Source: Oscillatoria sp. FACHB-1407 (GTDB lineage Bacteria > Cyanobacteriota > Cyanobacteriia > Elainellales > Elainellaceae). Taken from it: a stretch of DNA of 64,000 nt. Of the stretch, positions 1 through 64,000 are shown piece after piece. Numbering within the stretch: the stretch's first letter is position 1; the number at the start of each line of letters is the position of its first letter. The notes under the pieces are model-generated. The model saw nothing but the letters and a program-made list of their open reading frames with translations, was not told the origin of the DNA and did not search any database. Made by a program: the position numbers and the translations under genes. The stretch is taken from positions 1-64,000 of the forward strand of contig NZ_JACJSA010000017.1 of assembly GCF_014697545.1 (NCBI RefSeq), read 5' to 3'.

Positions 1-101
1 CCTGACCAGCCGACGAATACAAATCTGTCGCGCTTGAGCCAGTCATCGAGGACGTCAAACCATCCTCGCTCTGCTTGCGCGCGCCCCATTGCTATGGTCA
101 T
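1..101 (-). CDS. psbD: Photosystem II D2 protein, N-terminal fragment (cut by window edge)
   Basis: Reading the minus strand from the ATG at 101 gives 33 codons. They begin [18 protein letters not shown] and continue through [15 protein letters not shown], the characteristic amino terminus of the D2 reaction-centre protein, which binds chlorophyll, pheophytin and QA in the thylakoid membrane. The rest of the gene lies beyond the left edge. Residue 5 is Met, where I recall most cyanobacterial D2 proteins having Val. A GGAG motif lies about 11 nt upstream of the ATG. The gene is divergent from the UPF0367 gene, and the open frame seen on the plus strand here is only its shadow. Confidence 0.93.
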
Positions 102-359
102 AGCGCGGAATCTCCGAAATTTAAGTTATGAGTACAGATTGAATTTACTGTTCTATCCATGTTCTGCGGTAATGCAAAAAATGGGATCGAATATGAACAG
201 TATTTACGTTTCTTTACCTTGTTATGAATTATATCGATATCTTTTAAGATTTTTCATCCCTTCTGATCCAAGTTGGGGATCTCTATCCAGGATGAGCAAC
301 TTCTGTAGACATTTGAGATACTAGAGATCGGTATGCCTTAGCTAGCTAGTGAATTGCTC
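102..359. promoter_or_regulatory. Divergent upstream region between psbD and the UPF0367 gene
   Basis: This 258-bp AT-rich stretch separates two divergently transcribed genes, so it must hold the psbD promoter and leader on the minus strand and the UPF0367 promoter on the plus strand. I could not assign individual -35/-10 boxes with confidence. No repeat element was seen here. Confidence 0.5.
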
Positions 360-635
360 ATGTTTATTATTGATATTGCTCTGAGAAACACTCCTGCGAT
401 GTTGTCTGTGCAGCGCAAGACAGTAGAGGATGCTGAAACGGTTTACAAAGAAGTTTTGGATGCTATGCGGTCTGGTAACCCTGTCATTTTGGAACTGACC
501 TGCGAAAAACAGCCCGATAAGAAGATGGGCATTTTAGTCAGCGAGATCTCGGCTGTTCAGCTTTCTGAGAAGACAGGCGCAGGTACATCATCGGGTAGAC
601 CTCCTGGATTTTTTGCATTGACAGCTGAGTCCTAG
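360..635 (+). CDS. UPF0367 family conserved cyanobacterial protein
   Basis: A 91-residue soluble protein with the hallmarks of the UPF0367 family: an early IDIALRNTP segment, LSVQRKTVEDAE, a central LELTCEKQPDKK stretch, VSEISAVQLSEK, and a Gly/Ser-rich tail ending near PPGFFAL. I chose the ATG at 360 over a TTG two codons earlier. The family is restricted to cyanobacteria and plastids as far as I know, and its function is unknown. The gene is followed 87 bp later by an ABC ATPase on the same strand, but nothing in the sequence shows that they work together. Confidence 0.8.
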   Translation: MFIIDIALRNTPAMLSVQRKTVEDAETVYKEVLDAMRSGNPVILELTCEKQPDKKMGILVSEISAVQLSEKTGAGTSSGRPPGFFALTAES

Positions 636-722
636 TTATGGAGTCATTTTGGTGGGGCTTAGGCTAGATCTGCGTCTCACCAAAATGTTGTGTTTACTAG
701 TTCTCATTTTTGAGCTGCTTTT

Positions 723-1397
723 ATGAGTGATTCGGCGATCGCCATCCGTGATCTCAGCTTTGAGTGGTCAACCCAATCTCCCGTGTTGAAGTCGTGCTCC
801 TTAGAAGTGCCTAAGGGGCAATTTTGGATGCTCTTAGGCACAAATGGCAGTGGCAAATCCACCTTGCTCAAGCTGTTAGCGGGGTTATTACCCATCCAAT
901 CGGGGGAGATCGAGCTGCATAAACCTGTAGGGTTTGTGTTTCAAAATCCCGACCATCAACTCGTGATGCCGACGGTTGCCGCAGATGTCGCCTTTGGTCT
1001 GGTAGAAGAAAAACTATCCCTAGCGGAGGTGCGGCAACGGGTTGAAGATGCTTTAACAGCGGTCAATCTGTGGCATTTACAGCGACGACCCATTTATGCC
1101 CTGAGTGGTGGGCAAAAACAGCGAATTGCCCTGGCAGGGGCGATCGCGCGTCATTGCGATGTGTTGCTGTTAGATGAGCCAACCGCGTTGTTAGACCCAG
1201 AGAGCCAGCTTGATCTGGTTGCTCAGGTACAACGACTGGTGAAAAGCCGTGGGCTAACCGCCCTGTGGGTGACGCATCGGCTAGATGAACTGGAATACTG
1301 TGATGGAGCCTTTTTGTTAGAACAGGGGCGTGTTGTTGAGCAAGGCGATCCACAGCGGCTCAAGCAGCGACTGATCAGCAGTTCGCCTGCGGCATAG
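723..1397 (+). CDS. ABC transporter ATP-binding protein, energy-coupling factor / CbiO-like
   Basis: A 224-residue single ABC domain. Visible are the Walker A GTNGSGKST (about residues 39-47), the Q-loop VFQNPDHQ, the signature LSGGQKQRIALAGAI, Walker B VLLLDEPTALLD and the switch His in WVTHR. The Q-loop form FQNPDHQ and the ALLDP after Walker B are typical of CbiO/EcfA-type ATPases, which energise group II (ECF) vitamin or metal importers. No T or S component gene is adjacent, so the partner must be encoded elsewhere. In cyanobacteria and plants, lone ATPases of this class are common. Substrate unknown. Confidence 0.8.
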   Translation: MSDSAIAIRDLSFEWSTQSPVLKSCSLEVPKGQFWMLLGTNGSGKSTLLKLLAGLLPIQSGEIELHKPVGFVFQNPDHQLVMPTVAADVAFGLVEEKLSLAEVRQRVEDALTAVNLWHLQRRPIYALSGGQKQRIALAGAIARHCDVLLLDEPTALLDPESQLDLVAQVQRLVKSRGLTALWVTHRLDELEYCDGAFLLEQGRVVEQGDPQRLKQRLISSSPAA

Positions 1398-1413
1398 GTA
1401 GCCGTAGTAATTC

Positions 1414-1548
1414 CGGCGTTGCTGAATAGAGGGATGATTATTTTGACACAGACGTGAGCGAGACGCTCACACTCCTTTCAGGTGAATCGTTTAAACCAGT
1501 GCGAGCATCCTGCTCGCGACTAATTTATCTCCAAGATCAGCAACGCCG
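1414..1548. mobile_element. MITE-like element with perfect 12-bp terminal inverted repeats
   Basis: The left end CGGCGTTGCTGA (1414-1425) is exactly matched by the inverted right end TCAGCAACGCCG (1537-1548), bounding 135 bp with no coding capacity. The interior has two small palindromes, GTGAGCGAGACGCTCAC and GCGAGCATCCTGCTCGC. Size, perfect ends and lack of coding sequence fit a non-autonomous miniature element mobilised in trans. No clear target-site duplication was visible. The end sequence resembles ends I associate with cyanobacterial DDE insertion sequences, but that is recall, not a search. Confidence 0.6.
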
Positions 1549-1561
1549 CAACTCATATATG

Positions 1562-1702
1562 TAATGAATTCGCGGCTATCAGAGCGAAGTCCGCCGACGC
1601 GGACTCTGGAAGGTGCAGAATTTGACGAACCGACGCAGGTCGGTTTCGCTTCTATAACGGTGGTTTTAACCGCCAAAATCCCGATCCCGAATTCACGTTA
1701 AA
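1562..1702. repeat. Composite GC-rich repeat (family B), copy 1
   Basis: A chain of imperfect palindromes: TGAATTCGCGGC, GAAGTCCGCCGACGCGGACT, GACGAACCGACGCAGGTCGG, then GTGGTTTTAACCGCC and a closing GAATTCACGTTAA. Near-identical chains occur at 30955-31101, 52260-52375 and 55379-55505, with partial copies near 19.2, 19.5, 22.7, 22.9, 30.5 and 54.5 kb. The open frame it creates on the minus strand (1491-1676) has no protein-like features and is not a gene. Confidence 0.75.
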
Positions 1703-1709
1703 TTTAGTG

Positions 1710-2513
1710 CTACTTGGTTGGTGTAGCTAATTGGGGTGGTTGGGCTAACACAGGCAGCGTTGATAGACCAAACTCCTCACGAATTGAGGGAGTCAGGGGA
1801 CGAAAATTGACAAAAAAGGTTTTAACCCGACGGAGCACATGTCCTGTAGTTGGTTTGTTGCGATTACCAGAAGCGTTTTCGCCATGCGCATAGGTGTATA
1901 GTGCGCCAGCAAAGGGTAACGGTTCTAGTGGGTTGCCTTGATGAGCGAGAAGCTTCATAACGGTTGAATGCTTAGTGTAATAGCTCGCAAAATCCAAGGT
2001 TGGGTCGTGTAGATCCTCTGGCACTCTGGCTAGATCAGCACGCAGAATATTACAACTGCCACAGCGTTTATAAAAGTCATTGCGAGCCAAATAAATTTGC
2101 TGGCTTCCTTCCTCGTAGAGATAGCCTTGCCGCATATACCATCCGTTGGCATTGGGATGTTGATCGACGTAGGCGGCTAAGTGACGACTGACCAGATCGT
2201 CGGCATCAACTTTCATTACATGGGTGGGGTGCGATCGCAACGCATATTCGAGTGCTGTGAGATGCTTTTTCATGCGATCGCGCACCTTTTCAAAGCGAAC
2301 ATCGGCGGCTGGTACCGGAAAATCAACATTGATGTAAGTGATATTGGGATGATGAAACCCAATTTCCGGTCGTTCGTGACAAGCAACCACAATATTGAAG
2401 TTGGGTGAGGTTTGACTACAGAGTGAACGAAGGGTGCGTTCAAACAGCAGTGTGACTGTATCCCACGATTTAGAAACCTTAGGGCTTTGCAACGGAATCA
2501 CAAAAGATAGCAT
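1710..2513 (-). CDS. Glycosyltransferase, GT-A fold (family 2-like)
   Basis: A 267-residue protein starting at the ATG at 2513, which has a GGAGAGGA ribosome-binding site just upstream. An in-frame ATG 14 codons earlier lacks one. The N-terminus LSFVIPLQSP is the first strand of a GT-A nucleotide-sugar binding domain, and MKVDADDLVS around the middle carries the acidic DxD-like metal site. The C-terminal third has a conserved-looking region with SCNILRADLARVP. It probably transfers a sugar to a surface polysaccharide or glycolipid. Donor and acceptor cannot be told from the sequence, and it stands alone rather than in a polysaccharide cluster. Confidence 0.7.
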   Translation of the reverse strand: MLSFVIPLQSPKVSKSWDTVTLLFERTLRSLCSQTSPNFNIVVACHERPEIGFHHPNITYINVDFPVPAADVRFEKVRDRMKKHLTALEYALRSHPTHVMKVDADDLVSRHLAAYVDQHPNANGWYMRQGYLYEEGSQQIYLARNDFYKRCGSCNILRADLARVPEDLHDPTLDFASYYTKHSTVMKLLAHQGNPLEPLPFAGALYTYAHGENASGNRNKPTTGHVLRRVKTFFVNFRPLTPSIREEFGLSTLPVLAQPPQLATPTK

Positions 2514-3182
2514 GAGTTCCTCTCCACAGTTTTTAAGGAATAAGCAATCGGTCACAATTGGAATATTGAATTCATTGCCGATCCAAGGAGAGTATTTCTA
2601 ATTCAAAGTGAATGAATTATTTGTGAGAGATGGCGGGGATACAACTCTCACTTCTTCTATGGAATGGCTAGAAGACAATCAATGCTTCAAGCTTCTAAAG
2701 ATACTAAGTACTGCTATTCACAGATAGGGTTCGGAAATGAAGCCAGAGGGTATGAAATTGGCAGCAGCCAGAGGTTCCACCCCTGCATTCCAAATTCCCA
2801 CCCCTATTTACAATAAGTTGTACTAAGCTGACGAAAAAGTTATGGAACTCATAATATTGGGTTGTTCTACCATTTTTTATATCAGCAAAATTCTAGCTTT
2901 GGAATGATTGACACAATATCAAACTAATTTTTTGAAGTCGATTTAATTGAACAGAAGCTTTGTTTGTGGAAGTTGCTTTGCAACAATTTAGACAAAGCAA
3001 AAATAAACTTTCAAGACTTAATATTACGTTCCAAAAATAAGTAAAGGTGAGTCAATGGGGTGAAGTTTACTTGAAGGATTACCTTACCTGTAAGGCGTTG
3101 CAGCTTTTACAGTAATTTATTCTACAGGAAGAGTAACCCCTGAATAGCTGCTCTTAATCATTAATGAGTAATTGATTGGTAG
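2514..3182. other. Intergenic region without recognisable gene
   Basis: About 670 bp of AT-rich DNA between the glycosyltransferase start and the upp terminator. I found no ORF with protein-like composition, no tRNA-like fold and no member of the repeat families seen elsewhere. A short run near 2770-2800 (GGTTCCACCCCTGCATTCC) resembles a phrase also present near 30605. Confidence 0.5.
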
Positions 3183-3183
3183 A

Positions 3184-3214
3184 TAAAACAAAACTCCAGA
3201 ACCGTGTCTGGAGT
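3184..3214 (-). terminator. Intrinsic terminator downstream of upp
   Basis: ACTCCAGA (3193-3200) and TCTGGAGT (3207-3214) form a perfect 8-bp stem with a 6-nt loop. Read on the minus strand, the stem is followed by TTTTGTTTTATCT. It lies 29 bp past the upp stop codon and in the correct orientation. Confidence 0.8.
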
Positions 3215-3243
3215 CGTGATTTGACAAAGGCTGAGATTGATAT

Positions 3244-3879
3244 CTACTTTGTTCCGTAGAGGCGATCGCCCGCATCTCCCAATCCTGGAATAATGTAGCC
3301 GTGTTTATCTAGATAATGATCAATTGAAGCGGTATATACGGGTACTTCGGGGTGCTGTTCGTGAAAATGCTTTAACCCTTCCGGGGCTGCTAATAAGCAC
3401 ACGAATTTGATGGACAAAGGATTAGATTCTTTGAGGCGATCGACCGCAGCGATCGCAGAGTTTCCGGTTGCCAACATGGGATCAACAATTAACATATCGC
3501 GTTGTTCTACATCGATTGGCAATTTCAAGTAATATTCAACAGCAGTTAAAGTAATGGGTTCTCGATATAAGCCAATATGCCCGACTTTTGCATTTGGAAT
3601 TAATTCCAACATGCCATCTAAAAGACCCTGGCCAGCCCGCATGATGGATACAATCACCATGCTTTTATCTGCTGCCAGGACGGGAGCCTCCATCTCTGTT
3701 AATGGTGTTTGAATTGTTTCATATTTGAGGGGTAAATCGCGTGTTACTTCATATGCCAAGAGCATTGCAATTTCCTTCAGTAACCGCCGAAAATCTTGCG
3801 TGTGAGTTTGCTTTTGGCGCATGAGCGTTAGCTTGTGCTGCACCAAAGGGTGGTTAATGACAATTACCTCTGCTGCCAT
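3244..3879 (-). CDS. upp: Uracil phosphoribosyltransferase
   Basis: A 211-residue type I phosphoribosyltransferase that makes UMP and pyrophosphate from uracil and PRPP. The PRPP-binding signature is [17 protein letters not shown], the flexible loop region is [15 protein letters not shown], and the uracil-specific tail is [17 protein letters not shown]. The length is normal for the family. It is divergent from the Urc1-type gene across 257 bp. In organisms with the URC route, conversion of uracil to UMP by this enzyme is the first step of degradation, so here it may serve catabolism as well as salvage. A terminator follows immediately. Confidence 0.95.
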
Positions 3880-4136
3880 TGATATCAGCTCAATTTATCT
3901 AAAGTAGTAAAAAATAGATGACATATTCTATAGGTGAAAATCAAAATAAGCAAGCAGTCTATGACCCCTTTTCTTTAGTTTTTTGCAAGGGATTGAGAGG
4001 TCATATTTTCTCACTTTAACTGTCGCCTTAATTGTCACCGCTTAATTGTCACTAATTGTGTAAACGAATAACAATTACAAAGGTCTTGAGTAGTAGAATA
4101 CTGTACCATCAGTATGCAGGGTGCAACGTTATTCAT

Positions 4137-5396
4137 ATGACCGCAAATCAGCCAAAACCAAGATCGAGGCATATTATCTTAACGTCCCATCAAAATAGTG
4201 CTGGTGCAAAGGTGCCACCTATTGTGTGGGGAGCCGCTAGCCCTCGCGATCGCGGTCCCATTATCAGCTCTGTCAGGAGTGTTGCTGGTCGCAATGTCAT
4301 TGGCACTCATGGCGGTTCTTATAGCGTTTATCGGGCATTGGCAGTCGCGAGCGGAGTGTTAGATCCCGATCATCGGGCTGACTTAACGAATACTTCGCCG
4401 ATTGTCCATATTGGACCCCATCCTACCTGGGGCGACCCTGACAAAATCGTTTCCTTAGACCCGTTTGGGGCGATCGCCGGAGAGGTGTTTGCTGCTCTTT
4501 ATCCCAGCGATTACGACATTCGTCCTACGATTGCGGTGACAAAAGCGCACATCACTATCCCGGAGTTGAAGGATGAAATCGCGGCAGGGCGGTTAAAGGT
4601 CGATGGTAAGTTGCTGAAACCCGATGGCAGTCTACTCGTTACCAAGGCTGCGATCGATCCCGTGTGGTATTTGCCAGGTATTGCTAAACGCCTGAATGTA
4701 GATGAATGGGAACTGCGGCGTATCCTGTTTCAACAAACTGGCGGAATGTTTCCTGAGTTGGTTACGCGCCCTGATTTACAGGTCTTTTTACCGCCGATTG
4801 GAGGGACAACGGTTTACATCATTGGTGATGTGGAGACGATCACTGATCCCACAAAACCCCTCGCGGTGCGGGTACATGATGAGTGCAACGGATCGGACGT
4901 GTTTGGTTCTGATATCTGTACCTGTCGCCCCTATCTGGTGCATGGCATTGAGGTGTGCATTCAAACTGCTCAAGCTGGGGGTGCGGGCGTCATTATCTAC
5001 TGCCGCAAAGAGGGGCGGGCGTTGGGCGAGGTCACTAAGTTTTTGGTGTACAACGCTCGGAAGCGTCAGGAAGGGGGCGATCGCGCTGATGCCTATTTTA
5101 TCCGTACCGAGTGTGTCGCGGGCGTGCAGGATATGCGCTTCCAGGAGTTGATGCCAGATGTGTTGCACTGGCTGGGCATCACGAAGATTGACCAACTTGT
5201 CTCGATGAGCAACATGAAGTACAACGCGATTACTCATGCAGGCATCGAAGTGGTGCAGCGGATTCCGATTCCGCCAGAGTTTATTCCGGCGGATGCTCAG
5301 GTGGAGATTGAAGCCAAGAAAGCGGCTGGCTATTACTCCGACAATGGCGTTTTAGAGCAAGATTTGCTGGCGCAGGTGAAGGGACGGGATTATTAG
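4137..5396 (+). CDS. GTP cyclohydrolase II-like protein of the URC uracil-degradation pathway (Urc1 type)
   Basis: A 419-residue protein. The C-terminal half is GTP-cyclohydrolase II: the zinc ligands appear as C-x10-C-x-C in ECNGSDVFGSDICTC, and the catalytic Arg region as CRKEGRALG. Unlike riboflavin RibA it has a roughly 190-residue N-terminal extension (WGAASPRDRGP, GTHGGSYSVYRAL, PHPTWGDPDKIVSLDPFG) and no RibB domain, the layout of the Urc1 family. I used the ATG at 4137; an upstream TTG at 4056 is less likely. The neighbours upp and a DUF1688 gene are the classic URC companions. By family knowledge Urc1 is required for uracil breakdown; its exact reaction is less certain than RibA's. 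A role in riboflavin synthesis is the alternative. Confidence 0.85.
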   Translation: MTANQPKPRSRHIILTSHQNSAGAKVPPIVWGAASPRDRGPIISSVRSVAGRNVIGTHGGSYSVYRALAVASGVLDPDHRADLTNTSPIVHIGPHPTWGDPDKIVSLDPFGAIAGEVFAALYPSDYDIRPTIAVTKAHITIPELKDEIAAGRLKVDGKLLKPDGSLLVTKAAIDPVWYLPGIAKRLNVDEWELRRILFQQTGGMFPELVTRPDLQVFLPPIGGTTVYIIGDVETITDPTKPLAVRVHDECNGSDVFGSDICTCRPYLVHGIEVCIQTAQAGGAGVIIYCRKEGRALGEVTKFLVYNARKRQEGGDRADAYFIRTECVAGVQDMRFQELMPDVLHWLGITKIDQLVSMSNMKYNAITHAGIEVVQRIPIPPEFIPADAQVEIEAKKAAGYYSDNGVLEQDLLAQVKGRDY

Positions 5397-5471
5397 AAAT
5401 AGGGAGTAGGGAGTGGGGAGTAGGTTTTGGGGTAAAGCTCCTTTTATCCTTTAGCCCTTATCCTTTAGCCT
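5397..5471. repeat. Heptamer (STRR) repeat between convergent genes
   Basis: Degenerate tandem heptamers, GGAGTAG then TTATCCTTTAGCC types, fill the 75 bp between the stops of the Urc1- and Urc4-type genes. The same heptamers recur at most junctions up to 17 kb. Confidence 0.7.
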
Positions 5472-6728
5472 TTAAAACACTGTTCCGTCGCTCTGAATCT
5501 GGATGGGGGGAGTGCCTCCCGATCGCTTCTCAGCGGCGATCGCCCGTCCTGCTGCCCAGGTGCCGCCCTCTAGCACTTTGACCAGGGGAAGTTCTTGGGG
5601 AGTCAGGTTGAGGGTTTGGCGAATGGTGTTGGCGATCGCATCCAGCAATACGACAGTCAGTGCTCGCCACTCGACAATCACCTCTGAACTGGGGAGGTGT
5701 GGTTGTGTGGTCACGTTGGGGTGTTTTGCCTGGATCAAACCCATGTCAAAACACAGTCCACCGTTGCGATATTCGGCTAATCCGGTGAGTTGATCCAATC
5801 CGGTGATCTCGATGCCCAACTCCTGCAAGGGTTCCAGGAGTGAATAGGTCAGCCATTGAGACAGTTTGTGAAAAGGGACAAGGTTTGAGCCGAGAGCCGC
5901 TTGGGGCAGGGCTGAATGTGCCCAAACGTCCCCTAAATTGACTCCAGCGATCGCCACTCGACCTGCCCAGATTTCACTCAATCCCTGCAACACGGCTGCA
6001 AACACCTCGCTGGCAGCCAGTTTGTGTTGCTCAGTCCGTTGTGCTAGATAATCCACCAGATAACCGGGACGGGGATTAGTTTCACCAAAGAGTTGAGGAT
6101 GACTGTGGAGTGCTTGCCCCAGTTGTTGCAATAACGCTAATCGCCCCTCTAACCCCACTAAAGGATTCTCATCTGTGACTTGAAAGCCTTGAGCCAGAGT
6201 CGTTTCAGTGAGTTGTTGTAACCCGGTTGCATCGACCTGCAAGGGATGGTCTGGATGGCTGGAGAAGAGTCCCTGACAGAACATCTGAAAGCTGGCAACC
6301 GCTAACCCCTCCGATCGTCGAAATACTTGCCCGGAGTCTGCTTCGACGTATTGCCATACGGCTCCGGCTCCGGCATCGAGCAACACACTGACAATGGCCA
6401 GATCAAACTTGGCTCTGGCTTGCTCTAATGGGCTGAGAGAAGCCAACTGCTGCTGAAGCTGAACGACTCTCGCCACCCCACCCACATCAAAATGCCGCCA
6501 ACGGCTGTGAAACGGTACTTGCAGATCGGGGTAGTTGGCTTGCATCACCTGCAACACAAAGGCTGCGGTCGGTTCCAGTTGGCTCAGGTCACAGCGAAAA
6601 TGCTGCAACTGATCTTGACAAGCTAACTCAAACAACTGATCACAGCGATCGCGAATTGCTTGAGGTGAGCGAAGATAGGCGATCGCCTCTTGCTCCGCCT
6701 GAGACACACCCTCAAAATTGGCTACCAT
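5472..6728 (-). CDS. DUF1688 protein (Urc4 type), uracil degradation
   Basis: A 418-residue soluble protein with the DUF1688 landmarks: AIRDRCDQLFELA near the start, QHFRCDLSQL, VPFHSRWRHFDVGGV near residue 85, FDLAIVSVLLDAGAG near residue 125, PGYLVDYL, and AEYRNGGLCFDMGL followed by SSEVIVEWRALTV near the C-terminus. This family is Urc4, genetically required for the URC route in yeast and found beside Urc1 in bacteria; its biochemical reaction is not established to my knowledge. Its ATG directly abuts the stop of the preceding gene (TGAATG), suggesting translational coupling. It converges on the Urc1-type gene. Confidence 0.88.
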   Translation of the reverse strand: MVANFEGVSQAEQEAIAYLRSPQAIRDRCDQLFELACQDQLQHFRCDLSQLEPTAAFVLQVMQANYPDLQVPFHSRWRHFDVGGVARVVQLQQQLASLSPLEQARAKFDLAIVSVLLDAGAGAVWQYVEADSGQVFRRSEGLAVASFQMFCQGLFSSHPDHPLQVDATGLQQLTETTLAQGFQVTDENPLVGLEGRLALLQQLGQALHSHPQLFGETNPRPGYLVDYLAQRTEQHKLAASEVFAAVLQGLSEIWAGRVAIAGVNLGDVWAHSALPQAALGSNLVPFHKLSQWLTYSLLEPLQELGIEITGLDQLTGLAEYRNGGLCFDMGLIQAKHPNVTTQPHLPSSEVIVEWRALTVVLLDAIANTIRQTLNLTPQELPLVKVLEGGTWAAGRAIAAEKRSGGTPPIQIQSDGTVF

Positions 6729-7133
6729 TCACACTCTCATTCCCTTCTCGGTTTTTAGGGCAGCCGTGTAGGCTCTCCAACCGCCCCATTGCGTAATCTC
6801 TTGCTGATTTTCGCAGAGAAAGGGTTCACCCAACACCCCCAACACGGTTTCACCATCAATCAGGCGCACCTTACCAATGCAAAGACCGGGGGGTTCGCGC
6901 AGCAGAATACTGGAGATTCCCTCAGTGGGTACAGCCCACACCTCAACGGCGATCGCCCGTCCGCCGTGGGTTACGCGCAACATTGCCGGATGACAGTCAT
7001 TAATTGACCAAAGGCGATAGTTGGGTTCTGTCAACGTTTCGCGGAGAAAAGTTGCACCCGCATTCAACAGGTTTTGGTTCAGTGCCAGCCCCCGCATCAA
7101 GGTGCCGTTCACTGCCAGACTAATTGCTTCCAT
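6729..7133 (-). CDS. Allophanate hydrolase C-terminal-domain-like protein (AtzF-C type)
   Basis: A 134-residue protein resembling the small C-terminal domain of allophanate hydrolase, which acts on N-carboxy-type intermediates: LAVNGTLMRG at the start, FLRETLTEPNYRLWSI, IAVEVWAVPTEGI, a Gly-rich IGKVRLIDGETVLGVLGEPF, and ITQWGGWRAYTAAL at the end. The amidase (Ser-Ser-Lys) domain is missing, so this is a stand-alone domain. It is translationally coupled to the DUF1688 gene and 32 bp downstream of a cysteine hydrolase. Its place in a uracil-to-urea type pathway fits handling of urea or allophanate-like nitrogen, but the stand-alone activity is an inference. Confidence 0.7.
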   Translation of the reverse strand: MEAISLAVNGTLMRGLALNQNLLNAGATFLRETLTEPNYRLWSINDCHPAMLRVTHGGRAIAVEVWAVPTEGISSILLREPPGLCIGKVRLIDGETVLGVLGEPFLCENQQEITQWGGWRAYTAALKTEKGMRV

Positions 7134-7165
7134 GCCGAAGCTTCACTCCTCACTCAATATCGTTT

Positions 7166-7861
7166 CTAAACGGCGATCGCAGGTTGAGTTGCTAACTCCA
7201 ACGCCTCTATCACAGCCGCTGCCGGAGCCGTCCAGCCAACGATGCCGCCCTGTGCCCGCACCATTTCTAAAGTCGATTGCTTAAACTCCGGAAAGTAACT
7301 CTCGGTACAGTCCTCCACCATCAGACACTCATAGCCGCGATCGTTTGCCTCTCGCATGGTCGTCTGGACACACACTTCTGTCGTTACTCCAGTGACCAGC
7401 AGATGGGTGATGCCCTTCTCCTTCAGCAGTGTCTCTAATGGTGTGGCATAAAACGCGCCTTTACCGGGTTTGAGAATCACCGTCTCATTTTGCAATGGGG
7501 CTAACTCTGGAATGATGCCATTGCCGGGTTCGTCCATAACTAGAATCCGCCCCATTGGTCCCTCATCCCCAATCTTGAGGGAACCCTTGCCACGATTGAG
7601 TTTTGAGGGAGGACAATCGGACAGATCAGGCTTGTGACACTCAATCGTGTGAAAAACAGGGAGTCCCTTTGCCCGAAAGGTTTCTAACAACTGCTTCAGC
7701 GTGGGGACGATCGCCTGTAGTCGCAACACATCATTTCCTAACGCATCGCCAAAGCCACCCGGCTCCATGAAATCGCGTTGCATATCGATAATAATTAATG
7801 CCAAAGAATGTAAGTTCTGAGGCAATTCGTAATCGTAAGGTTGAGCAGGAATAGAAGACAT
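7166..7861 (-). CDS. Isochorismatase-family cysteine hydrolase, biuret-hydrolase-like
   Basis: A 231-residue cysteine amidohydrolase. The family triad is visible as Asp26 in [10 protein letters not shown], Lys134 in [12 protein letters not shown] and Cys164 in [11 protein letters not shown]. The KPGKG(A/S)FYAT form of the lysine loop is closer to biuret hydrolase than to ureidoacrylate hydrolase RutB, as I remember these families. It would cleave a C-N bond in a small ureide or amide, releasing ammonia. It lies 32 bp upstream of the AtzF-C-like gene in the same direction, and a paralogue sits at 10127-10816. The exact substrate is not determinable here. Confidence 0.8.
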
Positions 7862-7930
7862 AGGGAAAAAAGGATAAAGGATGAAGGATAAGGGATAAAA
7901 AGGGAAGAATGAAGAAAAATCGTTAAGGCA
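7862..7930. repeat. Heptamer (STRR) repeat, AAGGATA/AAGGATG class
   Basis: Tandem degenerate heptamers such as AAGGATAAAGGATGAAGGAT lie directly upstream of the cysteine hydrolase start codon. Confidence 0.75.
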
Positions 7931-8008
7931 TCAGGGATAGAGGGAAGAATGAACTATTAGAACGCTTAAATTTGGGTTAGAGAATATGTTGCCTAAGAGG
8001 AATTCAAT

Positions 8009-8368
8009 GTGAGGAGAGATTTGAATCAGAGAACTAAACAATTTGCATTGCAAATCATTAAACTCTATCAATCTCTACCTAAATCCACGGTGGCTCAAAT
8101 CATCGGGAATCAAGTTCTAAGAAGTGGTACATCTGTTGGAGAACATTATCGAGAAGCCAATCGGAGCCGCTCTAATGCCGAACTCATCAGCAAAATAGAG
8201 GTTGGTCTTCAAGAGCTAGAGGAGACAGTTTATTGGCTTGAATTACTCGTAGAATCCAATACGATTCAATCAATTCAAATTAACGCGATTCTAGGGGAAG
8301 CAAACGAATTAAATGCGATTCTCACTGCTTGCGTTAAAACAGCAAAAACTCGAAAGATTGACCATTAG
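8009..8368 (+). CDS. Four-helix-bundle protein (23S rRNA intervening-sequence family)
   Basis: A 119-residue, all-helical protein of the S23/IVP-like family: QRTKQFALQIIKLYQSLP, a central VAQIIGNQVLRSGTSVGEHYREA, SNAELISKIEVGLQELEETVYWLELL, and an LGEANELNAILTACVKTAK tail. The start is GTG at 8009, chosen because ATG at 8007 runs straight into TGA; an AGAGGA motif lies 7-8 nt upstream. The family was first seen inside 23S rRNA insertions but often stands free, with unknown function. It is on the opposite strand and splits the minus-strand uptake/catabolic cluster, so it is probably a later insertion rather than part of that pathway. Confidence 0.85.
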   Translation: MRRDLNQRTKQFALQIIKLYQSLPKSTVAQIIGNQVLRSGTSVGEHYREANRSRSNAELISKIEVGLQELEETVYWLELLVESNTIQSIQINAILGEANELNAILTACVKTAKTRKIDH

Positions 8369-8420
8369 AAGTACTGAGCTTTTACTTTTATCCTTCATCC
8401 TTTAGCCTTTATCCTTCCTT

Positions 8421-9983
8421 CTAATGTCCTGCCATGCTGTGACCGATCGCCACAAAGTCGGCTTCACCAATGGGGCTTTCGTAGACGAATTCACCACCGC
8501 TGATGACCACAATGCGATCGCTCAGTTTGAGCAATTCGTCCAGGTCTTCGCTCACCAGTAACACGGCAACACCGCGATTTCGAGCATCGACAATTTGACC
8601 GTGAATGAAATCAACGGCGGCAAAGTCCAGACCGAAGCAGGGGTTCGCGGCAATCAGCAGGCGAATGTGATCCTCTGACAGTTCGCGAGCGAGAACGGCG
8701 CGTTGTACATTGCCCCCAGAGAGGTTGCTGATGGGGGTTTCGTGGGATGGGGTTTTGACGGAGAACTGAGCGATCAGGGTCTGTGCCATCTGGCGAATCG
8801 CTGCGAGAATCAGGAATACTCCTTTCGCTTGAGGGGGGCGATCGAACGTCCGCAATGCCATATTTTCGGCGACGCTCATGTGCGGCACACAGGCGTTACG
8901 AAGGGGTTCCTCTGGCAGGGAGAACACCCGATGCTTATACATTTCAGCCCGTGTTGCGCCATAGATTTCGCCATTGACGATCACCTGCCCTGACGTGGCT
9001 TCGCGTTGACCTGCCAACACTTCTACTAATTCCCGTTGACCGTTGCCAGAGATGCCTGCAATCCCGACGATCTCACCTGCGTGGACGGTTAAAGATACAC
9101 CTTTGACTGCCTCAATCCCATTGTCCTTATTGGCGTGAATTTCTTTGATTTGCAGAACAGGCACGGCTTCCGGATGCACCACTTTCTCAACGGGTTTTGG
9201 TTCTTTCTTCTCACCCATCATCATCTCTGCCATGTCAGACACGGTGAGGTTTTTGACCAACCCATGTCCGGCAAATTTGCCCTTGCGGAGTACCGTGATC
9301 TCATCGGCAAATGCCATGACTTCCCGGAATTTGTGGGAGATCATCAACACGCTCAACTGTCCTGCTGTGACTTGTTCGCGGAGTAAGCCCAGCACTTCAT
9401 CTGCCTCACCGGGGGTCAAGACGGAGGTTGGCTCATCCAAAATCAAAATGCGGCTGTGGAGATAGAGTTGCTTGAGGATCTCCAGCTTTTGCTTTTGTCC
9501 GGCGGCAAGTTGGGCGATCGGTGTTTCCAGAGGCACCTGAAACGGTGAGGTTTCCATAAATGCCCGTAACCCTTCCATTTCCTTTTTCCAGTTGATCAGC
9601 TTGGTGTTGTCAAACCGGGAGAGGACGAGGTTTTCTGCCACGGTCATCGCAGGCACAGAGGTGAAGTGCTGATACACCATGCCAATGCCAAACTTGTGAG
9701 CATCTTTGGGATTGGGAATGGCTACCTTTTTGCCGTCGATATAAATATCACCAGAGGTAGGCGTATAGAAGCCCATGATGCACTTCACTAGAGTGCTTTT
9801 TCCGGCTCCGTTCTCTCCTAAAAGAGCATGAAAACTCCCCGGTTTAATGGTCATTGAAACGTTATCCAGTGCCACCAATGAGCCAAATTGTTTGGTCATG
9901 TTGACGACTTGCAATTCAGCAGGTTTGAGGGCTGTCGTTGTCGAGGGAGCTTGAGACTTTCGGGTATCAATGATTTCAGTCAT
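8421..9983 (-). CDS. ABC transporter ATP-binding protein, nucleoside/BMP class (two ABC domains)
   Basis: A 520-residue double ATPase. The first domain has Walker A GENGAGKST, signature LAAGQKQKLEILKQL and Walker B ILILDEPTSVLTP. The second has the degenerate GISGNGQRELVEVL loop usual for the second domain of this class and signature LSGGNVQRAVLAREL, with DEP replaced by ANPCFGLD. This is the RbsA/YufO-type architecture that energises sugar and nucleoside importers. I start at the ATG at 9983; the extra nine upstream codons read through heptamer repeats. It matches the two permeases (12248-14501) and the BMP lipoprotein (14633-15817), from which it is separated by two hydrolase genes. Confidence 0.9.
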   Translation of the reverse strand: MTEIIDTRKSQAPSTTTALKPAELQVVNMTKQFGSLVALDNVSMTIKPGSFHALLGENGAGKSTLVKCIMGFYTPTSGDIYIDGKKVAIPNPKDAHKFGIGMVYQHFTSVPAMTVAENLVLSRFDNTKLINWKKEMEGLRAFMETSPFQVPLETPIAQLAAGQKQKLEILKQLYLHSRILILDEPTSVLTPGEADEVLGLLREQVTAGQLSVLMISHKFREVMAFADEITVLRKGKFAGHGLVKNLTVSDMAEMMMGEKKEPKPVEKVVHPEAVPVLQIKEIHANKDNGIEAVKGVSLTVHAGEIVGIAGISGNGQRELVEVLAGQREATSGQVIVNGEIYGATRAEMYKHRVFSLPEEPLRNACVPHMSVAENMALRTFDRPPQAKGVFLILAAIRQMAQTLIAQFSVKTPSHETPISNLSGGNVQRAVLARELSEDHIRLLIAANPCFGLDFAAVDFIHGQIVDARNRGVAVLLVSEDLDELLKLSDRIVVISGGEFVYESPIGEADFVAIGHSMAGH

Positions 9984-10136
9984 AGGAGGGAAAGGATAAA
10001 GGATGAACAATAAAGGATGAAAAAACGAAGAAGGATGAGGGATGAAAGAAGAAGGATGAAAAAAAGAGTTGAGATAGTAGGGATGGGTTTCAAGGTTTAT
10101 AAATTTCCGTCTTTAGCCTTCATCCTTTAGCCTTTT
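9984..10136. repeat. Heptamer (STRR) repeat between ABC ATPase and cysteine hydrolase
   Basis: Degenerate AAGGATG/AAGGATA heptamers on one side (9984-10065) and their complement (CTTCATCCTTTAGCC) on the other (near 10115-10133). The two arms are complementary and could pair in the transcript. Confidence 0.7.
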
Positions 10137-10816
10137 GGCTGTATGGCTTCTAGTAAGGCAGTTGAGTCGGACACGGCTCCAAACACGCCGCCTTGCATTT
10201 TGATCATGTTGAGGGCAGCGAGATGGTTGCCATAGTCAGTGGCTCCGGTGCAGTCGGAGAGTAGTAGGCATTCGTAGCCGCGATCGTTGGCATCGCGCAT
10301 GGTGGTGTGGACACAAACATCGGTGGTGATGCCAGTGAGGATGACGTTTTGAATGCCCTTGAGCTTGAGCAGCATGTCTAAGTCAGTGGCATAAAAGGAA
10401 CCCTTGCCCGGTTTGTCGATGATGGGTTCACCGGGGAGGGGAGCTAGCTCAGGAATAATCTCCCAACCGGGTTCGCCGCGCACCAGAATTTTGCCACAGG
10501 GACCCAGATCACCGATGCCTGCTCCAATCTGGCGCGATCGCCACCGTTTGTTCTCCGGCAAATCTGACAGGTCAGGGCGATGTCCCTCACGAGTATGGAT
10601 GATGGTGTAACCTCCCTCTCGCATGACACTCAAAAGCCGCTGAAGTGGGGCGATCGGGGCACGAGTCAGTGAGAGGTCATAGCCCATCTGATCGACATAG
10701 CCTCCCTGACCGCAAAAATCGGTTTGCATGTCGATGATGATCAGTGCCGTATTTTCGGGGCGCAAATCTCCGTTGTAGGGATATTTGTAGGGTTCGGCGT
10801 TGACGTAGAGGGGCAT
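10127..10816 (-). CDS. Isochorismatase-family cysteine hydrolase, biuret-hydrolase-like (second copy)
   Basis: A 229-residue paralogue of the protein at 7166-7861. The triad is Asp29 in [10 protein letters not shown], Lys138 in [12 protein letters not shown] and Cys168 in [11 protein letters not shown]. It shares the ANDRGYECL segment and overall length with the first copy but differs through most of the N-terminal half, so this is an old duplication or two separate recruitments, not a recent tandem copy. It sits between the formamidase and the ABC ATPase, all reading leftward. Two such enzymes in one cluster suggest two related ureide or amide substrates in successive steps. Confidence 0.82.
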
Positions 10817-11100
10817 AGGAAGAGGGAAAAAGGATAAATGATGAAGGATAAAGGATAAAAGAAGAGAGAAAAAAGAAAAAGGATAAAAAAAGAGGAAGGA
10901 GAGAAGAAGGATGAAGGCTAAAGGATGAAATGGCGGGGATCAAGGTTTAACGATGTCTCCTGACCACTGACTCCTGACCACTAACTATTGACCATTGACT
11001 CCTGACCACTAACTATTGACCATTGACCACTGACTCCTGACCACTAACGCTTGCAGAACTTCAACTTTTATCCTTTATCCTTCAACTTTTATCCTTTCAA
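10817..11100. repeat. Two classes of heptamer repeats flanking the formamidase 3' end
   Basis: 10817-10930 carries AAGGATA/AAGGATG-class heptamers. 10956-11047 carries a different class, CTGACCA/TTGACCA (complement TGGTCAA/TGGTCAG), the same class that fills 63640-63890. 11061-11098 returns to TTTATCC-type heptamers. No gene lies in this stretch; the ORF at 10677-10943 is a translation of the repeats plus a shadow of the hydrolase. Confidence 0.75.
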
Positions 11101-12108
11101 AATGGCGGTTAACTCCTCTCCGTGATAAAGCCGGGTGGGAGCAGGAAATCCACACGAGGTGCCGTCGGTGTAAACGACTTCATCTTCCCAGGGGAGGCGA
11201 TAGCTGCCGTTCACCATGTCTTGCATGTAGGTATAGGGGCAATCTTGAGCACCGCCTTTAACCGCGACATAGCCCCGATGTCCAAATTGATAAATGTTGT
11301 TTTCAACGCTCCAGTGCTTGCGGGCTTCGCGCACGAGGTCGGGTCGCAGTTCCGCTGTGATGATCTCGTCGGGACGGTGACTGCCCATGACTAGAGGCGT
11401 GCCGTCAAAGTTGACGAACATTCCCTCACCCATGGAGTCAAAGGTGCCATCACTGCCGCACATGCATACGGAAGCGGTATACATCAGGTTGCAGAAGGCA
11501 TTTGCCTGATTGGTGATTTGCCAGGTGTGACGAATGGGAGCGGTATAGCCTGCGGTGCGGATCATGATCTCTGCTCCTTTGTAGGCACACTCGCGAGCCA
11601 TTTCTGGGAACATGCCGTCGTGGCAAATGATCAGGGCGATCGCACTGCCATTGGGTCCTTCACAGACAGGAATCCCAATATTCCCCGGTTCCCACGGTTC
11701 TACAGGCACCCAGGGATGGAGTTTGCGGTAGTAGAGCCGCATTTCCCCTTTGTCGTCGAGAATAATGCCGCTGTTGTAGGGGTTGCCGTTGGGGTTGTAT
11801 TCCATGATGGAAAAGCAACCCCAAATTTGGTTATCACGGCAGGCTTGGCTGAATGCTGCCATCTCTGGCCCGTCCAACTTGCACATAATCTCTGGGTTGG
11901 TATCCATCGACAACCCGTGCAGCGCATATTCTGGAAACACCACCAGATCCATCGTTGGCATATTTCGGCGAGCTTTCCCGACCATATTGCAGATGCGTTG
12001 GGTCTGGCCAGCTAAATCGTCGGGAGTCACAACGTTAGGAAGTTGCAGTTGTACCATCCCTAGCACAACACCGTTTGGAGATTTGTTGAGTCCACCAAGT
12101 CCGCTCAT
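11089..12108 (-). CDS. amiF: Formamidase (nitrilase superfamily)
   Basis: A 339-residue nitrilase-superfamily amidase very like the AmiF/AmiE type of Helicobacter. The Glu-Lys-Cys triad is Glu60 in VVFPEYALHG, Lys129 in YYRKLHPW and Cys162 in IICHDGM. Further landmarks are CFSIMEYNPNGNPYN, EPWEPGNIGIPVCEGPNGS, ENNIYQFGHRGYVA and KLPWED-like YRLPWEDEV. AmiF hydrolyses formamide to formate and ammonia. The close paralogue AmiE takes short aliphatic amides and cannot be fully excluded. It lies between a BMP-transporter permease and a cysteine hydrolase, so the imported compound or its breakdown products probably yield formamide or a similar amide. Confidence 0.85.
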   Translation of the reverse strand: MSGLGGLNKSPNGVVLGMVQLQLPNVVTPDDLAGQTQRICNMVGKARRNMPTMDLVVFPEYALHGLSMDTNPEIMCKLDGPEMAAFSQACRDNQIWGCFSIMEYNPNGNPYNSGIILDDKGEMRLYYRKLHPWVPVEPWEPGNIGIPVCEGPNGSAIALIICHDGMFPEMARECAYKGAEIMIRTAGYTAPIRHTWQITNQANAFCNLMYTASVCMCGSDGTFDSMGEGMFVNFDGTPLVMGSHRPDEIITAELRPDLVREARKHWSVENNIYQFGHRGYVAVKGGAQDCPYTYMQDMVNGSYRLPWEDEVVYTDGTSCGFPAPTRLYHGEELTAILKG

Positions 12109-12247
12109 AGCAAAGAAGAAAGGATAAACGATGAACGATAAAGGATGAGAAGAAAGGATAAATGATGAACGATAAAGGATAAAAGTGTAGAGAGCAGAGG
12201 AATGTTCGTTCCTTTATCCTTCAGCTTTTATCCTTTATCCTTCCTTC
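12109..12247. repeat. Heptamer (STRR) repeat upstream of formamidase
   Basis: AAGGATAAACGATGAACGATAAAGGATG-type heptamers (12119-12182) followed by the complementary TTTATCCTTCAGC-type run (12215-12247). The two arms are complementary and could form a hairpin between the permease stop and formamidase start. Confidence 0.75.
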
Positions 12248-13183
12248 CTAGGTGTCTGTCCCCAAGGCTCCGGGGGCACCCGTTAGTGTCTTTTTCGGTG
12301 AGCAGGTGAGAATCATAATCAGAAGAGTCAACACATAGGGAGCAGCGTTAAACAGGTAATAGCCTTCCTTGATGCCGACGGATTGCAGCGCAGGTCCTAG
12401 AGCTTGTGCGCCACCGAAGAGCAGCGATGCCCAGAGACACTGAATGGGGTTCCACCGGGCAAAAATCACCAGGGCAACCGCCATCAATCCCTGACCGCTA
12501 GAGATGCGCTCTGTCCACACACCGGGATAGTAGAGCGAGAGGGATGCACCACCAATTCCAGCTAAAAAGCTGCCTGCGATCACACTCAACATCCGCACCT
12601 GGAAAATGGAAACGCCCATTGCTCTTGCGGCTTCGGGGCTGTCGCCCACTGCCCGGATGAACAGACCCCAGCGGGTGGATTGGAAGAACCACTGCATGAT
12701 GGGGGCGATCGCCAACCCCAGCAAAAATAAAGGACTGATCTGCAACGCCGCTTGTAGAGCCGGAGCTAACCCATCACCGCCCAGATTTATCGTCGGCAAC
12801 TGTGGTGCGGAGGGTTGAATGAACGGTTTTCCTAAGAAGAAAGCAATGCCACTCCCAAAAATGATCATGGCAATGCCGACTGCCACATCGTTAACCCTGG
12901 GTTGCTGTGAGAGCCAACCATGAATTGCGCCTAAGAAGCAACCTGCAATCCCGGCAACCAGCACCCCCAACCAGGGAGAACCTGTGAGGTAGGAGATGCC
13001 ATAGGCACTCATGGCTCCCGTGAGCAAAACCCCCTCCAGACCGAGGTTGATTTTGCCGCTTTTTTCAGTCAGGCACTCGCCCAAACTGACAAACAAGAAT
13101 GGAGTGCCACCGCGCATGGTTCCGGCGGCGATCGCCAACGGCACACCCCACCATCCCAATGCTTCTGCTGCTTCTGCTGTCAT
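12248..13183 (-). CDS. ABC transporter permease, nucleoside/BMP class (second permease)
   Basis: A 311-residue integral membrane protein with about eight hydrophobic segments. LTEKSGKINLGLEGVLLTGA near residue 38 is the typical loop of the YufQ/RbsC-like permease family, and GFSPEAARAMG-like GDSPEAARAMGVS near residue 180 is the coupling-helix region contacting the ATPase. It pairs with the longer permease at 13389-14501 and the double ATPase at 8421-9983 to form an importer in the inner membrane. The 205-bp gap to the first permease is unusually wide for such a pair. Confidence 0.88.
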   Translation of the reverse strand: MTAEAAEALGWWGVPLAIAAGTMRGGTPFLFVSLGECLTEKSGKINLGLEGVLLTGAMSAYGISYLTGSPWLGVLVAGIAGCFLGAIHGWLSQQPRVNDVAVGIAMIIFGSGIAFFLGKPFIQPSAPQLPTINLGGDGLAPALQAALQISPLFLLGLAIAPIMQWFFQSTRWGLFIRAVGDSPEAARAMGVSIFQVRMLSVIAGSFLAGIGGASLSLYYPGVWTERISSGQGLMAVALVIFARWNPIQCLWASLLFGGAQALGPALQSVGIKEGYYLFNAAPYVLTLLIMILTCSPKKTLTGAPGALGTDT

Positions 13184-13388
13184 CGCACTAAATTTCCTAC
13201 TAGATTGCTTGAGAAGATGATTGGCACTAGTAAAGCGTTTGGTTCAAAGTTTCGATGGTGTTCCAAACCTGCTAATAGCCTCCGTAAGAACCTCCTGTAG
13301 TCCTTCTGGGCAAGGGGGACGGCGACAGCCGGGGGCAGTAGTAACAGATCTGAAGCACGACTAGATAGTTGAACCGAATGCTTCACTC

Positions 13389-14501
13389 CTACTGGACGAC
13401 TACAGGCTCTTGACCGGGTGTCGGGGGTGGAGATGGCGGAGCCACAATGGTTGGCTTTTCCTTAAAGAAGGCAAACCGACCATACAAGGAGTCGCTGTAC
13501 ATTACGACCAGGAAGACCAAGCCCTGGAACACCAGCACCGTTGCATCCGGCAGATTGTGCGATCGCTGCAAGATACCACCACTTGCCAAAATTCCACCCA
13601 GGAGCAGAGATACGGCTGACGCTGCCAGGGGGTTATGTCGTGCCACAAAGGCAACTAAAATGCCACCGTAGCCATAACCCACGTTCAACGACTCATTCGC
13701 TGCACCCTGCACAGCGGCAATTTCGACCATGCCTGCTAACCCTGCACAGGAGCCAGCCAGGAAGCAAATGATGATCGTCAATTGCCCCACAGGTAGCCCT
13801 GCAATTCGAGCGGCTCGAATGTTGCCTCCAGCGGTACGAGCCGCAAACCCAAAGGTTGTGCGTTGAATCAACACATAGGCAATAACACACGCAACCAACC
13901 CATAAATCAAACCCCAATGAACTCGCGTTCCGGGGATGCTGCCCATCATGTCTGCCTCAGGCAGCGGGAATGTGGATGGCTTGTTGAGCGAACTGGGGTC
14001 ACGCCAGGGACCACCTACCAGATGGTTTAACAGGGCGATCGCCACATAGTTCAACAACAAACTGCTGATTGTCTCATTTACCGCTCGATAGTGACGCAAT
14101 GCACCTGCGATCGCGATCCAGACACCGCCCGCAATCATCCCGGCGATCGCCATACCCAGCTGTACGCCGATTCCAGGTAAGCTATCCGCGAGAGACAGAC
14201 CAACCGCGATCGCCGCTAACCCTCCAACGACCAACGCCCCCTCATTTCCGATAATCACCAGTCCCAATCGAGCCGGCAGTGCGGTACACAACGCACACAA
14301 CATCAAAGGAGCCGCTCGAATCAGACTATTCTGCAAGGTGCTCCAACTGCCAAAGGCTGCCTTCCAGATCGAGGCATACACCGCAAAAGGATTCGCCCCC
14401 GCCAGAGCACAAAACACACCAAACAAAATCAACGAAAAGATCAATGCCGAAACTGGCAATACGATCGACTCTAATGTGCGCCGCCAGGCATAGCTGTTCA
14501 T
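13389..14501 (-). CDS. ABC transporter permease, nucleoside/BMP class (first permease)
   Basis: A 370-residue membrane protein of the YufP-type permease family: NSLIRAAPLMLCALCTALPARLGLV-type segment near residues 65-90 (start NSLIRAAPLML), GNEGALVVGGLAA, a loop NETISSLLLNYVAIALLNHLVGGPWRDP, AARIAGLPVGQ as coupling motif and GYGYGGILVAFVARHNPLA. I start at the ATG at 14501; the 31 upstream codons in the open frame translate heptamer repeats into a Phe/Pro/Ser-rich peptide and are not real protein. It lies 131 bp downstream of the substrate-binding lipoprotein gene. Confidence 0.88.
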   Translation of the reverse strand: MNSYAWRRTLESIVLPVSALIFSLILFGVFCALAGANPFAVYASIWKAAFGSWSTLQNSLIRAAPLMLCALCTALPARLGLVIIGNEGALVVGGLAAIAVGLSLADSLPGIGVQLGMAIAGMIAGGVWIAIAGALRHYRAVNETISSLLLNYVAIALLNHLVGGPWRDPSSLNKPSTFPLPEADMMGSIPGTRVHWGLIYGLVACVIAYVLIQRTTFGFAARTAGGNIRAARIAGLPVGQLTIIICFLAGSCAGLAGMVEIAAVQGAANESLNVGYGYGGILVAFVARHNPLAASAVSLLLGGILASGGILQRSHNLPDATVLVFQGLVFLVVMYSDSLYGRFAFFKEKPTIVAPPSPPPTPGQEPVVVQ

Positions 14502-14632
14502 AGGAAAGGATGAAGGATAAGGGCTAAAGGACGAATAAAAAGGGTGAAGGATAAGGGCTAAAGGATGGAATGTAGACAAAGGTTGCAGAGCCACTTTTAT
14601 CCTTCATCCTTCAGCCTTTCTCCCTACTTCAC
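14502..14632. repeat. Heptamer (STRR) repeat between BMP lipoprotein and permease genes
   Basis: AAGGATGAAGGATAAGGGCTAAAGG-type heptamers (14505-14567) and a complementary TTTATCCTTCATCCTTCAGCC run (14596-14620), which could pair as a long imperfect hairpin in the transcript. Confidence 0.75.
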
Positions 14633-15817
14633 TTAGCTTCCAACCGAGCCAATTACCCCTTCAATCAGGTAGTTCATTCCTTCCAATTTGGGGTCTTGCT
14701 GCTTCAACTCTTCTCCAGCGGCAATCACGACGTTGCCCTGGTTGTCCTTCAATTCGCCTTTGTAGATCACCAGGCTGCCGTCCATCAGTTGGGCTTTGGC
14801 GGCTTCGCCTGCTGCCTTGGCTTCTTCCGTCACCGCAGGACCGTAATCGGAGATCTTACAGAATCCATCCTTCAAGCCACCCCGTAGCAGGTGAGGGATG
14901 CTGCCATCCATCAGGCTCTTACCGGAGTTGATGTCCTCTGCCAGTTGAGTGTAGATGTTCACCCAATCCCACTCGGCTCCAGTGAGGTAACCCTGGGGCG
15001 AGAGTTGGATCTGGTTCGCGTGATAGCCAGAGCTAAAGATGCCGCGTTTCTCTGCGGTTTCCATCACAACCTTGGGACTGTCTACGTGGCAGGTCAGCAC
15101 ATCAATGCCCTGGTCTGCCATGCTGTTTGCAGCTTCTGCTTCTTTGATTGGTTCTGCCCAGTTGCCCGTGAACACTACTTGAGTTGTGATTGCAGGGTTC
15201 ACACTGCGAGCACCCAGCGTAAAGCTGTTGATATTCCGCAACACCTGAGGAATTGGTTTCGCCCCAATGAAGCCCAACTTGCCGGACTTGGACATGGTTC
15301 CTGCAACAACGCCTGCAACGTATTGTGCTTCGTCAATGTAGCCGTAATAGCTGCCCACATTCTTGGGATGGGTTCCTTCGACGTACAAACCACCACAGTG
15401 GAAGAACTGTACATCTGGATATTCCTCCGCCATCTTGAGAATGTGCGGGTCAAAATAGCCAAACGACGTGGGGAATAAAACTTTTGCACCATCGATGTCG
15501 ATCATGCTCCGCATCGATTCGGCTACAGCGGTTGTCTCAGGAACGTTCGCTTCTTCGACTAACTTGACCCAACCCAACTTGCTTGACATCGCGGCAGCAC
15601 CCTCAGCGTGTGCCTGGTTGTAGCCGTAGTCATCCTTAGGACCAACGTAGATAAAACCAATCGTCAGCCCTTCACCCCCACCAGCAGCATCCCCTGAGGC
15701 AGCAGGTTCACCGCTACACGCAGTCCCTAGCTTTGCTGTAACCCCAAATGCAGTTGTGGCTAACAGACCACGAATCACTTGACGACGAGATAAACCTAAA
15801 AACCGATTACTGCTCAC
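14633..15817 (-). CDS. BMP family ABC transporter substrate-binding lipoprotein (nucleoside class)
   Basis: A 394-residue periplasmic binding protein of the BMP/PnrA/Med family. The N-terminus has a twin-arginine-like SRRQVIRG, a hydrophobic stretch and a lipobox LGTAC with the lipidated Cys at 34. Then a Gly/Ala-rich linker and the binding fold: TIGFIYVGPKDDYGYNQAH, IDGAKVLFPTSFGYFDP, GYIDEAQYVAGVVAG, KLGFIGAKPIPQVLRNINSF. It is the first gene of the leftward transporter and catabolic cluster. Family members bind nucleosides in several bacteria; the gene context suggests a pyrimidine, nucleobase or ureide, which is an inference. Confidence 0.88.
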   Translation of the reverse strand: MSSNRFLGLSRRQVIRGLLATTAFGVTAKLGTACSGEPAASGDAAGGGEGLTIGFIYVGPKDDYGYNQAHAEGAAAMSSKLGWVKLVEEANVPETTAVAESMRSMIDIDGAKVLFPTSFGYFDPHILKMAEEYPDVQFFHCGGLYVEGTHPKNVGSYYGYIDEAQYVAGVVAGTMSKSGKLGFIGAKPIPQVLRNINSFTLGARSVNPAITTQVVFTGNWAEPIKEAEAANSMADQGIDVLTCHVDSPKVVMETAEKRGIFSSGYHANQIQLSPQGYLTGAEWDWVNIYTQLAEDINSGKSLMDGSIPHLLRGGLKDGFCKISDYGPAVTEEAKAAGEAAKAQLMDGSLVIYKGELKDNQGNVVIAAGEELKQQDPKLEGMNYLIEGVIGSVGS

Positions 15818-16013
15818 TGCTTCGCTCCAGAGTAGTGGAATTGAGTTGTGCGGCTCAGAGCTTGTTCTGACATGCCTGTTGAGTTCAGTAGGGTACAGGA
15901 AGCACGTGAATAATTTGGGAAAAATTCGGGAAGAAATCGGGAAGAAAGCGGATTTGCGGTTCTAATGTACTAGGGTGGGATAGACTGCTTGAAATTCCCT
16001 GCGATCGCTGATT

Positions 16014-16688
16014 ATGACCTCACGACAACAGCTCGACGTGATTATTGTGGCGGTGTATTTGATTTCCGTCGCTTACGTGCTGTACCGGGCATATCAGTCA
16101 ATTTCAGAATACGTGGAAGAGCAGACGATCATTACCTTTGACAAAGCCGGGCTCGATAGTCAACTCGCCGAACGACAGTTAAAGGATGTGATCGATGTTA
16201 ATTTCGGGTTTGGTGGGCGATATACCTTTGACCAACCCCAAGACCTGGGCATCACTGTGGCGAACAAGTCTAAAGACAAAACTTTGGAGATCGATTGGGA
16301 TCGCTGTTCGATTCAATCCGATGGGCGATCGCGTCGAGTGATTCGCTTTCCGCCCGATCGCCGGGTTGATCTATCGCAACGGCAAGTATTCAGCGTGATT
16401 CCACCGGGAGGCGTGATTCGCGAGCGGGTCAGTGCGGAAGACTTATTGAAAGTCAATGCCAACAACGCCCTTGAGCCGAAAGGTCCGTTAGTGACGATCG
16501 CTGCCCTACCTCCTCCCGCCAAAGCGGCGTTTTTAAGCTCCACATCCGATATCAAGTTCTCGATGCGGCTCGCCGTGTGGATTGCAGACGATGTTGTGGA
16601 AGATCGCCCCAATGCTTTACACATGCTAAATTGCCAATTCTCGATTAAGCGTGTGCCGTTGAGTGAGTACTTACCCTGGAAACGGTAG
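16014..16688 (+). CDS. Membrane-anchored hypothetical protein
   Basis: A 224-residue protein with one N-terminal membrane helix (DVIIVAVYLISVAYVLYRAY, about residues 8-27) and a soluble remainder of mixed strands: QPQDLGITVANKSKDKTLEIDW, IRFPPDRRVDLSQRQVFSVIPPGG, and a late FSMRLAVWIADD. The strand-rich, proline-bounded pattern suggests an immunoglobulin-like or similar beta-sandwich domain outside the membrane, but I do not recognise the family. It is divergent from the BMP lipoprotein gene and is followed by heptamer repeats and then rnpB. Confidence 0.7.
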   Translation: MTSRQQLDVIIVAVYLISVAYVLYRAYQSISEYVEEQTIITFDKAGLDSQLAERQLKDVIDVNFGFGGRYTFDQPQDLGITVANKSKDKTLEIDWDRCSIQSDGRSRRVIRFPPDRRVDLSQRQVFSVIPPGGVIRERVSAEDLLKVNANNALEPKGPLVTIAALPPPAKAAFLSSTSDIKFSMRLAVWIADDVVEDRPNALHMLNCQFSIKRVPLSEYLPWKR

Positions 16689-16834
16689 ATAGGGAAAGGA
16701 TAAGGGAGATAGGGAAAGGATGAGGGATAAAAAGGAAAAAAGAATTCAAACCTCATAACCCGCTCACCTATCTCTTCCCCTACCCATCTCCTCAGCTACT
16801 CTTCTGTCCTCTGCCGTCGCACGACGTAAACTAA

Positions 16835-17245
16835 AGATAGGGCAAGAGTAGGCGCAGGCGGTTGCGGATACCTCTCTACGGGAGGTCATCTGAGGAAAGT
16901 CCGGACTCCCAAAAGACCAGACTTGCTGGGTAACGCCCAGTGCGAGCGATCGTGAGGATAGTGCCACAGAAACATACCGCCGATGGAAAGGATAGAGGAG
17001 GAAGGATATGAAGGATAAATTGATCTTTTTTTAGCCTTCATCCTTTAGCCCTTAGCCTTTCACAGGTAAGGGTGCAAAGGTGCGGTAAGAGCGCACCAGC
17101 AACATCGTGAGGTGTTGGCTCGGTAAACCCCGGTTGGGAGCAAGGTCGGAGGAACAAGGGTTGGTCTTTTTCCTGTTCCGCTTTATGGCACCGCTAGAGG
17201 CGTTTGGTAACAAACGTCCCAGATAGATAACTGCCCTCTGAATGC
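16835..17245 (+). ncRNA. rnpB: RNase P RNA (catalytic subunit of ribonuclease P)
   Basis: Bacterial type A RNase P RNA landmarks are all present. GAGGAAAGTCCGGACTCCC is at 16892-16910, GGTAACGCCCAG at 16929-16940, ACAGAAACATACCGCC at 16967-16982, GGTAAGGGTGCAAAGGTG at 17066-17083 and GTAAGAGCGCACCAGC at 17085-17100. GGTAAACCCC follows, and a 3' TGCCCT (17232-17237) pairs with AGGGCA (16839-16844) as helix P1. Ends are approximate. Between the ACAGAAA core and the GGTGCAAAGG segment, the P12 region carries an insert of paired heptamer repeats. The rnc gene follows, so two RNA-processing genes are adjacent. The ORFs overlapping this locus are not genes. Confidence 0.93.
16986..17061 (+). repeat. 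Heptamer repeats inside the P12 region of rnpB
   Basis: The 5' arm GAAAGGATAGAGGAGGAAGG...AAGGATAA and 3' arm TTAGCCTTCATCCTTTAGCC...TTAGCCTTT are complementary and would extend P12 into a long hairpin. Insertion of STRR heptamers in P12 of RNase P RNA is known from heterocyst-forming cyanobacteria. Confidence 0.85.
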
Positions 17246-17304
17246 TTAGCATTGAGAGAACAGAACCCGGCTTATGTCCTGCTCTTCCCTTTCTAATCCT
17301 GTCT

Positions 17305-18015
17305 ATGTCTGTTGATCCTCGTCGTTACAAACAATTGCAGCAGTTGATTCAAAAACTGGGATTGTCTGACGCTGCCCCAGTGCAATGGCAATTGCTTGAT
17401 CTGGCGTTGACACATCCTACTCTGTCGCCAGAGGCAAACTATGAGCGATTGGAATTTGTGGGAGATGCGGTAATCCGTCTGGCTGCCGCTGAATTTTTGT
17501 TTGAGATGTATCCTGACGCAGATGAGGGAGAACTAGCCGCCATTCGGTCTGCTCTGGTGAGCGATCGCATCCTTTCCCAAATCGCTGAGAGTTATGGGCT
17601 CGATCGCTACCTCTTGATGAGTGCCCATACCTCTAACGACAAAGTCGGTCGTGAGACACGATTAGCGGCTGCCTTTGAAGCCCTATTAGCCGCGCTCTAT
17701 CTCAGTACGCATACCCTCGATTTGGTGCGTCCCTGGCTTAGCGGGCATTTGCAGCACATGACAGACGTGATTCGGCGTGACCCCACCCTACAAAACTACA
17801 AAGGTGCATTACAAGCTTGGACACAGGCACATCATCAAACGCTCCCCGAATATCGCGTGACGGAAGTCGGGCAAGCTTACGGAGATGCCGAGCGGTTTGT
17901 GGCGGAAGTTTGGCTCGGTGGGCGACAATTGGGGCAGGGCAAAGGGCAATCTAAAAAAGCTGCCGAACAAGCTGCTGCCAAAGTTGCCTTCCTGACCTTA
18001 CAAAAGGTCGTTTGA
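17305..18015 (+). CDS. rnc: Ribonuclease III
   Basis: A 236-residue RNase III, which cleaves double-stranded RNA in rRNA and mRNA maturation. The catalytic signature is YERLEFVGDAVIRL (about residues 51-64) and the second acidic cluster is ETRLAAAFEALLAALY. The C-terminal third is a double-stranded RNA-binding domain beginning NYKGALQAWTQA and ending SKKAAEQAAAKVAFLTL. I chose the ATG at 17305 (MSVDPRRYKQLQ); the open frame extends 21 codons upstream into the 3' end of rnpB, which should not be coding. It lies directly downstream of rnpB on the same strand. Confidence 0.95.
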   Translation: MSVDPRRYKQLQQLIQKLGLSDAAPVQWQLLDLALTHPTLSPEANYERLEFVGDAVIRLAAAEFLFEMYPDADEGELAAIRSALVSDRILSQIAESYGLDRYLLMSAHTSNDKVGRETRLAAAFEALLAALYLSTHTLDLVRPWLSGHLQHMTDVIRRDPTLQNYKGALQAWTQAHHQTLPEYRVTEVGQAYGDAERFVAEVWLGGRQLGQGKGQSKKAAEQAAAKVAFLTLQKVV

Positions 18016-18075
18016 GCGTTACTTCAGTCCAGGGTGCGGGCACTCATAAAAGAGCAGGTGTAGGAGACTCGAATT

Positions 18076-19140
18076 GTGCAACAGCAACCACTGGGCATTG
18101 CGATTTTTGGCGCAGGACGATGGGGAGTTCACCTCATCCGCAATTTTTTAGATCATCCCCAGGCAAAGGTCGTTGCGATCGCTGATCCCCATCCCGATCG
18201 CCTACAAGCCCTGACCCAGCGGTTTAACCTTTCCTCGGACATCACTTTAACCACTGACTGGCAGACTGCGCTACAAGCTTTGGGAGTCAACGCTGTGGCG
18301 ATCGCTACACCCGCCACAACTCACTTTGAACTCATCCAAGCGGCTCTCAAACAAGGACACCACGTCCTTGCCGAAAAACCCCTCACCCTTCATGAACAGG
18401 AATGTCTCGACCTCTGTCGGCTTGCTGAACATCAGCACCGACAACTTGTCATTGACCACACCTATTTGTTTCATCCCGCTGTGCAACGGGGTAGACAGGC
18501 AATGCAAGACAACCTGTTGGGTGAATTGCGCTACGGGTACGCCACACGCACTCACCTGGGGCCCGTCCGTCAGGATGTCGATGCTCTCTGGGATCTAGCC
18601 ATTCATGACATCGCTATCTTGAACTATTGGTTGGGAGCCAGTCCTACCCATGTTCAGGCAAAAGGCAAGGTTTGGTTGCAACCCCACTCGACCGACAACC
18701 GGATCTTTCCCCAGGGTCTATCCGACCTGGTCAACGTTGAACTTCTCTATCCCAATGGGTTTCAAGCCTCTATTCATCTCTGCTGGTGTAACCCCGACAA
18801 ACAGCGGCGACTTTGCATTGTCGGTGATCAGGGCACGCTGATTTTTGACGAACTGGCGACGGCTGCTCCGCTCACACTGCAACCCGGACACCTGGAGCGA
18901 TCGCAAGACCAGTTTTTGCCCATCACCCAACCTCCCCAACCCTTACCTCTGGAACCAGCGGAGCCATTACGACAGGTATGCGATCACTTCCTCACCTGTG
19001 CCCAGCAAAACAATCCCTCCTCTATCTCATCGGGATGGGTGGGTACTCAACTCGTTCGTATCCTCAGTGCTCTCACAACCTCACTCAACAAGGGTGGGCA
19101 GACGGTAGAGATTGAATATAGCTTTGGTCAGAAAGCTTGA
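18076..19140 (+). CDS. Gfo/Idh/MocA family NAD(P)-dependent oxidoreductase
   Basis: A 354-residue dehydrogenase starting at GTG 18076 with a GTAGGAGAC site upstream. The Rossmann NAD(P) site is IAIFGAGRWGVHLIRNF, followed by the family's AIATPATTHFELI and the catalytic-Lys motif EKPLTL. The C-terminal domain begins near residue 125 with DHTYLFHPAVQ, with RTHLGPVRQDVDALWDLAIHDI around residue 160, a pattern seen in UDP-sugar or inositol-type dehydrogenases such as the WlbA/Oxd group. It probably oxidises or reduces a sugar or sugar-nucleotide. Substrate unknown, and no polysaccharide neighbours help. Confidence 0.85.
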   Translation: MQQQPLGIAIFGAGRWGVHLIRNFLDHPQAKVVAIADPHPDRLQALTQRFNLSSDITLTTDWQTALQALGVNAVAIATPATTHFELIQAALKQGHHVLAEKPLTLHEQECLDLCRLAEHQHRQLVIDHTYLFHPAVQRGRQAMQDNLLGELRYGYATRTHLGPVRQDVDALWDLAIHDIAILNYWLGASPTHVQAKGKVWLQPHSTDNRIFPQGLSDLVNVELLYPNGFQASIHLCWCNPDKQRRLCIVGDQGTLIFDELATAAPLTLQPGHLERSQDQFLPITQPPQPLPLEPAEPLRQVCDHFLTCAQQNNPSSISSGWVGTQLVRILSALTTSLNKGGQTVEIEYSFGQKA

Positions 19141-19204
19141 GGCAAAGGCAATGGCTCAACCCCGGATACTGGGGCTGCTGCCCGACTCGCCTCCGCCCCA
19201 TCGA

Positions 19205-19551
19205 GTGTGGCTCCGGCTATAAATGTGAATTCGGGATCAGGGTTTTGACGGTTAAAACCGCCGCTATAGCAACTGAATGGCTTATTAGGACGGCGTGGCT
19301 GAATGTGATGCTCTGTCTTTCAGCCTCAGTTCTCAATCCTCAGTCCTGCATTGGTTCGTTATACCGATTTAATGTTTGATTGTCGCAGATCACTGGGTAG
19401 GGGTGTTTCGCGAAACGCCCTTACGGAATCATGTGCAGCAAAGCCAATTCAAATTGGTATTAAAGCCTGCATCTTCCGGAGTCCGCGTCGGCAGACTTCG
19501 CTTTCATAGCCACGAATGATTCATCAGGCTCTTAAACCGAACTGACGTTGT
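19205..19551. repeat. Repeat cluster: family-B fragments flanking a 100-bp MITE
   Basis: No gene between the oxidoreductase and the histidine kinase. A family-B fragment (GAATTCGGGATCAGG...GACGGTTAAAACCGCC, 19230-19265) precedes the 100-bp element at 19361-19460. A second fragment (CCGGAGTCCGCGTCGGCAGA...CTCTTAAACCGAACTGACGT, 19475-19545) follows it. Confidence 0.7.
19361..19460 (+). mobile_element. 100-bp MITE-like element (family A), copy 1
   Basis: Begins ATACCGATTTAA and ends TTCAAATTGGTAT, imperfect terminal inverted repeats, with a central palindrome around GTTTCGCGAAACGCCC. Two further copies of exactly 100 bp are at 22682-22781 and 55273-55372. Non-coding. Confidence 0.75.
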
Positions 19552-21561
19552 CTAGCTTCTTTGGCTGACGGGGGTTGATACCTCTGGCGTACCATCAACC
19601 TTAGAAGCATCCGACGGGACTTCAGGCGCATCGACAATCGGTAGGGCAATCTCAACGGTTGTTCCCTTATCTAACCCCTCACTTTGAAGCATAATGCTGC
19701 CACCCATCATCTCAACCAGATTTCGGGAGATAGCCAGTCCTAAACCAGTACCCTCATACTTGCGGGTCGTTGTGCCGTCTACCATGACAAAGGGACGGAA
19801 GAGTTTGTGCTGCTGCGCTGGATCAATCCCAATTCCAGTATCTTGAACCGAGATGACAATCCACGATTCGGAATGTTCCTGAGTTTGCCGCCCATTCTGC
19901 TCGTCAGCGTCTAGCGGCACACCGACAGCAGTTTCGACGCGAGTTCTAATCGTAATGCCGCCTTTGTCAGTAAATTTAGTGGCGTTATACACAACATTGA
20001 GCAGCACTTGCTTTAAGCGTGCCGGATCAACTCGTACCATGATTGGGTAAAACAATTCAGGTACAGTTAGTTGCAACCCTTTTTGTTGAATTTGAACAGC
20101 TTGAATATCAATTACTTCCTTGATGATCGTTCGCAAATCAACCAATTCGACCGAAAGGGGCAACCCTTTTTCCTCAATTCGTCGAATATCGAGTAGATCG
20201 TTGATGATTTTGAGCAGGTGAACAGCCGCCTTATCCGCTTGCTCTAAAAATTCTCGTTCTTCCTCTCGTGTATCACAGCACCCATCTTGTACCAGACGAA
20301 TGCAGCCAATGATGGCGTTTAGAGGAGTTCGTAGCTCGTGTGATGTGTTCGCCAAAAACTCACTTTTAAGTTGGTTGGCTGCCTCGGCTTCTTGCCATGC
20401 TGCCTCTAGCTCTCTAGCGCGTTCTTCTAGACGGCTGACCATGTTATCGAGAACTCCTGATAGTTGGTTTAGCTCTCGAATTTTAAAATTCTTCGGTGCT
20501 CGTTCTAGTGGACCCCGTTTATGAATGCGACGGGCATATTTACCCAACTGCTCAATTGGACGAGACAAATCACGCGCCATGTAAAGCATTGCCAGCAGGT
20601 GAGCCGATACTAATCCTGTCGTCAAAATGAAGAGAATTTGAGTAATCGACTGCAAGCCTTGCAGTGCGTTATCTAATGGGGTGACGGCTAAAACTACCCA
20701 TGTATGCGTTTCGGTTGCAGAGATGGGAATTTCAACAGGGGTAAACCCAGCCAACCACTCCGTTTCGTCACCAACAAAATCAAATAAATGGCGAGTGGCT
20801 CGCTCATCGCGCATGGCACTGGAGACGATATTTTCGTATCGCTCGGCATCAGATGCTTCTGACATGTTGCGTCCGAGCCATTCTGGAAGGGGATGTGCCA
20901 GGAAGGTACCGTCCTGGTCAATGACAACGGTGTAGCCGAGTAGTGACCATGGTTCAGCACTCTCAAGCTGTTTGACAACCGCCTGAGCTGTCAGGCTATA
21001 TCGCAGTTTTCCATCTACATAGACTGGCGTGCTCATCTCAAGCGTCAGTTGGCTCTGCATTGTCCCCTGGTTCTCTCGATTGGAGGTATCGATGTTTAAC
21101 AGATGAGCTCTGAGCAGGTCATCTTCAGAGGGTGTCGGGGAGAAAGTAGCCTGGTCAACAGACACGAGCACTTCGGAGCCACAAGTGCTGGCAATCAGCT
21201 GCTTAGTTTGCAAATCGGTCAACTGCAAACAACGGATATCGGTAGGCAGTTGGGGCAACAGCTCGGTCAATAAGGCTTGAGAGGCAGGCTTAGAACCGGA
21301 TTGCAGCAGTGATGTTTGACTGGCGATCGCCAGACTGGTTTGCAGTGCCTCAAGCGAAGACTGAATTGTATCCGCCTTACGAATCGCACTCTCCATCAAG
21401 TTTTGGCGGGCAGTATCGAGTAGGCTAGTGCGAGCTTTGCGAAAGGTCACCGCCACGCCTAGCAACAGGATGGGAATACTGAAAATGAGAATTCGTGATA
21501 ATAGGATGCGGCGAAAGGAGGATTGACCTAGCATAGCCATATCGATTCTACCCAGGGGCAC
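19552..21561 (-). CDS. Membrane sensor histidine kinase (Cache-like sensor, HAMP, HisKA, HATPase)
   Basis: A 669-residue hybrid-free histidine kinase. A first membrane helix lies at about 20-40 and a second at about 305-329. Between them is a periplasmic sensor of roughly 260 residues, with the double-Cache-like pattern TVVIDQDGTFLAHPLPEWLG near 211-230. A HAMP linker (about 330-385) leads to a coiled coil and the phosphoacceptor H408 in TSHELRTPLNAIIG. The ATP-binding domain has VLLNVVYNATKFTDKG (N box), VQDTGIGIDP (G1) and YEGTGLGLAISRNLV (G2). No receiver domain and no adjacent response regulator gene, so the partner is elsewhere. The ligand is unknown. An in-frame ATG 7 codons in is an alternative start. 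Confidence 0.9.
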   Translation of the reverse strand: MPLGRIDMAMLGQSSFRRILLSRILIFSIPILLLGVAVTFRKARTSLLDTARQNLMESAIRKADTIQSSLEALQTSLAIASQTSLLQSGSKPASQALLTELLPQLPTDIRCLQLTDLQTKQLIASTCGSEVLVSVDQATFSPTPSEDDLLRAHLLNIDTSNRENQGTMQSQLTLEMSTPVYVDGKLRYSLTAQAVVKQLESAEPWSLLGYTVVIDQDGTFLAHPLPEWLGRNMSEASDAERYENIVSSAMRDERATRHLFDFVGDETEWLAGFTPVEIPISATETHTWVVLAVTPLDNALQGLQSITQILFILTTGLVSAHLLAMLYMARDLSRPIEQLGKYARRIHKRGPLERAPKNFKIRELNQLSGVLDNMVSRLEERARELEAAWQEAEAANQLKSEFLANTSHELRTPLNAIIGCIRLVQDGCCDTREEEREFLEQADKAAVHLLKIINDLLDIRRIEEKGLPLSVELVDLRTIIKEVIDIQAVQIQQKGLQLTVPELFYPIMVRVDPARLKQVLLNVVYNATKFTDKGGITIRTRVETAVGVPLDADEQNGRQTQEHSESWIVISVQDTGIGIDPAQQHKLFRPFVMVDGTTTRKYEGTGLGLAISRNLVEMMGGSIMLQSEGLDKGTTVEIALPIVDAPEVPSDASKVDGTPEVSTPVSQRS

Positions 21562-22357
21562 GGAACCTGCTTTTACAGATTAATATTCAATTAGCTTCGG
21601 AAGGGGGAACATCTGTACAAAAAGGAGAGTTTTTCAATGACTCTTCATCTGCATAAAGAAATAAATGTACCTGCCGAAGTCAACTAAACACCCAAAGCAA
21701 TTGATACACGAAACTCACATTGGCTCAAAAGCCTAATATAGCAGTCCTGAATCAGGATGGGATAGAGAATTGCCGTTGTGACAGATGAGAGCAAACGATT
21801 GCTGATTGTTTAAGGGCAAGATGACTGTCAAAAACTCAGCAGCATGGATGGTGATACGTTTTCCCTTGCATAGAAGCTAAAGACCTAGTTTAGCTGTAGC
21901 TACATTTAATGGGGCGGAGGTGAACCGAAAACCTTCCTGCAATCAGGGTTTGAGCCATTGTCTTTGCCTTAAGCTTTTTGACCAAAGCTAGGATATTGCA
22001 CTTGCCAATGATCGGTATCACCTTGCAATGAGATCAGAATCACAAGTAAACCCTGCGTTGGATCACTGGCCTTTTGCCAAAAACCTGGGATTCTCAGATT
22101 GGAAAATGTGTGACTACATCTGACTACATCGGGAGTTCAGGGTGTTTAATTTGCGGCGATCGCACAAGGGTGTTACTAATCAAGCAAATTTCCTTTATTC
22201 ACACCAGCTAACTAGGTCGGCGATCGCTAAAACCATCAAAGCTACAACTTGTGAGCTTTTCGATCACTTATCCCTCCCAAGCTTCAATGACAGTGTCTTG
22301 GATGAATGAGCAAACTTGGCATCAAGCAGCAGTTTTAGGAAGTATTTGATCTGAAGT
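21562..22357. other. Intergenic region upstream of the histidine kinase
   Basis: About 800 bp with no protein-like ORF. It must hold the minus-strand promoter of the kinase and the plus-strand promoter of the small ORF at 22358. An ATATAGCAGTCCTGAATCAGG phrase near 21737 belongs to a short dispersed sequence (ATAGCAGTCCT) also found near 25986 and 57520. Confidence 0.5.
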
Positions 22358-22495
22358 ATGAAATTAACCATCAATGAGCAGACTGCTGTAAGACTCCTGG
22401 CAATCATTGCATTGGCGTGTCTTACGGCATTGACGTTCAATCTTGTCTATCCCGGAAATACAGAGAGCAGTATACCTGAGACACAAAGCCAGTAG
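22358..22495 (+). CDS. Small single-helix membrane protein (45 residues)
   Basis: An ATG-initiated 45-codon ORF. It has a short polar N-terminus (MKLTINEQTAVR), one strongly hydrophobic helix (LLAIIALACLTALTFNLVY, about residues 13-31) and a polar tail ending SIPETQSQ. Composition and layout are protein-like, and a strong intrinsic terminator follows 98 bp after the stop. I do not recognise the family. The 98-bp untranslated 3' part contains a small hairpin (CACCTGATTAGGTG). Confidence 0.5.
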   Translation: MKLTINEQTAVRLLAIIALACLTALTFNLVYPGNTESSIPETQSQ

Positions 22496-22592
22496 TACGA
22501 ATTAACATCACCTGATTAGGTGAGCAAGATGGGTGAAGTGGCAGCAGAGTTAACTACTGTATTCTGTCAATTAACGCTCTAGAACGACCTAC

Positions 22593-22620
22593 GCCCGGAA
22601 CCTCCGGGCTTTTTATTTAT
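22593..22620 (+). terminator. Strong intrinsic terminator
   Basis: GCCCGGA (22593-22599) and TCCGGGC (22603-22609) form a 7-bp GC-rich stem with a 3-nt loop followed by TTTTTATTTAT. It ends the transcript of the 45-residue ORF or of a small RNA initiated downstream of it. Confidence 0.85.
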
Positions 22621-22648
22621 CTACCATCAGTTTGGGTGAAGGCCCTGG

Positions 22649-22915
22649 TGAATTCATTCGCCGGGCTCTTAAACCGAACTGATACCAATTTGAATTGGCT
22701 TCGCTGCACATGATTCCGTAAGGGCGTTTCGCGAAACGCCCCTACCCAGTGATCTGCCACCATCAACCATTAAATCGGTATGACGTTTTGTTGGGACGGC
22801 TCTAAGTTTTAAGCGTGATGTAGCCAGCTTTTCAGCCTCAGCTCTCAGTCCTCAACACTCAATAAGTTGCTGTAGCGGCGGTTTCAACCACCAAAATCCT
22901 GATTCCAGAAGCAAG
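22649..22915. repeat. Repeat cluster: family-B fragments around the second 100-bp MITE
   Basis: GAATTCATTCGCCGGGCTCTTAAACCGAACTG (split over 22651-22681) abuts the element at 22682. A further family-B piece, GGCGGTTTCAACCACCAAAATCC, lies at 22872-22900. No gene. Confidence 0.7.
22682..22781 (-). mobile_element. 100-bp MITE-like element (family A), copy 2 (inverted)
   Basis: Same ends as copy 1 in the opposite orientation: ATACCAATTTGAA at the left and TTAAATCGGTAT at the right, with central GGGCGTTTCGCGAAACGCCC, a perfect 20-bp palindrome. Confidence 0.75.
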
Positions 22916-23018
22916 GTATGTAGCCCTTTTGAATTTGTCCCCCCTGGGGGAAAGCTCCAAAGCTGGGGTGGCAGTTTAGAAGCTCCCAATTTTGAGAGCT
23001 TCCAGCACTGATTAACCT

Positions 23019-23402
23019 TCAACGCAAGGATGGGATGTCAGCGTAGGTGTCCTGCCAAAGTTTGACTAGAACAAACTCCGTGCGGTGGCTCAAAGCCGCA
23101 ACAAACACGCCCAAGCCCTCTTGAGGTGCAAGCAACCAAATTCCCTTAAAGCTGATTTCCACATAGGACTCATCAGCGATCGCCAACTCTAACCCATGAC
23201 CGGGTTCTTGCCGCACAGCTTGCTCTAAAGCGTGGAGTTGCACTAAATCGGTAGGTAGCAAAATAGAAGCACTACCCTGTTCTAGAACCATGCGCTGAGC
23301 CATCCGCACCGACAAAATAACCCGCAGTGCAATCCATTCTTCTAGCGATTGTGCAATTTGCTCTAAGTGCACAGTCGTTTCGGTATAGGTCAATTTCAGC
23401 AT
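23019..23402 (-). CDS. Conserved cyanobacterial protein (possibly alr0857 family)
   Basis: A 127-residue soluble protein: MLKLTYTETTVHLEQIAQSL, then EEWIALRVILSVRMAQRM, SASILLPTDLVQLHALEQ, DESYVEISFKGIWL and a C-terminal ALSHRTEFVLVKLWQDTY. This arrangement matches a family I know only from cyanobacteria under the label alr0857; the function is unknown. The gene is alone on the minus strand. Its start is the ATG at 23402. Confidence 0.65.
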   Translation of the reverse strand: MLKLTYTETTVHLEQIAQSLEEWIALRVILSVRMAQRMVLEQGSASILLPTDLVQLHALEQAVRQEPGHGLELAIADESYVEISFKGIWLLAPQEGLGVFVAALSHRTEFVLVKLWQDTYADIPSLR

Positions 23403-23502
23403 ACTGGGACTTCCTCAATTTGAGATTGTGGCGTTCACACCAGAACTGTTTCAACAAGACTTCATGACATCGCGTGTCGAATTCCGAGACTGACAGCAGA
23501 AT

Positions 23503-23531
23503 CCCCCGCTTCTAACTCCGAGAAGCGGGGG
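23503..23531. repeat. Perfect 11-bp palindromic hairpin
   Basis: CCCCCGCTTCT (23503-23513) and AGAAGCGGGGG (23521-23531) enclose a 7-nt loop. It is not followed by a T-run on either strand, so it is not a standard terminator. Similar hairpins mark the ends of IS200/IS605-type elements in cyanobacteria (recall), so this may be a solo element end. Confidence 0.5.
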
Positions 23532-23563
23532 TTAAGCAAGAACTCAGTTAGAGTGCTTTTAAC

Positions 23564-23809
23564 CTATATGGGTACAGCAGTTCTGAATCTGTACCTCCCG
23601 CTTTGCCCTCGGAGGGCTGGTTTCTTTAGGAACAGGGCTGAATTAGCCATGCCGCCTAGCTGAATGGGGGACTCCGTGGAGCCAATGCGATCGCTAAACG
23701 AGCTAAAGCCAATGCCCACCAATAAGCCCCTCCAATCCAACTGGCGATGGCAAATGCCAACCAGATTGAGCGGATATTGGGCTAACTGTTGTGCAGTTTG
23801 GTAACTCAT
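23564..23809 (-). CDS. Doubtful small ORF (81 codons)
   Basis: The first half (MSYQTAQQLAQYPLNLVGIC, RGLLVGIGFSSFSDRIG) looks protein-like. The last 30 residues run into CACG-rich, repeat-like DNA and look spurious. It could be the truncated remnant of a longer protein. No family recognised. Confidence 0.25.
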   Translation of the reverse strand: MSYQTAQQLAQYPLNLVGICHRQLDWRGLLVGIGFSSFSDRIGSTESPIQLGGMANSALFLKKPALRGQSGRYRFRTAVPI

Positions 23810-24012
23810 CTTGTGAACCCTAGCTTTTGCATTGATTATCCAGAGAGTGACCCTCGCGGCAGACCGATTTAAGAATCTTGCGGGAGTAACACTTGCATCT
23901 AGCTGTCAACATACTACACTTGTATTACGAAAGTGTCCAGAATTTTAGGCAAACTTTTTCTCTCACTTTCGATGTCAACCCTTGAAACGGTAAACCTTTA
24001 GGAGAAGTAAAA

Positions 24013-24348
24013 ATGTATACCCTCAGTCGTACTGCCACTACAGAAATGGAAGTCACCAGCATTCGCCTGGAGCGAGAACTCAAGGAAAAGCTGAAAGATT
24101 TAGCGGGCAATCAGGGGTATCAAGCACTTATTCGAGATGTGTTGTGGCACTATGTGCAGCAAAAATCAGGAGACTATCAGCCCCAAGTCTCCCGTGACCA
24201 GATTCGAGCCAGTGCTAGTGCGATCGCCCAACGTGAAGAGAGATGTGCCCTCACAGGTACTGTGATCAAACCTCAAGAGCCAATGTTGTTAGGGTTAACG
24301 ACCACAGGCGAAATGATACCTTTGAGTGTTAGCAGTCTAGCCTCATGA
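24013..24348 (+). CDS. Ribbon-helix-helix-type small protein
   Basis: A 111-residue protein with TAGGAGAAG six to eight bases before the ATG, a good ribosome-binding site. Residues 12-45 (EVTSIRLERELKEKLKDLAG then YQALIRDVLWHYV) have the strand-helix-helix pattern of MetJ/Arc DNA-binding domains. The tail, EERCALTGTVIKPQEPMLLGLTTTGEMIPLS, forms a second small module with a Cys-Ala-Leu-Thr motif I do not recognise. It is probably a DNA-binding regulator, but no toxin gene is adjacent. Confidence 0.65.
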   Translation: MYTLSRTATTEMEVTSIRLERELKEKLKDLAGNQGYQALIRDVLWHYVQQKSGDYQPQVSRDQIRASASAIAQREERCALTGTVIKPQEPMLLGLTTTGEMIPLSVSSLAS

Positions 24349-24579
24349 GAGTTTTACGGATGGAGACGAAGCCACTAGTCAACCTTCTCATGAGGAAACT
24401 GCTTTGCCTCGTAGCTAAGGCTTTGTTTGCCATCGTGATGCAACTATCGTCAATCAGTTGGAAGATTAACTAGGTTGCTATATCGAGATGGGTATCTAGA
24501 CGACTAAAATCGCTACAGGATTGACCCAAATGCCCATCTCGATGAATGCGGCTACTGTTAATAGCGTTACCCCAACTGA

Positions 24580-25029
24580 ATGAATACTGTCACCCTTGAA
24601 ATCGTTGCCTATTCTGAGGCAATGATCGCTATCCAAACGATTCGACATACCGTTTTTCAAGTCGAACAATGTGTTGACCCCGATATTGATTTTGATGGCC
24701 AGGATGACGAGGCTACCCATCTATTGGCTTATGCAGATGACAAGCCGATTGGTACAGCCAGAATTCGGTATTTGAGTGACAGTCTGGCAAAGATTGAACG
24801 GGTTGCTGTGATACCTGCTTATCGAGGACGAGGGATCGGCAAGCAGATTATGGACTGTGCGATCGCCTTTCTCAATCATCAAAAAATTCCCGAAATAAAA
24901 ATTAACGCTCAAGTTCATGCCAAGACTTTCTATGAAAAGCTTGGTTTTCAACAATATGGTGAAGAATTTGACGAAGCAGGAATTCCTCACATTGAAATGA
25001 GAATCAAAAACCCTGTTCCATTTCATTGA
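24580..25029 (+). CDS. GNAT family N-acetyltransferase
   Basis: A 149-residue acetyltransferase. The acetyl-CoA binding motif A is KIERVAVIPAYRGRGIGKQIM (about residues 69-89; signature R-G-x-G-I-G). It is preceded by PIGTARIRYL and followed by NAQVHAKTFYEKLGFQQYG, the motif-B region typical of GNATs of the ElaA-like group. It transfers an acetyl group to an amine on a protein or small molecule; the substrate is not deducible. It is alone on the plus strand. Confidence 0.85.
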   Translation: MNTVTLEIVAYSEAMIAIQTIRHTVFQVEQCVDPDIDFDGQDDEATHLLAYADDKPIGTARIRYLSDSLAKIERVAVIPAYRGRGIGKQIMDCAIAFLNHQKIPEIKINAQVHAKTFYEKLGFQQYGEEFDEAGIPHIEMRIKNPVPFH

Positions 25030-25402
25030 AGAGTCATTAGACTAGAGACAACAGGAGCTGAATTTCATTGGTTTCAGGTGACGTGATCAAAGACGATTTT
25101 TGTTATTTTCGTCACATTTTAACGCTTGCTTAAACCCTGATTTTTTGAAATTAAGAATAAGTTCATTCGTGCGTGAACTCATCCCGAAAAAGTCTGCTAA
25201 TCCCCACAATTGTTAATAGTTCTTGAGCAGAGACTCGCAACTTGTTCACTAAATTTTATGGGGAGTATTACCCGTCTCGTTAGGTAGGTTCCTCCTTGTG
25301 TTTCGAGCATGGGATCGTCATGCTAAAGAAATAGTAGAAATAGGTCTTTAAATCGAAGTCTGATCGTTTATCTACTTTGTTCTTAACCCCCTTTAAAATG
25401 TT
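25030..25402. other. Intergenic region
   Basis: AT-rich DNA between the acetyltransferase and the small zinc-ribbon ORF. No gene or clear hairpin was seen. Confidence 0.5.
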
Positions 25403-25573
25403 ATGAATACCTGTCCTTGTTGCTCAGAACAGTTGCTCCGTCATGCTTGCAACAATAGCATCTATTGGTTTTGTCAACGTTGTTGGCAAGAAATGCCTAA
25501 CCTTTCAGTCAGTATTGTTAAAGAACACAAACCCAAGAAAGGATTAAACTCATTCAGTAGTAATGTGGGGTAA
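25403..25573 (+). CDS. Small zinc-ribbon-like conserved cyanobacterial protein (56 residues)
   Basis: An ATG-initiated 56-codon ORF, too short for ordinary ORF cut-offs. Two cysteine pairs, MNTCPCCSEQLLRHAC and YWFCQRCWQEMP, have the CxxC...CxxC spacing of a zinc ribbon. The YWFC-x2-C-WQEMP segment is strongly conserved in a small cyanobacterial protein family, as I remember it. The tail is basic (KEHKPKKG). It is probably a nucleic-acid- or protein-binding mini-protein; no function is known to me. Confidence 0.7.
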   Translation: MNTCPCCSEQLLRHACNNSIYWFCQRCWQEMPNLSVSIVKEHKPKKGLNSFSSNVG

Positions 25574-26169
25574 TTCATTGGGTATTACTACCTCATTTAA
25601 TGAAGACACTGAAGTGGTATGAATAAGCGATGAGCTAAGGACCTCATGTTGTTGGAAGTGACGTTTTAAGGTGGTGATTTGAACCTTGAAATGCTAATTA
25701 ACGGGTGAAAAATACTTCATAGCGAAGTCTTTTCTCAAATATGACTCTCTTACCTTTTTGAAGATCCTTTTAGCTCAATCCTTGATGCTTACAGTCGATG
25801 GGACTTTCTGCACAACTGATGACACGCTATAGTGCCATAAGATTCATCTTCTTAACAATTCATCCAGCGAAGTATCTATGGCTGAGTAGACAGGTATAGC
25901 AATCCAAAGTGGCTTGCGAAAGTGTCTGCCCTTTGAGGAGGCACTCTCGTAAACCAACTTTTTCACCAATCAAATAGGGCAACTATAGCAGTCCTATCTG
26001 ATTTCTGAAAAAGGTGATTTGTGAAAGTGCCCGCCCATCGGGCGGGCACTTTCACAAATCATTTAGGGTTGCTATATATCTGCATTGAGATTTGTTTAAG
26101 ATAAGGCAGTGGTGAACCCTGGGTGCTATAAACTATCCCAGGCTTTAATCCTGCTTCTCATGACTGAGT
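25574..26169. other. Intergenic region with two related hairpins
   Basis: About 600 bp without a gene. An imperfect hairpin GCTTGCGAAAGTGTCTGCCC...GGCACTCTCGTAA lies at 25913-25957, and a perfect one of the same family at 26015-26061. The promoter of the 590-residue membrane protein gene must lie near the right end. Confidence 0.6.
26015..26061. repeat. Perfect 22-bp inverted repeat with 3-nt loop
   Basis: The left arm (26015-26036, TGATTTGTGAAAGTGCCCGC plus CC) is the exact reverse complement of 26040-26061, with loop ATC. There is no T-run after it, so it is not a plain terminator. A weaker relative lies 100 bp upstream. Confidence 0.8.
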
Positions 26170-27942
26170 ATGAACTTACCTCTTGTCTTCGACATTGCTA
26201 CAGGCATCATCTTTATTTATTTAATTCTCAGTTTATTAACATCTGAAATTCAGGAAATTCTGGCGACATTGTTGCAGTGGAGAGCAGAACATCTCAAAAA
26301 ATCAGTTGAGATTTTATTGACTAATAATATTTCGGATGATCCATATTCCTATCGTTTTGCAGACGATTTATATAGTAGTTCTACAATCCAATCGCTAAAC
26401 CAGGAGGCAAAGGGTCCAATTGCCCGCTTTTTTCGTACCGTGAGTCATCGAGTTGGGGATGCTTATCGCACCGTGAGCGGCAACCGCAACGTTTTTGGGC
26501 GAGAGCGCAGTGGCCCTTCATATATTCCTTCAGATGCCTTTTCAACGGCCTTATTGCAAAAACTCAATATTGAAACTGTGTCTTACCGCGTTAGTGAACT
26601 GACTCTGCAAAAGTTTATTGACGACAAGATGGAACAATTGCAGGACATTATTGATGATTTAAGAAATAGTGTGGGCAATGACTGTTTATTAGAAAGTGAA
26701 TTAGTTGCGCTCAAACAAAGTCTAGCCATCATTCAAGATGATTTAGTAAATAACAGAACGACATTGGCAAGTAGTATTGACAGTGTTACAGCCCAATTTG
26801 TGCAATTTATTGATAATACTGAAACTGTTTTAGCCGAAGATAATCACTGCAAAGAAATCATTCGACAACGGTTGCCGTACCTCAAGCAGGCCTTTCAATT
26901 GAGAAAATTGCAACCTACTATTTCTGAGGTGATGTCCATCATTCTAGAGGAACACCAGAATGTTCCAGGGTATTTAGCTGGAGTGGTTACTAGCATTGGC
27001 AGACCTAATTCCCCATTGCCTGCACAACTAAAGCGGAATTTGATGACCCTCTCTAAGCAGGCTCAAATGAAAACGGAAGGGCTAGAGAATGGGGTGAGGC
27101 AATTGCAACAAGAAGTAGAAGCCTGGTTTGACCACTCGATGGAGCGAGCTTCGGGAGTCTATCGCCGTAACTCTAAAGGGGTGGCCATTCTCATCGGTTT
27201 TCTGGTGGCAGCTGTGACCAATGCTGATACGTTTCACATTGTGAATCGGTTATCGAAAGATACATTGCTCCGCTCTACCATCTCTCAAGCGGCTAATGAT
27301 GCGGTCTTTCAAGCAAGAGGGGCGCGGTATGGGTATGGTAATTATCCTCAACAATATCCATTTAATGCGGCTCCATCCCAGGGTTTCTCCACGGATGAAC
27401 CCACTGACTTGCCCCCGGAACCTTCACCGGACTTGCCTCCAGAGTTTCAACAGCAGGAAACTCCGACAGAGTTTCAGGAGCAAAGGCTTCCTCCGGGTTT
27501 TCAGCGTGTGCCTCAACAAGTTCAACTTCAAGCCAATCAAGATTTTCAAACTCCTGATTTATTACCTGAGTTTCAAGAAACTCCGTCAGAGTTTCAGGAG
27601 ATGCCGTCAGAGTTTCAAGATGTACCTTCAGAGTTTCAACCTGGCAATTACGACTTTCAACCAGAGCCATTGCAGCGTGACTTAGAAGAAGTGAAGTTTG
27701 CGGTCAACAATGTCTTGGAGGGAATCCCTCTGCCAATCGGCTGGAACCGAGTGAATTTGGAGCAGCAGCAGCAGCAGGAACAGGGGTGGGCAATTCCCTA
27801 TTCTCGACGGGCGTTGGGTTGGTTGATTACGGGGATTGCTCTATCGATGGGTGCGTCGTTTTGGTTTGACTTACTCAGTAAAGTGGTGCGAGTACGAAAC
27901 GCAGGACGGACTGCCCGCTCGGATAGCCATCAGCAGGAATAG
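26170..27942 (+). CDS. Large membrane protein with coiled coil and EFQ-rich repeats
   Basis: A 590-residue protein, family not named by me. It has an N-terminal membrane helix (FDIATGIIFIYLILSLL, about 8-24) followed by SEIQEILATLLQWRAEHLKK, a long helical, probably coiled-coil stretch (about 140-320), and a second helix, GVAILIGFLVAAVTNADTFHIV (about 336-357). A Pro/Gln-rich segment of tandem (L/T/M)P-x-EFQ-x units follows (about 410-500), and a last membrane helix, ALGWLITGIALSMGASFWFDLL. Three anchors with a flexible repeat loop suggest a scaffold or envelope-spanning role. Related proteins exist in other filamentous cyanobacteria, to my memory only as hypothetical. Confidence 0.7.
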   Translation: MNLPLVFDIATGIIFIYLILSLLTSEIQEILATLLQWRAEHLKKSVEILLTNNISDDPYSYRFADDLYSSSTIQSLNQEAKGPIARFFRTVSHRVGDAYRTVSGNRNVFGRERSGPSYIPSDAFSTALLQKLNIETVSYRVSELTLQKFIDDKMEQLQDIIDDLRNSVGNDCLLESELVALKQSLAIIQDDLVNNRTTLASSIDSVTAQFVQFIDNTETVLAEDNHCKEIIRQRLPYLKQAFQLRKLQPTISEVMSIILEEHQNVPGYLAGVVTSIGRPNSPLPAQLKRNLMTLSKQAQMKTEGLENGVRQLQQEVEAWFDHSMERASGVYRRNSKGVAILIGFLVAAVTNADTFHIVNRLSKDTLLRSTISQAANDAVFQARGARYGYGNYPQQYPFNAAPSQGFSTDEPTDLPPEPSPDLPPEFQQQETPTEFQEQRLPPGFQRVPQQVQLQANQDFQTPDLLPEFQETPSEFQEMPSEFQDVPSEFQPGNYDFQPEPLQRDLEEVKFAVNNVLEGIPLPIGWNRVNLEQQQQQEQGWAIPYSRRALGWLITGIALSMGASFWFDLLSKVVRVRNAGRTARSDSHQQE

Positions 27943-28122
27943 GGGCTGGAGCGTGAGGGTATGAGAAAAAGGGAGGTTGTTAGTGGAAGAAGTGATTCTT
28001 GGATGAGTGCATTCTATAGCGGTACCCGGTTGGGTGAAGTACGGGGTGTGTGTAACCCCCCGCAGGGAGCATTGCTCTCTGCACCCCCTATACCGAATCA
28101 ACTTGCACACCGTTGTCATCAT

Positions 28123-29205
28123 TCATGCCAGGTAGCCTTCGATCAGTAAGTCAGAGCCGATCGCCCTCCAGCTAACTCGTTCCAGGGGGAGTGCTGCCGT
28201 CATTTCGGTGAACCCCAGATCGCCTACCGGCGAGGGGGCTGTTGCTCCACCGATAATTTTGGGGGCGATAAAGGCAAAGATTTTTTGTACTGCCCCTTCA
28301 GCGATCGCCCGTGCTGCCAGGGTTCCACCGCATTCCCACAGGACGGATAAAAAGCCTCGTTCGTTGAGATGGGCGATCGCGGCGGTTGGGGTAAGAGCAG
28401 GTAACTCCAGGACTTCTACTCCCTGCTGTCTGAGGGCTTGCTGTTGCTCTGGGTTGACTCCCGTCTCCGTCAATACCAAGGTTGGTACATCAGCGGTTTG
28501 CCAGAGTTGAGCCTGACTTGGCAAATCCAGGGTACGGCTCATAACGACTCGTAACGGGTTGTGGTCATGCACTCCATGACTGGTCAGTAGTGGATTGTCG
28601 CGCCGCACTGTATTGCCACCAATAATCACAGCATCACAACCAGCACGTAGCTGGTGGACAAAGGAGCGGGCTGTCGGACTAGTTACCCAGGCACTATGCC
28701 CTGTTGTGGTGGCGATTTTGCCATCTAGCGTCATGGCGTACTTCAAAATGCCCAGGGGGCGTTGATGCCGTATGCGGTAGACAAACGGCTCATTGAGAGC
28801 CTGGCAAGCCGCTTCTTCAACCCCAACAGTGACTTCAATTCCCGCTTGTTGCAGGCGCGAAAGTCCTGTTCCCAAAACCTGGGGATTGGGGTCTACCATG
28901 CCTATAACCACTCTAGCGATCGCCGCTTGAATAATAGCCTCGGTGCAGGGTGGAGTGCGTCCGTAGTGGTTGCAAGGCTCTAAGTTGACATAAAGCGTGG
29001 CTCCACGGGCGCGATCGCCCGCTGCTTTGAGAGCAAACACCTCAGCGTGAGGCTGTCCTGCTCCTGGGTGAAATCCTTCACCGACAATTTCCCCCTCTTG
29101 AACAACGACAGACCCCACTAATGGATTTGGGGCGGTTTTGCCGAGTGCCTGTTTGGCAAGCTCCAGGCACCGACGCATCATCCATTCATCAACCCCATCA
29201 GTCAT
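28123..29205 (-). CDS. ribD: Bifunctional riboflavin biosynthesis deaminase/reductase
   Basis: A 360-residue two-domain enzyme that deaminates and then reduces the pyrimidine intermediate of riboflavin synthesis. The deaminase domain shows the zinc site HAEVFALKAAG plus EPCNHYGRTPPCTEAII. The reductase domain begins near residue 150 (PLGILKYAMTLDGKIATTTGHS), with GCDAVIIGGNTVRRDNPLLT and VLWECGGTLAARAI. Its ATG overlaps the stop of the CAAD gene by 8 bp, so the two form an operon. Its presence means the GTP-cyclohydrolase-like gene at 4137 need not be the riboflavin enzyme. Confidence 0.95.
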   Translation of the reverse strand: MTDGVDEWMMRRCLELAKQALGKTAPNPLVGSVVVQEGEIVGEGFHPGAGQPHAEVFALKAAGDRARGATLYVNLEPCNHYGRTPPCTEAIIQAAIARVVIGMVDPNPQVLGTGLSRLQQAGIEVTVGVEEAACQALNEPFVYRIRHQRPLGILKYAMTLDGKIATTTGHSAWVTSPTARSFVHQLRAGCDAVIIGGNTVRRDNPLLTSHGVHDHNPLRVVMSRTLDLPSQAQLWQTADVPTLVLTETGVNPEQQQALRQQGVEVLELPALTPTAAIAHLNERGFLSVLWECGGTLAARAIAEGAVQKIFAFIAPKIIGGATAPSPVGDLGFTEMTAALPLERVSWRAIGSDLLIEGYLA

Positions 29206-29647
29206 TGGAGGCGCGATTGCCTAGAATCTGCTCTTTTAAAGTGTTAAAGTCGTCTGCCAATTCCTTACGGTTGGAAGCTCGAAGCAAATACCGATAGATA
29301 AACCAGCCGCTATAAAACAAGCCGATCAACTCAAATGTAGGAGCCAGCAAAGGAATGTCGTTTACAGAGTCGAGAATTGCCAGCGTCAGCTTGACTGCAA
29401 TGATTGAACCGAGCACCAAGCCAACCACCACAATGGGACGCTTGTATTCACCAAAAAAGCTGGATAGATAATCAGGCAATTCAGCTAAAAAGAGTGATGC
29501 CTTCTCCCCAAACTCTCGCCATTGCTCATTGTCACTCCGAGTCACCGGAACAGGGGTCAGCGTTCCATCATCGGTGGTGAGATCGACACTTAGTTCATCC
29601 GCCACAAACTCAGGGGAGGTTGGATCTTGCTTCACTTCTGGGTCCAT
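29198..29647 (-). CDS. CAAD-domain thylakoid membrane protein
   Basis: A 149-residue protein with an acidic N-terminal third and a CAAD domain: LAELPDYLSSFFGEYKRPIV, a helix VVVGLVLGSIIAVKLTLAIL, the middle SVNDIPLLAPTFELIGLFYSG, a second helix FIYRYLLRASNRKELADD, and a C-terminal amphipathic helix. CAAD domains anchor some cyanobacterial aminoacyl-tRNA synthetases to thylakoids, and stand-alone versions are related to the membrane-curvature protein CURT1. This one stands alone. It overlaps ribD by 8 bp. Confidence 0.88.
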   Translation of the reverse strand: MDPEVKQDPTSPEFVADELSVDLTTDDGTLTPVPVTRSDNEQWREFGEKASLFLAELPDYLSSFFGEYKRPIVVVGLVLGSIIAVKLTLAILDSVNDIPLLAPTFELIGLFYSGWFIYRYLLRASNRKELADDFNTLKEQILGNRASND

Positions 29648-29843
29648 AATGATTACCTTTGATTAGAATTAGAGGATCTCTATAATGTTTGCTCAAAGAA
29701 TATCCCATTTATAGCGGGATAAATACAGTTTGTAGAATGGCTAAGCCTTTTTTTCTCAAACATCTAGACACTAAGACAGGGCTGTAACGAATTGCAAGCG
29801 ACATAAGGTAGATTAATCTGATGGATGCAAATCCTTAGAAATG

Positions 29844-29868
29844 AAAAAGCCACACCGATGGCGTGGCT
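29844..29868 (-). terminator. Intrinsic terminator downstream of the 66-residue ORF
   Basis: AGCCAC and GTGGCT (29848-29853 and 29863-29868) form the stem, extended by a CC/GG pair after one mismatch. On the minus strand the stem is followed by TTTTTCATTT. It lies about 130 bp beyond the stop of the minus-strand gene at 29995. Confidence 0.75.
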
Positions 29869-29994
29869 CAGGAGCATGACTTTGAAGAATGGGTGGAGCT
29901 ATTTCGTTTGAAATCAGCGATTAAAACTGCATGGCGATTTTTTCTCTAAAGCAGCAATATTGCATCGCTCGATCTATGGTTTACTCAAACGCAA

Positions 29995-30195
29995 TTAATC
30001 CACCAGCTTTAATAAATCGTGGCGCAACCCATAAAAAACTCGCTGAATCATAACGCGCTGTTCTTCAGTGAGAGAGGGAGAAGCCAGCAACGAAAACAAC
30101 CAACTTTCCTCGGCGCGGGTCACCCGACGCAAGAGCAGAATTTGGTGAACCAAGTCCTCCAACGGGATTTGGAGATGGGGGGCTTGAGGTTGCAT
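29995..30195 (-). CDS. Small conserved helical protein (66 residues)
   Basis: Two predicted helices, LEDLVHQILLLRRVTRAEESWL and LTEEQRVMIQRVFYGLRHDLLKLV, separated by a short ASPS turn, with a soluble amphipathic character. An own terminator follows on the same strand, supporting a real transcript. Similar small proteins occur in cyanobacteria, to my memory without a known role. Confidence 0.6.
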   Translation of the reverse strand: MQPQAPHLQIPLEDLVHQILLLRRVTRAEESWLFSLLASPSLTEEQRVMIQRVFYGLRHDLLKLVD

Positions 30196-30726
30196 ACGGC
30201 TTAACAGTACTTAGGTTTTTAATAATATGAAGGATTTCTAAAAAATCTCCTGTGATTCACATCGGCTTGTCAGCGTGATTCATCTCATGGAAATGAGTGA
30301 TGTAAATCACTGATAAGATTTGTTGCATTTTTAGTGGGACGGATTTAACCCAAGATGGGTGCAGGGGCTTTGATGCATTCGATGACCTCAGCGAACACTT
30401 TCGAGGGTGAAATCTCCGCAACTCCTACCCTGAGGCTTATGGATAGGGTTGGGATGCGTTCACGCTGAAGCCTGCGGTTTCAACCGCCAAAATCTTGTTC
30501 CTGAACTCAAGTAATGTTACGTAATACCCGGCTAAACAGATTGGTAGAGTTCTCGTAGAGTGTTGGTCTAGCAACCGAGGGGTTGGTTAGAACGGGATTC
30601 AGGGGTTCCACCCCTGCACCCCGTCCTAACCTTCGTGAGTCCTGCTATATCAGCAGGACTTACGCCGTTAGATCCCCCCATCTCCTGCAAAAGGGGCTTC
30701 TAGAATTCCCCCTTTAGTAAGCTACG

Positions 30727-30939
30727 GTGTATATGCATCTTTGCTTTGTCAATAAGAAACTCGGTTACTGCAATGAGTTCGAGAACCAGGCATTGGGGGA
30801 GTCTCCCCTAAACCTCTTAGCAGAAGGTGTTTCGGTTCACCCAAAGGCGCGCTTCGCATCGGTTCCAAGTATGGGTGCTTCTGGTTGGGTCAAGACCTTT
30901 GACAAAGGCTCAAAGTCCCCCAATATTGGGTGCATCTAG
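30727..30939 (+). repeat. Family-C repeat (pseudo-ORF repeat), copy 1
   Basis: Shares long stretches with 55513-55726 on the other strand, including AACTCGGTTACTGCAATGAG and GAACCAGGCATTGGGGGA. The two copies differ by an insertion of about 30 bp and by indels, so the apparent reading frame is not under selection as a protein. Confidence 0.65.
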
Positions 30940-30954
30940 TCATTAGGGGACTGA

Positions 30955-31101
30955 ACCCGGCGAATGAATTCGCGGCTACTCGAGCGAAGTCCGCCGACGC
31001 GGACTCCGGAAAATCAAGGTTTGACGAACCGACGCAGGTCGGTTTTGCTCTGATAGCGGCGGTTAAAACCGCCGAAATCCTTATCCCGAATTCACGTTAA
31101 T
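30955..31101. repeat. Composite GC-rich repeat (family B), full copy
   Basis: CGGCGAATGAATTCGCGGC, GAAGTCCGCCGACGCGGACT, GACGAACCGACGCAGGTCGG, GGCGGTTAAAACCGCC and CCCGAATTCACGTTAA in order, matching copy 1 at 1562-1702 almost base for base. Confidence 0.75.
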
Positions 31102-31136
31102 CAGATCGGATCAAAGCGTATTCGTGCAGTGAGCGT

Positions 31137-32312
31137 TTAATCGGAACTGACAGTAAGGAGACTCAAAATCTCTTGGGCAGCGCGATCGCACACCCCTGGT
31201 TCACCGATCGCCTGTCGCATCCGTTGATAACCGCTTAACATCTGCTGGTGTTGGGCTGGGTCTGTGAGCAGTGCCAGAGCGGCTTGGGTAATGTTATCTG
31301 GGGTGGCGGCATCCTGCAAAAACTCTGGCACGATCGCCTCCATCAAAATCAGGTTGGGCGGCGACATAAACGGAATTGAGAAGCGCAAGAGATGTTTAGC
31401 AATCCACGCGGTTAAGGGATTAACCCGATAGAGGACGATTTGCGGCACGTTTGCCAGGGCAATTTCCAGGTTGACTGTGCCCGATTTGGCGATCGCCAGA
31501 TCGGCTGCTGCAATCACAGTTTGGGAATCCTTCACCACTAGGGTGGCCCGTAATCCGTAATGCTGAATTGCCTGCTCTAGGGACTGTCGATAGGTTTCGA
31601 GTGACAGGGGAATCCAAAAGTGAACCTGGGGTAGTTTTGCCTGGAGTTGTTGGGCGGTTTGGCAGATCACTGGCAGGAGATACTTCAGTTCTTGCCGCCG
31701 CGAGGCAGGAATGAGCGCGATCGCCGTTTGCTCTGGAGGAATGCCCAGGGTTTCCCGTGCTTGTGTCCGACTGGGGGCGTGTTGCAGGCGATCGACCAGG
31801 GGATGCCCAACGTAGGTTACCGTGGCTCCACGTTGCTTGTAGTACTGCGCCTCTCCCGGAAAAATGGCTAACAGGCGATCGATGATTCCAACGATTTGCT
31901 GAGTATTACGTGAATTGAGCGACCAGACCCACTCCTGTGGGGCAATGTAGTAAATGATGGGCACCTGGGGTAGATGGCGTTTGATGTAGTTGCCCAGGTT
32001 TAAGTTAGGACCGAGATAGTCAATCAACACCACTAAATCGGGTGGGTGTTGCCGCAGGTATTGCTTGGCATCCCGCTGGATTTGCAGCGTCGGCAGCACA
32101 TAGGGCAACGATTCTAGAATGCCGATGGAACCGATCGCCATGGTGTTGCCTAACAACTGTGCGCCTGCCGCTGCCATGCGATCGCCCCCCAGAGCCACGA
32201 TCTCCAGATCGAATCCCTGCTGGGTTGCTTGCTGCTTCAGAGCTTTGACGAGCAATGCCCCCTGCAAATCGCCGGAGACTTCGCCTGTGCTAATAAAGAG
32301 GCGCGCCTTCAT
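31137..32312 (-). CDS. lpxB: Lipid-A-disaccharide synthase
   Basis: A 391-residue GT19 glycosyltransferase joining UDP-2,3-diacylglucosamine and lipid X. Landmarks: LFISTGEVSGDLQGA at the start, GGDRMAAAGAQL, VLIDYLGPNLNLG, IIYYIAPQEWVW, the LIPASRRQELKYLLP loop, and AIAKSGTVNLEIALANVPQIVLYR. Length is normal. Its ATG overlaps the lpxA stop by 4 bp (ATGA), and it is the last gene of the minus-strand bamA-lpxC-fabZ-lpxA-lpxB block. Confidence 0.95.
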   Translation of the reverse strand: MKARLFISTGEVSGDLQGALLVKALKQQATQQGFDLEIVALGGDRMAAAGAQLLGNTMAIGSIGILESLPYVLPTLQIQRDAKQYLRQHPPDLVVLIDYLGPNLNLGNYIKRHLPQVPIIYYIAPQEWVWSLNSRNTQQIVGIIDRLLAIFPGEAQYYKQRGATVTYVGHPLVDRLQHAPSRTQARETLGIPPEQTAIALIPASRRQELKYLLPVICQTAQQLQAKLPQVHFWIPLSLETYRQSLEQAIQHYGLRATLVVKDSQTVIAAADLAIAKSGTVNLEIALANVPQIVLYRVNPLTAWIAKHLLRFSIPFMSPPNLILMEAIVPEFLQDAATPDNITQAALALLTDPAQHQQMLSGYQRMRQAIGEPGVCDRAAQEILSLLTVSSD

Positions 32313-33136
32313 TCATCATCCCTCTGACCACGCCGCTTAGCGGGGGTCAAGCCCCGTCGTCCTTCTAATTGGGATTGCCGGACAAACTGGCGCACATGGT
32401 TGAGGTAAGAATTTTCGGGTAGAAGATCGAGTTGTTCGAGAGCTTGACTTAAGGAGAGTTCAGAGCGGTAGAGAAGGCGAAATGCCTTTTTCAAGTTTTG
32501 AAAGGTCTTGCCCTCGTTTTCTTGCAGTACTCCGGCTCGTTTTAAGCCGATCAAGTGGAGCGATCGCACTCTAGCAGGTGTGCCATCGACCAGCATATAA
32601 GGGGGGACGTCGCGGACTAATTTAGTCATGCCACCCACCATCGCCATCCGACCAATGTGGACAAACTGGTGAATCCCAACCATGCCACCAATGCGGGCTT
32701 GCGCCTCAATGTGGACATGTCCCGCCAGCGACACGGCATTGGCGATAATAACCTGATCCTCAATCACACAGTTATGAGCGACGTGGACATATGCCATCAA
32801 CAGGTTGTGATTGCCGATCACCGTTGCCTCGCCCGATCGCGTTGCCCGATTGATGGTGACATATTCGCGAATGATATTGTCGTCGCCAATTTTGACGAGC
32901 GTCAAGGAGCCGTCATACTTCAAATCTTGGGGGTTTAGCCCGATCGCCGCCCCCGCAAAAATCTGGTTACGAGCACCGATCTCAGTCCATCCATCTAACA
33001 CAACATGGCTCCCAATGACCGTTCCCTCGCCAACTTTGACCTTAGAGCCAATGACAGCATAGGCACCCACCTGCACAGTAGGGTGTAGCTCTGCACCAGG
33101 ATGAATAACAGCAGTGGGATGGATTGCGGCAGTCAA
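32309..33136 (-). CDS. lpxA: UDP-N-acetylglucosamine acyltransferase
   Basis: A 275-residue left-handed beta-helix enzyme that puts the first 3-hydroxyacyl chain on UDP-GlcNAc. Hexapeptide-repeat turns run from AIHPTAVIHPGAELHPTVQV to about residue 190. The catalytic His is in LMAYVHVAHNCVIED, and NHNLLMAYVHVAH and GGMTKLVRDVPPYMLVDG match the family. The C-terminal helical part begins KRAGVLQENE. It is translationally coupled to lpxB by an ATGA overlap and lies 207 bp after fabZ. Confidence 0.95.
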   Translation of the reverse strand: MTAAIHPTAVIHPGAELHPTVQVGAYAVIGSKVKVGEGTVIGSHVVLDGWTEIGARNQIFAGAAIGLNPQDLKYDGSLTLVKIGDDNIIREYVTINRATRSGEATVIGNHNLLMAYVHVAHNCVIEDQVIIANAVSLAGHVHIEAQARIGGMVGIHQFVHIGRMAMVGGMTKLVRDVPPYMLVDGTPARVRSLHLIGLKRAGVLQENEGKTFQNLKKAFRLLYRSELSLSQALEQLDLLPENSYLNHVRQFVRQSQLEGRRGLTPAKRRGQRDDE

Positions 33137-33343
33137 GAGGAGTAATGGGGTAGAAGACTAATATGGCGAAGCCAGCGTGAGCTAGCGATAGAGCGATCGA
33201 TCAAGATGGAAGACGCGGGTTGAGAGGTCTGATCGGGTTGTTAAGTGAGAGTATTGATTCGGGTCAATCATTCACTCAGGTCTGACGACGGCTATGGCTG
33301 AGGTTAGTACTCTCATTCTCATCAATACTCTCACCAATGGGCA

Positions 33344-33877
33344 TTAATCGACGATGGAAAACATGAGTTCACCTTCGGCAACCAGTTGACCATCCACCTC
33401 AGCACGACCGTGCATTTTGCCGAAGCGGCGACGCTTGACCATCAACAGTTCCACGCGCATGACGAGTTGATCTCCTGGCACCACAGGGCGACGGAACCGC
33501 ACTTTGTCGATGCCTGCAAACATAAACAGCCCAACGGGAATATCAGGAAGTTGGGTTAACACAATGCCACCCACTTGAGCCATCGCTTCGACGATCAGCA
33601 CACCCGGCATAATGGGGCGACCTGGAAAGTGTCCCTGAAAGTGAGGTTCGTTGAAGGTGACATTTTTGATGCCCACGGCACGCTCACCAGGCACGTATTC
33701 AATGATGCGATCGACCAGTAAAAAAGGGTAGCGGTGAGGTAAGAGCCGATGAATATCTTCAACGGTAAACACAGTTTTGGGTGTCGTTTCAGTTAACAAC
33801 GCTTGACCAGGTTCAGCCTCAACGTGAGGTGAATCAACATGGGTATTTGGGGTATGAAGGTCAGTCAAGATGGACAT
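33344..33877 (-). CDS. fabZ: 3-hydroxyacyl-ACP dehydratase
   Basis: A 177-residue hotdog-fold dehydratase of fatty-acid synthesis. The active-site His is in [13 protein letters not shown] and the Glu region is [21 protein letters not shown] 35-residue N-terminal extension precedes the domain; shorter starts are possible but the upstream region is in frame without a better site. It competes with LpxA for 3-hydroxyacyl-ACP, which explains its constant linkage to lpxC and lpxA. Confidence 0.95.
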
Positions 33878-33940
33878 GGGTTAATTGTGATAGGAGCGTT
33901 TAACAGCAAGGAGTAAACTCGGTCAATCAGAGGGATGGAA

Positions 33941-34822
33941 CTAGAGGAACTGAGCTAATCGTTGAGCAAGTTGAGTATGGAGGTGATGACTGGCTTTATA
34001 GGCGAGAACATGAGCAAAAGGTAAAGCTCCGATTAAACTTAGATCCCCTACTAAGTCTAAAAGTTTATGACGCACTGGCTCATTTGAAAATCGCAACGGT
34101 GGATTAAGCCATCCTTGTTGACCACAAACCAACGCATTGTCTAGACTACCGCCTTTGATGAGCCCATTGCGCCGCAACTGGTCGATTTGCTCGGCTAAGG
34201 CAAAGGTGCGGGCAGGAGCGATCGCCCCCCCAAAGTCCTCCTGGTGAGGTGACCAGCTATGCCACTGATTGCCAATAGCGGACACTGCAAAATCGATGCC
34301 ATAGGTCAGGCGCGTTTCGGGCGCAGGCAACGCCGCAACAAAAGCATCACCTTGATGAATCCACACAGGTTCAGTCACGGTGAGGCAGTGTCGAGGTGCA
34401 GCTTGAGGCGTGACTCCTGTCTGGGCGATCGCCTCCACCCACCCCAGCGCGGAGCCATCCAACAACGGCAACTCAGCCCCGTCAATTTCAATGCGGGCAT
34501 TGTCAACACCCATGCCTGCCAGAGCCGCCAGCAAGTGCTCCACCGTGCGAACCCGTGCGTCTCCCTGCCCTAGCTCAGTAGACAACACGGTTTGGCTCAC
34601 CGATTCAACCTGAGCCGGGATGACAGGCATCCCTGGCAGATCGACTCGGACAAAATATCGCCCCTGCCCCGATTCCGCAGGCAAGACCCGTACACGCACA
34701 GGGATGCCCGAATGTAGCCCAATGCCCGATCGCTCAAACTCTGCGGTTAGAGTGTGTTGTTGTGAGGCATTCAGAGCTAAATTGACAGGACTCAGCGTTT
34801 GTACTGATTGGCTATCAATCAT
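33941..34822 (-). CDS. lpxC: UDP-3-O-acyl-N-acetylglucosamine deacetylase
   Basis: A 293-residue zinc deacetylase, the committed step of lipid A synthesis. The zinc-binding parts are [16 protein letters not shown] (first His) and [17 protein letters not shown] (second His and Asp). [16 protein letters not shown] at the start and [14 protein letters not shown] are typical. It follows bamA by about 100 bp on the same strand and precedes fabZ by 63 bp. Confidence 0.95.
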
Positions 34823-34924
34823 TGTGGTCTACAGCACCCTCCCTATGCTTGCTTTTGTGCGCCCTGCAACTATTGTCTTCAGCAGAAAGGGCAACTCAAA
34901 TCAGGCTCAATGAACGCTCAGGCG

Positions 34925-37255
34925 TTAGAACCGTTCACCAATGCCAAAGTGGATTCTGCCGTCTCCTTCGTCGTTGACTGCATAGTCTACGCGAATTTGT
35001 CCGATGGGCGATCGCACCCGTACTCCCAGACCAACACCGAAACCACTACCGGGTTTATCTCGCACCTCAGCAGGGCTACCGGGCACATCGTCTGCGGTAC
35101 CGAGGTCAGTCCCGAAATCGACAAAGAGCGCGCCACCCACAATCGAAAAGATTGGGAAACGATATTCTGCTGTGGCTTGGAGGAAGCTGCGACCACTGCC
35201 CAACTCACCGGAGTCGTAGCCTCTGACTGAGTCAGTTCCCCCCAGGGAGAAGGCTTCGTAGGGCGGCAAATCTCCCAGGACTGTACCTGCCTGGACGTTA
35301 AATGCCAGGGTTTCAGGACCATCGGTAAAGTTGGTGAAGTTGACCGGGACGTAATAGCTATAACTTCCCCGCAGGCGAGTCAGGAAGATACTACCCTGAC
35401 CCAGGGGAACGGATTGATCGGTGCTAAACCGGAGGAAAGAGCCGCTGGTGGGGGCGATGGGGTCATTGCGGCGATCGCGTGATGCGGACGCCTGGAACAG
35501 GAACAGATCATCCCGACCTGTCCCACTGAAGCTGAGTTGGTTCCCCAGAGCGTCTACGGGGCTTAATTCCCCATCCTCATCTTGGATGGCTACGTTTTGA
35601 TATTGGAAACCAACGGATGCACGCCAACCGCCTCCTAGCGGGCGACCAAAGGAAACCCCTCCGCCCAATCGCCGAACCCGGGGGCGATCGCCCGTATCAA
35701 TCGAGTTGGGATCATCCTCATCGGGCAGGCGGACTTCCTGTTCGCCTCCGTCAAAGATCAGCGAAATAGAACGCCGACCAAAGGCATTCACAGTATAGGA
35801 GGTGCGGTAGGGGTCGCCTGCAATCCAGGGATCTGTGAAATTGACATCGAAGAGCAACTCCCGTTCACCCACCTGCACCTCAGCCCCTAGCCGCTGGTTG
35901 TTGCCGCCCAGGTTTTGCTCCTGATAGCTGACGGTTCCGAATAGACCACTAGCAGAGCTAAAGCCAAGACCCGCCGCAATTGAGCCTGTGTTGCGCTCAG
36001 TCACATTGACCGTGACATCTACCTGGCGGCGATTATCACCGGGGTTCAATGACACCTGAACATCTTCAAAGATGCCCAGAGCAAACGCCCGCTGCAAGTC
36101 TCGCTCAATCTGGTTGCGGTTAAATACGTCTCCTGGCTGCGTCTGAAACTCGCGAGTAATGATAAATTCACGAGTTTGCCCTTCAATGGGGTTGCCCTGT
36201 TCATCCTCGGCTTCGCCTTCTTCATTGAGGAAGCGCACCTGGATATCCTCAATGACCCCTTCAGCGACTTCCAGGGTCACCGTTCCGGTTTGCTCTGAGA
36301 TTTGGGGTGCGCCAACAAACTGTGCCAGCACGTAGCCATTGTCTTGATACCACTGGTTCAGGGTTTCAATGCCCTGTTGAAAGTCTCTAGCGTTCAAAAT
36401 TTTGCCGTATTGATCCGCAAAGGCTTCGTCGATCACCGATTGTGGCAAAACCTGACTACCGCGAACTTCCACGGCTCGCAGGTCGGGGTTGGGGCGAACG
36501 ATGAAGGTCACCCTGACCCCCAGCACAGTGTCAGTTGGCTCCGATCGGACGTTGCCGAAATAGCCAGTGGCAAAAATAGAGTTGATGTCTTGTTGCAGTT
36601 GCGATCGCGTCGTGGTGCGTCCTGCTTGTGTGTCGATCGCATCATAGACAATTTGTTCGAGTGGTGTTTCAACCCCATTGATCACCACCGATCGCCCTTC
36701 TACTCCGCTCACCACCACCTCGGCAACGAGCACACGGGGTTCAGGTGCAGGTTGAGTGGTTTGGGGTGGCTCAGGGGTCGGCGTCGGCGCGATGGATGGG
36801 GGTGGGGTAGTCGGTGGCTCGTCAATTTCGATATTGGGTGAGCCGGGTGCATCCCCATCAATTTGGATCTGGGCAGGTTGCCCCTGGTCAGGAGTTTGGG
36901 TGCCCGGTGGAGGGGAGCCCGGTTGTAGGGGTGGCTGCGTTGACGGGGGCACCGGAGTCTGGGCTAACCGATCGACCGGGAAGGTTTCTGGCTCGGCTGT
37001 AGTCGGTACAACGAGACTGGGCGGTGCGTCAGCGGAGGAACTGCCCTGCATCGCTCCTGTAGCCTCGCCATCCATCACAGCAACCGGGCTAGAGGGGTCG
37101 GCGATCGTTGCAATATCCGTGTTTTCGACCCGCTGTAAGGCAGCGGGAGTTTGTGCATCAACTGGACGAGAAAAACCAAAAGCAGCTGAAGCAGTTAGAA
37201 CTGCCAGCAAAACAGGGGAAACGCGCATATTGGATGAGCTATTAGACACTGCCAC
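34925..37255 (-). CDS. bamA: Outer membrane assembly factor BamA / Omp85
   Basis: A 776-residue outer-membrane barrel protein that inserts other barrel proteins. An N-terminal signal peptide (SPVLLAVLTASAAFGFSRPVDAQ) is followed by a long Pro/Thr/Gln-rich region to about residue 170, as in cyanobacterial Omp85. POTRA domains follow (LVAEVVVSGVEGRSVV, PDLRAVEVRGSQVLPQSVID, GVIEDIQVRF). The 16-strand barrel starts near 420 and ends in IHFGIGERF, a C-terminal aromatic signature. GGTDSVRGYDSGELGSGRSF is the conserved loop-6 VRGY motif. It heads the block of lipid A genes. Confidence 0.93.
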   Translation of the reverse strand: MAVSNSSSNMRVSPVLLAVLTASAAFGFSRPVDAQTPAALQRVENTDIATIADPSSPVAVMDGEATGAMQGSSSADAPPSLVVPTTAEPETFPVDRLAQTPVPPSTQPPLQPGSPPPGTQTPDQGQPAQIQIDGDAPGSPNIEIDEPPTTPPPSIAPTPTPEPPQTTQPAPEPRVLVAEVVVSGVEGRSVVINGVETPLEQIVYDAIDTQAGRTTTRSQLQQDINSIFATGYFGNVRSEPTDTVLGVRVTFIVRPNPDLRAVEVRGSQVLPQSVIDEAFADQYGKILNARDFQQGIETLNQWYQDNGYVLAQFVGAPQISEQTGTVTLEVAEGVIEDIQVRFLNEEGEAEDEQGNPIEGQTREFIITREFQTQPGDVFNRNQIERDLQRAFALGIFEDVQVSLNPGDNRRQVDVTVNVTERNTGSIAAGLGFSSASGLFGTVSYQEQNLGGNNQRLGAEVQVGERELLFDVNFTDPWIAGDPYRTSYTVNAFGRRSISLIFDGGEQEVRLPDEDDPNSIDTGDRPRVRRLGGGVSFGRPLGGGWRASVGFQYQNVAIQDEDGELSPVDALGNQLSFSGTGRDDLFLFQASASRDRRNDPIAPTSGSFLRFSTDQSVPLGQGSIFLTRLRGSYSYYVPVNFTNFTDGPETLAFNVQAGTVLGDLPPYEAFSLGGTDSVRGYDSGELGSGRSFLQATAEYRFPIFSIVGGALFVDFGTDLGTADDVPGSPAEVRDKPGSGFGVGLGVRVRSPIGQIRVDYAVNDEGDGRIHFGIGERF

Positions 37256-37449
37256 ACACCACGACTTGCCGAAAGCAAATCAAGACACTATAACAACCGT
37301 CAAACGGTTGGAACGAGGGTTGAGGGGAGGCTGTGCCCCCGATAGGGGTTGTGACCCCTACACCCCCTTATCATCGACTACTCAATGGATATTGAATAGA
37401 GCAAATGCAACTTGCCTTAAACGCAAAGATTTTACAGCATTGCTTACAC

Positions 37450-38184
37450 CTAAACTTCAACAGTTTGCGCTAAAACTCGCTCTAGCACTTGCTGATAAGC
37501 TGTTTCAACATTGCCGAGATCATGGCGAAATCGATCTTTATCTAATACTCGCTGACGGGGGTCAGAGGCAGATTGATCCCACAGGCGACATGTATCTGGG
37601 CTAATCTCATCAGCCAGTAGTAGGGTTTGAGCGGAATCTAACCCAAACTCCAATTTGAAATCTACCAGTGTGATCCCACATTGCTGAAAGAAATCCGAAA
37701 GGATTTCATTAATCTGTAAGGCTTTGGCGTTTAACTGATCAACCTGATCTGGAGTCGCTAACTCCAGCAAAAGTAAGCGATCGCGAGTGAGGAGGGGATC
37801 CCCCAGTGAGTCGTTTTTGTAATAGAACTCCACGAGGGGTTTGGGTAAGACCATCCCCAACGGTAGACCAGTTTGATGACAGAGACTACCCGCCGCAATG
37901 TTCCTGACAACGACTTCCAGCGGCACGATTTTGACGGCTCGCACCCGCATTTCAGTTGGAGCAGGTCGATCAATGAAGTGAGTCTGGATGCCACGAGCCT
38001 CTAACAGCCGAAACAGGTGAGTCGAAATAGCACAGTTGATCTCACCTTTACCCCGGATGCTGCCTCGCTTTTGGGCGTTAAATGCCGTTGCATCATCTTT
38101 AAACCGAGTTAGTAAAACCTCTGGATCATCCGTTGAATAGAGGATTTTGGCTTTGCCTTCGTATAACTTTTGATCAGCCGACAT
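37450..38184 (-). CDS. purC: Phosphoribosylaminoimidazole-succinocarboxamide synthase
   Basis: A 244-residue SAICAR synthetase of purine synthesis. Landmarks: LYEGKAKILYSTDDP, FKDDATAFNAQKRGSI, GKGEINCAISTHLFRLLEARGI, THFIDRPAPTEMRVRAVKIVPLEVVVRNIAAGS-like core (start THFIDRPAPTEM), LVDFKLEFGLD, and LADEISPDTCRLWD. I start at the ATG at 38184 (MSADQKLYEGK); an ATG five codons upstream is possible. It is 194 bp upstream of bamA. Confidence 0.95.
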   Translation of the reverse strand: MSADQKLYEGKAKILYSTDDPEVLLTRFKDDATAFNAQKRGSIRGKGEINCAISTHLFRLLEARGIQTHFIDRPAPTEMRVRAVKIVPLEVVVRNIAAGSLCHQTGLPLGMVLPKPLVEFYYKNDSLGDPLLTRDRLLLLELATPDQVDQLNAKALQINEILSDFFQQCGITLVDFKLEFGLDSAQTLLLADEISPDTCRLWDQSASDPRQRVLDKDRFRHDLGNVETAYQQVLERVLAQTVEV

Positions 38185-38598
38185 GAGGAGAAATGGCAAG
38201 TGTACCCAATGAGGTTAAAACGCGACAGAGCGAAAATGGTGCCTCTGTAACATGCTGCAACACAGCAGCAAACGCAGGCCTCTATTGTATCGAGCAATCC
38301 GACCAACTTGATTTTCTCCATCCCAGTAAATTTACAGAGTAAATTACTTAAGCTTCATCTAGAGAGTAGCAATCGCCCCTAAGACAAGTTGATGGGCTGG
38401 CTTTACAGTGATTTAGAGAGGAGCAAGAACACATCATCTTTACGTGATTCTTAAAGACTCTTGAACTTTCGGCAGAATACTATACCAAGGGTTTAAGTTT
38501 AAGCTAAGGTTAAAATCTGGTTAAGAGTTTATCCTCTCACTTACGACTAAAACCATTCCAACATCCACTGACATTACACATTCCATAGGGGGGAAACT
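38185..38598. other. Divergent intergenic region between purC and the 80-residue gene
   Basis: About 410 bp holding two outward promoters. No repeat or RNA was seen. AGGGGGGAAACT just before the GTG at 38599 is a strong ribosome-binding site. Confidence 0.5.
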
Positions 38599-38841
38599 GT
38601 GGCAGACAAATCTCAATTCCTATATCCTCACATCCGCTATCACGGGGAAGTGAAACCCGAAAATCTCGTGTTCAACGCCAACTTGCAAGAGTTTTCTCAG
38701 CGAGTCAGCCTGATCTGCGGTTTAGAAAGCAATGGCAAGCTCACTCCCAATGAGTCATTTCTACAGATCAAAGCCCTCTGGGAAGACCTCCAGCGGAGCA
38801 AAGAAGAACTCGGCATTGGACAGAACCCATTTCAGGCATAA
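38599..38841 (+). CDS. Conserved small cyanobacterial protein (possibly DUF7219)
   Basis: An 80-residue protein starting at GTG 38599 with a strong AGGGGGG site. Features: FLYPHIRYHGEVKPENLVFN, then NLQEFSQRVSLICGLESNGK, SFLQIKALWEDLQRSKEELGIG. The pattern is conserved across cyanobacteria; I recall it under a DUF7219 label, or misannotated after isopropylmalate synthase. It probably forms a helical hairpin; function unknown. A strong terminator follows at 38865. Confidence 0.7.
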   Translation: MADKSQFLYPHIRYHGEVKPENLVFNANLQEFSQRVSLICGLESNGKLTPNESFLQIKALWEDLQRSKEELGIGQNPFQA

Positions 38842-38864
38842 TTTATGATTTTGTATCAATTCTG

Positions 38865-38894
38865 AAGGGGGCACCCATGGGTGTCCCCTTTTTG
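38865..38894 (+). terminator. Intrinsic terminator after the 80-residue gene
   Basis: AAGGGGGCACCCATGGGTGTCCCC folds as a GC-rich hairpin (GGGG/CCCC, a G-T pair, then CACC/GGTG) followed by CTTTTT. Confidence 0.8.
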
Positions 38895-39018
38895 CGCTTT
38901 AAAGCGGACGAATTCAAGCTGATTGGCGTAGGTTGATTGGCGTAGGAAGTATCGACGAATACTCACCCTAAACGGTTTGCTGATACGTTAATACCAACGA
39001 CTTGGGAGGACAACCGTT

Positions 39019-40818
39019 GTGAACCAGTGGATCAGACGATGGGTTAATACAAAGTGGGTTCCCCGTTGGGGCGATCGCTCCTTCTTTCTACCATTAGTTC
39101 TGGGCTCGCTGGTCTGTACCCTGCTCTTTTCGGGGTGTGGTGCTCCTTCCTCACAACAGTCTCCAACCACCACTGCGCCGACTACGAGCCAAGCCTCTGC
39201 CGACACCGTCTTGCGGTTGCTCTACTGGCAATCGCCCACGATTTTGAATCCCCATTTGTCTGTGGGGTTCAAGGATGCCGAAGCCAGTCGCCTCACTCTG
39301 GAACCTTTGGCTAGCTATGACACGGCAGGTCAACTGGTTTTATTTTTAGCCGCCGAGGCACCCAGTCTGGAGAATGGGGGAGTCGCCGCGGATGGGCGAT
39401 CGGTGACATGGAAGCTGAAGCAGGGAGTGCAATGGTCGGATGGGGAACCCTTTACCGCTGCGGATGTGGTGTTTACCTACGAATTTGTCACGAACCCGGA
39501 CACGGGGGCAGTGAGTGCAGGTACCTACAACATTATTGAAACGGTAGAGGCGATCGACGATTACACCGTCAAAATCACCTTTAAAGAAGTCAACCCTGCC
39601 TGGAGCAATGTTTTTGTTGGGACTGAGGGAATGATCCTACCGCGCCACCGCTATGCCGACTTTACAGGGGCAAAATCGCGTGAGGCTCCAGCGAACCTGA
39701 TGCCTGTAGGGACGGGACCCTTTCGGGTGACCGAATTCAAGCCCGGAGATGTCGTGCTTTACGAGGCAAACCCCAACTATCGCGATGCCGCTGCTGGCAA
39801 ACCCTTCTTTCAACGAATTGAACTGAAAGGGGGCGGAGATGCCACCTCAGCAGCACGTGCTGTGTTGCAAACGGGAGATGCAGACTTTGCCTATAACCTA
39901 CAGGTCGAGGCACCCATCCTGCAACAACTGGAAGCCGCAGGCCAGGGAACCGTCGTTGCTAACTTTGGTTCTCTGGTGGAGCGGATCTTGTTGAACGTCA
40001 GTGACCCCAATACCGAAGTTGAGGGAGAGCGATCGAGTGCAAAATCCTCACATCCCTTTTTGTCAGACGGGCAGGTGCGGCAAGCGTTAAATTTGGCGAT
40101 CGATCGCGACAGCATTGCCACCCAACTCTATGGCAAATCGGGCAAGCCCACCGCTAACTTTTTGGTGTCTCCTGAATCTTACAACTCTCCCAACACGCGC
40201 TATAAATTTGACCTGACTCAGGCAGCTACTTTGCTGGATCAAGCGGGGTGGAAAGACACCAACGGTAACGGCACCCGTGACAAAGGCGGCAAGGAGATGC
40301 AGCTTCTCTTTCAAACGTCGGTGAATCCGCTGCGACAGAAAACGCAGGAGATTGTCAAGCAATCTTTCCAGTCAATTGGTATTGGGGTCGAACTCAAGAG
40401 CATTGATGCCAGCATCTTCTTTTCAGGTGATCCTGCCAATCCTGACTCCAGCAACCATTTCTATGCTGACCTGCAAATGTTTACCACAGGGAACACCAAC
40501 CCCGATCCCGGTGCGTACATGAAGACCTATCTATGCAATGAGATCGCCCAAAAAGCGAATAACTGGTCAACGGAAAACATTTCTCGCTATTGCAATCCTG
40601 CCTATGATGCTCTGTGGCAACAATCTGCAACGGAGTTAGACCCCGAAAAACGGCGACAACTCTTTATTAAGATGAATGATTTGTTGATCGAAGATGCGGC
40701 GGTGTTGCCGCTGGTGCACCGTGCTGAAACCGCTGGAGTGGGCAATCACCTGGCAGGAGTTAGCTTGACTCCCTGGGATTTAAATACCTGGAATAGCGCA
40801 GATTGGACGAGGAAATAA
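39019..40818 (+). CDS. ABC transporter substrate-binding lipoprotein, peptide/opine family (SBP family 5)
   Basis: A 599-residue periplasmic binding protein. The GTG start at 39019 has GGAGGA eight bases upstream. Residues 20-40 are a signal peptide ending in the lipobox LFSGC (Cys40), followed by a Ser/Thr/Gln linker. The family-5 fold shows LRLLYWQSPTILNPHLS, KLKQGVQWSDGEPFTAADVVFTYE-type signature (start KLKQGVQWSDGEPF), GTGPFRVTEFKPGDVVLYEANPNY, and QALNLAIDRDSIATQLYG. It would bind oligopeptides or similar. No permease or ATPase genes are adjacent, so the rest of the importer is elsewhere. Confidence 0.9.
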   Translation: MNQWIRRWVNTKWVPRWGDRSFFLPLVLGSLVCTLLFSGCGAPSSQQSPTTTAPTTSQASADTVLRLLYWQSPTILNPHLSVGFKDAEASRLTLEPLASYDTAGQLVLFLAAEAPSLENGGVAADGRSVTWKLKQGVQWSDGEPFTAADVVFTYEFVTNPDTGAVSAGTYNIIETVEAIDDYTVKITFKEVNPAWSNVFVGTEGMILPRHRYADFTGAKSREAPANLMPVGTGPFRVTEFKPGDVVLYEANPNYRDAAAGKPFFQRIELKGGGDATSAARAVLQTGDADFAYNLQVEAPILQQLEAAGQGTVVANFGSLVERILLNVSDPNTEVEGERSSAKSSHPFLSDGQVRQALNLAIDRDSIATQLYGKSGKPTANFLVSPESYNSPNTRYKFDLTQAATLLDQAGWKDTNGNGTRDKGGKEMQLLFQTSVNPLRQKTQEIVKQSFQSIGIGVELKSIDASIFFSGDPANPDSSNHFYADLQMFTTGNTNPDPGAYMKTYLCNEIAQKANNWSTENISRYCNPAYDALWQQSATELDPEKRRQLFIKMNDLLIEDAAVLPLVHRAETAGVGNHLAGVSLTPWDLNTWNSADWTRK

Positions 40819-40863
40819 AAAGGAGTAGGGCAGTGGAGGGGTGAGGAGGTATCTGTCACTCCA

Positions 40864-41115
40864 TTGCAAGCAGGAGTTTGGAAACGAAGTCTATTTCTGC
40901 TGGTGTTGGGGACGTTGCTCGTCGTCCGAGTGTGGTTGCCACCCACCTTTGATGGTATTGACCCAGAGCAGTTTATCTCAGAGCGTCATCGATCGCGTTT
41001 CAGTGACCGAACCCGTTCTAATCCGCATCCCACATCGGACTCTCTCGCTAAGCATCATGAGGCACCTGTCCTCGGTAGTGCAGTGGAATTGATATCGAAC
41101 CATCCAACGAATTAG
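40864..41115 (+). CDS. Possible small membrane ORF after the peptide-binding gene (doubtful)
   Basis: In the same frame as the upstream lipoprotein gene and beyond its TAA, an open stretch reads VWKRSLFLLVLGTLLVVRVWLPPTF, a plausible single membrane helix, then a polar tail. The only start is TTG at 40864. It may be a real small protein, a remnant of a longer one, or chance. No family recognised. Confidence 0.25.
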   Translation: MQAGVWKRSLFLLVLGTLLVVRVWLPPTFDGIDPEQFISERHRSRFSDRTRSNPHPTSDSLAKHHEAPVLGSAVELISNHPTN

Positions 41116-41117
41116 CG

Positions 41118-42092
41118 TTACGTCTCAACGCGATAGCCAAATTCCGCCAGACGGGTACGCGATTGACGCCACTTGGGTTGAACTTTGACAAACAGTTCCA
41201 GATAGACCTTGCCCATGACCAGCTTTTGAATCTGTTGGCGGGCAGCGGAACCGATCGCCTTTAGCATACTGCCACCTTTGCCGATGATGATGCCCTTTTG
41301 GGAGTCTCGTTCAACGTGAATTGTGGCAAGAATGCGGGTGATCTCCGGCTCCTCATCGACCCGATCAATGGCGATCGCCACTGAATGAGGCACTTCCTCA
41401 CGAGTCAGCAGCAAAATCTGCTCCCGGATCAGTTCCCCCATGATGAAACGTTCGGGTTGGTCGGTGACGAGATTAGGTGGGTAGTAGTAGGGACCCGGTT
41501 CTAACTGCTCAGTCAGGGTGGTTTGCAGGGTATCCAGTCCTGTTCCAGTCAGAGCCGAGAACTTGACCATTGTCCACTCGTGGGCACCTGCCAGTTCGGC
41601 GTAGCTCTGATCAATTGCCTGAGCATCGGCGGGTTGTTGGTCGGCTTTGTTGATCCCCAAAATCACGGGTGTCTTTGCCTGAAGCAGCAGATCCGTAACG
41701 TAGCGATCGCCCCCTCCCACTTCCACTGAGCCATCCACCACAAACAACACCACATCCACCGACTCAATAGCAATCTGGGCATTCTTCACGAGAACTTGTC
41801 CGAGTTGGTGGTGGGGTTTGTGAATGCCGGGGGTATCGACGAAGATAATTTGTGCTTCTGGTGTGGTGAGAATGCCTTGCAGTCGATTGCGCGTGGTTTG
41901 AGCCACCGGAGACGTAATCGCGATCTTTTGCCCCACCAACTGATTCATCAAGGTAGATTTGCCCACATTGGGACGACCAATGATCCCCACGAAACCCGAC
42001 TTAAAGCCAGGAGGAGCAGCAGGAATGAGCGATTCAGATGGCTCAAAGATGTCAGTTTGTAGATGCAGATCATCAGTCATAGCGTCAGTCAA
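41118..42092 (-). CDS. era: Ribosome-assembly GTPase Era
   Basis: A 324-residue GTPase that binds 16S rRNA during 30S maturation. G1 GIIGRPNVGKSTLMNQLVG, G3 VDTPGIHKPHHQLG and G4 INKAD are clear. The C-terminal KH domain has ERDSQKGIIIGKGGSMLKAIG and LELFVKVQPKWR. The N-terminus is about 25 residues longer than in E. coli, as usual in cyanobacteria. It lies alone on the minus strand between two repeat-rich gaps. Confidence 0.95.
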   Translation of the reverse strand: MTDAMTDDLHLQTDIFEPSESLIPAAPPGFKSGFVGIIGRPNVGKSTLMNQLVGQKIAITSPVAQTTRNRLQGILTTPEAQIIFVDTPGIHKPHHQLGQVLVKNAQIAIESVDVVLFVVDGSVEVGGGDRYVTDLLLQAKTPVILGINKADQQPADAQAIDQSYAELAGAHEWTMVKFSALTGTGLDTLQTTLTEQLEPGPYYYPPNLVTDQPERFIMGELIREQILLLTREEVPHSVAIAIDRVDEEPEITRILATIHVERDSQKGIIIGKGGSMLKAIGSAARQQIQKLVMGKVYLELFVKVQPKWRQSRTRLAEFGYRVET

Positions 42093-42158
42093 CAGTAGGG
42101 GATGGAGTGCAGGGTGGAGATAGGAAAGATCGGCAGGGGCAGCAGGGGAAGGCTATCG

Positions 42159-42292
42159 CTTCATTCTTCGTTCTTCATTCTTTATCCTTTATCCTTTATC
42201 CTTTATCCTTCATTCTTCATTCTTCGTTCTTCATTCTTTATCCTTTATCCTTCATCGTTCATCCTTCGTTCTTCATTCCTCCCCCTTCCTCC
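42159..42292. repeat. Long heptamer (STRR) array
   Basis: About 19 consecutive heptamers of the TTCATTC/TTTATCC/TTCGTTC type, the cleanest run of this class in the window. Frames through it give spurious Phe/Ile/Leu/His/Ser peptides. Confidence 0.85.
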
Positions 42293-43448
42293 TCTTCTCA
42301 TTATGCCGATCGCCCTGATCCGTGGGCGGTAAAACAAGCCCTAAGACATATTCCCCTTCGTTAACAGCACGATTGATCGCAACATCAAAAACAGAGCCTC
42401 CCTTCTCGGCACGAATGGCGATCGCTTTTGGTGGATCGCCTGTCTTGTTAAAGGTCAGCAATTCATACAACACATCGCCTGCTTTCACCTGGCTTCCCAA
42501 CGTAACTCGGGTCTGCACAATGCCACCCGTTGGTGCGTAATAGCGCAGCATTTGCGTGCGATTGGCAAATTGAGTCGGAAGTGGCGATCGCTCTACCGTT
42601 GCGTCCACAATAAGTCCTTTGTCAATGAGATAGTGCTGGATACCGTTCACCCCTCTGGCGATCGCGTCTGAATCCATTTGCATTCCCGACCCCAACTCCA
42701 GGGTATAAGCCTCAACATCCAACCGCAGCGGTCGGTTCATCTGAGCCAAACACGCCTCCAACGCTAACCACGGTTGGATAAACGCCTCATCAAACGCATC
42801 CCCATCGTACCAATCGAGCAAAATCGACCACTCCAACCCAAACAGAGCCGCAGAGTTGTGGCGATCGCGGAAGTAGTAGACATAGCTCACACCAAAATCC
42901 ACCGAGGTGTGCAAATCAATTACGTAGTTAGCATCCAGGCAGAGGGATTGCAGAAGATAGCGATACTTTTCAGAAAAGGGCACCCCCGACGCCGCATAAA
43001 CCTCATCTTTTAACTCAGCAAATTTGGTTTGAATCTGTTGCCGATACCTTTGCTCAATCGTGACCGTATCTTGCTCGGCATGAGCCTTGGCAAACGCGAT
43101 CAGGTCTGCCTCACCTGGCTTGTAACTCCAAAAGATGCGGTTCCAGTTGTCGCCATCGTAGGGGCTAAACCGACCCGTCGCGTAGTGGAGCGATCGCTGA
43201 TTCACCCCCACCGGATTGCACACGGGGACTAACCAGACCTCCCCCACCAGTTGCGATGCCTCCAACTGCGACAACCAGTCCATCACTTGATGAATGACGG
43301 CATTTCCCGCTAACTCGTTGCCATGCAAATTGGACTGAATGTACACCTTCTTACCAGGGCGATCGCCCACAAATTTGTAGACTTGCAGCGACAGGCGATC
43401 GCCAGAGGCGAGGTGTTGTAGGGGAATGATGTCAACGGTCGGACGCAT
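42273..43448 (-). CDS. Succinylglutamate desuccinylase/aspartoacylase-family protein
   Basis: A 391-residue zinc-dependent deacylase/carboxypeptidase-like protein. SNLHGNELAGNAVIHQVMDWL holds the first zinc ligands (His and Glu), and YVIDLHTSVDFG the third His. The C-terminal beta-rich domain (GGIVQTRVTLGSQVKAGDVLYE) is the lipoyl-like module of the family. I start at the ATG at 43448; the 36 extra codons upstream are translated heptamer repeats. It hydrolyses an N-acyl amino acid or a peptide-like bond; substrate unknown. The last few codons run into the STRR array. Confidence 0.82.
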   Translation of the reverse strand: MRPTVDIIPLQHLASGDRLSLQVYKFVGDRPGKKVYIQSNLHGNELAGNAVIHQVMDWLSQLEASQLVGEVWLVPVCNPVGVNQRSLHYATGRFSPYDGDNWNRIFWSYKPGEADLIAFAKAHAEQDTVTIEQRYRQQIQTKFAELKDEVYAASGVPFSEKYRYLLQSLCLDANYVIDLHTSVDFGVSYVYYFRDRHNSAALFGLEWSILLDWYDGDAFDEAFIQPWLALEACLAQMNRPLRLDVEAYTLELGSGMQMDSDAIARGVNGIQHYLIDKGLIVDATVERSPLPTQFANRTQMLRYYAPTGGIVQTRVTLGSQVKAGDVLYELLTFNKTGDPPKAIAIRAEKGGSVFDVAINRAVNEGEYVLGLVLPPTDQGDRHNEKRRKGEE

Positions 43449-43547
43449 AGGGGAAGAGGGAAGAGAGAAGAGAAGAAAGGATAAACGATGAAGGATGAAG
43501 GATAAAAGGAAGGATGAACGATGAAGGAGAAAAAAGAAAATTGAGAA
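43449..43547. repeat. Heptamer (STRR) repeat upstream of the aspartoacylase-family gene
   Basis: AAGGATAAACGATGAAGGATGAAGGAT-type heptamers from about 43475 to 43530, which produce a false N-terminal extension of the neighbouring ORF. Confidence 0.75.
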
Positions 43548-43659
43548 GGAGAACACCTCGTAATCGGTTCAATTACACTGTCTGGAAATAGACTATTAGA
43601 CCTCAAAATGAGAGCTAACTCAACCTATCGGAAACCCAGAAGTCAGAGCTTTACCAGAA

Positions 43660-43885
43660 ACTCTGACCTCAGAGCTTGACTGATCAAGCAACAAGGTTGA
43701 AATGTCGTGTTCAGAAGTTGGGCGTTTGAGCAGAAAGGTTGAAGTGTCGTGTTCAGAGCTTGACTGATCAAGCAACAAGGTTGAAGCGTCGTGTTCAGAA
43801 GTTGGGCATTTGAGCAGAAAGGTTGAAGCTCCACCTTCAGAACTCGAACAGTTGAGTAACAAGGTCGAAGGGTCGAGATCAGAAT
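43660..43885. repeat. 42-bp minisatellite upstream of the NACHT gene
   Basis: Four full units start at 43687, 43729, 43771 and 43813, with partial units on both sides. Units 1 and 3, and units 2 and 4, resemble each other more than neighbours do, so the true expansion unit may be 84 bp. On the plus strand the units encode a 14-residue LS(N/R)KVE-x-S-x-SE-L repeat interrupted by TGA codons. On the minus strand they give an open STLLLDQSSSEHDT-type repeat frame. No convincing gene contains it. Confidence 0.8.
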
Positions 43886-43964
43886 AGGAGCGATCTCTTC
43901 GAGATACCCGCAAGGGGTCGCCCTGTTTTCTCAAAATTCATTGCGTAGAATCAAATAAACCCTG

Positions 43965-46900
43965 GTGGCTTTCTCTGATATGGCTGCTCCAAGCCCTTTT
44001 GTTGTGGAGTATTTGCGATCGCTATTGACCCCTCCGGTGCGATCGGAGGGACAGGGATTTTATGTGTCAACTTCGGCAATATTGCCGCTCAAAGTTCAGA
44101 CGATTGTGGCTAAGGCAGAACCAGGGCAGCCTCAGCTAGAGGAACGGGAACAGCAGAAACAGCAACGGGAACAGAAACAGTTTGAAGTGCTGGAGGGATT
44201 GCGAACCTATGCCGCTAATCATGTGTTGTTAGTGGGCAAACCGGGGTCAGGCAAGTCAACGGCTCTGCGGCAACTGCTGCGAGAAGAGGCAGAGCGTTGC
44301 CTGAGGGCAGCAGAACAGGGAGAGGCTCTACCTGCCATTCCAGTGTTGGTAGAGTTGCGGGAGTGCCACAACAGTACGGTGCTGGAGTTGGTGAAAAAAG
44401 CCTTGCGGCGGGTGCGCCTCAACCTAGAGGAGTTAGAAGACTGGCTGTGGGATCGACGCTTGCTGGTGTTGTTAGATGGGGTCAACGAGTTACCCTCGAC
44501 GGAGGCATGGCAGAGCTTAGAACAATTCAGAAAGGATTACCGTGAAACCCCAATGGTCTTGACCACCCGCGAATTGGGAGCAGGGGCAGACCTGGGCATT
44601 GAGAAGAAGCTGGAAATGTTGCCGCTCACCGAGCCACAGATGCGGGAGTTTGTCCACAAACGGCTGCCAACCCAGGCAGAGGAACTATTGAAACAACTGC
44701 GCGATCGCCTGCGAGAGTTAGCAGAAACACCGCTGTTACTGAAAATGCTGTGTGATGTATTTGAGCGGGATGGGCAACTTCCCAAAAACCGGGGAGAATT
44801 GTTTCGCAAAGAATTTACCGTGCGCTACGAGAGCTTTAAGCCTCTGCGGACTCAATCCGTCTCGGAGGATTTTCGTCGGCTTGCCCCAACCCTGCTACAA
44901 CACCTCGCCTTTGTCATGATGCAGGGCGACTCCCTCACAGAAGCTCGCCTGCAACTGCCAAAATCCGATGCGGAAGTCTGCCTGGAGCACTTCCTGCAAA
45001 CCTGTAATGAACTCAATCCCGCCACTAAAGCCAGAGAATATCTCGAAGACTTGCTGGAGTATCACCTGCTGCAACTGGCATCTGACCCCAACCAGATCGA
45101 ATTTCACCACCAACTGTTTCAGGAATACTACGCCGCTGAATATCTGCTGCGCCAACTGCCTCACTTCACCGATGACCAGCTTCAATGCCACTATCTCAAC
45201 TACCTCAAGTGGACAGAACCCCTCGCTCTGATGCTGGCACTGGAGGAAAACGAACAACGCGCCGTTAAGGTGGTCGAACTGGCTCTAGCCGTTGATTTAC
45301 GATTAGGCGCAAGACTCGCGGGTGAAGTGAAGCCCGAGGTTCAACCCAAAACCGTTGCCTTGGTCGAGCAACAAAACTGCCCTAATTGGCTCAGGGTTCA
45401 ACTTTTAGAGATTACCCAATCTGATGCAGCTATTCCATCACTGGTGAAGGCGATCGATAATGCTAATTTCGGTTTTAGTCAAAGTGCGGTTAAGGCATTA
45501 GGCAGAATTGACTCAGAGCAAGCAGTAAAGGCACTGGTCAAGGCAGTCAGCCATTCTAACTGCGATATTCGTAGGAGTGCAATTGAGGCATTAGGTAGGA
45601 TTGGCTCAGAGCAAGCAGTAGAGCCACTGGTCAAGGCAATCAGCCATTCTAACCATAGTGTTCTTCGAAGAGCGGTTGAGGCATTGGGCGAGATGGGCTC
45701 AGTTCATGCAACGGATGAGCTAGTAGAGATACTAGTCAAGGCAATCAGCCATTCTAAGCATAGTGTTCGTCGAAGAGCAGTTGAGGCATTAGGCAAGATT
45801 GGCTCAGAGCAAGCGGTTGAAGCATTGATCAACGTGATTGATAATGCTGACTCCAATATTCGTAGGAGTGCGGTTAAAGTATTAGGCAAGATTGGCTCAG
45901 AAAAAGCTATTCCGGCATTGAGTCAAGCGATTGATGATTCTGACCTTGATGTTTGTAGGAGTGCACTTGAGGCATTAGGTGATCTTGTTTATGCATTAGG
46001 CAAGATTGGTTCAGAACAAGCAGCAGTAGAGTCACTGGTGAGAGCAACCGATCATTTTGACCCCAATATTCGTTGGAGGGCAGTTTACGCATTAGACTGC
46101 ATCAGCTCAAAACAAGCTGTGGAGGTACTGATCAAGGTAATCGACCATTCTGACCCCAATGTTCGTCGGAAAGCAGTTGAGGCATTAGGCAGGATTGGCT
46201 CAGTGCACGCAACGGATGAGCTAGTAGAAGCACTGGCCAAAGCGATCGACGATGCTGATGTTCGTTGGAGAGCGGTTGGTGCATTAGGCAAAATTGGTTC
46301 AGAACACGCTGTGGCGGCACTCCTCAAGGCGAGTGACCATTCTGACTCTGATATTCGTAGAAGTGCGGTTTATGCATTAAGCAAGATTGGTTCAGAACAC
46401 GCTGTGGCGGCACTCCTCAAGGCGATTGACAATGCTGACTCGTTCTCTCGTGAGTGTACGGCTGATGCATTAGCTAGGAGCGGCTCAGATCAGGCTGTGG
46501 ACTTGCTCATGCAAATGCTTGATGATCCCGATCCCTGCGTGTGTGAGAGAGTGATTGAAGCATTAGGTGAGATTGGTTCAGAACACGCCGTGGAGGCACT
46601 CCTTAAATTGGTTAATGATTCTAACTCCGATGTTCGTTGGAATGCGATTAGGGTATTAGGTGAGATTGGCTCAAAACAAGCGGTAGCACCACTGATCAAG
46701 GCGATGAATGATTCTGACTCACGGATTCGTCGGAGAGCGGCTGAGGCATTAGGCGAGATTGGTTCAGAACTAGCGGTAGTGCCACTGATCAAGGCGATCG
46801 ATGATTCTGACTCTCATGTTCGTAGGAGCGCAGTCGAGGCATTAGGCAAAATTGGTTCAGCAAAAGCTGAGGAGGCACTCCTCAAGGTTGTTGACGATTC

Positions 46901-47612
46901 TGATTCCTTACTTCGTAAATGTGCAGCTTACGCATTAGGCAAGATTGGTTCAGAACACGCTGTAGAAACACTCATCCACGCTATCAGACCTAATAATGAC
47001 TGCGATGTTCGTATAGACGCGATTAAGATATTAGGCAGGATAAAGTCAGAGCAAGCTGTAGAGGCACTTCGTAAAGTGATCAAGGATTCCAGCGAATATG
47101 TTCGTGGAAGCACGGTAGAGGCATTAGGCAACATTGGCTCAGAGGAATCGGTAAAGGTACTCCTAAAGATGATTGACGATTCTGACCCCGGTATTCGTTG
47201 GAGAGTGGTAGAGGCATTAGGCGAGATCGGCTCAGAACCAGCAGTAGAAGCACTATTCAAGGTGATCAATCATTCTGACTCTGAGGTTCGTAAGAGCGCA
47301 GCTAGGGCATTAGGCAGGATTGAAGGGATAGCAGCAGCACACCACCTCCCTACTCTGGTATCGCGCCTATCAACTAAGGTTAGTGAAACTGCATTCCGAG
47401 CCATCACTGGCATTCAGGCACAGTGCAAGTTTTATAATTATGAGGTCTATCAGCGTGCCCAATCTTTGCAGGAGTCACTGGTTCAAAAACCATCAGCCCT
47501 CGTGCAACAGATCTTCAATGCTCCAGTGTATGGGGTTGCAGGTAATGTGGAGGGAAGCCAGATCACCCATGCCCTTCCGCCAAGTGATACAACTGAAAGC
47601 AGGGAAGCCTAG
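43965..47612 (+). CDS. NACHT-domain STAND NTPase with about 20 HEAT repeats
   Basis: A 1215-residue protein starting at GTG 43965 (ATG at 43980 is an alternative). The NACHT core has Walker A LLVGKPGSGKST (88-99), Walker B RLLVLLDGVNEL (165-176), a sensor-like VLTTRELG and winged-helix-like TPLLLKMLCDVF. The region around 380-480 (FHHQLFQEYYAAEYLL) is the typical NACHT-to-repeat junction. From about 485 to 1130 some 20 HEAT units of about 31 residues follow (AVEALLKAIDDSD-x-x-VRRSAVEALGKIGSE consensus), and the tail has NAPVYGVAGNVEG (1185-1197). Such proteins are bacterial NLR-like sensors; some defend against phage. No separate effector domain is visible, so partners downstream may supply it. 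Confidence 0.85.
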   Translation: MAFSDMAAPSPFVVEYLRSLLTPPVRSEGQGFYVSTSAILPLKVQTIVAKAEPGQPQLEEREQQKQQREQKQFEVLEGLRTYAANHVLLVGKPGSGKSTALRQLLREEAERCLRAAEQGEALPAIPVLVELRECHNSTVLELVKKALRRVRLNLEELEDWLWDRRLLVLLDGVNELPSTEAWQSLEQFRKDYRETPMVLTTRELGAGADLGIEKKLEMLPLTEPQMREFVHKRLPTQAEELLKQLRDRLRELAETPLLLKMLCDVFERDGQLPKNRGELFRKEFTVRYESFKPLRTQSVSEDFRRLAPTLLQHLAFVMMQGDSLTEARLQLPKSDAEVCLEHFLQTCNELNPATKAREYLEDLLEYHLLQLASDPNQIEFHHQLFQEYYAAEYLLRQLPHFTDDQLQCHYLNYLKWTEPLALMLALEENEQRAVKVVELALAVDLRLGARLAGEVKPEVQPKTVALVEQQNCPNWLRVQLLEITQSDAAIPSLVKAIDNANFGFSQSAVKALGRIDSEQAVKALVKAVSHSNCDIRRSAIEALGRIGSEQAVEPLVKAISHSNHSVLRRAVEALGEMGSVHATDELVEILVKAISHSKHSVRRRAVEALGKIGSEQAVEALINVIDNADSNIRRSAVKVLGKIGSEKAIPALSQAIDDSDLDVCRSALEALGDLVYALGKIGSEQAAVESLVRATDHFDPNIRWRAVYALDCISSKQAVEVLIKVIDHSDPNVRRKAVEALGRIGSVHATDELVEALAKAIDDADVRWRAVGALGKIGSEHAVAALLKASDHSDSDIRRSAVYALSKIGSEHAVAALLKAIDNADSFSRECTADALARSGSDQAVDLLMQMLDDPDPCVCERVIEALGEIGSEHAVEALLKLVNDSNSDVRWNAIRVLGEIGSKQAVAPLIKAMNDSDSRIRRRAAEALGEIGSELAVVPLIKAIDDSDSHVRRSAVEALGKIGSAKAEEALLKVVDDSDSLLRKCAAYALGKIGSEHAVETLIHAIRPNNDCDVRIDAIKILGRIKSEQAVEALRKVIKDSSEYVRGSTVEALGNIGSEESVKVLLKMIDDSDPGIRWRVVEALGEIGSEPAVEALFKVINHSDSEVRKSAARALGRIEGIAAAHHLPTLVSRLSTKVSETAFRAITGIQAQCKFYNYEVYQRAQSLQESLVQKPSALVQQIFNAPVYGVAGNVEGSQITHALPPSDTTESREA

Positions 47613-47637
47613 TGAGTGAGGGAACCAGGAGACTCAG

Positions 47638-48453
47638 ATGACGCAGAGCTTTACTATCCAGTTACCCGACGATATCGCACAGCAGTTGCAGTCTCAGGCA
47701 GCCCAACTGAATGTGTCGCCGGATGTATTAGTCGCGCAATGGGTTATCAAAGAACTAGCCCCAGTTGCATCAGCGGGTAAAACAAGAAGACTACTGGAAC
47801 CTTTAACAGGTAAAGCACTTGTGACTAGGGTTAAGCAACTGGAAAATTTGAGCCAAGAGGAAAAGGCAAAAGCATCTGGCTATTACACTGTCACGAAGAG
47901 CGGTGTAGAACGTGTCGATATGATGCAGTTCTATAAGGCACTCATAGAAGCTGAGGGCATTGAGCTAGTTGAGCAACCAGAAGAAACGCTACCCAATGCT
48001 CAATCATCTCAACGTGTACCAGATGCGATCGCTTCAAGATACCCGCAAGGAGCCGCCCCGAACACGACGACCATAGACGATCTCACCGTCACCAGAGATC
48101 TTGCAGACCTTCTGATTCGGCTGCGTCAGGCACACTCAACGGGTGCGACAACCACCACAATTCCGACAACGTCGGTTGCCCTTGATTTTCTCCAAATTCT
48201 GCAAACCTTAGGCTTCATCGACCAGATTCAAAGCGGTTCCAGCTTGGAGGCCGTGCATGTCACCCTTACCTCTACAGGCGATCGCTCCGTGTTAGAAGCG
48301 ATCGAGCGATTAAGCCTCTTGCAAGCTGAGACAGATTTGGAACACTCACCAGATTTAATGGATTGGATCACCCATTTAAGGAATCCTGACCCAGCCATTC
48401 GAGAAAAAGCCGTCAGTCTGCTCGGAGTGAGCTACGGTGAATCCAACCCGTGA
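47638..48453 (+). CDS. Ribbon-helix-helix-like plus cyAbrB-domain protein, with HEAT-like C-terminus
   Basis: A 271-residue protein 25 bp after the NACHT gene. Residues 1-42 (FTIQLPDDIAQQLQSQAAQL then VSPDVLVAQWVIKEL) look like a ribbon-helix-helix module. Residues 53-110 (LEPLTGKALVTRVKQL, SQEEKAKASGYYTVTKSG, VERVDMMQFYKALIEAEG) match the N-terminal domain of cyanobacterial AbrB regulators. The last 40 residues (WITHLRNPDPAIREKAVSLLG) look like one HEAT unit. The combination is unusual. It may bind DNA or bridge to the HEAT partners. A dispersed repeat (48031-48060) lies within the linker. It overlaps the next gene by 17 bp. Confidence 0.7.
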   Translation: MTQSFTIQLPDDIAQQLQSQAAQLNVSPDVLVAQWVIKELAPVASAGKTRRLLEPLTGKALVTRVKQLENLSQEEKAKASGYYTVTKSGVERVDMMQFYKALIEAEGIELVEQPEETLPNAQSSQRVPDAIASRYPQGAAPNTTTIDDLTVTRDLADLLIRLRQAHSTGATTTTIPTTSVALDFLQILQTLGFIDQIQSGSSLEAVHVTLTSTGDRSVLEAIERLSLLQAETDLEHSPDLMDWITHLRNPDPAIREKAVSLLGVSYGESNP

Positions 48454-49138
48454 TTTCAATGATGATCGGCTTCGAGTTATCGCCACTTTGTGTGACGTTC
48501 TACTCCGTGATCCATCAGCGGTGGTCAGACTGGAAGCCGTCAAAGCACTTGAAAAAATTGACCCAATGCATCCAATGGCGATCGCTGCACTGCTTCAAGC
48601 CGCCCAACAGGATACTAATGGAAAAGTGCGGAGGGTTATCGTAAAGTTGCTAGGACGCATTTATATCAAACAGCAAACGCTCGACACTCCCCTAGTCGAA
48701 CTCCTGACTAATCAACTCAAGCAACTCAATCAAACTCTAAACGTCATGTCAGACCAACCCAAAGTTCAGATGAATTTCAACGCCCCTGTTACTGGAGTTG
48801 CGGGTAATGTGGAAGGAGATTTTGTTGTCAACGTCCCAGAACAGGGCACAGCAGAGGCGATCGCTGACCTTCAAACTCTCTTCAATACTCTTCAGCAGAC
48901 CCATCCAACCGCAACCGAAACAGAAGCACCCATTATCCTCAAAGCCGAGTTAGAGGCGATCGAGCAGACCGATCCGCAACGCTGGGCAATGTTACGCAAA
49001 GATTTACTAAACCGAGAACGTTGGTTTCAAGGCGGTAAAGCGGCTCTCACAAAAATGGTTGAACATTTTGCTGACAACAACGTATTTGCTAAAGGCGGAA
49101 TTGCTTTTCTCGAAGAATTTAGCAAGGAACCAAAATAG
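48437..49138 (+). CDS. Small HEAT-repeat protein with GVAGNVEG motif
   Basis: A 233-residue protein starting at GTG 48437 inside the end of the preceding gene, one frame shifted. Residues 12-75 form two HEAT-like units (DPSAVVRLEAVKALEKIDP, TNGKVRRVIVKLLGRIY). FNAPVTGVAGNVEGDFVVNV (about 112-131) repeats the tail motif of the NACHT protein. The C-terminal 100 residues (EAPIILKAELEAIEQTDPQRWA, LLNRERWFQGGKAALTKMVEHF) are helical. Overlap and shared motifs suggest that it works with the two upstream proteins. The two genes could once have been a single frame, as the HEAT units continue across the overlap. Confidence 0.7.
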   Translation: MNPTRDFNDDRLRVIATLCDVLLRDPSAVVRLEAVKALEKIDPMHPMAIAALLQAAQQDTNGKVRRVIVKLLGRIYIKQQTLDTPLVELLTNQLKQLNQTLNVMSDQPKVQMNFNAPVTGVAGNVEGDFVVNVPEQGTAEAIADLQTLFNTLQQTHPTATETEAPIILKAELEAIEQTDPQRWAMLRKDLLNRERWFQGGKAALTKMVEHFADNNVFAKGGIAFLEEFSKEPK

Positions 49139-49401
49139 TAGCTCAAGGGACAATACTGGTTCGAGGTGAGTAAATGGACTCTTGACCGCAAAGGGTTTAC
49201 GTAAAATCCACGAGAGATTAAGAAAACTTCAAAGGGATTACAGCCCAGTTCGATAGAATTTTCCTTAATAGCAATCTTTAGAGAAACCCTCGATAAAAGG
49301 GTTAAGTCTTCTGTTTCTAGCCACCTCGCGCTTATTTTATTCAGGTCTGTTGTCTACCCGCAGTAGTTGAAACACTACTCGCGATTTTCACTGTAAAAAA
49401 T

Positions 49402-52236
49402 ATGGTCAGTGCAGAGATCAACACTGAGGCGATCGCCTCTACAGTTCGTGAGAACGAGATTTTTGTTTCCTACTGTCGTCGCGATAAAGAATTTGTTCAA
49501 CGGCTAACGGCTGCATTTCGTGCCCACAATCGGGGTGTTTGGGTTGATTGGGAAGACATTCCACCCAGTTCTGATTGGCGAGCAGAGATTGCCGCTGGCG
49601 TTGAGGGAGCCGATGCGATCGTCTTTGTGCTAAGTCCCGACTGGATTGCTTCACGGGAATGCAACATCGAATTAGAACTGGCGATCGCCTGTGGTAAGCG
49701 ACTGCTGCCCATTGTCTGTAAGGACGTGCAGTACAACCAGGTTCACCCCGCTCTGGCATCGATCAACTGGATCTTCTTTCGCGATACTGAGGATTTTGAT
49801 ACCGCCCTCCAAAATTTATTGGCAGCCATTGACACGGATCTCGGCTATGTGCGATCGCACACGCGCCTGTTAGAGAAGGCAATTGAATGGGATAAACACG
49901 AGCGGGATGCTAGCTTTTTGCTGCGTGGCACAGATTTAAAGAAAGCCGAGGAATGGTTACTCCAGGGAGCCAAGCTAGACCCCAAACCAACCCCACTCCA
50001 TACACAGTTCATTCTGGAGAGCAGCAGTGGGGAGGCAACGCGCCAGCAAAAGGAGATCCATCGACAACGCATTGCTCTGGGGGGGATCAGTCTGTTGCTG
50101 GTCATTGCTACAGGATTGGGGTTAGCAGCTTACGACCAACACCGCAAAGCACGACGGGAAAGCCTGATCTCCGTCACTCGGACTTCAGAAGCCATGTTTA
50201 CCTCTGGTCGCCCCTTTGAAGCATTGATGACGGCTCTCCATGCGGGGGATAGGTTACGCCACACCCGGTGGCTTCGCAATGACGCTGAGGTTCGAGCCGA
50301 GGTGACGACTGCTCTGTTGAGGACAACGTACTGGATTCATGAGCGCAATCGTCTCCAGGATCATGCTGATATTGTGCGGGGGGTGGAGTGGTCACCTGAT
50401 GGGCAGGCGATCGCCAGTGTCAGTGAGGATGGCACAGTTAAAGTCTGGCAAGTCGATGGCACACTGCTATTTACGATGTCCCAAGGGGGAGTGCCCCTGC
50501 TGGATGTTACCTTCAGCCCGGATGGTCAGCTGATTGCCACTGCCGCCCAAAATGGCACGGTGAAGTTGTGGAACCGCGACGGGGTTTCGTTACATACATT
50601 GAGAGGACATACCAAAGCGGTTTACAGTGTGGAGTTCTCGCCAGATAGCCAAACTCTCGTCTCTACCAGCGGAGATGGCACTGTGAGATTGTGGAATCCT
50701 GAGGGACAGGCGATCGCCACTTACACGGGCAATAACGGCATCATCTGGGATGTTAGCTTTAGCCCCGATGGACAGACGTTTGCCACTGCTAATGGCAACG
50801 GCACGGTGAACCTGTGGAGCCGCAGTGGGCAGATTCTCAAAACCATTCCTACCGATGGAGGCATTGTCTTTGGTGTGCAATTCAGCCCGGATGGGCAGCA
50901 GTTAGCCACGGCACACAGCGACAACACGGTGCGGTTGTGGAGACGTACTGGAGAGGCGATCGCCACTCTGAGACAACATAGCGACCATGTTCGCTCGGTT
51001 AAGTTCAGCCCCGATGGACAGCTTATTGCCAGTGCCAGTGACGATCAAACGGTGCAACTGTGGCGGCAGGACGGTACGCCTCTGGTGACGTTGCCTGGTC
51101 ACAGCAGTGTGACAGATGTTAGCTTTCATCCAACCCAACCTCTGCTGGTGTCAGGCACCTACAGCCACAACGTCCGCCTGTGGGAGATTCACAATCCCCT
51201 AACGCGGACAATTTATGAACAACGAGGAGCCGCTCTGGCTGCCAGCTTTAGCCCTGCGATCGCGCCTCAAGGAAGTGCTCCGACGCCAACCGCAACCTCC
51301 ATTTTTGTCACCGGGGGTGATGGTGGATCACTGCAACTGTGGCGACAGGACGGCACCTTGATTCAGACGGTAGCGGCTCACTCAGGCTCTATTTGGGAGG
51401 CGAGTTTTAGCCCCGATGGAGCGGCGATCGCGACTGCCAGCGAAGACCAAACTGCAAAACTCTGGAGCCGAGAGGGACAACTGCTGCAAACGCTCCGGGG
51501 ACATCGTGGGGCAGTCTATAGCGTTGCCTTTAGCCCAGACGGACAGACCCTCTTAACCGCAGGGGGCGATCGCACCGTGCGCCTGTGGAATTTGCAAGGG
51601 CAATCCATCAATGTGTTCGCCGGACATAGCAGTGCGGTTTATTCCGTTGCCACTAGCCCCGATGGGCAAATTTACGCTAGTGGTGATATGGATGGCACTT
51701 TGATGTTGTGGCATCAAAATGGCATGGTCGTTCCCGCTTTGGATGCCCATCAGCATGGCATCTTTAGCCTGAGTTTTGCGCCAGAGGGACGGATTTTGGC
51801 ATCGGGCGGTGGTGACGGTAGCGTCAAGCTGTGGGATGACCGGGGTCGTTTAGTGGCAACTTTGAACGAACACGACAAAACAATTAACAGCGTCCAATTT
51901 AGCCCTGACGGTCAATTCTTAGCATCCGCCAGCGAAGATGGCACGGTGATCTTATGGACACGGGAGGGCACTCGGCTAGCTCGGTTAGAAGCCTACCGCC
52001 ATGGCATAACCAGCGTCAGCTTTAGCCCCGATGGCAAAACACTTGTTGCTCCCAGCTTAGATGGAATGGTCACCCTGTGGAATTTAGAGCCAATTCAAAC
52101 GCAGCCGATCGAGCAGTTGATGACACTCGGTTGCCAGTGGATTCAGAGCTATCTCCAGACCAATGCGTTTCTGTCAGATGGCGATCGCGCTGTGTGTGGC
52201 TTTGCTCCAACGACAAACACCCTTGCCTCTCCTTAA
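49402..52236 (+). CDS. TIR-transmembrane-WD40 protein (14 WD repeats)
   Basis: A 944-residue protein. Residues 18-150 are a TIR domain: EIFVSYCRRDKEFVQRL, GVWVDWEDIPPSSDW and SPDWIASRECNIELELA, where Glu90 is at the position of the catalytic Glu of NAD-cleaving TIRs. A linker (RLLEKAIEWDKHERDASFLL) typical of cyanobacterial TIR/caspase-WD proteins leads to a membrane helix (GGISLLLVIATGLGLAAY, about 229-246). Then 14 WD units with SPDGQ-x-(I/L)A(S/T)ASxDGTVKLW signatures, enough for two seven-bladed propellers, run to about 910. This has the layout of a membrane-tethered sensor-effector, with the WD part as sensor. It is 264 bp after the HEAT gene, same strand. Confidence 0.88.
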   Translation: MVSAEINTEAIASTVRENEIFVSYCRRDKEFVQRLTAAFRAHNRGVWVDWEDIPPSSDWRAEIAAGVEGADAIVFVLSPDWIASRECNIELELAIACGKRLLPIVCKDVQYNQVHPALASINWIFFRDTEDFDTALQNLLAAIDTDLGYVRSHTRLLEKAIEWDKHERDASFLLRGTDLKKAEEWLLQGAKLDPKPTPLHTQFILESSSGEATRQQKEIHRQRIALGGISLLLVIATGLGLAAYDQHRKARRESLISVTRTSEAMFTSGRPFEALMTALHAGDRLRHTRWLRNDAEVRAEVTTALLRTTYWIHERNRLQDHADIVRGVEWSPDGQAIASVSEDGTVKVWQVDGTLLFTMSQGGVPLLDVTFSPDGQLIATAAQNGTVKLWNRDGVSLHTLRGHTKAVYSVEFSPDSQTLVSTSGDGTVRLWNPEGQAIATYTGNNGIIWDVSFSPDGQTFATANGNGTVNLWSRSGQILKTIPTDGGIVFGVQFSPDGQQLATAHSDNTVRLWRRTGEAIATLRQHSDHVRSVKFSPDGQLIASASDDQTVQLWRQDGTPLVTLPGHSSVTDVSFHPTQPLLVSGTYSHNVRLWEIHNPLTRTIYEQRGAALAASFSPAIAPQGSAPTPTATSIFVTGGDGGSLQLWRQDGTLIQTVAAHSGSIWEASFSPDGAAIATASEDQTAKLWSREGQLLQTLRGHRGAVYSVAFSPDGQTLLTAGGDRTVRLWNLQGQSINVFAGHSSAVYSVATSPDGQIYASGDMDGTLMLWHQNGMVVPALDAHQHGIFSLSFAPEGRILASGGGDGSVKLWDDRGRLVATLNEHDKTINSVQFSPDGQFLASASEDGTVILWTREGTRLARLEAYRHGITSVSFSPDGKTLVAPSLDGMVTLWNLEPIQTQPIEQLMTLGCQWIQSYLQTNAFLSDGDRAVCGFAPTTNTLASP

Positions 52237-52259
52237 TGGAGGTACATCTGACGGTTATG

Positions 52260-52378
52260 GGAATGGCGGTTAAAACCGCAGCTACCAGAACAAAACCTAC
52301 CTACGCAGGTTCAAGACTTCAGTCCGCGTCGGTGGACTTCGCTCCAATCGCCGCGAATTCATTCGCCGGGTTCAGGCT
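52260..52378. repeat. Composite GC-rich repeat (family B), copy in reverse order
   Basis: GGCGGTTAAAACCGCAGC, CCTACCTACGCAGGTTC, AGTCCGCGTCGGTGGACTTCGC and CGCGAATTCATTCGCCGGG in order: the family-B chain read from its other end, 24 bp after the TIR-WD40 stop codon. Confidence 0.75.
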
Positions 52379-52523
52379 CCTAATTACCAGATCCCAAATT
52401 GGATTCCCATCAACGCCATAGTGCAGACGGTTCCCTAATGGCTAACAGGATGTGGCGATCGCTAGCCCCTCTCTGGATAGCGTAGACGTCCCCCTACCTC
52501 CTACCCTCCCACCTTCCACCCCT

Positions 52524-53273
52524 ATGCAACGTCTCCTCAAACTATCGCAGTCACGTCTCCCCATGCTCCCGCTGGTGTTGGTCTGGTTTTTGGGAGCGGT
52601 CATTGCCAGCGGCATCTTGCTAGCAGGATTACTCAACCACCAGGCACAGCTGCAAATCACCACCAAAGCTCGCCTGTTAATGGACACGATGGCATCGATT
52701 CGGGATTACACCCAGGATCAGGTCAACCCCCTGTTTTCTAGCCGCAACTTCAGCGAATTCTATCCACAAAGTGTGCCATCCTACGCGGCGCAAGAGGTGT
52801 TTCAACAACTGCGATCGCAGACGGAGTACGAAGATTTCTTTTATAAAGAAGCGGTGTTAAACCCTACCAATCTACGAGATAAAGCAGATGGGTTTGAAAC
52901 GGCTCTCATTAACAAAATCAAGCAACGCAGCTTGCCGGAGCTAACTGGATTTGAAACCAAAAATGGAGTGCGGCTATTTTACATTGCAGAGCCGATCGCC
53001 GTCAACAATCCCAGTTGCTTGAAATGTCACAGTACCGTCGATGTTGCCCCCCAAAGTATGTTGATGCACTATGGCACGTTGAATGGCTTTGGTTGGAAAT
53101 TGAACGAAATTGTTGGAATTCGCATCACCTATGTGCCTGTCAAGCAAATCTTTGAAACGATTCGTCGGTCGTTTACCCGCAGTTTGACTCTCGTTGTGGT
53201 GTTGATCGCGGTTGCCATGGTTGGGGTGTACTGGTTTCTGTGGCGATCGCCCAAATCAGTCAAACGCATCTAA
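52524..53273 (+). CDS. Membrane-anchored CxxCH heme protein, DUF3365/Tll0287-like
   Basis: A 249-residue protein from the ATG at 52524 (an in-frame GTG lies 24 codons upstream). One membrane helix (LPLVLVWFLGAVIASGILLAGL) is followed by a periplasmic Tll0287-like domain with LLMDTMASIRDYTQDQVNPL, FETALINKIKQRSL and a single c-type heme motif SCLKCHS. A second helix, LTLVVVLIAVAMVGVYWFLW, closes the protein. In related proteins such a domain precedes a histidine kinase or a cyclase; here nothing follows it. It is likely a redox or ligand sensor. The gene overlaps the frame of the next but not its chosen start. Confidence 0.8.
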   Translation: MQRLLKLSQSRLPMLPLVLVWFLGAVIASGILLAGLLNHQAQLQITTKARLLMDTMASIRDYTQDQVNPLFSSRNFSEFYPQSVPSYAAQEVFQQLRSQTEYEDFFYKEAVLNPTNLRDKADGFETALINKIKQRSLPELTGFETKNGVRLFYIAEPIAVNNPSCLKCHSTVDVAPQSMLMHYGTLNGFGWKLNEIVGIRITYVPVKQIFETIRRSFTRSLTLVVVLIAVAMVGVYWFLWRSPKSVKRI

Positions 53274-53296
53274 TCCAGGGTGGCTCCAGGTATACC

Positions 53297-54502
53297 ATGG
53301 GTCAATCACCCTTTCAGTGCCTGGCTATGAAGTATGAGTCTGACCGGATGCAGGCGGTGCAATCGCCCATTATCCCCATCATTGGTGAACTGATTCAGCG
53401 ATACCCCGGAACGATTTCCCTGGGGCAGGGAGTGGCTTACTACAGTCCTCCACCAGAGGCGATCGCCCAACTCTCTCACTTTTTGTCAGATCCAGAGAAC
53501 CACAAGTACAAATCGGTTCAGGGGATCGCGCCCCTCCAGGAGGCGATCGCGCAAAAGCTTCAGCAAGAAAACGGTATTCCCATCACGGATCAAAATTGTG
53601 TGGTTGTCACCGCAGGCAGCAACATGGGCTTTATGAATGCATTGCTGGCGATCGCATCACCCGGCGATGAGATCATTTTGCAAACCCCGTATTACTTCAA
53701 CCATGAGATGGCGGTAACGATCGCCAGTTGTCGTCCCGTGTTGGTCGCGACGGATGAACACTATCAGCTTCGTCCAGATGCCATTCGAGCGGCGATTACT
53801 CATCGTACGAAGGCGATCGTCACGATCTCGCCCAACAATCCAACGGGAGCAGTCTACTCGCAAGCGGCTCTGCAAGCGGTGAACCAGATGTGCCGCGAAC
53901 ACGGTATTTACCATATCAGCGATGAGGCATACGAATATTTCACCTACGATGGCGTGCCCCACATCTCACCGGGTGCGTTTCCTGACAGTGCCGATTACAC
54001 GATTTCGCTCTACACCCTTTCTAAGGCTTATGGATTTGCCAGTTGGCGGATCGGCTATATGGTGATCCCCAGACATTTGTTAAATGCAGTGAAAAAAATT
54101 CAGGATACCGTGTTGATTTGCCCACCTGTGATCTCCCAATTTGCAGCGTTAGGGGCACTTCAGGCAGGCGTGACATACTGTAAGACAAAACTAGAGGCGA
54201 TCGCCCAGATTCGTCAAACCGTGTTGGCTGAACTCGACACAATTTCGCACCTCTGCACCGTGCCCCTCAGTCAGGGAGCTTTTTATTGTCTTGTGCGGGT
54301 TCACTTAGAACGCGATGCTCTGGAACTGGCGGAGCAACTGATTCGAGAGCACGGAGTTGCAGTGATCCCAGGAAATGCGTTTGGCATCGAGTCGGGATGC
54401 TATTTGCGGATTGCGTATGGTGCGTTGCAGCAGGACACAGCGATCGAGGGGATCGGGCGTTTTGTGTACGGGTTAAAGGCGATAACCTCCTCAGGCTCGT
54501 AG
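53297..54502 (+). CDS. Class I/II pyridoxal-phosphate aminotransferase
   Basis: A 401-residue aminotransferase. It has PGTISLGQGVAYYSPPPEA near the start, SPNNPTGAVYS around residue 175, the Asp of HISDEAYEYFTYD, the PLP-binding Lys in LYTLSKAYGFASWRIGYM, and a C-terminal Arg in YLRIAYG that binds the substrate carboxylate. It is probably an amino-acid/keto-acid aminotransferase of the AspC-like I-alpha/gamma group. I start at the ATG at 53297; a further ATG at 53327 gives a more compact N-terminus. It follows the CxxCH protein by 23 bp but has no obvious functional link. Confidence 0.88.
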   Translation: MGQSPFQCLAMKYESDRMQAVQSPIIPIIGELIQRYPGTISLGQGVAYYSPPPEAIAQLSHFLSDPENHKYKSVQGIAPLQEAIAQKLQQENGIPITDQNCVVVTAGSNMGFMNALLAIASPGDEIILQTPYYFNHEMAVTIASCRPVLVATDEHYQLRPDAIRAAITHRTKAIVTISPNNPTGAVYSQAALQAVNQMCREHGIYHISDEAYEYFTYDGVPHISPGAFPDSADYTISLYTLSKAYGFASWRIGYMVIPRHLLNAVKKIQDTVLICPPVISQFAALGALQAGVTYCKTKLEAIAQIRQTVLAELDTISHLCTVPLSQGAFYCLVRVHLERDALELAEQLIREHGVAVIPGNAFGIESGCYLRIAYGALQQDTAIEGIGRFVYGLKAITSSGS

Positions 54503-54545
54503 CTGCGGTTTCAACCGCTAAAAGCCTTACCAGAACTCAGGTTTA

Positions 54546-54767
54546 TCAATGACAAACTGCCTGTGCAGTTTGGTAAGCCGTTAAATAGAAGTTCAACAAT
54601 TGCTTTGCCTCATCCTCTGAGGAAAGTCGTTGCCGAACCATATATAGGAAGGGCTTAACACGTGTCTCATCCATAGGGGCAGGCTCCCAAAGGCAAAGGA
54701 GTACCCCATCTTCTCTTGGAAGAATATTGTATTTGATCACGAGTTGAGAGGAATCTGGGGGCTGCAT
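54546..54767 (-). CDS. Hypothetical protein (73 residues)
   Basis: A short soluble ORF with protein-like composition: LVIKYNILPREDGVLLCLWE, KPFLYMVRQRLSSEDEAKQL, LLNFYLTAYQTAQAV. No family recognised. The surrounding 1 kb is otherwise non-coding. Real gene status is moderately supported by codon use only. Confidence 0.45.
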   Translation of the reverse strand: MQPPDSSQLVIKYNILPREDGVLLCLWEPAPMDETRVKPFLYMVRQRLSSEDEAKQLLNFYLTAYQTAQAVCH

Positions 54768-55001
54768 AGATGGAGATCAGAGAATAGTCGGTCATCCTAG
54801 CCATACCACCTACGAACTGTCGATTGGAAAAGCTAAGGCTTACCCTTCTCATTCTCTGTTCAGTCATGCGACCTCACAACTGATCAATCAGGGAATTTCT
54901 TACGAAACTTATTCCATTTTGGATTTTGGGTTTTGGATTTGGAATAGCCTCATAATCAAGGCGATCGCCCAAAATCGTCACTCTAAAATCCAAAATCGTC
55001 A

Positions 55002-55097
55002 TCAGCCACCCGCTGCAAAGACAACCATCAGGATGACTGAGAGCAACAACCCTGGACTCAGCAGGAGTACCAGAGTCAACAATTCGTTCATTTCCAT
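55002..55097 (-). CDS. Possible 31-residue membrane mini-protein
   Basis: ATG at 55097 to TGA at 55002: a polar MEMNE start, a single hydrophobic stretch LLTLVLLLSPGLLLSVILMV, and VFAAGG. Size and layout resemble small thylakoid or electron-transfer subunits, but it matches none that I know. The upstream site is a weak AGG 8-9 bases away. Confidence 0.35.
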   Translation of the reverse strand: MEMNELLTLVLLLSPGLLLSVILMVVFAAGG

Positions 55098-55272
55098 AAA
55101 GTCTGCCTGTGAAATTGAGGACGTCTTCTAGATCCATCATGCCTGATGTTCCTTAGAAGTAGATGCCTCTAATCCTTAAGGAAAGCCGAAAAAAAAGGAA
55201 GTCTAGTATCAGATTAAATTGCGATCGTTGCAAACATCGTTGCAAATGTTTGTAGGGGTGTTTTAGCAGGTA

Positions 55273-55372
55273 ATACCGATTTAATGTTTGATTCTGGCAG
55301 ATCACTGGGTAGGGGCGTTTCACGAAACGCCCTTACGGAATCATGTGCAGCGAAGCCAATTCAAATTGGTAT
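55273..55372 (+). mobile_element. 100-bp MITE-like element (family A), copy 3
   Basis: ATACCGATTTAATG at the left, TTCAAATTGGTAT at the right, central GGGCGTTTCACGAAACGCCC. Exactly 100 bp, almost identical to the copies at 19361 and 22682. Followed by a family-B chain. Confidence 0.75.
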
Positions 55373-55378
55373 AACGTC

Positions 55379-55505
55379 AGTTCAGTTTAAGAGCCCGGCG
55401 AATGAATTCGCGGCGATTAGAGCGAAGTCTGCCGACGCGGACTGAGGTCTTGAACCTGTAGGCAGTTTTTGTTCTGGTAGCTGTGGTTTTAACCGCCACT
55501 CCCCT
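55379..55505. repeat. Composite GC-rich repeat (family B), full copy
   Basis: GTTTAAGAGCCCGGCGAATG, AATTCGCGGCGATTAGAGCG, AAGTCTGCCGACGCGGACTG and GTTTTAACCGCCACTCCCC appear in order. It abuts the 100-bp element on its left and the family-C repeat on its right. Confidence 0.75.
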
Positions 55506-55512
55506 AACCATC

Positions 55513-55726
55513 AGATGCACCTGGGCTTGACCCAACCAGAAGCACCCGTACTTGGAACCGATGCGAAGCGCGCCTTTGGGTTCATCGAAACACCTTCTGC
55601 TAGGGGGTTTGGGGGAGGCAGTGGCGTCCCCCAATGGGGGTTTGGGGGAGAATCCCCCAATGCCTGGTTCTCAAACTCGTTGCAGTAACCGAGTTTCTTA
55701 TTGACAGAGCAAGGATGTGTGTACAC
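55513..55726 (-). repeat. Family-C repeat (pseudo-ORF repeat), copy 2
   Basis: Inverted relative of 30727-30939 with the same AAACTCGGTTACTGCAACGA and ATTGGGGGATTCTCCCCCAA-type segments plus a 30-bp local duplication. The apparent protein (NKKLGYCNEFENQALGDSP) is a by-product of the repeat. Confidence 0.65.
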
Positions 55727-55839
55727 GGTAGCCCACCGGAGAGGGAACCCGACGATGGCTCAAAGTCCTTCTCTTTAGGGAGAAGGGTTGGGATGAGGGC
55801 GTATTAGTTGCACATCGCGTTAACTGGTAAGAAGTAGAG

Positions 55840-56103
55840 GCTCATTCCCGCAACAACAGGTAATAAAGCTGTCCAGTGGTGTTTACCAGTCCGGTGCGGG
55901 AGCCAAGGCTCATTCCCGCAACAACAGGTAATAAAGCTGTCCAGTGGTGTTTACCAGTCCGGCGCGGGAGCCAAGGCTCATTCCCGCAACAACAGGTAAT
56001 AAAGCTGTCCAGTGGTGTTTACCAGTCCGGCGCGAGAGCCAAGGCTCATTCCCGCAACAGCAGGTAATAAAGCTGTCCAGTGGTGTTTACCAGTCCGGCG
56101 CGA
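55840..56103. repeat. 68-bp tandem repeat: three extra copies of the mltA 3' end
   Basis: Units begin at 55840, 55908, 55976 and 56044 (GCTCATTCCCGCAACA), each 68 bp. The last one is the true end of mltA, encoding the final residues and stop codon. The other three are nearly identical copies downstream of the stop. They lie outside the reading frame of the gene and should not change its protein. Confidence 0.9.
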
Positions 56104-57224
56104 TCGCCTGCCAGGGTTCCAGTCCCCATAAACACATCCACTCGTCCGGCTCCTCGAATGGCTCCGCCTGTATCCTGGTCGAGCACAAAACGGCTGACAA
56201 ATCGCTGTTCGATGTCTGTCTCAGTGGCGTAGGGCAGTTGGGTATGAATCAGAGCCAGGGCACCTGGAGGCATGAGAGTCTTGTCTGTGGCGATCGAGCG
56301 TTCGGCAGTGACAGGCACGCTCAGGCTTCCCAGGGGTGGAGCACCTCCAGTTTCCCGAAAGAAGACGAAGCGGTTGTTGCGCGGCAAGTACTCATTCAAT
56401 GCGTCCGGGTTTTGCTGAAAATAGGCAATTACTCTCGGCAGTGTCAGCCCTTCCTGGGGTAGTTTGCCATCGCGAATTAACTCTCGTCCGATACCTGTAT
56501 AGGGATACTCGGTGCGTCCTGCGTAGCCCACTGTCATAACAGTGCCATCAGCCAGTTGCAAGCGGGCTGAGCCCTGCACCTGAATCAAAAATGCTTCCAG
56601 GCGATCGCGCAACCAGACCAACTCCAACCCTCGCAACAGACCCCGTGACCCCTGAAGCCCGTCTCTGCCCTCTAGCTGAGTCCGAGTGGGGTGGGGTTGC
56701 GTCCACTGCGTCAGGTTAGCGGGTTCCCGGTAGAGCGGATAACGAAACTCAGCCGTGGGAACACGACTGGCGACATAGGTCGGCTCAAAATAGCCTGTAA
56801 AATCAACGGTGCCCAATCCGTCATGTCCGACAGACTGGTACAGCTCAAACTCTCGCATCACAACTGTTTGCAGAGCGACAGGCGATCGCGTCGTCTGCAC
56901 CAACTCCCGAAATCGCAACAAGCTCCGCCGGACTCGGTCGCGAGTAAACCCCGAAACGGGATATTGCCGATAGGCGGCTTCTGCGGCAGGGGTTTGCAAA
57001 TAATCTAACGAGTGGGCGATCGCGGTGAGCAATGCCTGACGGTGTTGTGGCTCCCAAAGCTGGTCATCTAGCCCGACCAGCGTGGGATAACTCTCCACTG
57101 GCAACTGGGTGCGATCGCGGAGCTGAAGCGGCAAGAACTGGGGAGTGGACTGAGCTTGAGCAGGCGCAATGAGCGCGACCATGCCCAGACAAAAGCCAAC
57201 AGTTAGACGGAGCAGTTTTCCCAT
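56046..57224 (-). CDS. mltA: Murein transglycosylase A (MltA)
   Basis: A 392-residue lytic transglycosylase that cuts peptidoglycan glycan strands. A signal peptide (LLRLTVGFCLGMVALIAPAQA) lacks a lipobox. The MltA domain shows FTGYFEPTYVASRVPTAEFRYPLY near residue 155, DRLEAFLIQVQGSARLQL and GRTEYPYTGIGREL. The C-terminal 3D domain carries RFVLDQDTGGAIRGAGRVDVFMG with the Asp residues of the double-psi barrel. The gene's last 60 bp have been tandemly copied downstream. It starts one base after the stop of the 84-residue gene, so the two are an operon. Confidence 0.92.
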   Translation of the reverse strand: MGKLLRLTVGFCLGMVALIAPAQAQSTPQFLPLQLRDRTQLPVESYPTLVGLDDQLWEPQHRQALLTAIAHSLDYLQTPAAEAAYRQYPVSGFTRDRVRRSLLRFRELVQTTRSPVALQTVVMREFELYQSVGHDGLGTVDFTGYFEPTYVASRVPTAEFRYPLYREPANLTQWTQPHPTRTQLEGRDGLQGSRGLLRGLELVWLRDRLEAFLIQVQGSARLQLADGTVMTVGYAGRTEYPYTGIGRELIRDGKLPQEGLTLPRVIAYFQQNPDALNEYLPRNNRFVFFRETGGAPPLGSLSVPVTAERSIATDKTLMPPGALALIHTQLPYATETDIEQRFVSRFVLDQDTGGAIRGAGRVDVFMGTGTLAGDRAGLVNTTGQLYYLLLRE

Positions 57225-57479
57225 TTAGAAATCGCGATCGACGCTGCCGAAATAGATAGGCTCCACTCGGATGGCTAACACTCTAGAGGGACGCACAACC
57301 ATGTATTCCCCTTGCAAATTCTTCATGGGAACACTAATGAAATCGTCAGAGGCGGACTTGGGCATCAACTCACTGCTGTACCACTTCTGAAAATCTTGAA
57401 TAGTTGCAAATCGGACTTCCTCACGGTGTCCCCCGTCTAACATCAGGTGGACAGCAAACTCGCTAGGGGTTCTGGGCAT
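57225..57479 (-). CDS. Conserved small protein co-transcribed with mltA
   Basis: An 84-residue soluble protein: SEFAVHLMLDGGHREEVRF, ATIQDFQKWYSSELMPKS, then VPMKNLQGEYMVVRPSRVLAIRVEPIYFG-type strand-rich end (start VPMKNLQGEYMVVRP). The stop directly abuts the mltA start. Related proteins occur next to cell-wall genes in cyanobacteria as I recall it, but I cannot name a function. Confidence 0.7.
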   Translation of the reverse strand: MPRTPSEFAVHLMLDGGHREEVRFATIQDFQKWYSSELMPKSASDDFISVPMKNLQGEYMVVRPSRVLAIRVEPIYFGSVDRDF

Positions 57480-57575
57480 AATAAACGGCGTTCCTCAAAC
57501 CTCAACAACCAATACTCTATAGCAGTCCTATATCGTGTTGAGGTCAATATTCCCAAAAAGTCGGGAAAAGCGAAA

Positions 57576-58343
57576 CTATGAAATCAAATTAAATCGTTGC
57601 AGTTGCGCTTCTAACATGGGCATCAGTTGTTTGCGCAGGTCGGTTTTATTGCGAAAGGGCAGACGGTTGCGGTTGGGTAGATCAAAGGGAAATTGTCCCG
57701 GCAGATCGGCTCGCTCCATCTGCGCCAAAATCAACTGTTCCGATCGCTTGGCTTGCAACGCGTACCCCACCTCAACACAAACCTTTGGGCTAGGTATCAG
57801 TTGGGGCGGGCTGCTATCAATCGTGAGAATGGGCGTACCATCGGCAACAAACAGCAAGCTTTTCCGGATCTTGCGCATCAGGTTGCTGCTGAGCCGGACT
57901 GGACCCTCCGTAATCCGGTGCGATTCTTCAAGTGTAAGGGGTAAACGCGATCGCCCATTAATCTTATCCAGACAGGTCTGAAGCTCATCTCTGAGCAAAT
58001 CACTGGATTCAGAAAACTCAGTCTGATAACACAAGAAGATCGTTGGCTCCAGCATCGCCATGACATCTTGCTTGGTGAAATACATCTCGTGGCTAATCAG
58101 ATCGATATTGGAGATGGCATAGCCACCACTCCCCTCGATGTAAAACTCGACCGTTTCGCCTTCTAAATATCGCTGAAACCACTCAGCCTGCCTGACCTCT
58201 GCACTATCTTCGAGAAAATCAGCCCTCAGAGCCGACTTCAACAAACTGTTTTTGCTCAGTCGGAGGTCGTGAGGCCGCTTTTCCAAATCTCGAATTGGCT
58301 CGTATTCCTTGAGATACCAGGCTTTGAGAGCAATAATTGCCAT
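57576..58343 (-). CDS. Conserved protein with possible TIR-like nucleotide-binding C-terminus
   Basis: A 255-residue soluble protein. The N-terminal half (IALKAWYLKEYEPIRDLEKR, RLSKNSLLKSALRADFLEDS, GETVEFYIEGSGGYAISNID) is a conserved cyanobacterial module of unknown role. The C-terminal half has the order of a TIR-like fold: TIFLCYQTEFSESSDLLRDE, KIRKSLLFVADGTPI, then SPKVCVEVGYALQAKRSEQ and LPFDL-like PGQFPFDLP. The EVGYAL segment resembles the conserved Glu helix of TIR-like nucleotide-binding domains. Inference only; it stands alone on the minus strand. Confidence 0.6.
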   Translation of the reverse strand: MAIIALKAWYLKEYEPIRDLEKRPHDLRLSKNSLLKSALRADFLEDSAEVRQAEWFQRYLEGETVEFYIEGSGGYAISNIDLISHEMYFTKQDVMAMLEPTIFLCYQTEFSESSDLLRDELQTCLDKINGRSRLPLTLEESHRITEGPVRLSSNLMRKIRKSLLFVADGTPILTIDSSPPQLIPSPKVCVEVGYALQAKRSEQLILAQMERADLPGQFPFDLPNRNRLPFRNKTDLRKQLMPMLEAQLQRFNLIS

Positions 58344-59224
58344 GACGTGCTTCTGGCTGCCTTTGACTAGTAGATCATTTGTACTATTTTAGCAGCTATT
58401 ATTTGGCATTGGAACTTAAATCTTCTCAAAGATACCTTTAAAAGCAACAACAGCATTCAAGTCACGACTCGTTGAGTAACCTTCCCTGTTTGGTCATGCT
58501 ATGTGGAGTAAAACCGGATTCAAATTGGCTCAAAAACCAATCTTATTCAGTTTTGTAACTCCCTGCTTGCTAGGTGGGAAAATGTCAACCTTCGGATTGA
58601 ATGCTGTTGTTTGTTGGACGAGACAGATTCAAATGAAACAGCTTTTTACTCCTTGAACTAACGTGAACTTGGCTGTTAAATCTGCCAGGGAAGCTTGTTA
58701 GCTTCAATTACTACAATAGCACTCTGACTCAAGAAGACAAGGGGATGATACCAAAGTTTACGTTGTAGTAATCGATTGGTTTTGAATTGGGGATCTCGTT
58801 AAAAGATAAGGGTTTTGACGGTTTACATCAAGGGAGAATTCATTATCTAATGCATCGTCTTTAGGATGGAATTCTATTAATAAATAAGGATAAACACTGA
58901 TATTAAGTAAAGGTTAAAACTTATCAATAGAAGTTTATAGTTTTTGCCTTGAAATGCGTATTTATTAACGCTCTATCCAGCAATTTTATGCCTTGCGAAT
59001 CGACTCTGTGGCAACGGAGACTATGGGTAGTCTGATTGCCTGACAAATCTTATGGGCTTGGCGATTGAGATCGCAGCGATAGGAGCAAAACCTGTAACGC
59101 GGGTTACAGAAAACCTGGAGGCATCGAGTCCGCACAGGACACTCTAATCCTTCACTTGTGACCCACCCGCGCTCTACTCCCTCGGTATGTGAAAATAAGT
59201 TGAGTTTGATGTTGGGTTAAGTCT
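58344..59224. other. Intergenic region without recognisable gene
   Basis: About 880 bp, AT-rich in the middle. One inverted repeat CTGTAAC...GTTACAG (59092-59109) lies 116 bp before the ABC ATPase start and could be an operator. No other structure was noted. Confidence 0.5.
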
Positions 59225-60325
59225 GTGGCACGGGTTTGTTTAGAAGACATTACGCGACGATTTGCTGGGGTCACGGCGATCGACCAGATTACCTTTGAAG
59301 TGCCCGATGGTCAGTTTTGGGTGCTGGTGGGTCCATCCGGTTGTGGCAAATCTACGATTCTCCGAACGATCGCCGGGTTAGAGACAGCAACATCTGGCAA
59401 GCTTTACATTGGCGATCGCCTGGTCAATCAGGTGCCTGCCCGTCAGCGCGATGTGGCGATGGTGTTTCAAAACTATGCGCTTTATCCCCACATGACTGTG
59501 GCAGAGAATCTGGCATTTGGCTTGAAGATGCGAGGCGGTGACACCAAAACGGCGCGATCGCGAATTGAAAGTGTGGCGCGATCGCTAGACATTGCTCATC
59601 TGCTCGATCGCAAACCCCGTCAGTTGTCAGGTGGACAACAACAGCGGGTGGCACTGGGACGGGCGATCGCCCGGGAACCCCAAGTTTTTCTGTTAGACGA
59701 GCCGCTGTCAAATCTGGACGCCCAACTGCGGGATGACACGCGGGCTGAATTAAAACAACTGCACCAACGACTGGGGATCACGACGATCTATGTGACGCAC
59801 GACCAGGTCGAAGCGATGACCCTGGCAGACCAGATTGTGGTGCTCAATCGGGGGCGGATTCAGCAGATTGGAGATCCACAAACCATTTATGCTCAACCGA
59901 CTAACCAGATGGTGGCGACGTTTTTGGGTAGCCCCCCCATGAACATCTTGCCTGCCACCTATGACGGGGTGCAGTTTCAATTGATGGACGGGCAGACGAT
60001 TCCCTGTCCTGAGGGGTTTCAGCATGTGTTGCGCTCGGCTCAGGGGCAACGTTTTAACCTGGGCATTCGTCCGGAGCATCTGCACGTAGTGCCTGAGCCT
60101 GCCCATCTGATGGTAGTAGCGACTGTGGTAGAACCGCTAGGGCGCGAAATTCTAATTCGTACGGCTTTGCCGGATCAAGACCCGATGCAGTCGCCTGTGA
60201 TCAACATTCAGGTTGAACCAACCCTGCGTCCTGCGGTTGGAGAGCGACTCTCGATTCAGCTTGCGCTCGATCATCTGTTTGTCTTTGATCCCACAACGGG
60301 CGATCGCATCATGGAGCCTCTATAA
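59225..60325 (+). CDS. ABC transporter ATP-binding protein, MalK/UgpC type
   Basis: A 366-residue ATPase with a single ABC domain (Walker A GPSGCGKST, Q-loop VFQNYALYPHM, signature LSGGQQQRVALGRAI, Walker B VFLLDEPLSNLD, switch TIYVTHDQVEAMT) and a C-terminal regulatory beta domain of the MOBE type from about 235 (GSPPMNILPAT, LGIRPEHLHVV). This is the architecture of ATPases that serve glycerol-3-phosphate and maltose-type sugar importers, and it often works with several transporters. The start is GTG 59225. No permease is adjacent. Confidence 0.92.
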   Translation: MARVCLEDITRRFAGVTAIDQITFEVPDGQFWVLVGPSGCGKSTILRTIAGLETATSGKLYIGDRLVNQVPARQRDVAMVFQNYALYPHMTVAENLAFGLKMRGGDTKTARSRIESVARSLDIAHLLDRKPRQLSGGQQQRVALGRAIAREPQVFLLDEPLSNLDAQLRDDTRAELKQLHQRLGITTIYVTHDQVEAMTLADQIVVLNRGRIQQIGDPQTIYAQPTNQMVATFLGSPPMNILPATYDGVQFQLMDGQTIPCPEGFQHVLRSAQGQRFNLGIRPEHLHVVPEPAHLMVVATVVEPLGREILIRTALPDQDPMQSPVINIQVEPTLRPAVGERLSIQLALDHLFVFDPTTGDRIMEPL

Positions 60326-60440
60326 CCTCTATAACATCTGTTGTAGGGTACATCAGTTTGTGACTTTGCCCAGATCGCAAGTGAATGCAGTAGGCTTAGA
60401 CGTAACTCTCTTTGGAATTACTATTTAAGGTTGCTAACCT

Positions 60441-60710
60441 GTGGAAGTTCAATCAATGCAACTGGAGTCAATTGTTCAACAAATTGGTGAAGCGATGGTT
60501 GTGACAACTGAGACGGTCGATCAACTGGCTCAGCAAGTGGATGTGTTGGCAAAACAGGTGCAGCAGCAAGGATATCAAATCTTTGCGTTGAGTGATGCGG
60601 TTCAAACTTTGGCAGAAAATCAGGATAGTGCTTTAGAACGTCTAGACCGACTAACCCAGGTGCTGGAGCGTCTGGTCAAGGCGATCGAAGCAATGGATGA
60701 TCCAAGTTGA
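60441..60710 (+). CDS. Small coiled-coil protein (89 residues)
   Basis: A highly helical, Gln/Leu-rich protein: LESIVQQIGEAMVVTTETVD, QLAQQVDVLAKQVQQQGYQI, ALERLDRLTQVLERLVKAIE, with heptad spacing. The start is GTG 60441, or ATG at 60456. No enzyme-like motif. It could be an assembly or polar-localisation factor; unknown. Confidence 0.6.
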   Translation: MEVQSMQLESIVQQIGEAMVVTTETVDQLAQQVDVLAKQVQQQGYQIFALSDAVQTLAENQDSALERLDRLTQVLERLVKAIEAMDDPS

Positions 60711-60824
60711 TGGGCTAAACCCCCCAGATGGGTGAGTGTTTCAAACTCAGGGTGTGAGAACAATTTTTATCAGTACGATAGATAGGTACTGATCGGGACA
60801 ACTTGATTGTAAGGACTATTCTTA

Positions 60825-61958
60825 ATGGCACTCGCTGAGGAACTAACGCGAGATTGGCGATCGCGACTCCAAACAGACTGCTCTGATCAACCCACCGCTG
60901 CCCAGGATGCTATCGTCCAATGGCTGATTGGAGAAGATCGAGAACGGTTTGATGGGCTTGCGCCGACTCAGTTAGCCGTATTACAGCAGGCGATGGACTA
61001 TCGCTATCGCATTTTGCGGCAACGCTATTTGGGGGTGCCCCCAGAAAAGGCATACAGTAAGTTAATTCAACGGCTAAGTAGCCTATTCCTGATTCGCAGC
61101 AAAATTCGGACTTGGGTAGCACTGTCACGCGATCGCCAGCGATCGGTCACAGATGTGCTTAAGGAAGTGATTCAAGAACTCATTCAAAGTGACAGTTACA
61201 TTCGGCAACAAATGACATGGATTGCCCAATGTACGATGAATCCCCGTCTACGCAATGCGCTGTTGTTGACCAGCATTGAGGAATATTGTCTGCGCCCCAT
61301 TCGGAATCAACCGCTGTTGGTTTATCGTTTTGTTAATCACCTGCGGCGTACCTCGCGTGGGGGGATGACTCAGGTGCCAACGGGGGAGTTGGTGCGGCTC
61401 GTATCGGAGGAAATTACCCCCGATGAGGCAGACAATCCAGTCAGCTTGCTGGATAATCAGGCGGTGACTAAATATCAGGATGAGCAACTCCTGGAGGAGC
61501 AACAGGGGTTGCGAAATACGGTCAAAGATAGTTTTGTTACTTATTTGACCGAGAAAGTGGGTCCTGAAGCCGGGGAATGGTTGCTCTTGCATCTACAGGG
61601 AAAATCACAAGAGGCGATCGCTCAAGCTCTCAATATGCCAATCAAACAGGTGTATCGTTTGCGGGAGAAAATCAGCTATCACGCCATCAATGTTTTTGCG
61701 TCAAAGCATCCCAAATCAAGTTTAGTGACAGCGTGGCTCGGTACTTCATTGCAGGAGCACAGTTTGGGGTTAACTCCAGAGCAATGGCAGCAGTTTCTAA
61801 AAACTTGTACCCCAATTCAACAACAATTAATTGCCGAAATGAAAGCCGGAAAAACAGTGGAGGTGATTGCTCAAGAGCTAAATATGAAAGCGAATCAGAT
61901 TGCGGGTGAATGGAGTAAACTTTATTTATCAGCTCAAGAGTTGCGGAATACGCCATAA
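60825..61958 (+). CDS. HetZ-related protein (probable regulator)
   Basis: A 377-residue soluble helical protein. Features: YRILRQRYLGVPPEKAYSKL, IRTWVALSRDRQRSVTDVLKEVIQEL, NPRLRNALLLTSIEEYCLRPIRNQPLLVY-type core (start NPRLRNALLLTSIEEY), NHLRRTSRGGMTQVPTGELV, and a sigma-factor-like helix-turn-helix LQGKSQEAIAQALNMPIKQVYRLREK near 265-290. It resembles the HetZ-related group that affects cell differentiation in filamentous cyanobacteria, a recall-based call of moderate certainty. It may bind DNA. Confidence 0.6.
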   Translation: MALAEELTRDWRSRLQTDCSDQPTAAQDAIVQWLIGEDRERFDGLAPTQLAVLQQAMDYRYRILRQRYLGVPPEKAYSKLIQRLSSLFLIRSKIRTWVALSRDRQRSVTDVLKEVIQELIQSDSYIRQQMTWIAQCTMNPRLRNALLLTSIEEYCLRPIRNQPLLVYRFVNHLRRTSRGGMTQVPTGELVRLVSEEITPDEADNPVSLLDNQAVTKYQDEQLLEEQQGLRNTVKDSFVTYLTEKVGPEAGEWLLLHLQGKSQEAIAQALNMPIKQVYRLREKISYHAINVFASKHPKSSLVTAWLGTSLQEHSLGLTPEQWQQFLKTCTPIQQQLIAEMKAGKTVEVIAQELNMKANQIAGEWSKLYLSAQELRNTP

Positions 61959-62290
61959 ATCTTTTGAGATCAGTGAATGAGCAGTTTTTCCTCCAATCCA
62001 GTTTTGTTGCGCTACTGATATTGTCCGATTTCGACTCAGTATCTCCTACGAAGTTAAACATCCTTTGATGTCATTATTGATTACTACTCAGGTTGGGTAG
62101 ATGCTGAACGATACGGTTCTATTGCTGATACTTTTCGGCAATTGATAGCAATCGAAGAATGGATCGTGGCAGGGTGCAGGGGTAAAACCTCTGATTGGGG
62201 CTAATGCCCTGATACCTTTGTCTTAGCTATTTCAACGGTTGCTATAGATGCATTGGTTCACTTCAGCACATTCTCATCAAGTTATCCCCT
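61959..62290. other. Intergenic region
   Basis: 332 bp between the HetZ-related gene and the PilB-N-like gene. No gene or repeat seen, apart from a TTGCTATAGATGC phrase like those near 24477 and 26070. Confidence 0.5.
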
Positions 62291-63628
62291 ATGCTATCTC
62301 CCTTGGGCGATCGTGCTCAACCCAAGCCCAACGACCCAGTCTATGAATTAGTGTTATCCCAATTTCAGGGAGATCTGGCAGATCGCCTCAGCGTCGAGCA
62401 AATGTTTATTTTGATCGATGGTGTTCTGCCCTTTGAGGCGTGCCTTTACTATCAAGTGTTGCCACTATTTATAGAAGGGAGTCGGCTCAACCTGGGGATG
62501 GTGTTTCCCAATGACACATCGGCAGCGGATTATGTCCGGCGCATCGTTTCCTATCACAACTACTCTTTAGTGCCTCGCCCCATCTCGTCAGAAGCGTTGC
62601 AGGGAGCACTCACTGCCTATCTCAACTATTCTGGTAAAAAACAAGCGGCAAATCAGCGGCAGGCAGCCTCCAACAATCGCCCCAATCGCTACTCGGCGCG
62701 ATCGCGCTCTGGGCAAAATACCAATCCTGACATTCAAAAGACCCTCGTCGTTGATAGCCCTGAGAATTTGGGAGACGCGCTACTCAATGACATTCCATCC
62801 CAAGAACCGCCGACTCCTCCGCCCCATATCCCCTTCACTCCTAGCTCAGCCCAACCCAGCACTACACTGCAAGTCGGCGAGGATGATGCTCCCTCCTTTG
62901 AATCGCCCTTGCAACGCGAAGATCTGTTGACGGCAGACCCGCAAAACTGGCAACAGCAGAAGAATGAATCTCAAGAACTGCCTCCTGAACCGCCTCAGTT
63001 GCTCAGTCCACTACCAGAGATTGAGATTCAAACGAATTATCTGGCTGACCCCGTAGAGGTGTTGACGACCCTCCCACCAAAGGAGTTGCTGCAAGAACTC
63101 CTGGGGCGTGTGCTCTATGCCGGAATTGGACGTTTGTATTTTGAGCGACAACCGCAGTATGGGCGTGTGCTCTGGAGCCAGAATGGGGTCTTGCAATCGG
63201 TGTTAGACCGTTTAGACCCAGCCACATTTCAGGGCGTGCTGGATGAGTTAAAGCAGCTTACCCACTTACCCCTGGCAACGGTTCAAACAACAAAACAGGT
63301 TGAGGTAGAAAGGCTCTATCAACAAACCCGGTTGTTGCTACGGTTTAAGTTAATGCCAACTGAGTATGGCGAAGAGGCAACCTTACAGGTGTTGCGTGGA
63401 GCGGCTTTAAAGTTTCATCAGCAGCAACAACTGGCTAATTTAGAACGGGATGCGTTGACGATCGCCAAGCAGTTGCAGACGAAGGTGAGCGAAATTCGCG
63501 ATCGCGCCCGCCTTGAATCAGGTCTGGGTGGAGCCAAGCTGGATGCCTTACCTGCGCTTAATCAACTCCTGAAGCACATTGAGGAACAACTCGGTTCCTT
63601 AGCGGATGAGGAAGTGACGGAAGAGTGA
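62291..63628 (+). CDS. PilB/GspE-like N-domain protein without the ATPase core
   Basis: A 445-residue protein. Residues 20-115 (LSVEQMFILIDGVLPFEACL, GMVFPNDTSAADYVRRIVSY, ISSEALQGALTAYLNYSG) resemble the MshEN/GspE-N1 domain that precedes secretion ATPases. A Pro/Gln/Ser-rich linker runs from about 116 to 250. Residues 265-385 (LLQELLGRVLYAGIGRLYFE, GRVLWSQNGVLQSVLDRLDP, YGEEATLQVLRGA) resemble the N2 domain of PilB/GspE, but the Walker A and catalytic Glu box that should follow are absent. The C-terminus is coiled coil. Possibly a regulator or decoy of type IV pilus or secretion ATPases. Confidence 0.6.
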   Translation: MLSPLGDRAQPKPNDPVYELVLSQFQGDLADRLSVEQMFILIDGVLPFEACLYYQVLPLFIEGSRLNLGMVFPNDTSAADYVRRIVSYHNYSLVPRPISSEALQGALTAYLNYSGKKQAANQRQAASNNRPNRYSARSRSGQNTNPDIQKTLVVDSPENLGDALLNDIPSQEPPTPPPHIPFTPSSAQPSTTLQVGEDDAPSFESPLQREDLLTADPQNWQQQKNESQELPPEPPQLLSPLPEIEIQTNYLADPVEVLTTLPPKELLQELLGRVLYAGIGRLYFERQPQYGRVLWSQNGVLQSVLDRLDPATFQGVLDELKQLTHLPLATVQTTKQVEVERLYQQTRLLLRFKLMPTEYGEEATLQVLRGAALKFHQQQQLANLERDALTIAKQLQTKVSEIRDRARLESGLGGAKLDALPALNQLLKHIEEQLGSLADEEVTEE

Positions 63629-63639
63629 AAGAGTCAGTG

Positions 63640-63890
63640 GTTGATGGTCAATGGTCAGTGGTCAATAGTCAATGGTTGATGGTCAATGGTCAGTGGTCAA
63701 GGGTTGATGGTCAATGGTCAGTGGTCAAGGGTTGATGGTCAGTGGTCAATAGTCAATGGTTGATGGTCAATAGTCAATGGTTGATGGTCAATAGTCAATG
63801 GTCAGTGGTCAATGGTTGATGGTCAATGGTCAATGGTTGATGGTCAGTGGTCAATGGTTGATGGTCGGTGGTCAATGGTTGATGGTCAGT
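63640..63890. repeat. Long heptamer array, TGGTCAA/TGGTCAG/TGGTTGA class
   Basis: About 35 consecutive degenerate heptamers with consensus T(G/A)GT(C/T)(A/G)(A/G). A shorter array of the same class in the opposite orientation lies at 10956-11047. Non-coding. Confidence 0.85.
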
Positions 63891-64000
63891 GATCCAGCGA
63901 GAGGGTCGGAAAGTTGGTTAGGACTTACGCAAACCTCAAACTCAAACCTCGTAACTTCTTCCCCCTCGACTTCTCCACGACCAAGTGCTGGGACTTCCTA

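Follow-up and report, generated by a model that had tools for sequence, protein, structure and literature searches.

The stretch of cyanobacterial DNA analysed here (64,000 nucleotides; the window) carries genes of the URC type of uracil catabolism next to genes for isochorismatase-like hydrolases and a BMP-class importer, all within 12.6 kb. The original prediction had joined them into a single route from imported pyrimidine to ammonia and small acids, and the question raised by the locus is whether it encodes one pathway or two. The likely answer is two adjacent nitrogen-salvage modules, one for uracil (module A) and one for triuret and biuret (module B). Gene identities, module boundaries, the Qng1-type fold of the URC4 model, and the AHC/AtzF exclusion described below are derived from sequence. 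All genes named in that prediction have intact frames and clear family matches in ORF and profile searches, and lie where it had placed them:

3244–3879, minus strand: upp, uracil phosphoribosyltransferase, module A (PF14681, 253 bits; TIGR01091 over its cut-off)
4093–4106, no strand: weak NtcA-like palindrome GTAGAATACTGTAC between the divergent upp and URC1 genes, upstream of URC1 at −44, lacking a −10 box at the expected distance
4137–5396, plus strand: URC1-type UTP cyclohydrolase (GTP_CH_N and GTP_cyclohydro2), module A (NF005536, 734 bits)
5472–6728, minus strand: URC4 (DUF1688), putative N-glycosidase of ribosylurea or ribosylurea phosphate, module A (PF07958, 549 bits)
6729–7133, minus strand: AHC, stand-alone allophanate-hydrolase C-terminal domain protein (AH_C), module B (PF21986, 138 bits; PDB 5c5z, 148 bits)
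7166–7861, minus strand: TrtA-type triuret hydrolase, isochorismatase-like, module B (292 bits to TrtA 6xix versus 210 to BiuH)
8009–8368, plus strand: 23S rRNA intervening-sequence-protein family gene (23S_rRNA_IVP; PF05635, 70 bits)
8421–9983, minus strand: twin ATPase of the BMP-class importer, module B (PF00005, two stretches)
10127–10816, minus strand: BiuH, biuret hydrolase, isochorismatase-like, module B (NF050097, 420 bits, cut-off 370; 401 bits to 6azo)
11089–12108, minus strand: formamidase, an optional member of module B (NF009803, 580 bits, cut-off 406; 374 bits to 5g3o)
12248–13183, minus strand: importer permease 2 (BPD_transp_2; PF02653, 137 bits)
13389–14501, minus strand: importer permease 1 (BPD_transp_2; PF02653, 104 bits)
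14633–15817, minus strand: Bmp-family substrate-binding protein, AtzT-like (PF02608, 141 bits; 221 bits to 6pi5)
28123–29205, minus strand: ribD (RibD_C, 179 bits), apart from the cluster as predicted

The 23S_rRNA_IVP gene, located on the opposite strand between the ATPase and TrtA genes, stands outside the pathway. Counts for the region upstream of URC1 refer to 53 cyanobacterial loci with enough sequence.

Two of the enzymes had been taken for biuret hydrolases, which holds for only one of them. The protein encoded at 10127–10816 is BiuH, with five BiuH counterparts (Y, Y, S, D, T) of the TrtA residues and a valine at the sixth position. The protein encoded at 7166–7861, in contrast, is of the TrtA type judging from its residues, with triuret turnover predicted: it has the catalytic Asp-Lys-Cys and all six TrtA residues (F35, N41, A134, E160, Y187, and I205). 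Both sets of residues were read by eye from the alignment, using the distinguishing residues, including the five BiuH counterparts, named in PMC7948467.

The order of module B (BMP importer, formamidase, BiuH, ATPase, TrtA, AHC) is colinear with that of rhizobial operons (BMP, two permeases, formamidase, BiuH, in some atzD, ATPase, TrtA, and a small gene), and the ATPase is 57% identical to that of a rhizobial operon. A β-proteobacterial operon of similar kind carries atzF. The window thus shares the importer type, formamidase, BiuH, ATPase, and TrtA with the triuret/biuret operons of Rhizobium and Herbaspirillum, in the order seen on Rhizobium and Peteryoungia plasmids, but atzD and the cupin are absent from its operon and a stand-alone AHC is found instead of AtzF. 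Close BiuH homologs occur in 146 of 373 Cyanobacteriia, a class-level sample that is rich in members of the window's own family, and urease was present in all 14 BiuH genomes tested. A GTAN8TAC (NtcA) site is present in four of nine BMP upstream regions examined; none was found upstream of the BMP gene of the window, and NtcA control of module B was therefore rejected here.

The importer had been predicted to serve the pyrimidine route, which our comparisons do not support. It is 55–88% identical to importers of other cyanobacterial B modules and 51–66% to proteobacterial ones, compared to 30–37% for a URC-linked importer of Azospirillum and 25–38% for importers beside URC genes elsewhere; by sequence, therefore, it belongs to module B. 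The Bmp protein has a lipoprotein signal (read by eye). Its nearest solved relative, 6pi5, is titled “Atrazine periplasmic binding protein”, which we take to be AtzT, and is not a shown pyrimidine binder.

AHC corresponds to the C-terminal domain of AtzF by Pfam, but has no amidase domain and scores far below the cut-off of the AtzF model TIGR02713 (106 versus 511 bits). Where AtzF has VGAHL, AHC has NGTLM and lacks the histidine at the matching place, such that it may not share the chemistry of AtzF. No protein of the window genome (G000) exceeds the TIGR02713 cut-off. Among 66 cyanobacteria with BiuH, 57 have AHC only, five have an allophanate-hydrolase-type domain only, none has both, and four have neither (Fisher p 1.4e-5), while AHC and BiuH co-occur across 385 genomes (p 9e-21, or 6e-20 with G215, a genome with a broken BiuH and AHC that was left out); both values overstate independence, as the genomes are related. 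The 66 genomes comprise 14 from a phylum sample (13 over the BiuH cut-off, plus G215) and 52 picked from the 146, which cover a range of families and, with few exceptions, exceed 95% completeness. The TIGR02713 model was applied to the 14 genomes from the phylum sample; in the other 52, AtzF was called from AH_C scores above 150 bits, with a neighboring amidase checked in the four positive genomes, so that an AtzF amidase without an AH_C domain would be missed there. The AHC band of 127–143 bits was set after the scores had been seen. The four genomes with neither include G215, counted so with its broken AHC, and G431, which consists of one contig and has a completeness rating of 100%. AHC occurs without BiuH in one genome (G233), and AHC genes are often located away from BiuH. 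An exchange of AHC for the rhizobial cupin as its equivalent was considered and rejected, since the two are found together at five loci (L195, L197, L203, L208, and L262); the R. leguminosarum plasmid gene called “allophanate hydrolase” is a cupin.

From this distribution, AHC is probably a substitute for AtzF that may convert allophanate to urea, the substrate of urease. A rather unlikely, but serious, alternative is that AHC accelerates the conversion of carboxybiuret, the product of TrtA, to biuret, with allophanate yielding urea unaided. The AHC gene adjoins TrtA in the window, the stand-alone protein differs from the AtzF C-terminal domain, allophanate is described as decarboxylating spontaneously to urea in PMC6219798, and the half-life of carboxybiuret is given as ∼20 min in PMC7948467. 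However, AtzF, an allophanate enzyme, replaces AHC in five genomes from four families, and at least two of these (G514 and G060) retain TrtA, so that the carboxybiuret role would be unfilled there.

Could the two sets of genes nevertheless form one pyrimidine-degradation island, in which pyrimidine enters through the importer, and degradation begun by URC1 and URC4 is completed by BiuH, TrtA, formamidase, and AHC? Their proximity is suggestive, as URC4 follows AHC with a gap of 0 bases (TrtA and AHC are separated by 32), BMP-class importers lie beside URC genes in Azospirillum, and at least one permease match is found in 14/80 and 2/32 URC4 loci. These URC-linked importers, however, belong to another subfamily, as their low identities indicate. 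BiuH, TrtA, AHC, and formamidase are found near none of the other URC4 loci in either set (0/32 and 0/80; the sets overlap by at least seven loci and so cover fewer than 112 distinct genomes, the 80 represent the best of 576 confirmed places, and many of the contigs end within 10 kb). Module B, for its part, can be found in rhizobia and cyanobacteria with no URC genes next to it: neither URC1 nor URC4 was detected at the BiuH loci examined in 13 further cyanobacterial genomes or in 18 cyanobacterial loci around BiuH-like genes. In G011, a member of the same family, the two modules are ∼2.1 Mb apart. Gene-order comparisons thus reject the single pathway, which we consider improbable; the importer, BiuH, TrtA, formamidase, and AHC, once assigned to the pyrimidine route, make up a separate operon of the rhizobial biuret/triuret kind. 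URC4 is present in 8 of 13 BiuH genomes versus 33 of 386 overall (p 1e-6, in a sample with many small-genome lineages that have neither), and the zero gap between URC4 and AHC could reflect a functional link between the two modules.

The URC1/URC4/UPRT trio of module A is genuine, with family matches and closely spaced genes; the three occur together in 61 of 80 loci (the best 80 of the 576). Residues E249/C250, C261, and C263 of URC1 are invariant in 29 sequences, and presumably represent the motif that forms the zinc site in GTP cyclohydrolase II. The protein shares 58% identity with the solved UTP cyclohydrolase 7ej3/7eev (612 bits), a label that derives from the titles of entries 7EEV and 7EJ3 and of one cited article, and its predicted model, of moderate quality (pLDDT 76), matches this structure with a Z-score of 46.0 over 386 residues. 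That the gene at 4137 encodes an ordinary riboflavin enzyme is extremely improbable: the NCBIfam model that it passes, NF005536, is itself named “GTP cyclohydrolase II”, but its Z-score to GTP cyclohydrolase II is 12, it falls below the ribA cut-off (58 versus 206 bits), and the sought-after second enzyme, a true bifunctional RibBA (NF006806, 968 bits, cut-off 764), is encoded elsewhere in the genome (G000:C15) and passes the ribA model with 250 bits, so that the riboflavin reading was rejected and the non-riboflavin role proposed earlier is borne out.

The predicted structure of URC4 (AF2, pLDDT 93.5) has a Qng1-type fold. In a Foldseek search, Qng1/DUF2419 chains took ranks 1–11, with E values from 1e-9 to 1e-7 compared to 0.14 for the following match, and the model aligns with Qng1, a queuosine-5'-monophosphate N-glycosidase, over its whole length (Z-score 27.2, rmsd 3.0, 311 residues), followed by DNA glycosylases from a Z-score of 10.4. 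The similarity is remote: a search of PDB chains with the URC4 sequence gave no credible homolog (best E 0.77), searching PDB sequences directly with a profile gave no match, and PF10343, the DUF2419 family proper, matches neither URC4 (PF07958 only) nor any other protein of G000. A URC4–Qng1 profile comparison, in contrast, gave a match over 299 columns (E 5e-7; hhalign probability 92%; identity ∼18%), in which K288 and E319 of URC4, both invariant in 42 URC4 sequences, fall on K199 and D231 of Qng1. The latter are presumably the Qng1 catalytic pair, given that entries exist for the mutants K199C and D231N. The two proteins also share an ExRAxT motif, but differ in the acid (Glu for Asp) and in genetic context, which for URC4 is uracil rather than tRNA-base salvage. 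No Qng1–URC4 link was found in print within the limited set of literature searched. URC4 degrades ribosylurea to urea in Lachancea kluyveri, as reported in PMC7530994. Based on the model, URC4 is probably an N-glycosidase that frees urea from (phospho)ribosylurea, with a phosphorylated substrate presumed.

In the proposed scheme, UPRT would convert uracil to UMP, which would be phosphorylated to UTP; URC1 would open the ring, leaving the urea group on the ribose phosphate, and URC4 would cut the N-glycosidic bond to release urea. Urease, whose alpha subunit is encoded at G000:C1, would complete the route, and its presence makes the predicted release of nitrogen from pyrimidine plausible. The three enzymes are those of the L. 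kluyveri URC pathway (PMC7530994) and of bacterial URC1-URC4-upp clusters; the window differs in its rearranged gene order, with URC1 on the opposite strand as in Kaiparowitsia (L143), in having urease rather than urea amidolyase available, and in that URC4 follows AHC. In module B, uptake would be through the BMP-class importer; TrtA would convert triuret to carboxybiuret, which then gives biuret, and BiuH would convert biuret to allophanate (chemistry from the literature). AHC, in place of the missing AtzF, would most likely decarboxylate allophanate, and the urea so formed would presumably go to the urease that also serves module A. A rearrangement in this genome would have placed URC4 directly behind TrtA-AHC.

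A broader proposal is offered tentatively, as possible though more doubtful than the two modules themselves. In many filamentous cyanobacteria, triuret and biuret would be degraded by an AtzF-free route, with stand-alone AH_C converting allophanate to urea; URC4 would be a Qng1-type N-glycosidase acting on phosphoribosylurea, both routes would end at urease, and TrtA-AHC-URC4 would form one urea-generating transcription unit in the window. URC4 is still classed as DUF1688, of unknown function, and the N-glycosidase match, which spans the full length and includes conserved residues, opens its step to a direct test with two point mutants. The mutually exclusive occurrence of AHC and AtzF points toward processing of allophanate with no allophanate hydrolase involved, and the frequency of BiuH homologs among the sampled Cyanobacteriia suggests that urea oligomers may be an overlooked nitrogen source for cyanobacteria.

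The original prediction read the region at 3244-15817 as one URC-type pyrimidine degradation cluster with its own BMP-class importer. Its observation was right, and all of its frames, including ribD at 28123, are present and belong to the families guessed, with corrections needed for the hydrolases at 10127 and 7166. The interpretation was half right: there are two modules, one for a uracil route (UPP, URC1 and URC4) and one for a biuret/triuret route (BMP importer, formamidase, BiuH, ATPase, TrtA and AHC), and the single pathway was not borne out.

4137-5396, URC1
5472-6728, URC4 (DUF1688)
6729-7133, AHC, the C-terminal domain of allophanate hydrolase on its own
7166-7861, TrtA-like hydrolase, 292 bits to triuret hydrolase TrtA (6xix) versus 210 to BiuH
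10127-10816, biuret hydrolase (BiuH), 420 bits to NF050097 versus a cut-off of 370

All six TrtA residues of a published comparison are present in the 7166-7861 protein, and the five BiuH counterparts named there are all found in the 10127 hydrolase (PMC7948467). The biuret operon is interrupted between the ATPase and TrtA by an oppositely oriented gene of the 23S_rRNA_IVP family (8009-8368).

The 4137 protein scores 734 bits against NF005536 and matches PDB 7eev, entitled 'Structure of UTP cyclohydrolase' (58% identity over 386 residues, Z 46.0); comparison with GTP cyclohydrolase II from E. coli and from H. pylori gives Z 12. The proposed check for another RibA or RibBA in the 8.1-Mb genome (66 contigs) identified a second GTP cyclohydrolase II family gene, a true bifunctional RibBA (NF006806, 968 bits versus a cut-off of 764); thus, the URC1-type gene of the window is dispensable for riboflavin. 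Urease and amidases are both encoded in the whole genome, which contains no allophanate hydrolase above the cut-off.

From named genome records, we examined the best 80 of 576 URC4 loci. The trio of URC1, URC4 and UPP is complete in 61 of them (partial matches counted; several contigs end nearby), and AHC, BiuH, TrtA and formamidase are absent from all 80 within the stretch examined per locus. A second set of 32 other cyanobacterial URC4 regions, at least seven identical to loci among the 80, has the trio together in 15, URC1 nearby in 23 and biuret genes in none. Plasmid operons of Rhizobium leguminosarum and Peteryoungia share the gene order of the right half of the region (BMP, permease, permease, formamidase, BiuH, [atzD], ATPase, TrtA, small gene), as does an Ideonella operon that has atzF. 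The biuret module, complete or partial, is found at BiuH loci in 13 further cyanobacterial genomes (12 above the BiuH cut-off, and G215, whose copy is broken), and URC1 and URC4 are absent from the stretches examined in all 13. A family-mate of the organism (G011) carries both modules ∼2.1 Mb apart. In Kaiparowitsia, the URC4/URC1/UPP order is inverted as in the window, and biuret genes were not found within 10 kb. Since the modules are separate elsewhere, the window looks like a local joining of the two.

The importer, previously assigned to the pyrimidine route, belongs by identity with the biuret operons. Its identity is 55–88% with importers from cyanobacterial biuret operons and 51–66% with their counterparts in the Rhizobium, Peteryoungia and Ideonella operons, but 25–38% with the URC-adjacent BMP-class importers of Azospirillum, 14 of the 80 best URC4 loci and two of the 32 regions. 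The closest solved relative of its binding protein is 6pi5, 'Atrazine periplasmic binding protein'. A pyrimidine-route BMP importer probably exists in nature, as the other, URC-adjacent subfamily. One biuret operon (L261:8259-10820, G403) contains a tandem pair of BMP binding-protein genes.

Of 53 cyanobacterial loci, 23 have an NtcA-type site (GTAN8TAC) upstream of URC1, versus 8% expected (p 4e-12, overstated because most of the 23 are closely related). The site is 133–155 bases upstream in 20 of the 23; a -10-like box at 20–25 bases is present at 11 loci. These positionally conserved sites (within L118-L177), at loci mostly of Nostocales by name, suggest that the URC operon there belongs to the nitrogen-control regulon. 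URC1 of the window has one such site at -44, without a -10 box.

A class-level sample of 373 Cyanobacteriia genomes, with the family of the organism well represented, has close BiuH homologs (E≤1e-75) in 146, versus 13 of 386 genomes exceeding the BiuH cut-off in a sample of the phylum that contains many small-genome families. Triuret metabolism was reported in 1–2% of recorded genomes, mostly plant-associated; the main text of that paper mentions some phytoplankton but contains no word starting with 'cyanobacter' (PMC7948467). A second BiuH-like hydrolase is present in the organism (C8:286303-286977; L210:8304-8978; 65% identity to BiuH; 353 bits, slightly short of the BiuH cut-off of 370), and paralogs of this kind (61–65% identity) occur in G430, G439 and G525.

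Cyanobacterial AH_C scores form three main bands, drawn after the scores were seen: above 150 bits (AtzF, allophanate hydrolase), 127–143 (AHC) and ∼85–116 (a third type), with a few broken or partial matches outside them. Of the 13 BiuH genomes in the phylum sample, 12 have the AHC type, versus 1 of the 372 other genomes, setting aside G215, where BiuH and AHC are both broken. Among 66 BiuH genomes, 57 have AHC only, five AtzF only, none both and four neither (Fisher p 1.4e-5, uncorrected for kinship); the five AtzF genomes are spread over four families (f1, f14, f26 with two genera, and f54). Urease is present in all 14 BiuH genomes tested. The C domain of allophanate hydrolase is a decarboxylase. 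Allophanate decarboxylates spontaneously to urea (PMC6219798), and in urea amidolyase the AH part has an N and a C domain described as catalysing sequential reactions (PMC5770610). Our best guess is therefore that AHC would form urea from allophanate, with urease completing the breakdown. However, the histidine of the AtzF VGAHL motif is missing from AHC, AHC frequently does not adjoin BiuH, and G233 has AHC without BiuH.

The AHC gene of G233 (L256:6056-6436; BiuH-linked type, 128 bits) adjoins an ABC importer whose binding protein is NMT1/THI5-like. At L209 (G215), stops are present in both BiuH and AHC, as though the pathway were decaying as a unit. Another stand-alone AH_C protein, of a second type (∼100 bits) present in most BiuH genomes tested, is encoded in the organism at C2:609586-609972 (L257:5419-5988), adjoining an allantoate-amidohydrolase-type gene (443 bits versus a cut-off of 399) and a GntR regulator.

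The AlphaFold2 model of URC4 (42 aligned sequences) has a pLDDT of 93.5. All 11 Foldseek matches at E≤0.001 are the queuosine salvage enzyme Qng1 (DUF2419), a queuosine-phosphate N-glycosidase. VIA-align against Qng1 gives Z 27.2 over 311 residues; the next matches are HhH DNA glycosylases, with Z no higher than 10.4. Comparing the profile of URC4 with that of four Qng1 homologs gives a consistent result (E 5e-7, probability 92%), pairing VEWRALTV of URC4 with VELRAATI of Qng1. This comparison aligns K288 and E319, invariant across the 42 URC4 sequences, with Qng1 K199 and D231, the positions mutated in the structure entries K199C and D231N. Searching PDB sequences directly with the URC4 profile gave no match, so the link relies on structure and the pairwise profile comparison. 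Yeast URC4 is reported to convert ribosylurea to urea (PMC7530994). Combined with the likeness to Qng1, this makes cleavage of an N-glycosidic bond with release of urea the simplest mechanism for URC4; by analogy to Qng1, the substrate may carry a 5'-phosphate. The literature searched contained no link between Qng1 and URC4, urg3, DUF1688 or ribosylurea. The fold of URC4, together with the mutual exclusion of AHC and AtzF, is what this analysis newly contributes.
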